A stretch of DNA of 38,281 nucleotides from Flavobacteriales bacterium (GTDB taxonomy: Bacteria > Bacteroidota > Bacteroidia > CAIKAF01). The DNA lies in assembly GCA_022402535.1 (NCBI GenBank), contig JAKRSD010000025.1:83530-121810 (forward strand), given 5' to 3'. Positions 1 through 38,281 of the stretch are shown here, piece after piece. The translations under genes and the position numbers were made by a program. Numbering within the stretch: the first letter of the stretch is position 1; each line of letters starts with the position of its first letter. Under the pieces are notes generated by a model. That model ran no database searches. It saw only the letters and a program-made list of their open reading frames with translations, and was not told the DNA's origin.

Positions 1-82
1 GAGCTGCCTTTTTAGCTGCAGGTTTCGCTGCCGCTTTCTTAGGAGCTGCTTTTTTAGCTGCAGGTTTCGCTGCCGCTTTCTT
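1..82. repeat. 42-bp tandem repeat encoding the Lys/Ala-rich HemD tail
   Basis: The stretch at 10-40 recurs at 52-82 with a period of 42 bases (14 codons). More degenerate Ala/Lys codon repeats continue to about 150. The repeat is in frame with hemD and truncated by the window edge, so the copy number is unknown. Confidence 0.8.
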
Positions 83-997
83 CGCTGCAGGCTTTGCTGC
101 CGCTTTGGCTGCAGGCTTCGCTGCTGCCGTTGCTTTTTTCTTTTTTGCAGGTTTCATAGCATTGACATTTTTGACATTACCAAGATCAGAAATCTTCGGG
201 TTGTTTTCAGATTTCACTACAGCAGCCGATGTAATCGGCTTCGCCACCACATTTTTACCCGAAGCCCGGGCCAGAAAAAGATCAATAGCCATTGCCATTG
301 ACGGTGCTTCGGGAGTGGGTGCATAACACTCAACCCGAAGACCACGTTCTTCTGCGGCCCGCTTTGTATTATCGCCGAAAGCGGCAATAACTTTTGCTCC
401 CTGAACAAACTTTGGAAAATTATGAAACAGAGATTCAATTCCCATGGGGCTGAAAAACGCCACCATGTCATACCATACATCGGTTAAATCACTCAAATCA
501 TTATACACGGTTCTGTATATAATGGCTTTCGTATATCTGATTTTGTAGGCATCTAATACTTTGGTAACAGACTCCTGATGTTTATCGGAACAAGGAAACA
601 AAAACTTTTCATCCTTGTGTTTTTTGATAACATCCATCAAGTCTTCAAATCTGGCTAAGCCATAAAATATTTTCCTTTTTCTGTACACGATATATTTCTG
701 CAGGTACAGAGCAATAGCTTCTGTAATGCAGAAATACTTCATATCATCCGGAACATTAACACGCAATTCTCCACATATTCTAAAAAAAGAATCTACCGCA
801 TTTTTACTGTTAAGAATAATGGCTCTGTGCTCTAAAATATTTATGCGCTGCTGCCTGAATTCTTTCGCGTTTACATTTTCTACTTTGATGAAATGACGGA
901 AGTCGACTTTAACGTTGTGCTTTTTTGCAACATCCATGTACGGATTTTTGTCGTTTTCCGGTTTAGGTTGAGAAATTAAGATGTTCTTAATTTTCAT
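1..997 (-). CDS. hemD: Uroporphyrinogen-III synthase with Lys/Ala-rich C-terminal tail (partial, runs off left edge)
   Basis: HemD cyclises hydroxymethylbilane to uroporphyrinogen III in tetrapyrrole synthesis, in the cytoplasm. Translating from the ATG at 997-995 gives an open frame to the window edge (332 codons, no stop seen). Residues 1 to about 245 look like the Bacteroidota form of this poorly conserved family, with the stretch FFSPMGIESLF in the second half and the pattern APTPEAPSMAMAI near the domain end. From about residue 282 the chain becomes a low-complexity tail of Lys, Ala and Pro (units such as AAAKPAAKKAAP), resembling histone H1 or bacterial nucleoid-protein tails. The gene lies 14 bases after the DUF4271 gene, which commonly neighbours hemD in Bacteroidota, and probably shares its transcript. 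Family assignment is by overall pattern and context, since HemD has few invariant residues; the tail is directly visible. Confidence 0.75.
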   Translation of the reverse strand, partial: MKIKNILISQPKPENDKNPYMDVAKKHNVKVDFRHFIKVENVNAKEFRQQRINILEHRAIILNSKNAVDSFFRICGELRVNVPDDMKYFCITEAIALYLQKYIVYRKRKIFYGLARFEDLMDVIKKHKDEKFLFPCSDKHQESVTKVLDAYKIRYTKAIIYRTVYNDLSDLTDVWYDMVAFFSPMGIESLFHNFPKFVQGAKVIAAFGDNTKRAAEERGLRVECYAPTPEAPSMAMAIDLFLARASGKNVVAKPITSAAVVKSENNPKISDLGNVKNVNAMKPAKKKKATAAAKPAAKAAAKPAAKKAAAKPAAKKAAPKKAAAKPAAKKAA

Positions 998-1011
998 GCG
1001 ATAATCCTATA

Positions 1012-1926
1012 TTAAAATCTGTTTGTGAGGTAAAGCGTTTTTATTAAGAGCAAAAAGGGTATTACCTCTACCGAACAAATGTATAGAATAAACAACGCTA
1101 TGGAACTCAGCCCATTGTAAGAGAAATTAACAAAGAGTCTGATGGTAGTATAAAGTATTGATAGAGAGAATGATACAATGGTTATTATGTGGAAAAAATA
1201 GACGTTATTCACAGGTAAAAACAGTGATAATGCAAGAAGCAGAGGGAAAATCCATGATGAAAAACAGAAAAACTGATGATAAAATAAAATATGTTCTTCT
1301 GCATCAAAGGCTTTATCAAACACATCTCCAAGAGCTTTCAGCAGAATGTTTTTGAGGATATGAAGAAAGATAATGATGCTTGAAATGAGTATTACATCAA
1401 TTACATATTGAAATGAAATCAATTGCTGAAAGCGTAAAGCATGCGAAATAAACAAACTATAAAACAGCGTACTGAGCAGGAATGGTGCTGTAAAAGAGAT
1501 GCCTGTGATATGCTTTCTGTCGCGCAAAATTTCTTCAGTAGATAAAGTAGATGCTGTACTTTTTAAGAGTAATGAGAACGATTTTCTGTTCATATAACTC
1601 ACACTTCCTGCTGCAAAAATTCCGAGTATGATATAGATAGAAAGATAAGCATTCTGCTCAGGAAAGTGAGGCTTCTCAGTAATGGATTTATGGTATCCTT
1701 CGGGTTGAATGATGGAGGTTCTGGTTTTATATCCCGATACATTAATCAGCGTGTCGGACGCCTCCCGTTTTTTCCATAAAATGGAATCAGTTTGTACTAA
1801 CTTTTTATATTCACAATTCCCGCAAACTGTATCCTTTTTCCATAACGAATCACTGCTCCAGATATAGCCATCTTGCAGAACAGGATTTTGGTTTTCAATA
1901 CTTATTACGTCGGTTTGTGAACGCAT
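1012..1926 (-). CDS. DUF4271-type integral membrane protein
   Basis: A 304-aa membrane protein of unknown function. After a hydrophilic N-terminal part of about 90 residues with a CGNC pair (around residue 36), hydrophobic segments appear at roughly 94-113, 143-165, 174-198, 215-238, 242-266 and 275-296, suggesting six membrane spans. The assignment to DUF4271 rests on size, topology and position directly upstream of hemD, an arrangement known in Bacteroidota; I see no catalytic motif. Its ATG overlaps the stop codon of the carboxylase gene by one base (TGATG), so the two are likely translationally coupled. The N-terminal extension before the first span is long and may be periplasmic. Confidence 0.65.
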   Translation of the reverse strand: MRSQTDVISIENQNPVLQDGYIWSSDSLWKKDTVCGNCEYKKLVQTDSILWKKREASDTLINVSGYKTRTSIIQPEGYHKSITEKPHFPEQNAYLSIYIILGIFAAGSVSYMNRKSFSLLLKSTASTLSTEEILRDRKHITGISFTAPFLLSTLFYSLFISHALRFQQLISFQYVIDVILISSIIIFLHILKNILLKALGDVFDKAFDAEEHILFYHQFFCFSSWIFPLLLALSLFLPVNNVYFFHIITIVSFSLSILYTTIRLFVNFSYNGLSSIALFILYICSVEVIPFLLLIKTLYLTNRF

Positions 1927-3551
1927 CAGGTTTGTAAAATTCCCGGATTAAAATCTTTGGTAATGGGAGCATGATTTGCGGCATCAATCGACATGGAAAT
2001 ATATTCTCTGGTTTTTGCCGGATCGATGATTTCATCAACCCAAATTCTTGCTGCCGCATAATACGCCGAAGTGGTTTTATTATACTTTTCGGTGATGGTA
2101 TTCAGCAGCTGGTTTTCTTCTTCTTCTGTCAGTTTTTCGCCTTTGTTTTTTTCAACGTTTGCTTTCTGAATCTGCAATAATGTTTTAGCTGCCTGTGCTC
2201 CTCCCATCACCGCCATTTTTGCGGTAGGCCATGCAAAAATAAATCTGGGGTCAAAAGCTTTTCCACACATGGCATAATTGCCGGCACCATACGAATTACC
2301 CAACACAATCGTGATTTTGGGCACTACGGAATTAGATACTACATTCACCATTTTGGCTCCGTCTTTTATAATGCCTCCCTGCTCGGAACGGCTGCCCACC
2401 ATAAACCCGGTAACATCCTGAAGAAAAACCAAGGGTATTCTTTTTTGATTACAGTTCATGATAAAACGCGAAGCTTTATCAGCTGAGTCGCTATAAATTA
2501 CGCCACCGATCTGTACTTCTCCTTTTTTGCTTTTTACCACATTGCGCTGATTGGCTACAATGCCTACGGCCCATCCGTCAACACGGGCATAACAACATAC
2601 GATGGTTTGCCCGTACTTTTCTTTGTATTCTTCAAACTCTCCGTTGTCTACAATTCTTTTGATGATTTCGCGGATATCGAATGGTTTTTCAGAAGAGTAA
2701 ATTCCATAAATATCTCTCGGATTTTCTTTCGGTAAAACGGGAGTTGTTCTGTTGAATCCAGCTTTGGTAAACTCTCCGGTTTTATCCATGATATAACGGA
2801 TTCTTCTGAGGCAATCTGTATCATCAGTGCATTTATAATCGGTAACTCCGCTAATTTCAGATTGAGTGGTGGCCCCACCCAACGTTTCGTTGTCGATATC
2901 TTCGCCAATGGCGGATTTTACCAAAAATGAACCCGCAAGAAATACACTTCCTGTTTTGTCTACAATCAATGCTTCATCAGAAAGAATGGGAAGATAAGCC
3001 CCGCCGGCTACACAGGAACCCATGATGGCGGCCACCTGCATAATTCCCATGGACGACATGATGGAATTGTTTCGGAATATGCGGCCGAAGTGTTCTTTAT
3101 CCGGAAAAATTTCATCCTGCATGGGCAGATACACACCGGCACTGTCAACCAGATATATAATAGGTAAACGGTTTTCGATGGAAATCTCCTGTGCACGCAG
3201 ATTCTTTTTTCCTGTGATGGGGAACCATGCACCGGCTTTAACGGTGGCATCATTGGCAACGATAACACATCGTTTACCGCTTACGGTTCCAATTCCCGTA
3301 ATCACGCCACCCGATGGACATCCGCCATGTTCTTCGTACATATCATAGCCGGCAAAACTGCCGAATTCCATGAATTCCGAATCTTCATCAATGAGTGCTT
3401 TTACCCGTTCACGGGCAGTCATTTTTCCTTGTTCGTGTTGTTTTTCAATTCGGGCTTTTCCACCGCCTAAAGCTATTTTGGCTTTTATCTGATGTAAGGC
3501 CGAAACGGCCAGCGACATTTTATCTTCGTTCTTATTATATTCTGTATTCAT
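1926..3551 (-). CDS. Acyl-CoA carboxylase, carboxyltransferase (beta) subunit
   Basis: A 541-aa biotin-dependent carboxyltransferase. It transfers a carboxyl group from biotin (on a separate alpha/BCCP subunit not present in this window) to an acyl-CoA. Length and the segments ANDATVKAGAWFPITGKK, AQEISIENRLPIIYLVDSAG, LPMQDEIFPDKEHFGRIF and MGSCVAGGAYLP fit the methylcrotonyl-CoA carboxylase-like branch better than propionyl-CoA carboxylase. The C-terminal half contains FLQDVTGFMVG and NSYGAGNYAMCGKAFDPRF, the second crotonase-fold half with its oxyanion glycines. It is the first gene of the run carboxylase-DUF4271-hemD. The substrate (3-methylcrotonyl-, geranyl- or propionyl-CoA) is inferred, not shown. 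Confidence 0.88.
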   Translation of the reverse strand: MNTEYNKNEDKMSLAVSALHQIKAKIALGGGKARIEKQHEQGKMTARERVKALIDEDSEFMEFGSFAGYDMYEEHGGCPSGGVITGIGTVSGKRCVIVANDATVKAGAWFPITGKKNLRAQEISIENRLPIIYLVDSAGVYLPMQDEIFPDKEHFGRIFRNNSIMSSMGIMQVAAIMGSCVAGGAYLPILSDEALIVDKTGSVFLAGSFLVKSAIGEDIDNETLGGATTQSEISGVTDYKCTDDTDCLRRIRYIMDKTGEFTKAGFNRTTPVLPKENPRDIYGIYSSEKPFDIREIIKRIVDNGEFEEYKEKYGQTIVCCYARVDGWAVGIVANQRNVVKSKKGEVQIGGVIYSDSADKASRFIMNCNQKRIPLVFLQDVTGFMVGSRSEQGGIIKDGAKMVNVVSNSVVPKITIVLGNSYGAGNYAMCGKAFDPRFIFAWPTAKMAVMGGAQAAKTLLQIQKANVEKNKGEKLTEEEENQLLNTITEKYNKTTSAYYAAARIWVDEIIDPAKTREYISMSIDAANHAPITKDFNPGILQT

Positions 3552-3572
3552 CTCATTGAGCTGCTAACGGCT

Positions 3573-3580
3573 CAAAGATA
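3573..3580 (-). promoter_or_regulatory. Putative Bacteroidota -7 element for the carboxylase-DUF4271-hemD run
   Basis: Read on the minus strand this is TATCTTTG, an exact match to the Bacteroidota primary-sigma consensus TAnnTTTG. It lies 21 bases before the carboxylase ATG. The -33 TTG is not clear at the usual distance (TTCG near 3597-3600). Confidence 0.45.
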
Positions 3581-3652
3581 TAATCAAAACAGATATCGAA
3601 TTCACTTACGGAACGAAAGTAAACCACAATTGAAGCAGAAAAAAAGAAAGGA

Positions 3653-5050
3653 TTAGTAGCCCAATATTTTCAGCATGCTTTTATAGCTCTGTTCTTTACT
3701 GAAAATGTTGGTGTAGTATTCGCCGTTTTCATCGCGTTGAATGATTACGTGTTTGGGCGCAGGAACCAGACAGTGCTGAATTCCGCCATATCCTCCCAAA
3801 CTTTCCTGATAAGCACCTGTGTGAAAGAAACCGATGTATAACGGATCGGAATCCAGGCTTTGGGTTTTGGGTAAAAACACCTGACTGATGTGCGATTCGG
3901 CATTGTAATAATCTAAACTGTCGCAGGTGAGTCCGCCGAGGTTTACTTTTTGATATTCGCGATCCCAGTGGTTTACGGCAAGCATAATAAAGCGCTGATT
4001 AATGCCCCATGTATCGGGAAGTGTGGTGATGAAAGAACTGTCGATCATGTACCAAATTTCCGTATCATTCTGTTGTTTTACATCAATGATATTGAACAAA
4101 GCGGCTCCACTTTCACCTACGGTAAAAGATCCAAACTCTGTGAAAATGTTCGGTTCTTCTACTCCGTATTCATTGCAGAATGATTTTATCTGGGCTACAA
4201 TTTCCTGAATGATGTATTCGTAATCGAACGAAAAATTCAAGGAATTTTTAATGGGAAGTCCGCCGCCAATATTTAATGTATCGAGTTCAGGACATATTTT
4301 TTTGAGGTCGCAATATACGCGCAGGCACTTGGCTAATTCACTCCAGTAATACACTGAATCACGGATACCCGTATTGATGAAAAAGTGAAGCATTTTAAGT
4401 TCAAATTTTTTGCTTCCTTTTATTTTTTCGGTGTAAAAATCTACGATGTCTTTATAACGGATACCGAGCCGGCTGGTGTAAAATTCAAATTTAGGCTCTT
4501 CTTCACTGGCGATACGAATACCCAGTTTACACTTTTGCTGAATGTTTTCTTCGTAGTAATCAAACTCGTTTTTGTTATCCAATACCGGAATCAGATTTTC
4601 GTACCCGGCATTCACAAATTCGCAGATTAAATCTTTGTATAATTCTCTTTTGAATCCGTTACATACAATGAAGTTCTCTTTGTTCAGCAATCCGCGATTG
4701 CTCAGTTCGCGAACAATTTCCATGTCGTATGCACTTGATGTTTCGATATGAATATCGTTTTTCAAGGCTTCTTCCATCACAAAGGAAAAGTGCGAACTTT
4801 TGGTGCAGTAACAATAGGTATATGAACCCTGGTAATCTACCTGGGCCATAGCCACCTTAAACATTCTTTTTGCTCTTTGAATCTGCGATGAAATTTTGGG
4901 CAGATAGCTTATTTTTAAAGGCGTTCCGTATTGCTTAATGATATCCATTAAAGGAATATCATAGAAGTAAAGCTCATTATCAACCGTGTGAAAACCTTCT
5001 TGGGGAAAGTGAAATGTCTGGTCAATCAGGTCGGAGTATTTTATTTTCAT
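3653..5050 (-). CDS. speA: Arginine decarboxylase-like PLP enzyme (fold type III)
   Basis: Expected to decarboxylate arginine to agmatine, the entry to polyamine synthesis. The 465-aa chain is a fold-III (alanine racemase-like) decarboxylase. PLP-binding lysine K84 sits in YCYCTKSSHF. TSRLGIR (192-198) corresponds to the family's xxRFGxx strand, the phosphate-binding glycines are GGGLP (262-266), and the active-site cysteine is in CDSLDYY (C376). It has the short Bacteroidota form, lacking the insertions of the 650-aa E. coli SpeA. The motif EFGSFTVGESGA (305-316) replaces the commoner EPGR-type loop. It is divergent from an arginase-family gene across a 203-bp spacer. Diaminopimelate or ornithine decarboxylase is the alternative, but the SFTVGESGA-type loop and the neighbour favour arginine. 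Confidence 0.8.
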   Translation of the reverse strand: MKIKYSDLIDQTFHFPQEGFHTVDNELYFYDIPLMDIIKQYGTPLKISYLPKISSQIQRAKRMFKVAMAQVDYQGSYTYCYCTKSSHFSFVMEEALKNDIHIETSSAYDMEIVRELSNRGLLNKENFIVCNGFKRELYKDLICEFVNAGYENLIPVLDNKNEFDYYEENIQQKCKLGIRIASEEEPKFEFYTSRLGIRYKDIVDFYTEKIKGSKKFELKMLHFFINTGIRDSVYYWSELAKCLRVYCDLKKICPELDTLNIGGGLPIKNSLNFSFDYEYIIQEIVAQIKSFCNEYGVEEPNIFTEFGSFTVGESGAALFNIIDVKQQNDTEIWYMIDSSFITTLPDTWGINQRFIMLAVNHWDREYQKVNLGGLTCDSLDYYNAESHISQVFLPKTQSLDSDPLYIGFFHTGAYQESLGGYGGIQHCLVPAPKHVIIQRDENGEYYTNIFSKEQSYKSMLKILGY

Positions 5051-5253
5051 CTGCCTTGTGTTGTTGGAGAATTATTTTTTAATCGGAGTGAGTTACATTT
5101 TATATTACGGGTGCAAAGTAAGTGAATCCGTTTTTAAATAACCTATAGTAATGAAAGGTTTTAAATTGTCTTAATATTTACATGGCATCATTTAAAAATC
5201 AAAACCGATATATCCGGGCGGAAAATGGGCTATTTTTGCTAAAATTTTGAGGT
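5051..5253. promoter_or_regulatory. Divergent promoter region between speA and the arginase gene
   Basis: An A+T-rich spacer serving both genes. On the plus strand TATTTTTG at 5231-5238 matches TAnnTTTG exactly, 15 bases before the arginase ATG; no clear -33 TTG precedes it. On the minus strand TTACTTTG (5121-5114) matches at all but one position and would give a leader of about 57 bases for speA. No operator-like palindrome stands out. Confidence 0.4.
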
Positions 5254-6339
5254 ATGAAAAAGATAAAAATGATTGAAGTAAAAAGTGAACTGGGCGCCGG
5301 AACCCGTGGAGCCAGCTTGGGTCCCGATGCTTTGAAAATTGCATCTTTGGAATACGGTCAATACTTTTTTGGAAAGTTTAAAAGAAAAGAAATCCGCGAC
5401 AGCAGTCTGCTGTTGTTTAAGAATCCTACCCGTACCTATGCTAAAAGAATCCGTGGCATCGTGGATGTATTTCAACGATTGGCCCGCACGGTGAATGATG
5501 AATTAAAGTATGGTACCTTTCCTGTCATTATTTCGGGCGACCACAGTTCGGCGGGAGGCAGCATTGCCGGGGTGAAAATGGCGTATCCGGATAAACGTAT
5601 CGGAGTGGTTTGGGTAGATGCCCATGCCGATTTGCATTCCCCTTTTACCACGCCTTCAGGTAATGTACACGGAATGCCTGTGGCAGCTTCATTGGGTATT
5701 GATAACTTGGATGAAGCCCAAAATACCTTGGCCGATGATAATACCCGTGAATATTGGAACAATTTGAAAAACATTGGCGGTATTTCACCTAAGATATATC
5801 CTGAAAATGTTGTGTTCATCGGTGTTCGGGATATGGAAGAACCGGAACTGAATTTTATCCGCCGCAAAAAAATAAAAACCATTACGGTAAAAGAAGTACG
5901 CGAGGCGAAAGCAAAAGAGATTGCCAAAAGGGTGAGAGAATATCTGAAATCGTGCGATATTATCTATGTTTCGTTTGATGTGGATTCCATAGACAGTTCC
6001 GTAATAAAAGGTACTGGTACTCCCGTACCTAATGGTTTCTCATTGATTGAAGTACGCAAACTGCTCGAAGCCTTGTGTAAAGATCCGCGACTGGTTTGTT
6101 TTGAAATAACGGAGATAAACCCGCTTCTTGATGAAAATAACGAAACCGCACGCAAAGTGTTTCCGGTTTTTAAGGCCGTGGTAAATACCATTAAAAAACG
6201 CCTGGAAGACGAAGAGAAAAAACGGAAAAAAGAAGATAAAAAAGCCAAAAAAGCCGCCGAAATTTTAAAGAAAAAAGGTTTACCCGTGAATGTGACTTTG
6301 ACGCTGAAAAAGAAACCCCGTAAAACATCTGCCAAGTAG
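5254..6339 (+). CDS. Arginase/agmatinase-family ureohydrolase, probably arginase, with Lys-rich tail
   Basis: A binuclear-manganese ureohydrolase of 361 aa. Metal-site motifs are in the usual order: SGDHS (94-98, H97), DAHAD (122-126), and SFDVD (240-244) followed by the unusual SIDSS where DP is common. The loop SGNVHGMP (135-142) is the arginase-type substrate loop that recognises the alpha-amino and carboxyl groups of arginine, so arginine to ornithine plus urea is more likely than agmatine hydrolysis. EITEINP (284-290) matches the arginase EVNP segment. After about residue 312 a strongly basic Lys-rich extension of about 48 residues follows, which the core family does not need. Divergent placement next to arginine decarboxylase suggests two competing arginine fates. 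The next gene begins at the base after its stop codon. Confidence 0.8.
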   Translation: MKKIKMIEVKSELGAGTRGASLGPDALKIASLEYGQYFFGKFKRKEIRDSSLLLFKNPTRTYAKRIRGIVDVFQRLARTVNDELKYGTFPVIISGDHSSAGGSIAGVKMAYPDKRIGVVWVDAHADLHSPFTTPSGNVHGMPVAASLGIDNLDEAQNTLADDNTREYWNNLKNIGGISPKIYPENVVFIGVRDMEEPELNFIRRKKIKTITVKEVREAKAKEIAKRVREYLKSCDIIYVSFDVDSIDSSVIKGTGTPVPNGFSLIEVRKLLEALCKDPRLVCFEITEINPLLDENNETARKVFPVFKAVVNTIKKRLEDEEKKRKKEDKKAKKAAEILKKKGLPVNVTLTLKKKPRKTSAK

Positions 6340-7239
6340 ATGAACATCACTGCATGGATAAAAGCCGCACGTCTGCGAACGCTTCCGCTCACGGTTGTAT
6401 GCATAGGAACGGGTAATGTGGTGGCTTCATTTTTCGGTTCGTTTTCGTGGGTTATTTTCGGACTCACATTAAGTACGGCTTTTCTGCTTCAGGTGCTTTC
6501 CAATTTTGCCAACGACTACGGTGATTTTGTGAAAGGAACGGATAATGAAAATCGGGTAGGACCGCAAAGAGCTATGCAATCGGGGGTTATTACGGTTTCG
6601 CAAATGAAACGGGCATTGTGGATTTGTGCAGGATTATCCCTATTATCCGGAATAGGTTTATTAGTATATGCCTTGGATTCGTGGGTGGAGTGGATGGTGT
6701 TTTTTATTTTGGGTTTGTTTTCCATAGCCGCCGCCATTATGTACACGGTTGGGAAAAAAGCCTACGGATACAACGGATTGGGTGATTTGATGGTATTTAT
6801 CTTCTTTGGTTTGGTCGGTGTTTTCGGTTCTTACTATCTGCAATCTGGCACCGTGGAATGGACGGTTTTTTTGCCTGCTGCTTCCGTGGGATTATTTTCG
6901 GCCGGAGTGCTCAATATGAATAATCTTCGGGATATTGATAACGACCGGAATTCCGGGAAAAATACCCTAGCCGTAATGTTGGGACAAGCCAATACAAAAG
7001 GGTATCAGGCATTTTTAATTATAGTGGGATTATTAAGCACGGTATTATTTTTTTACATCAATAATATTCCTGCTAAAATAGGTTTGATAATTCCTTCCCT
7101 TCTTTTATTCGCCATACATCTTGTCGCTGTGTTTAGAGAACAAAAATCCGAAGGGTTTGATAAACACTTAAAAATTTGTGTATTGTCGACTTTAATATAT
7201 GGGTTAAATTTTGCCGTTGCCATACTTTGTTGCAACTGA
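6340..7239 (+). CDS. menA: 1,4-dihydroxy-2-naphthoate polyprenyltransferase (UbiA family)
   Basis: An integral-membrane prenyltransferase of 299 aa that joins a polyprenyl diphosphate to 1,4-dihydroxy-2-naphthoate in menaquinone synthesis. The two Asp-rich Mg-diphosphate motifs are NDYGDFVKGTD (58-68) and NNLRDIDNDRNSGKNT (194-209), both characteristic of MenA within UbiA. Hydrophobic helices fill the rest. The ATG follows the arginase stop codon directly (TAG then ATG), so the pair is co-transcribed; no separate promoter is visible. Tail-to-tail with the YigZ-family gene, only two bases apart. Confidence 0.88.
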   Translation: MNITAWIKAARLRTLPLTVVCIGTGNVVASFFGSFSWVIFGLTLSTAFLLQVLSNFANDYGDFVKGTDNENRVGPQRAMQSGVITVSQMKRALWICAGLSLLSGIGLLVYALDSWVEWMVFFILGLFSIAAAIMYTVGKKAYGYNGLGDLMVFIFFGLVGVFGSYYLQSGTVEWTVFLPAASVGLFSAGVLNMNNLRDIDNDRNSGKNTLAVMLGQANTKGYQAFLIIVGLLSTVLFFYINNIPAKIGLIIPSLLLFAIHLVAVFREQKSEGFDKHLKICVLSTLIYGLNFAVAILCCN

Positions 7240-7241
7240 AA

Positions 7242-7847
7242 TTATACTTTTTTTACGTCAACTTCATACAAATTGCTGAATTCAGCATAAGCGGTTTCGG
7301 CTTCGGATAAAAGAATTGAAACCCGTATATGTCCCTGCGATTGAAATTCTTTTGAAAGAATCTGCATCCTGAATTTTTTAACCAGTGAAGTCACTTTCCC
7401 TTCCAAATGAAAAGGAAAGGTGATAGAAAAGAACTCCTGAATTTCACAGGTGATAATTTCAGTGTTTTCAATGGCTTGAGCAGCGGCTGTTTTGTAAGCA
7501 TGAATTAAACCCGAAGTGCCCAGTTTCACGCCCCCAAAATAACGTACCACCGCCACGAGCATATTTTCGCAGTCAGACGAATAAATTTGATTCAAAATAG
7601 GTTTACCGGCTGTTCCTGCGGGTTCTCCGTCATCGGAAGATCTTTCCTCCTTGCCGTTTGCACGCAATACATACGCATAGCATACGTGCCTCGCATCGGG
7701 ATGTTGTACCTTCAGGGATTCCAGCACATTTTTTATTTCTGTTGTAGATGTAACGGGGAAACAATATCCTATAAATCGGCTGCCTTTCTCCCGATAAATA
7801 CTTTCTCCCCGTTTTGAAATGGTTTTAAATTGGAATTCAGTTTCCAA
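7242..7847 (-). CDS. YigZ/IMPACT (UPF0029) family protein
   Basis: A 201-aa protein with the conserved IMPACT N-domain signature: GSRFIGYC (22-29), DARHVCYAY (51-59), SDDGEPAGTAG (71-81) and VRYFGGVKLG (101-110), followed by a DUF1949-like C-terminal ferredoxin-fold region from about 136. The bacterial family is of uncertain function; eukaryotic IMPACT acts in translational control. It starts 9 bases after the superoxide dismutase stop codon and is probably co-transcribed with it. Confidence 0.9.
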   Translation of the reverse strand: METEFQFKTISKRGESIYREKGSRFIGYCFPVTSTTEIKNVLESLKVQHPDARHVCYAYVLRANGKEERSSDDGEPAGTAGKPILNQIYSSDCENMLVAVVRYFGGVKLGTSGLIHAYKTAAAQAIENTEIITCEIQEFFSITFPFHLEGKVTSLVKKFRMQILSKEFQSQGHIRVSILLSEAETAYAEFSNLYEVDVKKV

Positions 7848-7856
7848 CGGAACGAA

Positions 7857-8579
7857 TTATTTAAAATTTTCGGCCACCTGATTCCAATTCACCACATACC
7901 AGAAGTTATCAATATAGTCGCCGCGTTTGTTTTGATATTTCAGGTAGTATGCATGTTCCCATACATCTAGTCCCAATACCGGGATTCCTTTTTTCGCAGA
8001 CAAAGACATTAATGGATTATCCTGATTGGGTGTGCCACTGATAATCAGTTTTCCGTCGGGTTCTTTAATAAGCCATGCCCAGCCGGAACCAAACTGCCCT
8101 AACGCGGTTTCTTTGAATTTCTTTTTGAATTCTTCAAAACTGCCAAAATCACGGTTTATGGCTTCGGCAATTTTACCTTGGGGCAGATTATTTTCTTTGC
8201 CGGGCTGCATACATTTCCAAAAGAAAGTATGGTTCCAATGACCGCCTCCGTTATTTCTAACGGCAGCAGGATATTTTTCCATATTGGAAAAGACGGTTTC
8301 CAGATTTTCGGGAAAGTCTGCAATGGATTCGGCCGCTTTGTTCAAATTATTTACATAGGCTGCATGATGTTTTCCATGATGAATTTTCATGGTTTGTTCA
8401 TCTATGTAGGGTTCCAATGCATTGAAGGCATAAGGCAGTTCGGGAAGTGTAAAGGAGGCACCGCGTAGAATTTGGTTTGGACTGCTAATGATTTGATTGG
8501 CCAACACGGAAGGTAAAACGGATAATCCCACACCGGCCATGGCTGTTTTTTTTATAAAATTTCTTCTGCTGTTTTCCAT
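7857..8579 (-). CDS. Superoxide dismutase (Mn/Fe type) with twin-arginine signal
   Basis: Dismutates superoxide to oxygen and hydrogen peroxide. From the ATG at 8579-8577 the protein is 240 aa. I chose this start because it puts SRRNFIKK (residues 4-11) and a hydrophobic stretch (12-27) at the N-terminus, a classic Tat signal; the frame also opens 57 bases further upstream. Metal ligands are H67 (HHGKHHAAYV), H117 (NHTFFW), D205 and H209 (LDVWEHAYY). GGGH before NHTFFW and the NQD triplet (185-187) are the residues usually seen in Mn enzymes, so manganese or cambialistic metal use is likely. Export by Tat fits a metal loaded in the cytoplasm. It may be lipid-free periplasmic, as no lipobox is seen. 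Confidence 0.92.
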   Translation of the reverse strand: MENSRRNFIKKTAMAGVGLSVLPSVLANQIISSPNQILRGASFTLPELPYAFNALEPYIDEQTMKIHHGKHHAAYVNNLNKAAESIADFPENLETVFSNMEKYPAAVRNNGGGHWNHTFFWKCMQPGKENNLPQGKIAEAINRDFGSFEEFKKKFKETALGQFGSGWAWLIKEPDGKLIISGTPNQDNPLMSLSAKKGIPVLGLDVWEHAYYLKYQNKRGDYIDNFWYVVNWNQVAENFK

Positions 8580-8673
8580 CATACATTGATTTGTCGTAAA
8601 ACTACAAAAACTAAACCTTTCTTGCATGGCCTTCATATTTTCGTTTTATTTGTAAGTATCAATAAACACTAAG

Positions 8674-10254
8674 GTGAAGAAAACATTAATCGCGGGTATC
8701 ATTGGGCTGTTGGCCTGCTTAAGTGCCTGTAAATTTGAACCTGAATGGGATGTGGATGCATTGGCGCCCATAGCTTACACCACATTAACGCCCGAAAATA
8801 TTTTGAGAGACAGCAATTTGGTTGTTCAACCCGGAGGCGATTTACTTTTGGATTATTCGGCCACGGTATTTGAATTTCCCGTAGATAGCCTTCTGCGTAT
8901 TCCCGATACTACGTATGTCTATAATTTTACCTCTCCGCTTAGTCTGACCATCAATCCGGGTTTTCCGCTGAATGTGTATGATAATTACCTGTTATTTAAT
9001 CTGCCCGAAATTGGCATGCGCGAAGCGGTTATGCGCGAAGGGAAATTATTCATTAAGGTAATCAGTACGGCCACGCAGCCCACCATTATCAATTTTGAAA
9101 TACCCAGAGCGACCAAAAACGGAGTTCCTTTTACGTTTACGGACAATTTACCTGTGGCTCCTGCAGGTGGAACAACAGAATATTTAAGGAAGTTTGATAT
9201 GTCGGGTTATACGATTGATTTCACAGGAGACAATTATGATCAGTATAACAAACTCCGTTTAAAAATTACGGCCACAATATCACCGGATGCCGATCCGTTT
9301 CCCGTGGTGGCAGGGCAGGAAATTATCCGTACCGAAATTTCTTTTAGGGGAGCCAAGCCTTACTTTGCCAAAGGACGAATATTTAAACGGGCTTTAGAAA
9401 TAGCTGCCGATACCGTAAAACTTCCGTTTTTCAATCTTATAAAATCAGGGGTTTTGGATATTGATGCAGCCAATCTGCAACTTACCGTAGAAAACGGATT
9501 AGGTGTGGATGTACAATGTCTGTTTTCATCTATCACCGGCGTGAATTCGCGCACAGGAAATTCGGTGGCACTCAATCATGCCATATTGGGGAATGCCATC
9601 AATATCAATTCGGCTACAATGAATTTATCGGCCCCGCCTAATTTCTATCCGTCATATTATCCGGTAACGGTAACCACAACAAATTCTAATCTTGAAAATT
9701 TTGCGGTGAATTTTCCGGATAAAGTTTCTGTCAACGGAGCATTTACCGTGAATCCATTCGGTAATTTATCGGCCGGGAACGATTTTGTGTTTGATAATTC
9801 CAATGCATCGGTCAACCTGCACCTTACGGCTCCGTTGGCTTTTGCGGCAGTGAACTTAGTGTTATCCGACACGGTAAGTTTTAACGGGGCTTCATTAAAA
9901 AAGAATAATCCCATTAAAAAAGGCAGCCTGAAAGTGTACGCCGAAAATAAATATCCGATGGAGATGGAACTCAAACTTTCGGTTGTGGATTCTACAGGCA
10001 ATGTTTCGTTTGTTCCGGCGGTGAATCAGCTTATTGCTGCAGGCATTGCACAGGCTGATGGTAAGGTATATCAACCGGTGAATTCTTTGCTTAGTATCAC
10101 ACTTACGGAACAACAATTTACCCAACTCACCAAAGCCAAAGGAATTGTTTTTGAAGCCCGTTTTCATACCCTGCCTTCTCCGCAGCTGATGAAAATTTAT
10201 CCCGATTACTTTTTGAAACTAAAATTAATAGCCGAATTCACGGCAGGAATTTAA
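8674..10254 (+). CDS. Large putative lipoprotein, unknown function
   Basis: A 526-aa protein starting at GTG (8674), giving a perfect lipoprotein signal: MKKTL, a hydrophobic core, and lipobox LSAC with C19. The mature part is beta-rich, with many Asn, Thr and alternating hydrophobic residues and no recognisable catalytic motif. I do not recognise the family. It is the first gene of a plus-strand run with an outer-membrane-type protein 16 bases downstream, a T9SS-sorted protein and a Rossmann protein. It is probably anchored in the outer membrane and works with the next gene product; that is inference from order only. Confidence 0.7.
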   Translation: MKKTLIAGIIGLLACLSACKFEPEWDVDALAPIAYTTLTPENILRDSNLVVQPGGDLLLDYSATVFEFPVDSLLRIPDTTYVYNFTSPLSLTINPGFPLNVYDNYLLFNLPEIGMREAVMREGKLFIKVISTATQPTIINFEIPRATKNGVPFTFTDNLPVAPAGGTTEYLRKFDMSGYTIDFTGDNYDQYNKLRLKITATISPDADPFPVVAGQEIIRTEISFRGAKPYFAKGRIFKRALEIAADTVKLPFFNLIKSGVLDIDAANLQLTVENGLGVDVQCLFSSITGVNSRTGNSVALNHAILGNAININSATMNLSAPPNFYPSYYPVTVTTTNSNLENFAVNFPDKVSVNGAFTVNPFGNLSAGNDFVFDNSNASVNLHLTAPLAFAAVNLVLSDTVSFNGASLKKNNPIKKGSLKVYAENKYPMEMELKLSVVDSTGNVSFVPAVNQLIAAGIAQADGKVYQPVNSLLSITLTEQQFTQLTKAKGIVFEARFHTLPSPQLMKIYPDYFLKLKLIAEFTAGI

Positions 10255-10270
10255 TACCCTGATTCTGATT

Positions 10271-11542
10271 ATGTACGACTGGTTAATTCCCATTTTTATT
10301 TGGTTTTCTTCCACCGGTGTTACCGATTACAGCCCCAAAGACAGGCAGGAATACAACATGCAGGTGCATGCCACCGGAAGTTTTGAGGCAAATTCGAATG
10401 CACTGAATGCCGATATGCTCCGCTTTTTTATGGCCGGGCGGTTTATCGATAACGGCATGAAAGACCGTTCCCTAAAAAGAATGAAGGACATGAACCGCAT
10501 CGGATTGGATGCAACGGTTGAGTTTGGCTTTTTTCATCGTCCCGACAGTGGTTTCGGCAAAAATTGGTCTTACGGTATACATGTAGGCCAGCGATACCTG
10601 TTCGGGGGGAGTTTTTCTAAAGATGCCTATCAGCTTGGCTTGTATGGCAATGCTCCCTTTGCTGGTCAGACACTCGATTTGGGCGGATTGCATGCCACGT
10701 ATCTCAGTTACCAATACTTGAATCTGGGTTTTGTAAAAGAATTTCATGGTGAAAAATGGCATAAATCCATCGGTTTCGGAGCCACTTACGCCAACGCCAA
10801 TCAGTTTTTTTCTATTTCAGCCCCAAGAGCGTCCATCTTCACCGAACAGGACGGACAATATTTGGATGTGGACGCACAATATGCCATACATGCCAATGAT
10901 GCATCAAAAAATAAGTATTTCTATCCGAATGGTTTCGGGCTCGCCGGCTCGATTGAGTTTTCCATGACGGATCGTAAACGTCATGCATTTCATGCAAAGG
11001 CATCAAACTTTGGTTTTATGCGTTTTAATTCTTTTTCATCCAACCGCAGCTTAGATACCAATTTTGTTTTTGAAGGCGTTCAGATTGATAATCTGTTTAA
11101 AGTAAACGGAGCGTTTTTTACTGATGTGGTGGACAGTTTGGGTAACGGATTATTGGGGAGTAGAGGAACAGGAGCACGTTACATGGCCATGCCGGGTACC
11201 GTGGAAATTGGATATTCGTATGCCGCTATTCCTTCCAAATTATTCATTTCTGCCTTGGGCGATTATTGCTATTTCCCCGGATATGTACCTCGCGGCACGG
11301 TGAGAATCACCGGAATTCCCGATCCGTTTGTGAGCATTTCAGGGGCTTTATCTTATGGAGGAAGAGGCGGATTTAACGCCGGAATTGATTTGGGTTTTCA
11401 TTTCGGATATGGATGGCACTTTACACTCGGAACCCAATCGGTACAGGGTATTGTAGCCGAACGGCTCACTTCCGGTCTGAGCGGAAGGTTTGGTCTTATT
11501 AAACGATTCAATAAATCGAAAGCAACGACTAATCCCCAATGA
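10271..11542 (+). CDS. Probable outer-membrane beta-barrel protein, DUF5723-like
   Basis: A 423-aa protein with alternating aromatic/hydrophobic strands and many Gly, Tyr and Phe, ending in strand-like segments (FNAGIDLGFHFGYGWHFTLG). The early pattern FEANSNALNADMLRFF resembles the Bacteroidota DUF5723 family of predicted barrels, but I assign this only tentatively. The predicted N-terminus MYDWLIPIFIWFSSTGVTDY is hydrophobic and could be a signal peptide, though without an obvious cleavage site. Its stop overlaps the next ATG (ATGA), so expression is coupled to the T9SS cargo gene. Confidence 0.55.
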   Translation: MYDWLIPIFIWFSSTGVTDYSPKDRQEYNMQVHATGSFEANSNALNADMLRFFMAGRFIDNGMKDRSLKRMKDMNRIGLDATVEFGFFHRPDSGFGKNWSYGIHVGQRYLFGGSFSKDAYQLGLYGNAPFAGQTLDLGGLHATYLSYQYLNLGFVKEFHGEKWHKSIGFGATYANANQFFSISAPRASIFTEQDGQYLDVDAQYAIHANDASKNKYFYPNGFGLAGSIEFSMTDRKRHAFHAKASNFGFMRFNSFSSNRSLDTNFVFEGVQIDNLFKVNGAFFTDVVDSLGNGLLGSRGTGARYMAMPGTVEIGYSYAAIPSKLFISALGDYCYFPGYVPRGTVRITGIPDPFVSISGALSYGGRGGFNAGIDLGFHFGYGWHFTLGTQSVQGIVAERLTSGLSGRFGLIKRFNKSKATTNPQ

Positions 11543-12981
11543 TAATTAAGATGAAAATTGTTCAGTTACTTGGATTACTGTTTCTTGGATTTGGGTTGCA
11601 TGCCCAAAATATACCGTTTGCTTTTACCTTCGGAGGCAATGGTAACGATGGCGGATACGATGTGGTAGAATCGGCAGATTTGGGGTATGTTGCCTGCGGA
11701 CAGACGGGCTCTTTTACGTATGGCGCCTCGGATATGTATATGTTTAAAACCGATATCAACGGAAATCTGCTTTGGCGAAAACATTTCGGGGGAACTGCTT
11801 CCGAAGGAGCCAAAAGTATTATCAATGCCCATGGAAGCGGCTTTTTGCTTGCCGGATATACCAATTCATACGGTAACGGGGGGTATGATTATTATTTGGT
11901 AAGAACAGACGATAACGGTGACACGCTCTGGACGAAAACTTTTGGCGGTACAGATTGGGATTTTGCCCATTCGGTTTGCACTACTTCCAACGGGAATTAT
12001 GTGGTGGTAGGGGAGAGTTATTCTTTCGGAAATGGAAAAGAAATTTATCTGGTGTATTTTGATGATTCGGGGAATGCATTGGATTCACTCATTTGGGGAG
12101 GAATAGGCGATCAGACGGTTGGTAATGTATTGGAATACGATAATGGAAAAATTGTTTTTACCGGCTCTACTTTTTCTTCGGACTGGGATCAATATCTCGT
12201 CGGTTATGATTGGATTGCACAATCGTATGTGTTTCAAAACATCGTTACAGCTCCCGGAAATCAGTTGGCTTATGTAGCTCAGCCCAGTCCATCGGGTGGT
12301 TTTTCCACTTTTGGTTCTCATGAGTTAACGAATGGTGTGGAAATGATGACCGGTGTTTTTCAAAACGACGGCAGCCATATCGGAAACACGATATTATTTA
12401 TTCCCGGAGAAGATTTGGTGTTATACACATCTAAAATATACGGCAACGAATTTGTAACAGGCGGTTACAGACGTCAGGTGGGAACCAATACCTATCTGCC
12501 CACTTTTTATCATTTAGATCAATACGGGAATTACCTTTCCGGCGGTGCTTTAGGTTCTCAGGCGTTTAATGCCACATACGGTATTACGGCTGTAACAGGT
12601 GGCGGAGTAGTTATGACAGGTTATATGGAAGGGTATGGCCCCGGCCCTTCTTCAGCTTTACTTTGGAAATTAGATTCCAATCTTGCAGGAAGCGGTAATC
12701 CTTCGCCGGTTGTTTCTGTTTCAGAAGCAGATCCTCAGGCGGTTTCATCCATTCAGGTTTTTCCTAATCCGTTTTTCGAAACCCTAATTGTAAACGTCCC
12801 TGCTGATTTGACAATCAAAGAGGCAACTCTCATAAATCTTAATGGACAAAAGTTTTCTTTGACTCAAGTCACTAACGGTACTTATCAAACATCAACAACG
12901 TTGGCTGATGGCGTATATATCCTTCAGTTAACGTTGGATAATGGAACGCATTATCGAGAGAAAATGGTGAAAATGCCATGA
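11539..12981 (+). CDS. T9SS-sorted propeller-repeat protein
   Basis: A 480-aa secreted protein. The signal peptide ends near HAQ (residues 21-23). At least three repeats of about 53 residues follow (near 31-83, 84-135 and 136-188), each ending in a W-K/R-x-F/W-GG type turn, with the motif D-x-N/D-G-x-x-L-W; this is the look of beta-propeller blades found in SBBP-like repeat proteins. The last 78 residues carry a type A T9SS C-terminal sorting domain, with the start pattern VFPNPFFETLIV and the end YILQLTLDNGTHYREKMVKM. The start may be the ATG at 11539, overlapping the previous stop, or the ATG at 11551, which gives the tidier signal MKIVQLLGLL. It overlaps the next gene by ATGA. Confidence 0.82.
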   Translation: MIIKMKIVQLLGLLFLGFGLHAQNIPFAFTFGGNGNDGGYDVVESADLGYVACGQTGSFTYGASDMYMFKTDINGNLLWRKHFGGTASEGAKSIINAHGSGFLLAGYTNSYGNGGYDYYLVRTDDNGDTLWTKTFGGTDWDFAHSVCTTSNGNYVVVGESYSFGNGKEIYLVYFDDSGNALDSLIWGGIGDQTVGNVLEYDNGKIVFTGSTFSSDWDQYLVGYDWIAQSYVFQNIVTAPGNQLAYVAQPSPSGGFSTFGSHELTNGVEMMTGVFQNDGSHIGNTILFIPGEDLVLYTSKIYGNEFVTGGYRRQVGTNTYLPTFYHLDQYGNYLSGGALGSQAFNATYGITAVTGGGVVMTGYMEGYGPGPSSALLWKLDSNLAGSGNPSPVVSVSEADPQAVSSIQVFPNPFFETLIVNVPADLTIKEATLINLNGQKFSLTQVTNGTYQTSTTLADGVYILQLTLDNGTHYREKMVKMP

Positions 12982-13751
12982 ACAGAATAATCATATACGG
13001 ATCCGGAAATATGGCCTGGGCAATGGCTTATGCCTTTAAACATGCCGGTATTGAAGTATGCGTTTCGGGTCGTTCTTCTGAAAAAGTAAAAGATTTCGCG
13101 GCTAAACTTAGTATTCCTTTTCTCCTTTCTTTAGAAGATGAAACCGCCTCAGGAGACATAATCATACTGGCGGTGAAGGATGATGCTTTGCCCATGCTGA
13201 ATAAATCGCTTCGACTTCCCGGAAGATGGGTTTGCCATTGTGCCGGCTCGGTTGATGTCTCCGAAATACAAGATATCTCCGAAAAAACCGGTGTGTTTTA
13301 TCCATTACAGCGGGTTACCCTGTTTTCGGTTCCTGATTTTTCTCATGCTCCCATTTGCATTGAATCAGCAGATGCTGAATTGTTGATTGTTCTGAAACAG
13401 TTGGGTGCAAACCTTTCAGATAATGTGTTAGAATTAAGTTCTGAAAAAAGGAGAATGGCACATCTGGCGGCTATTTTTGTAAGTAATTTTCCCAATTTTA
13501 TGATGATGTTGGGTAAAGAAATTCTGATACAGAATCAGTTGCCCGAAACGCTTTTGGATGAATTGGCCCGTAATACGTTTGATGGCTGTGTACCTTCCAA
13601 TGCCGAAGCAAAACAGACGGGACCCGCCCGTCGTGCGGATTTAAAAATTATTGGAAATCATCTTCATTTGTTGGAAAACAATGCTTCACTGGAGCAGATT
13701 TACAGACTGCTCTCTTTTGAAATCATGAAGCGGTTCCATACCGATTTGTAA
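12978..13751 (+). CDS. Rossmann-fold DUF2520 protein
   Basis: A 257-aa protein with a dinucleotide-binding loop IIIYGSGNMAWAMAYAF (3-19) and the F420-dependent/P5C reductase-like N-domain (D-x-I-I-I-L-A-V-K-D near 53-62), followed by a helical DUF2520-type C-domain with HLAAIFVSNFPN (155-166). The function is unknown; a dehydrogenase on an unidentified substrate is plausible. Its start overlaps the T9SS cargo gene stop. Tail-to-tail with the DUF4835 gene, three bases apart. Confidence 0.8.
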   Translation: MNRIIIYGSGNMAWAMAYAFKHAGIEVCVSGRSSEKVKDFAAKLSIPFLLSLEDETASGDIIILAVKDDALPMLNKSLRLPGRWVCHCAGSVDVSEIQDISEKTGVFYPLQRVTLFSVPDFSHAPICIESADAELLIVLKQLGANLSDNVLELSSEKRRMAHLAAIFVSNFPNFMMMLGKEILIQNQLPETLLDELARNTFDGCVPSNAEAKQTGPARRADLKIIGNHLHLLENNASLEQIYRLLSFEIMKRFHTDL

Positions 13752-13754
13752 TGT

Positions 13755-14660
13755 TTAGTTGTTCTTCAGGATTTCGTCCCAACGGCTGGCGTTGGCTCCA
13801 TCCACTTTGCGCATAATCTGCACAATGTTGGCGGTTTCTACCTTTGGCGCATCTTTCAGCATGTTGATGGCCTCATCGCGTTTGCTGTTAAAAAATACCT
13901 GTAACAGAAATGAGTTGGGTTTTTGTTTAAAAATTTCTTCAATACCGGCCAACGCTTCAATGGCTTTCGGTCTTGCTTTTTCAAAATCATTGTAGAAATT
14001 ATCAAACCCTTCACGGTGGTATTTGTACAAAAAGGTGCGATAGCTTTTGAAAGCAGGGTTCAAAAAATCTTCGGAAAGAGTAAAGCGGTTTCTTCCGGCA
14101 TTGTCAAAACTTTTCCATCCCAATTCGGGTGATTGCTGGGCATTCTGTACGATTTGATTGGCCTTGTTGAAATAGGCGGTTCCCCCTTCGGGCGAAAAGG
14201 AATCATAATCAAGCGCCAGAATGATGTATGCATAAAAGGATAATACCGAAGTCAGATTATTCAAAAATGAAGTTTCAGAAAATTCCATGGGTTGAAAAGG
14301 AATATAATTGAAATTGAAATTCATATCCTTATGGTTAAACATGCTGCAAAAAAATGCAGAACCATACACGGGTCTTCTGGAGCCTACGGTCAAATCCGCT
14401 TTGAAATAATCAGAGGAAACGGCATCTGTAATATTGATTAAGAAACTGCATTCAATCCGTTCTTCAGGAGCGTATACATCATTTGTCCAGCGGGTATTAT
14501 TCATAAATTGCTGCACCGAAGATTCCAATGCGGTAAAAATGGTGGGATCCACATTGGTTACCTGTTGAAATGAAACTTTTACGGATGCATTCAGCTCCTG
14601 GGCTTTTGCTCTGAAATTAAAGCAGACTAAAATAGCCGGTATGATGAATAACTTTTTCAT
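13755..14660 (-). CDS. DUF4835 family protein (PorD-like)
   Basis: A 301-aa secreted protein with signal peptide MKKLFIIPAILVCFNFRAKA followed by QELNASVKVS. The sequence pattern QFMNNTRWTND, SDYFKADL, SVLSFYAYIILALDYDSFSPEGG and GWKSFDNAGRNRF is that of the Bacteroidota DUF4835 family, sometimes named PorD and linked to type IX secretion. The T9SS link is from family naming and is less certain than the family itself. It overlaps the coaBC stop (ATGA) and ends the bamD-rpoZ-coaBC operon, a conserved Bacteroidota order. Confidence 0.82.
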   Translation of the reverse strand: MKKLFIIPAILVCFNFRAKAQELNASVKVSFQQVTNVDPTIFTALESSVQQFMNNTRWTNDVYAPEERIECSFLINITDAVSSDYFKADLTVGSRRPVYGSAFFCSMFNHKDMNFNFNYIPFQPMEFSETSFLNNLTSVLSFYAYIILALDYDSFSPEGGTAYFNKANQIVQNAQQSPELGWKSFDNAGRNRFTLSEDFLNPAFKSYRTFLYKYHREGFDNFYNDFEKARPKAIEALAGIEEIFKQKPNSFLLQVFFNSKRDEAINMLKDAPKVETANIVQIMRKVDGANASRWDEILKNN

Positions 14661-15865
14661 GAAGTTAACTTTGAATATAATTCGGTTGCCGCATTAACGA
14701 TGTCTTCTGCCACTTTATTTTTTGGCTTCTGCATAAATTCTACACGATTCCCGAGCCGGTCAAAAATAGTGATTTTATTGGTTGGACTCATAAAGCCCGA
14801 ACCTTCATCGCGCAGCGAATTTAATATAATGATATCTGCATTTTTTCGGCTGAGTTTATCCTGTGCGTTTTTTTCTTCTTGTTCCGTTTCCAGGGCAAAG
14901 CCAACCACAATTTGTTTGGCGGTTTTGTGTAGCCCCAGATAAGCCAGTATGTCGGGGTTTTTCACCAGATTTACGGAAAGTTTTTCCCCTGTTTTTTTGA
15001 TTTTTTCTTTCTGCGGATTTTCGGGTTTATAATCCGCTACGGCTGCCGCACACACAATAAAATCGGAATTGGGGGCTTTTTGAATGGCTTTTTCGGCCAT
15101 TTCATCGGCGGTTTCTACTCTTATGGTTTCCACAGTATCAGATGCCCTCAGGTGGGTGGGGCCCAGCACCAAAGTAACGGCTGCGCCCAAGTCCGCAAAT
15201 CGGTTTGCAATTTCTATTCCCATCAAACCCGAAGATCGGTTGCCGATAAATCTCACAGGGTCCAAGGGTTCGTAGGTAGGTCCGGCGGTGATTAATGCTT
15301 TTTTACCCGCCAAAGGCAGGTTTTGGGACAAGAAATTCTCGATAAAACGGATTATATTTTCAGGCTCGGCCATACGGCCTTCGCCCTCTAATCCGCTGGC
15401 CAATTCACCGCTTTCTGCCGGAATAATGTGCACACTCCGGTTTTTGAGTGTTTGTAAATTTTGGATAACGGATTCGTGTTTGTACATATCCAAATCCATG
15501 GCTGGGGCTACAAACACGGGACATCTTGCCGATAAATAGGTGGCCAGGAGTAGATTGTCTGAAATACCGTTAGCCATTTTCCCCAGGGTGTTTGCCGTGG
15601 CAGGAGCTATGATGAATGCATCGGCCCAGATTCCCAAATCCACATGGTTGTTCCATTCGCCCGTTTGGGGATTGAAAAAATCAATAAATACCGGATTTTT
15701 AGATAATACGGACAGTGTAAGCGGAGTAATAAAATCGGAAGCGCCCTTAGTCATAATTACTTTGACAAGGGCGCCCTTTTTAATCAGTTCTCGGACCAAA
15801 AGGGCCGATTTATAAGCCGCAATCCCGCCGGTTACCCCTAACAGGATTTTTTTGCCGCGGAGCAT
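14657..15865 (-). CDS. coaBC: Bifunctional phosphopantothenoylcysteine synthetase/decarboxylase
   Basis: Two consecutive steps of CoA synthesis on one 402-aa chain. The N-terminal flavoprotein (CoaC) decarboxylates phosphopantothenoylcysteine: GVTGGIAAYKS (10-20), active-site H74 in NNHVDLG, and the PAMD loop (121-124; PAMN in E. coli). The C-terminal CoaB ligase domain starts near 185 with ITAGPTYEPLDPVRFIGNRS and SSGLMG (211-216). In the CoaC flap the segment ESGELASGLEGEGRM (151-165) has Ser157 where the E. coli enzyme has catalytic Cys158. It lies 6 bases downstream of rpoZ. Confidence 0.95.
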   Translation of the reverse strand: MLRGKKILLGVTGGIAAYKSALLVRELIKKGALVKVIMTKGASDFITPLTLSVLSKNPVFIDFFNPQTGEWNNHVDLGIWADAFIIAPATANTLGKMANGISDNLLLATYLSARCPVFVAPAMDLDMYKHESVIQNLQTLKNRSVHIIPAESGELASGLEGEGRMAEPENIIRFIENFLSQNLPLAGKKALITAGPTYEPLDPVRFIGNRSSGLMGIEIANRFADLGAAVTLVLGPTHLRASDTVETIRVETADEMAEKAIQKAPNSDFIVCAAAVADYKPENPQKEKIKKTGEKLSVNLVKNPDILAYLGLHKTAKQIVVGFALETEQEEKNAQDKLSRKNADIIILNSLRDEGSGFMSPTNKITIFDRLGNRVEFMQKPKNKVAEDIVNAATELYSKLTS

Positions 15866-15871
15866 ATCGAA

Positions 15872-16198
15872 TTAGTTAGTTTCTTCTTCCGGATGACGGA
15901 AATAAATATCGCCGTCAATCCACTCCTGCACCGCTAATAAAGATGGCTTAGGCAGTTTTTCGTAATAACGGGAAATTTCAATCTGTTCGCGGTTTTCAAA
16001 AACTTCTTCCAGATTTTCTACGTGCGTGTTGAACTCATCCAGCTTACCGTTTAATTCTTCCTTAAGTTCGGCAGCTATTTGATTAGACCGCTTACTGATG
16101 ATAACCAGCGTTTCATACATATTGCCGGTATGCTCAACAAATTTTCTCATATCGCGGGTTACCGTAGTATTTGCCGCATTTGTTTTTCTTACGCTCAT
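15872..16198 (-). CDS. rpoZ: RNA polymerase omega subunit (Rpb6-like, Bacteroidota form)
   Basis: A 108-aa protein of the Rpb6/omega family that stabilises the beta-prime subunit. NMYETLVIISKRSNQIAAEL (26-45) is the omega core helix-strand region; the acidic, Glu-rich C-terminal half is typical of the Bacteroidota form. Its ATG overlaps the bamD stop codon (ATGA), and coaBC follows. Confidence 0.85.
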   Translation of the reverse strand: MSVRKTNAANTTVTRDMRKFVEHTGNMYETLVIISKRSNQIAAELKEELNGKLDEFNTHVENLEEVFENREQIEISRYYEKLPKPSLLAVQEWIDGDIYFRHPEEETN

Positions 16199-17049
16199 TT
16201 TTCCGAGAGTTTTTCTTTGCTTTTACGTTCGTTTATCATTTCCAGTGTTTTCAATCCTTTCTGACACTTTTCAAAAGTTTCGTCAGCCGATTTTTTCAAT
16301 ACCGAATTGGGAAAACGTTCCACAAAGGTATAATAATATTTAATTGCATCGTTATAGCGTTCCTTTTTCTTTGTATCCACGCTGCCTGCGGCATATTTGT
16401 AGGCCGAAAGGAATATATAATAACTGGATTCCATGTCCAGCCGGGTATCCGGAAAATCGCGGGTAAAGTTTTTAAACGCAATGATGGCTGACTGATAATT
16501 TTCAATGTGATAATAAAGCATGGCCAGCTTGTAGGTTTTGGTTTCCAGCTTACCCCGCAGTTCTTCGATGAGTTTGGTACAATCCTCTACCCGTTTGCTT
16601 CGCGGAAAACGGTTAGCAAATCCCTGTAGTTCGTTGATAGCCCTGTACGTACTGGTTGGATCCAGATTATAACGGGGCGAGTCTTTGTACAGACAGTATC
16701 CCACCATGTAAGCCGCCTCTTCACTGTATTTACTGTTGGGAAAGGTGGAAATAAAATTATCGAAATAATACTGCGCCGACTGAAAATCTTCAATGCCGTA
16801 GTGGGCAAAAGCATAGTAAAAATAAAGCTGTTCGGCTTTGGAAGTACCGCGATACACAGTTAATAATTCTTCGAACAGGGGAAGGGCTTTATTGTATTGT
16901 TTGTTGTCGTACAGCTTAAGTGCCATATCCCATTTTTCATCATAATTAGCCCCTTTGAGTACTTTTTGATAATCGCCGCAGGAAAATTGAGGTAATAAAA
17001 AACAGATAAAGGTCAGGCTGAGTGCCGATAAACGGAGATAATCTTTCAT
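16195..17049 (-). CDS. bamD: Outer-membrane assembly lipoprotein BamD
   Basis: A 284-aa lipoprotein partner of BamA in beta-barrel insertion. The signal peptide ends in lipobox QFSC (C24). The mature part is tetratricopeptide-like: repeats of the type Y-D/N-K-A-L-P-L-F-E-E-L (50-62), SAQYYFDNFISTFPNSKYSE (95-114) and SAIIAFKNFTRDFPDTRLDM (192-211). It is the first gene of the bamD-rpoZ-coaBC-DUF4835 operon and divergent from the alpha-oxoamine synthase gene. Confidence 0.9.
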   Translation of the reverse strand: MKDYLRLSALSLTFICFLLPQFSCGDYQKVLKGANYDEKWDMALKLYDNKQYNKALPLFEELLTVYRGTSKAEQLYFYYAFAHYGIEDFQSAQYYFDNFISTFPNSKYSEEAAYMVGYCLYKDSPRYNLDPTSTYRAINELQGFANRFPRSKRVEDCTKLIEELRGKLETKTYKLAMLYYHIENYQSAIIAFKNFTRDFPDTRLDMESSYYIFLSAYKYAAGSVDTKKKERYNDAIKYYYTFVERFPNSVLKKSADETFEKCQKGLKTLEMINERKSKEKLSEK

Positions 17050-17073
17050 GTAATGCTTAAAACCTGTTAATAA

Positions 17074-17120
17074 CGCAAAAATTATCCATTAGTGTACATG
17101 GTTTAATTTTTAATTTTGCG
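17074..17120. promoter_or_regulatory. Divergent promoter with near-symmetric elements (bamD / alpha-oxoamine synthase)
   Basis: On the plus strand TAATTTTG at 17111-17118 matches TAnnTTTG and lies 25 bases before the synthase ATG. On the minus strand the near-mirror TAATTTTTG (17084-17076) has one extra T and lies 26 bases before bamD. Together CGCAAAAATTA (17074-17084) and TAATTTTGCG (17111-17120) form an almost perfect inverted repeat. Confidence 0.45.
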
Positions 17121-17143
17121 TCAAATTTATCAAAACAAAAGGA

Positions 17144-18412
17144 ATGGCAGATCTTTTCGATAAGATTCGTAAAAACATGGGCCCGTTGGGCCAGTATTTC
17201 AAAGTAGCCCACGGCTATTACACCTTTCCTAAATTGGAGGGGGATATCAGCAACCGCATGCAGTTCCGCGGTAAGGAAGTGCTGGTTTGGTCGCTGAATA
17301 ATTATTTGGGACTGGCCAATCACCCGGAAGTGAGAAAAGCCGATGCCGATGCTGCCGCAGCCTGGGGGCTTGCCTATCCGATGGGTGCCCGTATGATGAC
17401 CGGCGAATCCAAATACCACGAGGAATTGGAGCAGGGGTTGGCCGAATTGGTGGGTAAAAAACACGGAATGTTACTTAATTACGGCTATCAGGGTTGTATG
17501 TCGGTAATTGATGCTCTGGTGAATCGCCACGATGTGATTGTGTATGATGCTGAATCACACGCCTGTATTGTAGACGGCGTAAGATTACATGCCGGCCACC
17601 GTTTTGTGTATCGCCACAACGATATAGAAAGCCTGGAAAAACAACTTCAGCGTGCCGAAAAACTCACCGAAAAATCGGGTGGAGGTATTTTGGTAATCAC
17701 CGAAGGCGTTTTCGGAATGACGGGAGAGCAGGGCAAAATCAAAGAAATTGTTGACCTGAAATCGAAATATAATTTCCGTCTGTTTGTGGACGATGCGCAC
17801 GGAATCGGTGCATTAGGCCCTAAAGGCGGCGGTGCCATTCAAGAACAGGGCGCTGTGGACGGGGTTGATGTAATATTCGGAACCTTCGCAAAATCGTTCG
17901 CACTTACGGGCGCCTGGGTAGCGGGTGATGCCGATGTAATCATGTATTTGAAATATAACGTGCGTTCGCAGATTTATGCCAAATCACTGCCTATGCCTTT
18001 GGTAATCGGAGCATTGAAACGTCTGGAAATCATGAACCGGGGAACCGAACTCAAAGATAAACTGTGGGCCGTGGTAAACCGCCTTCAGAAAGGACTTCGC
18101 GAAGCCGGTTTTGATTTGGGTAAAACCAATTCATGCGTTACTCCGGTGATGATGCATGGCGGCGAAGCCGAGGCTTCGAATCTGGTGGTGGATCTGCGCG
18201 AGAATTATGGCATTTTCTGTTCTATGGTGATTTATCCCGTGATTCCGAAAGGAATGATTCTTTTACGTTTGATTCCAACTGCGGTACATACGTTTGAAGA
18301 TGTGGATTATACCATCAAATCGTTCTCGGAAGTTCGCCAGAAACTCATTGACGGCAAATACGACAAAGTGAACCACGCCTCTTTGTTACAGGAGTATGCC
18401 GGTAAACTTTAA
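17144..18412 (+). CDS. Alpha-oxoamine synthase (serine palmitoyltransferase / cysteate acyltransferase-like)
   Basis: A 422-aa PLP enzyme of the class that condenses an amino acid with an acyl-CoA and releases CO2. Landmarks are SLNNYLGLANHP (50-61), PLP-stacking histidine in ESHACIVDG (H139), DDAHGIGALG (216-225) and the Schiff-base lysine K250 in GTFAKSFALTG. The glycine-rich region YPMGARMMTG (78-87) is common in a Bacteroidota subgroup. Bacteroidota use such enzymes for sphingolipids (serine) or sulfonolipids (cysteate); 2-amino-3-ketobutyrate ligase is another option. The sequence alone does not settle the substrate. It is monocistronic, with a strong terminator just downstream. Confidence 0.85.
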   Translation: MADLFDKIRKNMGPLGQYFKVAHGYYTFPKLEGDISNRMQFRGKEVLVWSLNNYLGLANHPEVRKADADAAAAWGLAYPMGARMMTGESKYHEELEQGLAELVGKKHGMLLNYGYQGCMSVIDALVNRHDVIVYDAESHACIVDGVRLHAGHRFVYRHNDIESLEKQLQRAEKLTEKSGGGILVITEGVFGMTGEQGKIKEIVDLKSKYNFRLFVDDAHGIGALGPKGGGAIQEQGAVDGVDVIFGTFAKSFALTGAWVAGDADVIMYLKYNVRSQIYAKSLPMPLVIGALKRLEIMNRGTELKDKLWAVVNRLQKGLREAGFDLGKTNSCVTPVMMHGGEAEASNLVVDLRENYGIFCSMVIYPVIPKGMILLRLIPTAVHTFEDVDYTIKSFSEVRQKLIDGKYDKVNHASLLQEYAGKL

Positions 18413-18434
18413 GCTATACAACATACTCAACTTG

Positions 18435-18465
18435 AAAAGACCGGCTTTTGTCGGTCTTTTTTTTT
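18435..18465 (+). terminator. Rho-independent terminator after the alpha-oxoamine synthase gene
   Basis: A 9-bp perfect stem, AAAAGACCG (18435-18443) with CGGTCTTTT (18452-18460), an 8-base loop, and a T run continuing to 18465. It lies 23 bases after the stop codon and just before the csaA-like start. Confidence 0.9.
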
Positions 18466-18476
18466 ACCATTCGGTT

Positions 18477-18830
18477 ATGGATAACACAGAAAGTAACGCA
18501 CTCACCGACATACAGACGTTTATGGCTTTGGATATGCGCGTGGGCACCATATTACATGCAGAGCCTTTTCCCAAAGCCCGCAAACCGGCCTTCCGGCTGT
18601 TGATTGATTTTGGTGCCTTGGGGTTGAAAAAATCTTCGGCGCAAATTACCGATTTATATACCCCTGAATCCCTTGTGGGAAAGCAGATTATTGCCGTGGT
18701 GAATTTTCCGCCGAGGCAGATTGCCGATTTTATTTCTGAAGTGTTGGTTTTGGGTTCCGTAAACGAAAGGGGAGAAGTAACCCTGCTTCAACCGGAAAGA
18801 AGCGTGAATAACGGTGAAAAAATTGCCTGA
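18477..18830 (+). CDS. csaA: CsaA-like tRNA-binding (EMAP/OB-fold) protein
   Basis: A 117-aa single-domain protein of the tRNA-binding OB fold (CsaA/Trbp111, like the MetRS C-domain), proposed to bind structured RNA or act as a chaperone. Visible features are the start MALDMRVGTILHAEPFPKARKPAFRLLIDFG and the later IIAVVNFPPRQIADFISEVLVLG. I chose the ATG at 18477 because it falls after the terminator; the same frame is open upstream but would run through the terminator hairpin and overlap the preceding gene. Confidence 0.85.
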   Translation: MDNTESNALTDIQTFMALDMRVGTILHAEPFPKARKPAFRLLIDFGALGLKKSSAQITDLYTPESLVGKQIIAVVNFPPRQIADFISEVLVLGSVNERGEVTLLQPERSVNNGEKIA

Positions 18831-18937
18831 AATCTGTACAGGTGTTAAATATCCGGTCATTCTTTTAAAATTCATTAAAGCCTTTCAAATCAGCATGCAA
18901 ACCGGGTTATGGGTTGGTAATCATTAATCCCAAACGC

Positions 18938-19624
18938 ATGAAAAATCTATTTCTACTTATCCTGATTTTTACCGTTCAACGTGCTTTTTCGCAACAGGAA
19001 ATGAAAGCGGATGAGCAAAACGGGCTGCTCCGCATTAAAATAACCGACATGAAAGGCAAGGCCAGAGAAAACGAAGAAGTTTCGTTTATGGGCACCCAAT
19101 CCAAAAAGACGTTTTCGGGCATTTCGAACCGCGACGGACGCTTTACCATCTTACTGCCCAAAGGCGATGTATATAAAATCAAAATCACGGCCATCGGCGG
19201 ACAAACGGACTATTCTACCTTGTCTATTCCTGCCGAACCCGGGATCTACAGCGGAGAACTGGTCATCAAATTCGAGCTGCCGTCAACCATTACCCTGGAA
19301 GATGTATTGTTTAAATCGGGAAGTGCCACGCTGGAAAGTTCATCCCATAAATCACTGAATGAATTGGCTGATTTTATGAAACGGAAACAAAATCTGGAAA
19401 TCGAAGTGGCGGGTCATACCGACAATGTGGGCAGCGAAGAATCGGATCTGATTTTGTCGCAAAAACGGGCCGAATCGGTGAAAAACTTTCTGATTTCTAA
19501 AGGAGTAGCCGAAAATAGAATGATTGCCAAAGGGTATGGTCAATCGCAGCCGGTAGAGGATAATTCGACCGAAACGGGACGCAAAAAAAACAGGCGTACC
19601 GAAATCCGGGTATTGAAACAATAA
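18938..19624 (+). CDS. OmpA-family peptidoglycan-binding protein
   Basis: A 228-aa exported protein that probably links outer membrane or periplasm to peptidoglycan. Signal peptide MKNLFLLILIFTVQRAFS is followed by QQ. Residues 30-115 form an immunoglobulin-like, carboxypeptidase-regulatory-type domain (GISNRDGRFTILLPKGD at 61-77). The OmpA C-domain spans 118-228: DVLFKSGSATL, IEVAGHTDNVGSEESDLILSQKRAESV (with the peptidoglycan-contacting D162 and R178 region) and NRRTEIRV. The ATG at 18938 is preferred over an in-frame TTG at 18914 because it gives a clean signal peptide. Confidence 0.88.
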   Translation: MKNLFLLILIFTVQRAFSQQEMKADEQNGLLRIKITDMKGKARENEEVSFMGTQSKKTFSGISNRDGRFTILLPKGDVYKIKITAIGGQTDYSTLSIPAEPGIYSGELVIKFELPSTITLEDVLFKSGSATLESSSHKSLNELADFMKRKQNLEIEVAGHTDNVGSEESDLILSQKRAESVKNFLISKGVAENRMIAKGYGQSQPVEDNSTETGRKKNRRTEIRVLKQ

Positions 19625-19673
19625 CCTCCTTTTACGTTTTTATACGGTATTTTGCGCCCAAATCAATTAGAGC

Positions 19674-20969
19674 ATGAAAGGGGTTTACACCACAGCCGAT
19701 GAAGCCGTAAAATGTATTGAATCCGGAAACCGCGTATTTATTCAGGGTAGTGCCGCCACGCCACTTGTTTTGGCCGAAGCCCTGCTTCGCCGGCGCGAAG
19801 AATTGAAGGATGTGGAGCTGATGAGCATTTCTATGTTGGGCGATTTAGATTTATCGGACGGATTTGCATGCGGCGCATTCCGGATGAATTCGCTCTTTGT
19901 ATCAGCCAATATCCGCAAAGCCGTGAATGAAGGATATGGCGATTATATTCCCGTGTTTTTGAGTGAAATTCCCGAATTGTTCAATCGGAATATTCTGCCT
20001 TTGGATGTGGCCATGATTCATGTAAGTCCGCCAGACACACATGGATTCTGTTCGTTGGGGGTTTCGGTAGATGTGGCGAAATCGGCGGTAAAAAATGCCA
20101 AAAAAATAATTGCCCAGATTAATCCCCTGATGCCCCGCACTCATGGCGACGGTATGATTAAAGTGTCGGAAATTGATTATCTGGTGGAAACCGAACAGGC
20201 ACTGCCCGAAGTGGATTACCGCAAAGAAATTGGCGAATGCGAACGAAAAATAAGCCGTTACTGTGCCGAACTCATTGAAGATGGAGCCACCCTGCAGATG
20301 GGGATAGGCACCATTCCCGATGCCGTGTTGGAATGTCTTACCGGTCATAAAAACCTGGGCATTCATACCGAAATGTTCAGCAATGGAGTGATGCCCCTGT
20401 TGAAAAGCGGCGTAATCAACAATGCATTGAAAAGGAAACACCGGGGAAAAGTAGCCACCACATTTGCCGTGGGTAACCGCGAACTGTATGATTATTTAGA
20501 CGATAATCCGGAATTTGTATTTCTGGAAGCAGGCTACGTAAACGATGGAAAAGTAATCCGGGCAAATCCCAAAGTAGTGGCGATAAACAGCGCCATAGAA
20601 ATGGATATCACCGGACAGGTTTGTGCCGACAGTATCGGAACCTATCAGTTTTCGGGCGTGGGCGGGCAGATGGATTTTATCCGGGGAGCGGCCCTTTCGC
20701 ATGGGGGTAAACCCATCATAGCTATGTCGTCGGTAACGGGAAAGGGCATTTCTAAAATAGTACCCACCCTGAAAACGGGAGCGGGAGTGGTAACCACCCG
20801 GGCGCATATGCACTATGTGATTACGGAGTATGGCGTGGTTAATCTGTTTGGCTTAAACTTGCGACAGAGAGCCAAAGCATTAATACGGATTGCGCATCCC
20901 GATCATCAAGAGATTTTGGACAAAGCCGCATTTGAACGGTTTGGCCCCCGATATTACACTTTGCGATAG
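19674..20969 (+). CDS. Acetyl-CoA hydrolase / 4-hydroxybutyrate CoA-transferase family protein
   Basis: A 431-aa class I CoA-transferase-fold enzyme that moves CoA between acyl groups, usually with acetate or acetyl-CoA. The catalytic glutamate is E233 in HTEMFSNGVM, which forms the glutamyl-CoA intermediate. Other marks are QGSAATP (24-30), VSPPDTHGFCSLGVSVD (117-133), MGIGTIPDAVL (209-219) and the oxyanion-region SGVGGQMDF. The length and HTEMFS motif fit the Cat2/AbfT-type group found in Bacteroidota. The exact acyl substrate is undetermined. A TATTTTG (19649-19655), one base short of the TAnnTTTG consensus, is the only promoter-like element upstream. Confidence 0.87.
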   Translation: MKGVYTTADEAVKCIESGNRVFIQGSAATPLVLAEALLRRREELKDVELMSISMLGDLDLSDGFACGAFRMNSLFVSANIRKAVNEGYGDYIPVFLSEIPELFNRNILPLDVAMIHVSPPDTHGFCSLGVSVDVAKSAVKNAKKIIAQINPLMPRTHGDGMIKVSEIDYLVETEQALPEVDYRKEIGECERKISRYCAELIEDGATLQMGIGTIPDAVLECLTGHKNLGIHTEMFSNGVMPLLKSGVINNALKRKHRGKVATTFAVGNRELYDYLDDNPEFVFLEAGYVNDGKVIRANPKVVAINSAIEMDITGQVCADSIGTYQFSGVGGQMDFIRGAALSHGGKPIIAMSSVTGKGISKIVPTLKTGAGVVTTRAHMHYVITEYGVVNLFGLNLRQRAKALIRIAHPDHQEILDKAAFERFGPRYYTLR

Positions 20970-21076
20970 GGTATTATTATCTAATCCTATTCACTTCTAT
21001 TTATGGTTTTATGAATCAGGATATTGCCATTCTGAACAAGTGGTTAAGGGAACTAAATTTTTTTGAAAAGTTTTGT

Positions 21077-21106
21077 TTTGATGAATTGAAAAAATAATTA
21101 CACTTG
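21077..21106 (+). promoter_or_regulatory. Putative promoter of the secreted metalloprotease gene
   Basis: TTTG (21077-21080), an 18-base spacer, and TACACTTG (21099-21106), one mismatch from TAnnTTTG. Spacing and sequence fit the Bacteroidota primary sigma factor. A start near 21111 would give an mRNA leader of about 80 bases before the ATG at 21194. Confidence 0.5.
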
Positions 21107-21193
21107 TGTGATAATTAAATGTCTATAAAAACAAAAGTCAAAAACAACCTCCCAATCATTTCTAAAACTTTTATTCACCAAAAAAGTAAAACA

Positions 21194-23128
21194 ATGAAAC
21201 TAAAATTACTCTTAGCCTCGGCGTTATTCGCTGTTTTATCCTATGCTCCTGCGGCAGCACAGGATGTTCGTAATTGTGGTACCATGGAGTACCTCGAGTA
21301 TCAGATGCAAAATGATCCCAACCTTGCAGAGCGCATGTTGGATATTGAGTCTTTCACTCAGAAATATGTGGACACACATACTGGTCAGGAAAAGTCAGTA
21401 ATTACCATTCCGGTAGTTTTTCACATAGTATATAATACGTCTGCGCAAAACGTATCTGATGCAATCATTATGGCCCAGTTGGATCAGCTCAATAAAGATT
21501 TTGCCCGTTTAAATTCCGATGCAGGAAATACGCCTTCTGCTTTTCAGGGGCTTGCCGCTAATACAGAGATTCAGTTTTGTCTGGCCCAGCGCGATCCCAA
21601 CGGAAATCCCACCACGGGAATTCAGCGTCGTCAAACGTCCGTTACAGCTTTCAGCAGTAACAATGCGGTAAAATACTTTGCCAATGGAGGGTTAGATGCA
21701 TGGGATGCAACCCAGTATTTGAACTTTTGGTCGTGTAATTTAAGCGGAGGACTTTTAGGATATGCCCAATTTCCAGGTGGCTCGCCTGCTACCGACGGAG
21801 TGGTTTGCCTCTTTTCCTCTTTAGGAAGTCTTTCCGTTCCCGGTACGGCTACCAATTATAATTATGGCCGTACGGCTACACACGAAGTGGGTCACTGGTT
21901 AAATCTGCGTCACATTTGGGGCGATGCTACATGCGGAAACGATTTTGTGAATGATACACCAACACAACAAACGGCGAACAACGGTTGTCCTGCTTATCCC
22001 AAGGTTTCGTGTAGCAACGGACCTACTGGCGATATGTTCATGAACTATATGGACTATACCTATGATGCTTGTATGAACATGTTTACCATCGGTCAATCGG
22101 TGCGTATGGATGCCCTGTTTGCCCCCGGTGGTTTCCGCGCGGGTTTATTAACTTCTCAGGGATGTGTTCCTGTTACCCAGACCGGATGCGGAACAGCCGG
22201 TAATTTAGCCGCTTCGGGCATAACCACCAATTCCGCTACGATCAGCTGGGCTTCGGTTTCGGGCGCCTCTTCCTACAATGTACAGTACAAACTCAGCAGT
22301 GCTTCTACCTGGACTACAATCAGCACTACATCTACTTCTGCGGGTTTAACCGGACTTCAGGCCGGCAGTGCTTACCAATTTCAGGTTCAGGCGGTTTGTG
22401 GAGCAACAGCCGGAAGCTATTCTGCCGCCGCAACATTTACTACGTTGAGCAATACAGTATGTACGGATAATTACGAAAGCAATGAGTCGCGCCAAACGGC
22501 CAAAACCATTCCTACCAATACAAACATTTCTGCCAGAATCGGAACTTCTACAGATAAAGACTGGTTCAGATTCTCCACTACTTCTTCGGCTCGCAATATT
22601 CTGGTAACGCTTAATCAGCTTCCTGCTGATTATGATGTGCGATTGTATAACTCCAAAGGACAACAATTGGCCATTTCGCAAAACGGTGGTACCACAGCCG
22701 AGTCTATTATCCGCAACACGAATAGTACAGGGACGTATTTCTTACAAGTGTATGGTTACAACGGAGCCTTTAATGCTAACAGCTGCTATAACCTTCGTGT
22801 AGATGTAAGTTCATCGGCCTTTAAAACGATGGACGGTGCCAGCGACGCAAGCGATGAAACCCTGGAACTGGAATCGGTGGATGCATTATCCCTATTCCCC
22901 AATCCGAGCAATGGAAACTTTACACTTTCTTTATTGAGCGATAGTGAAGAGGATGCATTTGTACGTGTGTACGATCTCACAGGCAAACAGATAATCAACA
23001 CCCGTTTTGCTGCCACAAAAGGCCAAAACGTATTTCAGCTTGATATTACCGGTAATGCTAGCGGAATTTACTTTGTGGATGTTAATCAGGGGGCTTCCCG
23101 CTGGGTTAAAAAGTTGATTGTAGAATAA
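21194..23128 (+). CDS. Secreted M43-type zinc metalloprotease with fn3, PPC and T9SS domains
   Basis: A 644-aa modular secreted peptidase. The ATG at 21194 gives signal peptide MKLKLLLASALFAVLSYAPAAA; the in-frame ATG at 21119 would put 25 basic residues before it. The pappalysin-like (M43) domain spans about 65-325, with zinc motif HEVGHWLNLRH (230-240) and Met-turn MNYMD (283-287). A fibronectin type III domain (about 332-417) and a bacterial pre-peptidase C-terminal domain (about 423-538, with DKDWFRF) follow. The C-terminus (565-644) is a type A T9SS sorting domain starting LSLFPNPSNGNFTLSL. It is probably secreted across the outer membrane, and its own promoter and terminator make it a single-gene unit. 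Confidence 0.92.
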   Translation: MKLKLLLASALFAVLSYAPAAAQDVRNCGTMEYLEYQMQNDPNLAERMLDIESFTQKYVDTHTGQEKSVITIPVVFHIVYNTSAQNVSDAIIMAQLDQLNKDFARLNSDAGNTPSAFQGLAANTEIQFCLAQRDPNGNPTTGIQRRQTSVTAFSSNNAVKYFANGGLDAWDATQYLNFWSCNLSGGLLGYAQFPGGSPATDGVVCLFSSLGSLSVPGTATNYNYGRTATHEVGHWLNLRHIWGDATCGNDFVNDTPTQQTANNGCPAYPKVSCSNGPTGDMFMNYMDYTYDACMNMFTIGQSVRMDALFAPGGFRAGLLTSQGCVPVTQTGCGTAGNLAASGITTNSATISWASVSGASSYNVQYKLSSASTWTTISTTSTSAGLTGLQAGSAYQFQVQAVCGATAGSYSAAATFTTLSNTVCTDNYESNESRQTAKTIPTNTNISARIGTSTDKDWFRFSTTSSARNILVTLNQLPADYDVRLYNSKGQQLAISQNGGTTAESIIRNTNSTGTYFLQVYGYNGAFNANSCYNLRVDVSSSAFKTMDGASDASDETLELESVDALSLFPNPSNGNFTLSLLSDSEEDAFVRVYDLTGKQIINTRFAATKGQNVFQLDITGNASGIYFVDVNQGASRWVKKLIVE

Positions 23129-23201
23129 ATACGAAACGATTAATCCTTGCAGGTGACTTTTAAAAAAATCCTGACAGGAAAATCAACATATCCAAAACGA
23201 G

Positions 23202-23233
23202 AAAAGCCGGAGTTTTTACTTCGGCTTTTTTTA
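23202..23233. terminator. Rho-independent terminator after the metalloprotease gene
   Basis: An 11-bp stem with one G-T pair, 23202-23212 (AAAAGCCGGAG) with 23219-23229 (CTTCGGCTTTT), a 6-base T-rich loop, and a following T run. The A run on the left side means it could also stop transcripts from the right (the desaturase gene). Confidence 0.88.
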
Positions 23234-23375
23234 TTGCTCTAACAAGTATGGCTGATTTCAGACGGTTGATAAAAGTCATCAACCTTACCCAATCGTGTTC
23301 TATGTCCGTTTTGGTTCTTAAAAATGTTATGTCGCTTTTGATATCAATTTCTACCATGTAGAAATGCGACACCCA

Positions 23376-24257
23376 TTATTGATCAAATTCTTTATAATCC
23401 ACCGAGGGATCATAATCATTTTTAGTTCTTAGCGAATGTAATTCGCTTTCCGGTCTTTTGGATCGGATTAACGGGAACAGCAACTGCACGTACCAGGGCT
23501 CTTTGATCTGGTTCCATGCTCCAAAGGTTGTAGGATATTTTCGGGTTATTTTAGCCGTTCCAAAAAGCATATCCCAGATAAAGAGCAAATTCCCATAGTT
23601 TCCGTTGGGGTGTGAAATCCCATCCTGGGCCGTGAGGCCATGATGGGCAAAATGGGTGGCGGGGGTAGAAATTACTCTTTCCACAATCCAGGCAACAGGA
23701 TGCAGAAATTTGTATTTATATAAAAATCTGTCCCATCGGGTTTCGCTGTGTGCCAGTAAAATCACGGCTAGTTTAATGGGCAGATAAAACAGGTAAACAT
23801 ATCCCATGCCCAAAAAAATTAAGACGGCCGAAAACCAAATACCGGGCATCAGGGCATAATACAGTATGGCATTTCTGTAGGTAACCAAAACGCCCATTTC
23901 TTCCACCACATGATGCGGTCTGTGCAGTTTCCACATCATCCGGTTCGAATGAGAAAGCCTGTGCCACCAGTACTGCGTCATGTCGTCTGCAATTAAAAAG
24001 GCAAGAATATGCCAGCCTATGGCTGTATGGATATAGTAGTTTTCGTATTGGGGAAAGGCGTTTTTCCCTATCCAGAAGGTGAATACAAAAATGGCCGGTT
24101 GAACTAGTGTGGGTAAAGTAAGCAGACTTACCAATTCAATCGTCCAGTCATTTTTAGACCGTTTATCGTTCAGGTACAATCCTCCCAAGGCTTCCAGCCC
24201 CCCTAAGAGCAGCAGCATAATTACGGGAATGGATTTACTCAATATTTCATTGTCCAT
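23376..24257 (-). CDS. Sterol desaturase / fatty acid hydroxylase family protein
   Basis: A 293-aa di-iron membrane oxygenase. The eight-histidine cluster is present as WHRLSHS (around 97-103), KLHRPHH (109-115) and ATHFAHHG (201-208), with hydrophobic segments between them. Members hydroxylate or desaturate lipids, sterols or carotenoids; which substrate is not evident here. An alpha-oxoamine synthase in the same region makes long-chain base or fatty acid hydroxylation a possible role, but the two genes are not in one operon. Confidence 0.88.
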   Translation of the reverse strand: MDNEILSKSIPVIMLLLLGGLEALGGLYLNDKRSKNDWTIELVSLLTLPTLVQPAIFVFTFWIGKNAFPQYENYYIHTAIGWHILAFLIADDMTQYWWHRLSHSNRMMWKLHRPHHVVEEMGVLVTYRNAILYYALMPGIWFSAVLIFLGMGYVYLFYLPIKLAVILLAHSETRWDRFLYKYKFLHPVAWIVERVISTPATHFAHHGLTAQDGISHPNGNYGNLLFIWDMLFGTAKITRKYPTTFGAWNQIKEPWYVQLLFPLIRSKRPESELHSLRTKNDYDPSVDYKEFDQ

Positions 24258-24277
24258 TTTCTATTTTTTATAGCCCG

Positions 24278-24340
24278 TGCGGATTTGTTTCCGCAAGTGT
24301 AAGACTATAGGCAAATGTAGGACTTACTTACATTCGAAAG
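24278..24340 (-). promoter_or_regulatory. Putative desaturase promoter with leader hairpin
   Basis: On the minus strand TACATTTG (24319-24312) matches TAnnTTTG exactly; the -33 region is weak (CTTTCG near 24340). A start near 24306 gives a leader of about 48 bases containing a 6-bp stem, TGCGGA (24278-24283) with TCCGCA (24290-24295). Confidence 0.4.
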
Positions 24341-24671
24341 CTAATGATGTCTCCGCAAACTACTTATCAGTTTTATATCTTTACACATTCTTTGCGGTTA
24401 GTTCATTCTGTGATTGTTACTCAAGAACTGATTTTTGTATTAAGTAATTCCTTTTGAAGCAATTAGTTTCTAGTTTGATATAATTCTGCTCAAGATTATG
24501 CTAATCCAATATTTAGCATATTTAATATCCCCAACGGCACTAAATTAACCTTGACTTCAAAAAAAGAGTTTTTTTGTTCCTTCCTACTTCAAATATTTGA
24601 AAATCAGTAATATTTAAATATTTATAGATTACAGAGCCTATGCTAAGCTAGGATTTCTGATATAAAATATT
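24341..24671. other. A+T-rich non-coding stretch at the left edge of the defence island
   Basis: I see no convincing gene. It holds a CA7-GAG-T7G palindrome (24558-24576) and an imperfect hairpin around 24636-24652 (CCTA and TAGG arms). Either could help end the minus-strand nuclease transcript, but neither is a standard terminator. Base composition changes here from moderate to clearly A+T-rich. Confidence 0.5.
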
Positions 24672-25862
24672 TTAAAATGATGATTTGACAATTTCTAACA
24701 AAGTATTTACCCTTATAGTAAACTCATTTTTAAAATCACCGTGAATTACTTCTTTTAAAACATTAAGATCTTCCCAATTCCTATATTTATCAAAGTATTG
24801 AAAAGCAGGACAATTATTTGATTCTTCTCTCTTTCCTCCAAAACTATTTTCGTAGTTTTTAATTAATTCTTCATAGTTATATTTATTAATGTCCTCTTTA
24901 GTTATATAACTAAAACCTAAAAGTAAATTATTTGCACCTCTTCTTACATTAAAACTAAAGGTAATCTGTAAATTATGTTTTTTCATTTCTTCATTTTGCA
25001 AATTGAAACCTAACCATTCATAACTTTTGTTTGCAAGCTTATCTTTATCTAAAGTTGATGACATGTCATGTTTTTTCATTAATTCAACTACAGTTGGATA
25101 TAAATGTTCATGAATTGCAACTTTAAAGATATCGTTTGTCAAGTTCACTAAATTAATCAGGCTTTCAAAATTTTGTTTTTTACCCTCTCCTACAATTAAA
25201 CTTAATATTTCTTGGTTCATTTTTTTATTTATGTTTTGATAAGTTAATTTTTTGATTAAATTTTTGTATTGTCTTATTGTTTCACGTACAATCGGATTTT
25301 CTACAGCAATTTTTTGACATTCTTCTAACCACAATATTATTAGTTCAGAATATGAAACATTGATATATTTATCTTTATCAAAATTTTGTTCGCTATCACT
25401 GCCATATAAAGTTAAGTACAGTAGTTTTCCTTTTTTATTATGATTATGGTATCTCAATAGTTGATTTGGTTGTTCATTTGCATATATTTTGTTTTCAATC
25501 ATTATTTGAGAATGCTTATCATCAGTAAGTAAAATATCAATTCTTCCACCTTTTTCATCTGTTACATTCCCAATAAAAAATTCGGTTTCTACTTTATATT
25601 TTGAGCTACAAAAAAAATCACTTTCGATATTTAATAATTCTAAAAATTTAATCATGAATAAATTGTCATACCCATGTTTGCCATTTTGATTCAATAATTC
25701 AGCAATAAACCTTGAATGAGTACTTTCTTCATAATGTTCTATTCCTAATATTGAAAAAATATTGAAATTTTCACCTGTTGCTTTTTCTACTCGCTTGTAA
25801 CTGTTTGTAATAACTGAAGTTTGAGAAAGTAAATTATCTGCATTTTGAATATTTCTAAGCAT
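24672..25862 (-). CDS. PD-(D/E)XK nuclease superfamily protein (PDDEXK_4-like)
   Basis: A 396-aa probable endonuclease. The core motifs lie in the first 140 residues: HYEESTHSRFIAELLN (43-58, with the helix-one glutamates), GGRIDILL (105-112, D109), IENKI (122-126; E123 and K125 as the E-x-K pair) and QLLRYHN (134-140). The rest is helical, with the segment SYEWLGFNLQN and no second catalytic domain. Such proteins are common single-gene defence or restriction-associated nucleases. The gene is markedly more A+T-rich than the hsd genes beside it, suggesting separate acquisition. It has its own 157-bp upstream region, so it is likely a separate unit at the downstream end of the island. Confidence 0.85.
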   Translation of the reverse strand: MLRNIQNADNLLSQTSVITNSYKRVEKATGENFNIFSILGIEHYEESTHSRFIAELLNQNGKHGYDNLFMIKFLELLNIESDFFCSSKYKVETEFFIGNVTDEKGGRIDILLTDDKHSQIMIENKIYANEQPNQLLRYHNHNKKGKLLYLTLYGSDSEQNFDKDKYINVSYSELIILWLEECQKIAVENPIVRETIRQYKNLIKKLTYQNINKKMNQEILSLIVGEGKKQNFESLINLVNLTNDIFKVAIHEHLYPTVVELMKKHDMSSTLDKDKLANKSYEWLGFNLQNEEMKKHNLQITFSFNVRRGANNLLLGFSYITKEDINKYNYEELIKNYENSFGGKREESNNCPAFQYFDKYRNWEDLNVLKEVIHGDFKNEFTIRVNTLLEIVKSSF

Positions 25863-25916
25863 TTATTTTATTATTTATATGTAAAACCTTGAATACTTTC
25901 TTCTTAACTCTTAGTT

Positions 25917-25949
25917 ATTTGGGTTAATTTGCTGATACCATTTGGGTTA
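25917..25949. repeat. Direct repeats upstream of the PD-(D/E)XK nuclease gene
   Basis: ATTTGGGTTA occurs at 25917-25926 and again at 25940-25949, start-to-start 23 bases (about two helical turns), 55-87 bases before the nuclease ATG. This spacing would suit two bound proteins on one DNA face, but function is unproven. Confidence 0.5.
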
Positions 25950-26019
25950 TTTAGTTGATTGTTATTGGATGTATGAGTATAAAATACATACTACTGTCAT
26001 GATTCGTTTAATGTAAGGC

Positions 26020-26841
26020 TTAAAAAAGTTTTCCTTGAATCTCTTTCTTGGGATGAAATGTCCCGATGATCATAAACGGATTGTGAGAAACATAATGATG
26101 AAGTTGTGATGTCCCTAAAAATAAGTGTAAGTCCTTTGTTTTGGCGAAGTCCTCAAAATACTTATTCTTAACATCCTGAACAGCTTTACGTTCATTTCCT
26201 TTATGCCTTGCATAGCAATTCCAATACAGTTGTCCGATTTCCCAATCTTCAATCATCAGTTTGCTTTTCTTACCTTGGTTGTCTTCAAAAACATAAGAGA
26301 ATTTGTAAGGGAGTTTTTTTACTACTTCCAAAGGGTCTTCAGGTTGTTTAAACAGGTTAAACTGTTGTCGTTCAGCTTCTAGTTTAGCGATTTTGTTTTT
26401 GTCCCATTCCCGTTCTACCTCTTCAATAGTAAAATCAAGAATTTTAGCTGGTTTGAATACAGCAAGCGAAGTACAAATTTCTTTATTATGTGCTTCCGAG
26501 ATCAATTCTGTAAGGTTGTAGTAAATTTTGCCAAGCACAAACTTCTTTCTTTCAGCCCAATTGTTTTCTGTGCCAATGTGGTCAAGTATTTTTATTTCAC
26601 TGTCGTGGGAATATGGACGATAACTTTCAGTTCGAAAATCACTGTCGTTTTTCACTAGATCCAATTCTATCCAATCATATTTTTTGTATTGTTGGTCATA
26701 AGACTTCTTGCGAAACTGAATAGGATAAATTCTTATCCAAGTACCATTCTCTAAAAAACCTGCCGTACAAACCAACTCTTCATATTTACTTGAAATGGTA
26801 GGGTAGGTTTTAACCGTGATTAATACTTTCGTTAACGCCAT
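26020..26841 (-). CDS. Unrecognised 273-aa protein coupled to the DUF488 gene
   Basis: I do not recognise a named family. The protein begins ALTKVLITVKTYPTISSKYEELVCTAG with no signal or membrane segment, so it is cytoplasmic. Notable segments are WIRIYPIQFRKKSYDQQYKKYDWIELDL (32-59), rich in aromatic and basic residues, a charged central helix (about 139-165), and a C-terminal LHLFLGTSQLHHYVSHNPFMIIGTF (239-263) with three histidines. The N-terminal half looks beta-rich, as in small nucleic-acid-binding folds; this is impression only. It starts three bases after the stop of the Panacea-DUF488 gene with no room for a promoter, so the two almost certainly act together. Confidence 0.75.
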   Translation of the reverse strand: MALTKVLITVKTYPTISSKYEELVCTAGFLENGTWIRIYPIQFRKKSYDQQYKKYDWIELDLVKNDSDFRTESYRPYSHDSEIKILDHIGTENNWAERKKFVLGKIYYNLTELISEAHNKEICTSLAVFKPAKILDFTIEEVEREWDKNKIAKLEAERQQFNLFKQPEDPLEVVKKLPYKFSYVFEDNQGKKSKLMIEDWEIGQLYWNCYARHKGNERKAVQDVKNKYFEDFAKTKDLHLFLGTSQLHHYVSHNPFMIIGTFHPKKEIQGKLF

Positions 26842-26844
26842 AGA

Positions 26845-27729
26845 TTATATGTGTTTTACTTCATAATAAAAGTTGGGCAAGTTCTCGATGGCTTCGGCTA
26901 AATGCTTGCGGTGGCACTGGCAAATGTTGGCTTCAAAACAGGTTAAAGCAATACGTTTGTGTTGCTTCAGCAGATTTAGTATTTCGTTTTGGTATGCCGT
27001 GGTTTGGGGCAGATTGTTTTTGCGGTAAACGGCAAACAATTTATCGTAATCGCTTTGTGTGTTGAGTTCCTGACGTTGGTCGCCCTGTATGCCTACTTCG
27101 GGAATATGCACATAGTCAATACCCACGCTGGCACAGTATTTTTTCAGCTGGCTTTTGCTAAAGCCGTATTTCATGCTAATCGGATTGTTACGGACATCTA
27201 CCAAAAGCTTTACATCGTTCTTGAGCAGACGAACCAAATATTCTTCCAGCGAAATACCTTCGTAACCGATGGTAAACAGCACGGTTTTGTTGCTTTTGGG
27301 TTTGGCTTTGGTTACTTTTTCTAATTCTTCTGGGTTCAGAATATTTTCTGCTGCTTCACTTTTAATGGCATAGAAAGGAAAGTTGATGTACGTGTGCTTC
27401 ATCAAAGCCGTTGCACTCTTTTTTCCGTAAAGCAATTTTACTTCCTGCAACAGTTGCAGGTCGGCGGGTTTCAGTTGTTTTAAGTAGTCAGTGGGGTCTT
27501 TTTGGGCAAATGTTTTTTCATCTTCGGTTAAAATGCCCCTGGTTACCATTGCGGTCATATCGGCATTGGCAGAGTAGGAGTAGCAGCCATATTTGTAAGG
27601 AATAAAATCATACACCGCTTTGGTCTGCTTATTGGTAAACAGGAACAACAGTTTTTGCAGGCGGATTTTATCTAATTGCCCGTCAAACAGTTGCAATAAA
27701 GCCAGTATTACTTTTCGTCTATAAAACAT
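26845..27729 (-). CDS. Panacea-like domain fused to DUF488
   Basis: A 294-aa two-domain cytoplasmic protein. Residues 5-115 resemble the Panacea (SocA/DUF4065) helical domain: ILALLQLFDGQLDKIRLQKL (8-27), then YDFIPYKYGCYSYSANADM (40-58) and a G-I-L turn (65-67). Panacea domains are known as antitoxin or chaperone-like modules. Residues 150-282 are DUF488: TIGYEGISLEEYLVRLL (153-169), VDVRNNPIS (177-185), KYCASVGIDYVHIPEVG (197-213) and the conserved cysteine/histidine cluster ALTCFEANICQCHRKHLAEA (261-280). DUF488 has no settled biochemical role. A TTG-N18-TAAATTTG promoter ends five bases before the ATG. The Panacea call is by pattern, less sure than DUF488. Confidence 0.85.
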   Translation of the reverse strand: MFYRRKVILALLQLFDGQLDKIRLQKLLFLFTNKQTKAVYDFIPYKYGCYSYSANADMTAMVTRGILTEDEKTFAQKDPTDYLKQLKPADLQLLQEVKLLYGKKSATALMKHTYINFPFYAIKSEAAENILNPEELEKVTKAKPKSNKTVLFTIGYEGISLEEYLVRLLKNDVKLLVDVRNNPISMKYGFSKSQLKKYCASVGIDYVHIPEVGIQGDQRQELNTQSDYDKLFAVYRKNNLPQTTAYQNEILNLLKQHKRIALTCFEANICQCHRKHLAEAIENLPNFYYEVKHI

Positions 27730-27733
27730 TTTA

Positions 27734-27762
27734 CAAATTTACTATTTATGAAGCCAATTCAA
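27734..27762 (-). promoter_or_regulatory. Near-consensus promoter of the Panacea-DUF488 unit
   Basis: On the minus strand: TTG (27762-27760), an 18-base spacer, TAAATTTG (27741-27734), an exact TAnnTTTG. Only four bases separate it from the ATG at 27729, so the predicted start of transcription falls at or next to the start codon. Confidence 0.55.
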
Positions 27763-28179
27763 TTTATCGGGCGGCTAAGTGTAAACTTTATGATTTTCAT
27801 TAGGTTAAACAATATCTATACATTTTCACTAATTCATCCATTGTAGTTGTTCCTTTCTCAATCAGGCGGTGCGATAGAGAGTAAGGAACCATTATTTCAA
27901 TCTCCCTTTTTGCTTACAATTCTTTTTTACTGGTGTCTTTGAATAATCCACTTTTTTATCAATGAAACCTGACCTAAGTGATAATAACTATGCTCAATTT
28001 GAGCTTCAATATTTCGTAAGTAATTTTATTCTGTGCGTGTAATCTCACGAACTGTACTAATTTATTTGAGTAACGCCAATAGTTGCTTCAATGTCATACT
28101 TATAGATATCATTCAATTTTATTTATTCCATGAATTTGTTCGGCTTGCTTTTGTGCATTTTACTCGTTGTCTATAATAG
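27763..28179. other. Non-coding gap between hsdR and the DUF488 unit, possibly decayed coding DNA
   Basis: No intact gene. Minus-strand frames show protein-like scraps broken by stops: a stretch reading IEAQIEHSYYHLGQVSLIKK from about 28012 down to 27950, and MVPYSLSHRLIEKG in another frame near 27890. These could be remnants of a lost gene between hsdR and the DUF488 operon. I cannot name the parent family. Confidence 0.35.
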
Positions 28180-31100
28180 TTATGCAACAAATGCTCTTTG
28201 GTCTCCACTATTTGCCATAATGTAAAAATGGTCAAACACGGCATCGCATTTGGTAGCGTAAATCGCACGGTCGTAAGAAACAGGCAGTTCTTTGTCTAAT
28301 AGTTCTTTGATTACTGCTTGAACCTGTAGTTTCGTTTGAGTGTCTTTGTGCCAGTCGTTGATTAATACTTTTGGTTTTTCGTCTTTCAGTCGTTTGAGTA
28401 AGTTTTTAGCAGCAAGTTTTACTTTCTGTTCTTCGTCTTTTGTCAGTTTTTCTTTTTTCAGTAAGTCAAACAGTTCCAATTCTTCTTCGGTCAGACCTTC
28501 TCTGGTTGCTCGCAATTCTTCTTCTTTCATCTTCTCCACAAAAGCCATCAGGTCGTCAAAGTAATTCTCGTTGGTGGAGTTGCCTGAATTGTAGCGGTCA
28601 ATGATTTCTTGCAATTTCTCTGCAAAGCTTCTACGGGTTACGTTTCTGTCCATCATCATTTGCAACTTGTCTTGAATGAAAGCCCGCAAGTCAGAAATTT
28701 CTATGTTTTTGTAAGGAGCTTGTTTGTATTCTTCTTTCAGTTTGTCAACGTCTAATTTGCTCAGGTCAATTTGTTTCCACGCTTTAATGAAGTATTCCCG
28801 TTTTTCGGCTGCTAAGTGTATATCTTTGGTGTCTTCTTTGACTTCCTTTTCTTCCTGTGCAATGATGCTTTCGTCAAGCAATTGGCTTATTCTGCGTTTG
28901 GCACTGTCTAAGTTGCCACGGTCTGCTTTGCCGTCAATTACCTGACGCAAATAGTGAATAATTGCAGCCAATGGAAATTGACTTCTTCGTCCTACAATTT
29001 CAGGTTTGCAAGCTTCGTAAAGTGCATCAATGGTATTGTCGTAAACAATGAATTGTTTTTTCTGCTCATCGTTTGCCAAAATGATGTCGGCATATTCTTC
29101 AAACAAACTTAGTTTGCTGAATGTCTCTTTGGATTGTTTGATTTGGTGTAAATCAACTTTTATGTTTTTGCAATACTCATCACATTCTGCTATGGCATCT
29201 TTCAGTAAAACAAAAAGTTGTTCAATGTCTCTTGCAGGTGAATTTTCGTCTTGGTCTTCTCCTGTGCCAATGCTTCCGCCACCGTATGAGGCAAACGCTT
29301 TTTTCAGATTGCGGAACACATTGTAATAATCCACCACCAAACCGTTCTTTTTGGGCTTTCCGAAAATCTGCACATCGGTTACACGGTTTGCCCTTGCAAT
29401 AGTTTGCATCAGGGTGTGGTCTTTCATCGGCTTGTCTAAATACAAGGTAGAAACCGTTGGAGCATCAAAACCCGTGAGCCACATACTGCACACAAAAACC
29501 AGCTGCAAGGGGTCTTTCGGATTTTTGAATTTGTCTTCCATTTCCTGACCGTTCTCGTCCACCTGCTTCATCCGCTTCCGGTGCGGTCGAATGTCCAAAT
29601 CTTCTTTTTCAAACTTTTCTTCTTCGCCTACCTCTTCACTCACTATAACTGCCATATCTGCTTTCCGCATCCATTCCAAAATGCGTTTAAGTTCGGCTTT
29701 TTCTTCCTGGTCTTGGCTGGCGTTTATTTGCTTTTGCAGTTCCCGCTTTTCTTCTTCCCACAGGCGTTTTACTTTGTCATACATTTTTACGGCTGTGAAC
29801 TTATCAATGGTGATTACCATTCCTTTGCCCAAATAGCCCCTTCGTGGAAAATGATATACAATGTCTTTGGCGATGATTTCCAAACGGCTGTCCCGTTTCA
29901 GCACACTCATTTCCTGAGCAAACTCTCTTTCCAGTTTGTCTTGATTTTCGGCTGACAAGTTTTCGTCTGAAACGATTTCTGCCAAATCATCATCAATATC
30001 ATCGTTTTGCAAAAGCACCTGTGGCACTCGCTTGTGATAGAAAAGCGGAACGGTAGCTTCGTCTTCAATGCTTTGCTTGAAGTTGTATTCTGAAACGGTA
30101 TCGCCAAACCAGTTTTTGGTGAGTTCACGGCTGCCCAACAGTGGTGTGCCTGTAAATGCGATGTATTGGGCATTGGGTAAACCTGTCCGCATATTCTCCG
30201 CCAAATCTTTGTATTGGGTTCGGTGTGCTTCATCCACAATTACAATAATGTCGTTGCGGTCGGAAAGCAGCGGATATTGTATGCCTTTGTCGTAGCGGAA
30301 TTTTTGAATGAGGGTAAAAATGTAACGCGTGTTGGTTTGCAGCATATTCCGCAAATCTTCGCTGTTGCTAGGTTGGCATTTGGTGTCTTTGCTGAAAGCC
30401 CCTGCACCCAAAAAGTTGCGGTAAATCTGCCCGTCTAAATCTTCACGGTCGGTAACAATTAAAAAGGTGTAATTGCCTGTAAACTGACGAAAGATTTTTC
30501 GGGTAAAGAAAATCATACTGAAACTTTTACCACTTCCTTGTGTGTGCCAGAATACACCCAGTTTGCCTTTGTTCTCTTTGTCGGTTCCTGCTGCATCGTG
30601 TTGCAAACGCAAGGAGAAATTTTCAATGGCATTGTTTACTCCCAAAAACTGGTGGTTTTTAGCAGCAATCTTTACTGTATCGTTGTAGTAGAAAATGAAA
30701 TTCTCTATGTAATCCAGCAGGCGTTTCTTTTCGCACAAGCCCAACACGGCATAATCCAAACTCACCCCGTAATCTTTAATCCGTTTTTTGTCGGGAACTT
30801 GTTTTTCGTTTTTGTAACGTAGCCAATTAAAGTAAAACTCATAACCTGCATTGAATGCTCCGATTTTAGTTTCAATGCCGTTGCTAAGCATACACAGGGC
30901 ATTGTAGCGAAACAGCAAAGGAATTTGTTTTTTGTATCGGGTCAGGTTGTCGTCATAGGCATTGCGGACAGGCACATTGCTGTTTTTCAGTTCAATGAAC
31001 AACAAAGGCAAACCGTTGATAAACACAATCAAATCGGGGCGTAAACGCAAATCGCCTTTTATCCAAAGTTGTGAAGTAACCAGATAATCGTTTTTGCTTT

Positions 31101-31455
31101 CGTCTTTAAAGTCAATCACTTTTACCCGTTCGGGTTCGGTGCGACCTGTAGCCGTGGTGATGTTTACTTCCACACCATCTTTGAGCAATGCATAAATTTC
31201 ACGGTTGGCGTGGGTATCGCTTTTGTCAAATCGGGTATTGCAAAGGTCTTTAAAGGCTTCTTCAATTATTTCTTCGTTCAGATGCGGGTTGAGTTCTTTC
31301 AGTTTGCGTTTGAGCAATGGTTTTATCACCACATCGGTTTCGCTTTCACGCTCCGTTGTGTCCACATCAAAGCAGTCTAGATGTCTGTAACCCAAGTTGT
31401 TTACAAATACACTTAGAATTGCTTTTTCTATTTGGTCTTCGGTGATAATTGCCAT
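28180..31455 (-). CDS. hsdR: Type I restriction enzyme, R (motor/nuclease) subunit
   Basis: A 1091-aa restriction subunit that translocates DNA with ATP and cuts unmodified DNA. The N-terminal nuclease has PD140-141, E155 and K157 in RPDLIVFINGLPLLFIELKN. The helicase motor has Walker A TQGSGKS (305-311), the DEAH box (408-411) and motif III region FTGTPLLG (434-441); motif VI-type residues QTIARANRV lie further on. The helical C-terminal region (from about 750) would bind the M2S core. All key residues are present, so the protein appears intact. It is the last gene of hsdM-hsdS-ATPase-hsdR, starting 14 bases after the ATPase gene. Confidence 0.96.
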   Translation of the reverse strand: MAIITEDQIEKAILSVFVNNLGYRHLDCFDVDTTERESETDVVIKPLLKRKLKELNPHLNEEIIEEAFKDLCNTRFDKSDTHANREIYALLKDGVEVNITTATGRTEPERVKVIDFKDESKNDYLVTSQLWIKGDLRLRPDLIVFINGLPLLFIELKNSNVPVRNAYDDNLTRYKKQIPLLFRYNALCMLSNGIETKIGAFNAGYEFYFNWLRYKNEKQVPDKKRIKDYGVSLDYAVLGLCEKKRLLDYIENFIFYYNDTVKIAAKNHQFLGVNNAIENFSLRLQHDAAGTDKENKGKLGVFWHTQGSGKSFSMIFFTRKIFRQFTGNYTFLIVTDREDLDGQIYRNFLGAGAFSKDTKCQPSNSEDLRNMLQTNTRYIFTLIQKFRYDKGIQYPLLSDRNDIIVIVDEAHRTQYKDLAENMRTGLPNAQYIAFTGTPLLGSRELTKNWFGDTVSEYNFKQSIEDEATVPLFYHKRVPQVLLQNDDIDDDLAEIVSDENLSAENQDKLEREFAQEMSVLKRDSRLEIIAKDIVYHFPRRGYLGKGMVITIDKFTAVKMYDKVKRLWEEEKRELQKQINASQDQEEKAELKRILEWMRKADMAVIVSEEVGEEEKFEKEDLDIRPHRKRMKQVDENGQEMEDKFKNPKDPLQLVFVCSMWLTGFDAPTVSTLYLDKPMKDHTLMQTIARANRVTDVQIFGKPKKNGLVVDYYNVFRNLKKAFASYGGGSIGTGEDQDENSPARDIEQLFVLLKDAIAECDEYCKNIKVDLHQIKQSKETFSKLSLFEEYADIILANDEQKKQFIVYDNTIDALYEACKPEIVGRRSQFPLAAIIHYLRQVIDGKADRGNLDSAKRRISQLLDESIIAQEEKEVKEDTKDIHLAAEKREYFIKAWKQIDLSKLDVDKLKEEYKQAPYKNIEISDLRAFIQDKLQMMMDRNVTRRSFAEKLQEIIDRYNSGNSTNENYFDDLMAFVEKMKEEELRATREGLTEEELELFDLLKKEKLTKDEEQKVKLAAKNLLKRLKDEKPKVLINDWHKDTQTKLQVQAVIKELLDKELPVSYDRAIYATKCDAVFDHFYIMANSGDQRAFVA

Positions 31456-31469
31456 TTTTTATATGATTA

Positions 31470-33224
31470 CTATAAATTACTGAATGCTGAAATTTCATTG
31501 ACCAATGTTCTTGCATCATCAAAGACTTCAGCATCAATCATAACGTGTGCAATTTGATGCTTATTTATATTGAAGTGTCTTTCGATAGCGTTAAGTAAAA
31601 TCTTCCCTTCTATATCGAAAAGCAGTCTGGTTATGTCTATCCTATCGGACTGTATAAAGTTGCCGTTTATTATGATTCCAAAATTGTCTTGAATAAATTG
31701 TCTGATGGCATTTTCATCAACATTCGCTGCTCTGGCAATTGAGCTTGGATGAATTAGATAATTTTCAATTTCCCATCTTCTCCATTTACGGTAACGAAGG
31801 AAGCCATCACCATTTATCCAATCTGGGAATCCGTTTTGTTGTAAGGTGGTTGTAGTTTCTTCGTAAAGAAGATTATCACGATCCTCAATACTTATTCCCT
31901 TTAAATCTGGTATTGCTTCCCTTAATTGAATGAATAATTGTTTACGTTGGTCGTGTTTGAAAGTGTTTGGCCACACAACAATATTATTTGGTAATGGAAC
32001 ACCAGTAGCTCTAAACCATTCTTTAATAATTCCCCAGTCCGATTCGTTTTCTGTGAATATTACTTTACGATGGACTTGTAATTTGTTTAAAATTGGAGAA
32101 TACTCTGAACCTAGACCGGAAATCAATGCTACTTTTTGACCTTCGTTTACTAAATAAGTTGTTTGATTTCGCTGAATTTTAAGAATTAGTTTGGGGTCAG
32201 AACGCTTTATAATTTCAGATGAGTGAGTCGCCATTAGGACTTGCTTGTTATTTTCACTTGACAAATCTGCAAGCTTCTGAAATAAAACACTTTCTAAACT
32301 AGTGTGGAGATGAGCATCCGGTTCATCTAAGAGAAGAACATCGATATTTCTATCTAATGCATAGGTATAAACACTTAACCACTGCAAAAAACCACTACCC
32401 TCGACCATTATGTCCCTTTTATTAAAGTTAGGGAATGGGACATACCGATTGGTAACAATTTCACCCTTCGATAATTCAACCCTTACATAATTGTGAAAAT
32501 TTGAATTGAAGTTTAATGGATGTAATTGTATTTTAAATATTTCGAATAAGACTTGATTCAATTTTTCATAAGGATCTGTTTCTCTGAGCGTCCTTAATGC
32601 AGTCTTTGAAATCCTTTGATTATCCCCCTTCAATTGAACTCGTCTCCTTTCATTTTGCTGGAACATATCAATGATTGTGTTTCTCAAAATCGAACCTCCT
32701 AACCCTCGACCTAATAATTTTCTTCTGTCTGCGACCGAATACCAAGGTTCTCTATCTGTAATACCTGCAAAAGGGGGTAAATAAGCAATAACAGGTATTT
32801 TATCTTCGATGGCCAAATTCGAAGAAGTGTTTTTCATATAAAGACGTTCAGAAACTAATGAAAATGAAATTTCCAGAAATCTATCGGGCTTACCTGGCAA
32901 GTCCCAAAAGCATTTTATTTTTAATTGATAGCCATTTAGACCAGTTAGGTTTGTCCATAAATATTTAAGAGATGGAATATTAATAGGGGTGAAATCATCA
33001 AAAGAAATACCGATGCCATCACCATTGTAATTGGAATTTAAAGCTGTTCTTCCCTTTTCTAATTCAATAAACAACTTCGCAAACTCCCATACTGCTAAAC
33101 CGTGAAGCAAACTAGATTTACCTGAATTATTACCTCCTGCAACAATGGTAATTCCAGATGCCTTCAATGGTTTGTCGAAGGATGCGAACTGCTTAAAATT
33201 TTCAAAAACAACTCTTTTAATCAT
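31470..33224 (-). CDS. AAA ATPase fused to TOPRIM-like domain (OLD/PARIS-like), inside the hsd operon
   Basis: A 584-aa ABC-type ATPase with a C-terminal TOPRIM-like region. Walker A is GGNNSGKSS (30-38), an ABC-signature-like VEGSGFLQW is at 274-282, Walker B DVLLLDEPDAHLH at 295-307, and the H-loop ATHSSE at 332-337. From about 385 a TOPRIM-like pattern appears: VIFTENESDWGII (388-400, candidate Glu), SIEDRD (445-450, the D-x-D pair) and RWEIENYLI (483-491), as in OLD nucleases and DUF4435 proteins such as AriB of PARIS. It lies 6 bases after hsdS and 14 before hsdR on the same strand, so it is part of the operon. ATPases inserted in type I loci are known (RloA/RloC); a separate anti-phage role or guarding of restriction is inference. 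It is more A+T-rich than its neighbours. Confidence 0.85.
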   Translation of the reverse strand: MIKRVVFENFKQFASFDKPLKASGITIVAGGNNSGKSSLLHGLAVWEFAKLFIELEKGRTALNSNYNGDGIGISFDDFTPINIPSLKYLWTNLTGLNGYQLKIKCFWDLPGKPDRFLEISFSLVSERLYMKNTSSNLAIEDKIPVIAYLPPFAGITDREPWYSVADRRKLLGRGLGGSILRNTIIDMFQQNERRRVQLKGDNQRISKTALRTLRETDPYEKLNQVLFEIFKIQLHPLNFNSNFHNYVRVELSKGEIVTNRYVPFPNFNKRDIMVEGSGFLQWLSVYTYALDRNIDVLLLDEPDAHLHTSLESVLFQKLADLSSENNKQVLMATHSSEIIKRSDPKLILKIQRNQTTYLVNEGQKVALISGLGSEYSPILNKLQVHRKVIFTENESDWGIIKEWFRATGVPLPNNIVVWPNTFKHDQRKQLFIQLREAIPDLKGISIEDRDNLLYEETTTTLQQNGFPDWINGDGFLRYRKWRRWEIENYLIHPSSIARAANVDENAIRQFIQDNFGIIINGNFIQSDRIDITRLLFDIEGKILLNAIERHFNINKHQIAHVMIDAEVFDDARTLVNEISAFSNL

Positions 33225-33230
33225 ATTCCA

Positions 33231-34469
33231 CTAGTGACTTTTAATTTCTAATTTCCCACTTATCAAGCGTGGTAAAAGTCGGTCTCTGATTTCTCTCAGT
33301 TTTGAATTTTGAGTTCCGAGAATTGCTATTTGTTTTTGCATTAGCATTACCTTATCGTGAAATGCTTGCATCAAATCATCATCAGGCAAAATGATTTCCT
33401 GAAATTTCAGGAAGGGTTCAAACTGATAATTGCTGATACCTGTTGATTGAATTTGAAATGTTTCAATCATTCCCGTGTCATACAAATAATTGAGAAAATA
33501 ATAGAGATAAAGAGAAGGAATGCTTGTTGTTCTTATTTGCTTGCAGAAACTTGCAGCCATTACTTTATCACCATAAGCATCTAAAATTTCTTTTGTGATA
33601 TAACAAGTTCTACCAAGTGGTTGTCCTTCACTGCCGCCTGCTGTTTCAAACACAATATCGCCTACAATCAACTGGCGAGATTTCATATTTGATGCTTTGT
33701 GAAAGCGATAAACTTCAGGATTGGTTTGTCCTGCTCTGATTTTCGGAATATCGGTTCCACGAATTACATAACCCGCTACTGAAAATTGATTGTCTGCCTT
33801 TTCATTACCCCAACCACCGCCAATGTGATAGTCAATTACTTTTCCAATTGGTTTTATTTTCCAGTCAATAGGAATTCCCTTCTTAAACTTCGCCTGTTTA
33901 TAGCCGGGGAAACGCATTCTTACAAACCATTCTTTGTAAAGCTCACGGGCGGTTTGCTCCAAAAGTTTGATGCGTTGGTTATTTACTTCTATCAAGTCAT
34001 CATAAGCCGAAAGGATGGACGCTATGCGTTGTTGGGTGGGGAGTTCAGGCACATTCCATAAGGTCTTTGCAAGAACACTCCATTTAGCTCTTGGCATCTT
34101 AGTGCCATTTGATGAAACGTCTGCGAAATCAATTAGAGGTTGAGAGGCGAGAATATAAAACAAGAACTTTTGGTCATATCCTTTATTAGCATTAATAACT
34201 GCCAAATCAGTAGAGCAAATTCCATCAAATTGTGGAATGATAACTTTTCTAAAATAAGGTCTTAATGTTCCGAAAATAATCTCACCCTTTTTGAATAATT
34301 TTTTATCGCTTTGAATGTCTTTGGAGCTACCAAAATCAATAAGGCGTAATGTTCCTTGTTCTATGTGTTCATATCCAATGTAGGGCATATCAGTCTCATT
34401 GTTGGGTTTAAATGAACGCCTAACATCTTTGCCGATTTTCCCTAACTCAGTTTCTTTCCAACTTTTCAT
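33231..34469 (-). CDS. hsdS: Type I restriction-modification specificity subunit
   Basis: A 412-aa DNA-recognition subunit with two target-recognition domains. The first covers about 1-145 (LGKIGKDVRRSFKPNNE to VPELPTQQRIASILSAYDDL, the first conserved helix near 142-185). The second covers about 200-360 (WKIKPIGKVIDYHIGGGWG, RGTDIPKI), followed by a second conserved helix at about 365-405 (LREIRDRLLPRLISGKL). Two different domains imply a bipartite asymmetric target; the sequence recognised cannot be read off. Its ATG overlaps the hsdM stop (ATGA). Confidence 0.95.
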   Translation of the reverse strand: MKSWKETELGKIGKDVRRSFKPNNETDMPYIGYEHIEQGTLRLIDFGSSKDIQSDKKLFKKGEIIFGTLRPYFRKVIIPQFDGICSTDLAVINANKGYDQKFLFYILASQPLIDFADVSSNGTKMPRAKWSVLAKTLWNVPELPTQQRIASILSAYDDLIEVNNQRIKLLEQTARELYKEWFVRMRFPGYKQAKFKKGIPIDWKIKPIGKVIDYHIGGGWGNEKADNQFSVAGYVIRGTDIPKIRAGQTNPEVYRFHKASNMKSRQLIVGDIVFETAGGSEGQPLGRTCYITKEILDAYGDKVMAASFCKQIRTTSIPSLYLYYFLNYLYDTGMIETFQIQSTGISNYQFEPFLKFQEIILPDDDLMQAFHDKVMLMQKQIAILGTQNSKLREIRDRLLPRLISGKLEIKSH

Positions 34470-36307
34470 CCTATCGCCAATAAATTCAGGTTAATCAATT
34501 CTTCCAACTCCTTTGCCTTGCTGTTTAATCCATTCAAGGCAGCGTGTCTTTCTTTCATTTCCGCTAAAAACTCTTCTTCGGTCAGTCCGTCTTCTTCTAT
34601 CACCACACCTACATATCTGCCGGGGTTTAGGCTGTAGTCTTGCTCTTCAATTTCTTTCAGGGTAGCGGCTTTGCACAAGCCCGTTACGTCTTCATACACG
34701 CCATTGGGGAAGCGTTCGTTCAGCCAGTTTATGTGTCCTAAGTAGTAGTTTTGCTTTTCAGTTAAAGCTTTCCATTGCTTTTCGGCTTCTTCCATTTGCT
34801 TTTCCCATCGCTTTAGTTCTTTATCTTCGGTGGGTTTTGCTTTTTGTATTTTCTCTACTTCCTGCTGTTGTGCTTTGGCTTGCTTTTCAAAATCGTTAGC
34901 TTGCTGTTGGTATTTCGCCAATAGCTGTTTCAGACGTTTGGTTTCGCCACGGTAAAGCCGCACAATGGTGGCAATGTTTTGAATATGTTCATCGGTAAAT
35001 TCACGCAATGCCCTGGTTACTTGTCTGAAAATATTTCGGGCATCTATAAAGAGAATTTTGGCCTCACCTCCCGTCCTCTCCTCGGGAGAGGACGCTTTGT
35101 TTTTGTCAAAAAACCACAAGGTAGCGGGTAGCGTAACGGTGTAAAACATATTCTTGGGCAGGGTGAGCATACAGTCAATTACCCCGCTCTTAATCAAAGT
35201 TTGGCGTATGTCGGCTTCGCTGTTTCGGGCATCGCTGGCATTGTTTGCCATTACCAAAGCGGCTCTGCCTGTGTCTTTCAGTGAAGTGGCAAACAGGTTT
35301 ATCCATAAGTAATTGGCATTGGGCACGCTGTTTACGGCTGTTTGTTTTTTGGCGTTGGGTTTGGTTTTATTTTTCGGTATGCCGTATTCGTTAAAACGCT
35401 TGTCGTCTTTTACACGGTCGTAGTTCACATCGTCCACGTTAAATGGCGGATTAGCCATTACATAGTCAAACTTGCCGTAGCTGTCAAACGGATTTTCGTA
35501 ATAGGCATTGGCTTGCACCACCTGCCCACGCAGTCCGTTTACGGCTAAGTTCATTCGTGCCAGCTTTACGGTTTCACTGTCTTTCTCGCTGCCATACACC
35601 ATCAGGTCTTTGGTATCGTCATCGTGCAGTTCTGCTCTGCGTTTGTCCACAAACTCGCTGCTTTGCACAAACATACCGCCACTGCCGCAGGCTGGGTCGT
35701 AAATGGTGCCTTTATAGGGTTCAATCACTTCCACCATCAGCTTTACCACGCTGGTAGGCGTGTAGAAAGCACCACCGCCTTGTCCTTCGGCAAGGGCAAA
35801 CTCACCCAAAAAGTATTCATACACTTTACCGAACAAATCGCCTGTGGCATCTTCGGGAATGTCTTTAAAAGTTTTCAGTAAGCTCTTGGGCAGGCTTCGG
35901 TCGTCTTTGGTGTAGAGTTTAAAGTATTCGTCTTTGGGTAAACTGTCTTTCAGTTCGGGCTTGTAATACTCAATCAGTTCCATAGCCTTTTTAATGGCTT
36001 TGGCAATGTCGTCTTTCTCAGGAAGGTTAAGCAAATAGTCATACTCCGCTTCGGGTGGCAAATAAAAACCGCATTTCAGAATGGCAATTTCTTCTTCTTT
36101 CAGTTGGTTGCGGCTTTTCTTCTGTGCTTCCAGTTCGGCTTTAATTTCCGCTTTCACCTTGTTGTAGCGGATAGAAGCAAAGCGAAGAAAAATCAGTCCG
36201 AGAATAGGCGTTGAATATTCACTGGCTTTCAGTCCGCTGTCTGCACGGAGCTTGTCTGCTGCTTTCCACAAATTATCTTCAAGTTCTTTTAGTTGTTCTC
36301 CAGTCAT
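34466..36307 (-). CDS. hsdM: Type I restriction-modification DNA methyltransferase subunit
   Basis: A 613-aa N6-adenine methyltransferase. The helical HsdM N-domain covers about 5-150. The S-adenosylmethionine motif is DPACGSGGM (204-212) and the catalytic motif is NPPF (286-289). A charged coiled-coil-like region, rich in Gln, Lys and Glu, lies near 448-520 before a C-terminal helix that contacts HsdS. Residues 405-416 (ASSPEERTGGEA) look foreign: they are encoded by a GC-rich palindrome and sit between DKNK and ILFIDARNIF, where the family is normally continuous. The reading frame stays open, so the enzyme is probably still active. First gene of the operon. Confidence 0.96.
   Translation of the reverse strand: MTGEQLKELEDNLWKAADKLRADSGLKASEYSTPILGLIFLRFASIRYNKVKAEIKAELEAQKKSRNQLKEEEIAILKCGFYLPPEAEYDYLLNLPEKDDIAKAIKKAMELIEYYKPELKDSLPKDEYFKLYTKDDRSLPKSLLKTFKDIPEDATGDLFGKVYEYFLGEFALAEGQGGGAFYTPTSVVKLMVEVIEPYKGTIYDPACGSGGMFVQSSEFVDKRRAELHDDDTKDLMVYGSEKDSETVKLARMNLAVNGLRGQVVQANAYYENPFDSYGKFDYVMANPPFNVDDVNYDRVKDDKRFNEYGIPKNKTKPNAKKQTAVNSVPNANYLWINLFATSLKDTGRAALVMANNASDARNSEADIRQTLIKSGVIDCMLTLPKNMFYTVTLPATLWFFDKNKASSPEERTGGEAKILFIDARNIFRQVTRALREFTDEHIQNIATIVRLYRGETKRLKQLLAKYQQQANDFEKQAKAQQQEVEKIQKAKPTEDKELKRWEKQMEEAEKQWKALTEKQNYYLGHINWLNERFPNGVYEDVTGLCKAATLKEIEEQDYSLNPGRYVGVVIEEDGLTEEEFLAEMKERHAALNGLNSKAKELEELINLNLLAIG
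35061..35093. repeat. GC-rich palindromic element inserted in frame in hsdM
   Basis: A perfect 9-bp inverted repeat, GTCCTCTCC (35073-35081) and GGAGAGGAC (35085-35093), with a 3-base loop, next to CCTCACCTCC (35063-35072). It is GC-rich in an A+T-rich gene and encodes the Ser/Glu/Gly-rich insert in HsdM. Confidence 0.75.
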
Positions 36308-36512
36308 GTATAGTTAGTATTCAGTTCGTAAATTTAGATTTTTAAGATACACTTTTTCTTCAAAGCGAGGGGAAAAGTGGTTTTTTTCAATAATACGAAG
36401 GCGTTACGTATTGGTCGGGTACAATTTATTGAAAAATTATTGTTTATAGTGAAATAGTCAGGATAAACCTGATATAAACGATATGAAACATCACTTTTGG
36501 ACTGTCTCCAAA
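36308..36512. other. Intergenic region upstream of hsdM
   Basis: No gene seen. Minus-strand TAAATTTA (36336-36329), one mismatch from TAnnTTTG, is a weak candidate hsdM promoter about 20 bases before the ATG; a -33 element is not at the right distance. A small inverted repeat TCAGG-ATAAA-CCTGA lies near 36458-36472. Confidence 0.4.
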
Positions 36513-36550
36513 CAAAAAAAAAGCCGCTCCCTTGCGGAAACGGCTTTTGA
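36513..36550 (-). terminator. Rho-independent terminator after the acyl-CoA dehydrogenase gene
   Basis: Reading the minus strand, AAAAGCCG (36548-36541) pairs with CGGCTTTT (36526-36519), followed by a run of T to 36514. It lies about 25 bases after the stop codon of the dehydrogenase-SCP2 gene. Confidence 0.88.
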
Positions 36551-36574
36551 AAAATGCAGATACACTGTGGTGGC

Positions 36575-38110
36575 TTAGCCGAACAATGTCTGGAGTTTCA
36601 TGGCTACACTCATGTCGCCTTTAATTTTCATTTTTCCGCCCATAAAAGCGGCCATGGGATTCAGTTCGCCGGTAAGCATGGCGTGCAGATCCTCAGGGGC
36701 AATTTCTACCACACAGTCAGCCTCTTTGTTTTCGGTGCTCACCTGGTTGGCGCCGGCTTTGCCGTCGATGTGGATGTGGTTTTCACCCATGCTGAATTTG
36801 AGTGAGTTTCCTAAGGCTGCGCCGCTTGCCGCACGCTCCTGAATCGCAATCAGAATTAAATCAAATGCCATAACGTCTTGTGTTTTATTTGTGTTTGTAT
36901 TATTTACGGTTTCACTGCCCCCGGGGCTTTTGGCATAGTTGATGGCCAATCCTTCGTTTTTGTACTGCTTGTCGTCTATAATCATCTTAGCCAAAATTTC
37001 GCGCATGATTTCAGAGCTTCCCCCGCCGATGGTCAATATACGGCTATCGCGGAACATACGGGCAATTTTATACTCTTCCATATAACCGTATCCGCCAAAG
37101 AATTGCAGACACTGGGTGGCTACTTTGTCGCTCATTTCGGTAGAAAGCAGTTTAGAAATTGAGCTTTCCTTCACGGCATATTTTCCATCGTTGTGCAGAC
37201 GACATACATGGTAATTGTAGTATTTTAAACTTTCTACTTCGGCCGCCAGCTGCACGATGCGGTGGCGCAATACCTGAAATTTGTTGATGGGTCGTCCGAA
37301 GGCATTGCGCTCACTCATGTATTGCAGCGTGTAAGCGATGGCTTCTTCGCAGGCGGCAATGGCGCCCACGGCCCCAATCAGACGTTCCAGCTGTAAACCG
37401 CCCATCAGGTAGATAAAGCCCTGTCCTTCTTCGCCAATCAGGTTTTCGGCGGGTACTTTCACATTGTCGAACCAAAGCTCGGCCGTGTCGGAAGCATGCC
37501 AGCCTAATTTTTTGAGTTTTTTGGCGGTTACGCCGGGTGCATTACGGTCTATCACCAACAGACTCACTCCGTTTATGCCTGCCTCGGGATTGGTTTTTAC
37601 CACCGTAACGATGTAATCGCCGTACACGGCATTGGTGATAAAGGTTTTCTGTCCGTTCACAATGTAGTGGTCGCCGTTTTTGATGGCTTTGGTCTGTATA
37701 TTGGCCACATCGGAACCGGCTCCCGGTTCGGTAATGCCAATACTGGAAACCAATTCGCCTGTAATGGTCGGTTTCAGGTATTTTTCTTTCAGAAAATCGG
37801 AGCCGTGTTTGTAAATGTAGGTGGAACTCATGTACTGAATCACACTGGGGGTAACGGCAAATCCGCCCGACCAGAGTTTAGATACTTCTTCGGCAAAAAT
37901 GACGGAGTAGAAAAAATCCACTCCCGAGCCGCCCACTTCCTCGGGATAGTTGAGGCCCATATAGCCCATGTCGCCAAATTTTTTCCAGATTTCCTTCGGA
38001 ATCCGCTGTTCTTCTTCCCACTGTTCTATGTGTGGGGCCACCTCCCGCTGCAAAAAATCGCGCAGTCCCTGACGGAAAATTTCGTGGTCTTCGTTGAAGT
38101 AGTAACTCAT
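36575..38110 (-). CDS. Acyl-CoA dehydrogenase fused to SCP2 sterol-carrier domain
   Basis: A 511-aa fusion. Residues 1-385 are an FAD-dependent acyl-CoA dehydrogenase: ITEPGAGSD (126-134), FITNA (157-161, FAD/substrate loop) and ERNAFGRPINKFQ (267-279). The usual C-terminal catalytic glutamate position reads IGGGSSEI (361-368) with glycine, while LQLERLIGA (239-247) has E242 where isovaleryl-CoA and long-chain dehydrogenases keep their base. After a Ser/Asn/Thr-rich linker (395-411) an SCP2-like lipid-binding domain covers about 414-511 (NPMAAFMGGKMKIKGDMSVAMKL at the end). The fusion suggests the enzyme keeps hold of a bulky or membrane-derived acyl substrate. Monocistronic, with a terminator. 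Confidence 0.9.
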   Translation of the reverse strand: MSYYFNEDHEIFRQGLRDFLQREVAPHIEQWEEEQRIPKEIWKKFGDMGYMGLNYPEEVGGSGVDFFYSVIFAEEVSKLWSGGFAVTPSVIQYMSSTYIYKHGSDFLKEKYLKPTITGELVSSIGITEPGAGSDVANIQTKAIKNGDHYIVNGQKTFITNAVYGDYIVTVVKTNPEAGINGVSLLVIDRNAPGVTAKKLKKLGWHASDTAELWFDNVKVPAENLIGEEGQGFIYLMGGLQLERLIGAVGAIAACEEAIAYTLQYMSERNAFGRPINKFQVLRHRIVQLAAEVESLKYYNYHVCRLHNDGKYAVKESSISKLLSTEMSDKVATQCLQFFGGYGYMEEYKIARMFRDSRILTIGGGSSEIMREILAKMIIDDKQYKNEGLAINYAKSPGGSETVNNTNTNKTQDVMAFDLILIAIQERAASGAALGNSLKFSMGENHIHIDGKAGANQVSTENKEADCVVEIAPEDLHAMLTGELNPMAAFMGGKMKIKGDMSVAMKLQTLFG

Positions 38111-38232
38111 TGTTTTAGTATTAAGTAGTAAGTATTGAGTATTTAGTATTTAGTATTTAGATTTTGTTATTAGTATCAAGTAGCAGGTATCAAGAGGTTA
38201 GTATTAAGTAGTAAGTATTGAGTATTAAGAAG
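38111..38232. repeat. Heptamer-based direct repeats upstream of the acyl-CoA dehydrogenase gene
   Basis: A degenerate tract built on TAGTATT/TAGTAAG-like heptamers. A 29-base segment at 38115-38143 recurs exactly at 38198-38226 (offset 83), and TAGTATT occurs three times in a row near 38144-38160. The tract starts right at the dehydrogenase start codon, so it occupies the 5' leader/promoter region. No gene is seen to the window end. Confidence 0.75.
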
Positions 38233-38281
38233 TTTATGCCTAAATAATGTTGACCGTTTTTCTCTACTGTTTAACATTATT

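Follow-up and report, generated by a model that had tools for sequence, protein, structure and literature searches.

What does a protein that joins a Panacea-like domain to DUF488 (protein A) do together with the partner encoded directly behind it (protein B), and do the two form a module of defence? The genes lie in a stretch of 38,281 nucleotides from a Flavobacteriales bacterium, to which we refer as the window. Both open reading frames of the preliminary description were recovered on the minus strand at the predicted lengths, with A first and B starting three bases after its end (Table 1). The type I restriction-modification (R-M) system and the PD-(D/E)XK nuclease that had been named as neighbours were also present on the same strand, the R-M genes upstream of the pair and the nuclease gene directly downstream, where it stands outside the conserved pair. 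Upstream of A, a search for operator palindromes returned no inverted repeats, and promoter-like matches occurred at chance level, with no clear promoter.

Table 1 Features of the locus in the window
Feature	Position	Strand	Basis
Gene A, Panacea/DarG-type domain + DUF488, PADLOC PDC-M19A	26845-27729	minus	ATG, 294 aa ORF
Gene B, tandem OB-fold protein, PADLOC PDC-M19B	26020-26841	minus	ATG, 273 aa ORF; fold predicted
A residues 1-140, helical/winged domain, Panacea / DarG-C-terminal antitoxin group	27310-27729	minus	fold and family matches
A residues 147-294, DUF488, PTP/rhodanese-like fold	26848-27291	minus	VIA fold matches, conserved residues
B OB fold 1 (residues 1-94)	26560-26841	minus	VIA vs human SSB; conservation
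B OB fold 2 (residues ~126-262)	26056-26466	minus	boundary from predicted secondary structure
PD-(D/E)XK protein, PADLOC candidate PDC-S26	24672-25862	minus	Pfam PDDEXK_4 1e-32; PDC-S26 3e-95
Type I R-M locus, whole	28180-36307	minus	profile matches
HsdR	28180-31455	minus	type I R-M locus
AAA ATPase between hsdS and hsdR	31470-33224	minus	type I R-M locus
HsdS	33231-34469	minus	type I R-M locus
HsdM	34466-36307	minus	type I R-M locus

The partner had been called unrecognised, which turned out to be incorrect, as the pair is already listed by PADLOC. A matched the profile PDC-M19A (E 2.5e-130, residues 1-294) and B the profile PDC-M19B (E 4.1e-129, residues 1-273), and the two hits fall in neighbouring genes. 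Both proteins were thus matched over their full length in the identical two-gene arrangement and, judged by sequence, the window locus is a member of an already known kind. PDC-M19 is a catalogue entry only, a defence candidate without a mechanism. A literature search on the A-B pair retrieved no paper, the literature searched described no activity or mechanism for PDC-M19, and in PHROGs both A and B match families of unknown function. What we add are both folds, the DarG-like architecture, a wider core of DUF488 and tandem OB folds, swapped N-terminal domains and a one-sided decay. We predict that the pair is probably a defence or toxin-antitoxin module.

As a side observation, the ATPase encoded within the R-M locus (584 aa) is AAA_15/OLD-like and in PADLOC weakly matched AriA, NsnB and AbiLi, which suggests, at the level of sequence, an extra defence gene embedded in the type I R-M locus.

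Predicted folds of the two proteins

Structure prediction was confident for both single proteins. In A (AlphaFold model; pLDDT 97.4, pTM 0.93), Pfam detected DUF488 (PF04343; E 4.5e-24, residues 161-280, 85.8 bits against a cut-off of 22.2) and nothing beyond it. The C...C-H-R residues are kept, and the earlier assignment to DUF488 was thus upheld. The model DUF488-N3a (PF22751) scored 22.0 bits (E 2e-4), below its cut-off of 27, and all 49 aligned relatives showed some match to it at E up to 0.1. Invariant in these 49 relatives were G155, Y156, D178, R180, Y206, G213, C264, C272, H273 and R274; three of the four residues singled out earlier are among them, while the fourth, C270, is not conserved. 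Residues 147-294 aligned in VIA with CobF (Z 10.4), laforin phosphatase (Z 8.9) and SsoPTP (Z 8.4), so that the domain resembles PTP/dual-specificity phosphatases and also CobF/diphthine-synthase-type folds. According to the model, the DUF488 domain of A folds like PTP/rhodanese enzymes.

The N-terminal domain proved to be Panacea-like, as had been proposed. Residues 1-138 matched the C-terminal domain of DarG (7yk3 chain B) in Foldseek at 2.5e-4, and VIA aligned the two at Z 12.3 over 135 residues and 3.3 Å, that is, as the same fold. In an alignment of 44 sequences (43 relatives and the window), 23 N-domains matched SocA_Panacea (PF13274; best E 1.8e-5) and 35 matched the antitoxin DarG model (best E 3.5e-5). 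Taken together, family matches and predicted fold place the N-domain in the Panacea/DarG antitoxin-domain group. Part of the N-domain family hence shares its domain with the Panacea (SocA-like) antitoxins, but the window's own copy has no Pfam PF13274 match, falling below the model, and is fused to DUF488. In the passages on Panacea that we covered, the B family does not figure as a Panacea-linked toxin.

DarG combines a de-modifying enzyme with a toxin-blocking domain (PMC11481870), the latter with the fold of the A N-terminus, and is in this respect built like A. In DarG, however, the enzyme is a macrodomain instead of DUF488, the order of the domains is reversed, and the partner is the ADP-ribosyltransferase DarT instead of a tandem OB protein. 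Profile searches gave no match to DarT or a macrodomain, and the pair is therefore not a DarTG system. Furthermore, the DarG C-terminal domain is an acidic mimic of single-stranded DNA, whereas relatives of the A N-domain are basic, with a mean net charge of +6, which does not support such mimicry by A. Being basic, the N-domain would dock differently from DarG or serve as a sensor; the authors of PMC10440598 put forward a sensor role for some Panacea proteins.

For B, no Pfam family covers the protein, and a sequence-only search of the PDB returned nothing below E 0.7. The model (pLDDT 94.3, pTM 0.91) contains two OB folds and was matched by Foldseek to Teb1 (1.1e-5), an RPA filament (2.0e-5), CST (1.2e-4) and HIN-200 (2.4e-4). 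VIA aligned residues 1-94 with human SSB (Z 8.5) and residues 1-266 with a HIN-200 protein (Z 7.8), the range that the RPA alignment covers as well; baculovirus LEF-3 was also matched, and further tandem-OB or end-binding likenesses were POT1, TEBP and RecO. As the VIA Z values are middling, the assignment rests on the agreement of several independent tandem-OB matches, by which B is predicted with high confidence to consist of two tandem OB folds. From this fold, B is predicted to bind single-stranded DNA, and the earlier suggestion that the partner might be a target binder fits the model well. Despite the fold shared over residues 1-266, identity to RPA70, Teb1, POT1, HIN-200 and LEF-3 is about 12% or less, and B has its own invariant set in comparison with known tandem-OB binders (C25, R37, P40, D68, R70, E72 and D199-W-E). 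Across 84 B relatives, P14, E22, C25, R37, P40, D68 and R70, all within OB fold 1, were invariant together with W200 and G243; OB fold 2 holds the latter residue and a D199-W200-E201 motif.

Tandem OB folds encoded beside DUF488 are also the trait of operons with DuOB (PF22557, Pfam 'Dual OB-containing domain'), in which DUF488 genes adjoin DuOB in all four matches whose flanks show them. DuOB loci carry two DUF488 genes; in L229, L230 and L231, the DuOB gene is followed by two tandem DUF488 genes in a related but distinct operon. We rejected the possibility that B is a plain DuOB member: the Pfam model did not match window B, matched only one of the 84 B relatives (E 0.011) and found nothing in the window's genome, and a profile comparison was short and weak (probability 30%).

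The main rival of a toxin-antitoxin-like reading starts from these folds. The two proteins may form a cooperative effector. B would then recognise nucleic acid (single-stranded DNA, ends or junctions), DUF488 would process or modify the ends of invading nucleic acid, and the N-domains (Panacea/DarG-type, XRE or ParB-HTH) would be sensors or DNA anchors. The likeness of B to the end- and single-strand-binding proteins POT1, TEBP, RPA and RecO, the invariant catalytic residues of DUF488 and the DuOB-DUF488 operons all agree with this scenario. So does a prediction that Burroughs and Aravind reportedly made in 2023, namely DNA-end-processing roles in conflicts for the RapZ-C/DUF488/DUF4326 clade. 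It fits poorly with the Panacea/DarG-type domain, which is antitoxin-associated, and we regard it as a doubtful explanation overall.

Pairing, partner architectures and distribution

Relatives of B were collected from plasmids, phages, viral contigs and genomes, the genome scan yielding at least 507 confirmed stretches. Among the matches listed, a DUF488 ORF was adjacent in 170 of 174 B ORFs; three of the other four lie at contig edges, and the fourth is on plasmid pSOG2. On the sister plasmid pSOG1, a ParB-HTH-DUF488 gene directly precedes a B identical to that of pSOG2, which lacks the fusion gene. The pairing, for which co-occurrence had been named as the check, is near-obligate and stable across unrelated genomes. 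The listed matches comprise 53 tandem layouts with DUF488 first, 112 convergent layouts with overlapping 3' ends (mostly by 44-47 bases) and five layouts with B first.

The N-terminal part of the DUF488 partner varies. Among the matches listed, the Panacea/DarG part is confined to one clade, and most proteobacterial partners have no extra domain. An XRE-HTH part occurs in Streptomyces and a ParB-HTH part on Sulfolobales plasmids. Unlike the PDC-M19 entry, the DUF488 partners that we collected from proteobacteria, actinobacteria, cyanobacteria and archaea are devoid of the Panacea/DarG-type domain. As the N-domain can be swapped for XRE-HTH or ParB-CTPase-HTH, or be absent, DUF488 and the OB protein appear to be the working core. 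In addition, the distances of DUF488 and B correlated strongly among the matches listed (Mantel r 0.86, 142 pairs; permutation maximum 0.15). In both trees, the Panacea/DarG clade formed a single group, save one exception (22/23). DUF488 and B hence co-evolve, which joint transfer of the two genes explains just as well as direct contact does.

Across the sampled loci, there was no third gene that repeatedly accompanies the pair; the larger clusters of third genes seem to be spurious ORFs of GC-rich loci, R-M genes or phage genes. On the Sulfolobales plasmids, the ParB-fold and HTH fusion to DUF488 stands directly before B (L253:1258-3186 and L015:2933-4858), and a possible nuclease-like gene, apparently of another family than PDC-S26, follows B (L253:3174-3680). 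In alpha-, beta- and gammaproteobacteria, most copies show the convergent 44-47 base antisense overlap (L062-L140, e.g. L062:3560-4823). We considered the 44-base overlap as a functional element and dismissed this, as nucleotide conservation is lower inside the overlap than just before it. The DUF488 stop falls within the conserved YPPK codons of B, so that shared ancestry suffices for a constant overlap.

The pair occurs in bacteria, archaea and viruses. Within the phylum of the window, B was present in 21 of 395 genomes, and in one of 16 of the same family; 52 viral contigs carry B, and the pair is also found on conjugative plasmids. Its distribution is patchy, and the pair is mobile. In Gordonia phages, B is gp43 and lies between the immunity repressor gp44 and a convergent DUF488 gene, gp42, with an integrase near. 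On five viral contigs of 47-49 kb (L141, L144, L145, L147 and L148), the pair is located at most about 5 kb from the end, a position typical for cargo genes or possibly reflecting flanking host DNA.

We compared 116 neighbours of pair loci in the window's phylum with 120 control genes from displaced regions of the same genomes. Por secretion tails occurred among the control genes, which makes Bacteroidota the probable phylum. Within the 25 commonest families listed, R-M families recurred beside the pair (N6_Mtase 4, Methylase_S 4, Eco57I 3, HSDR_N 3), and a single R-M locus was visible in the control. As tRNA synthetases and other ordinary genes were also frequent beside the pair, this enrichment in defence and R-M genes is modest. 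The defence-island setting of the preliminary description is therefore borne out in part: the pair is patchy, mobile, in some cases next to R-M genes and not mainly in housekeeping surroundings, but many of the sampled neighbours are ordinary.

The phage and plasmid copies invite a reading outside of defence, in which the pair serves replication, lysogeny control or partition of these elements, with the DUF488 protein as a regulator acting through interchangeable DNA-binding domains and B as an auxiliary single-strand-binding protein. The XRE-HTH and ParB-HTH parts, the CTP binding of an archaeal ParB-fold fusion with DUF488-HTH (PMC12704722) and the Gordonia copy beside repressor and integrase would suit such a role. 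It does not account well for the invariant enzyme residues of DUF488, the patchy occurrence on chromosomes, the R-M neighbours or the many copies without an added DNA-binding domain, and we consider it unlikely.

One-sided decay and the proposed division of labour

Two samples, one of the phylum and one of the class, were searched with A, and the downstream DNA was read. This gave 41 genomes with intact A. B was likewise intact in 29 of them, and in the other 12 it was damaged or absent. Stop codons interrupt B in G137 and, through a single shared event, in G011/G016; B is frameshifted in G392 and G519 and truncated in G162, G215 and G278, the last also near a contig end. Next to an intact A, B was absent from G300, G360, G405 and G702. 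Conversely, no intact B beside a broken A was present among the genomes examined; in G442 both genes are broken. Draft assemblies may hold false stops, which are expected to affect A equally. B is thus costly or dispensable, and A is tolerated or useful alone. In G702, a small unrelated ORF (115 aa, L259:1306-1653) takes the place of B directly after the intact A.

This pattern fits a toxin that is lost while its antitoxin is kept, although it does not prove this. Intact A without intact B in about 30% of the sampled genomes would be odd if the enzyme needed B for targeting, which speaks against a cooperative effector. The genomes with A and no B could also be explained if A worked on its own, as a regulator or an enzyme, and B were an often-lost helper, dispensable instead of toxic. 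However, among the matches listed, B without a DUF488 neighbour occurs only at contig edges and on pSOG2, and the strong pairwise co-evolution likewise renders this explanation very improbable.

The toxin-antitoxin-like reading gains support from the antitoxin-type domain together with the one-sided decay of B, and we tentatively favour it. According to this model, A and B would constitute one mobile two-gene module acting in conflicts with phages, plasmids or other mobile DNA. B may be the effector, costly and potentially toxic, and would engage single-stranded DNA or some other nucleic acid. A, with its DarG-like build, would be the controller of B: its Panacea/DarG-type domain may dock on the partner or sense the trigger, and its cysteine-dependent, PTP/rhodanese-like DUF488 domain may undo or limit the effect of B, for instance through phosphate or sugar-phosphate groups in nucleic acids or nucleotides. 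Computation backs the folds of both proteins, their near-obligate pairing and co-evolution, the swapping of domains, the mobility and the one-sided loss of B. Counting against the model are the proteobacterial copies, most of which have no antitoxin-type domain, the basic charge of the N-domain (+6), the many ordinary flanking genes with modest defence enrichment, and pSOG2 with its B lacking an adjacent DUF488; intact A without B could mean that A has a job of its own. To our knowledge, OB folds alone are rarely toxic.

A wider version of the model would see here a toxin-antitoxin-like immune family that is widespread in bacteria, archaea and phages. Its effector, an RPA/HIN-200-like tandem OB protein, would sense nucleic acid, and a catalytic DUF488 antitoxin with exchangeable sensors (Panacea/DarG, XRE or ParB-CTPase) would contribute a chemistry new to immunity. 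In this full extent we think it rather unlikely to hold.

In sum, a catalogued candidate pair gains predicted folds and a proposed division of labour, with an antitoxin-type domain and a cysteine enzyme on one side and a tandem OB binder on the other. Across bacteria, archaea and phages, its core is DUF488 and the OB protein, to which the Panacea/DarG part was gained in one clade. If the proposed roles are correct, they would tie DUF488 to immunity and add another DarG-like antitoxin design, in which an enzyme is combined with a docking domain.
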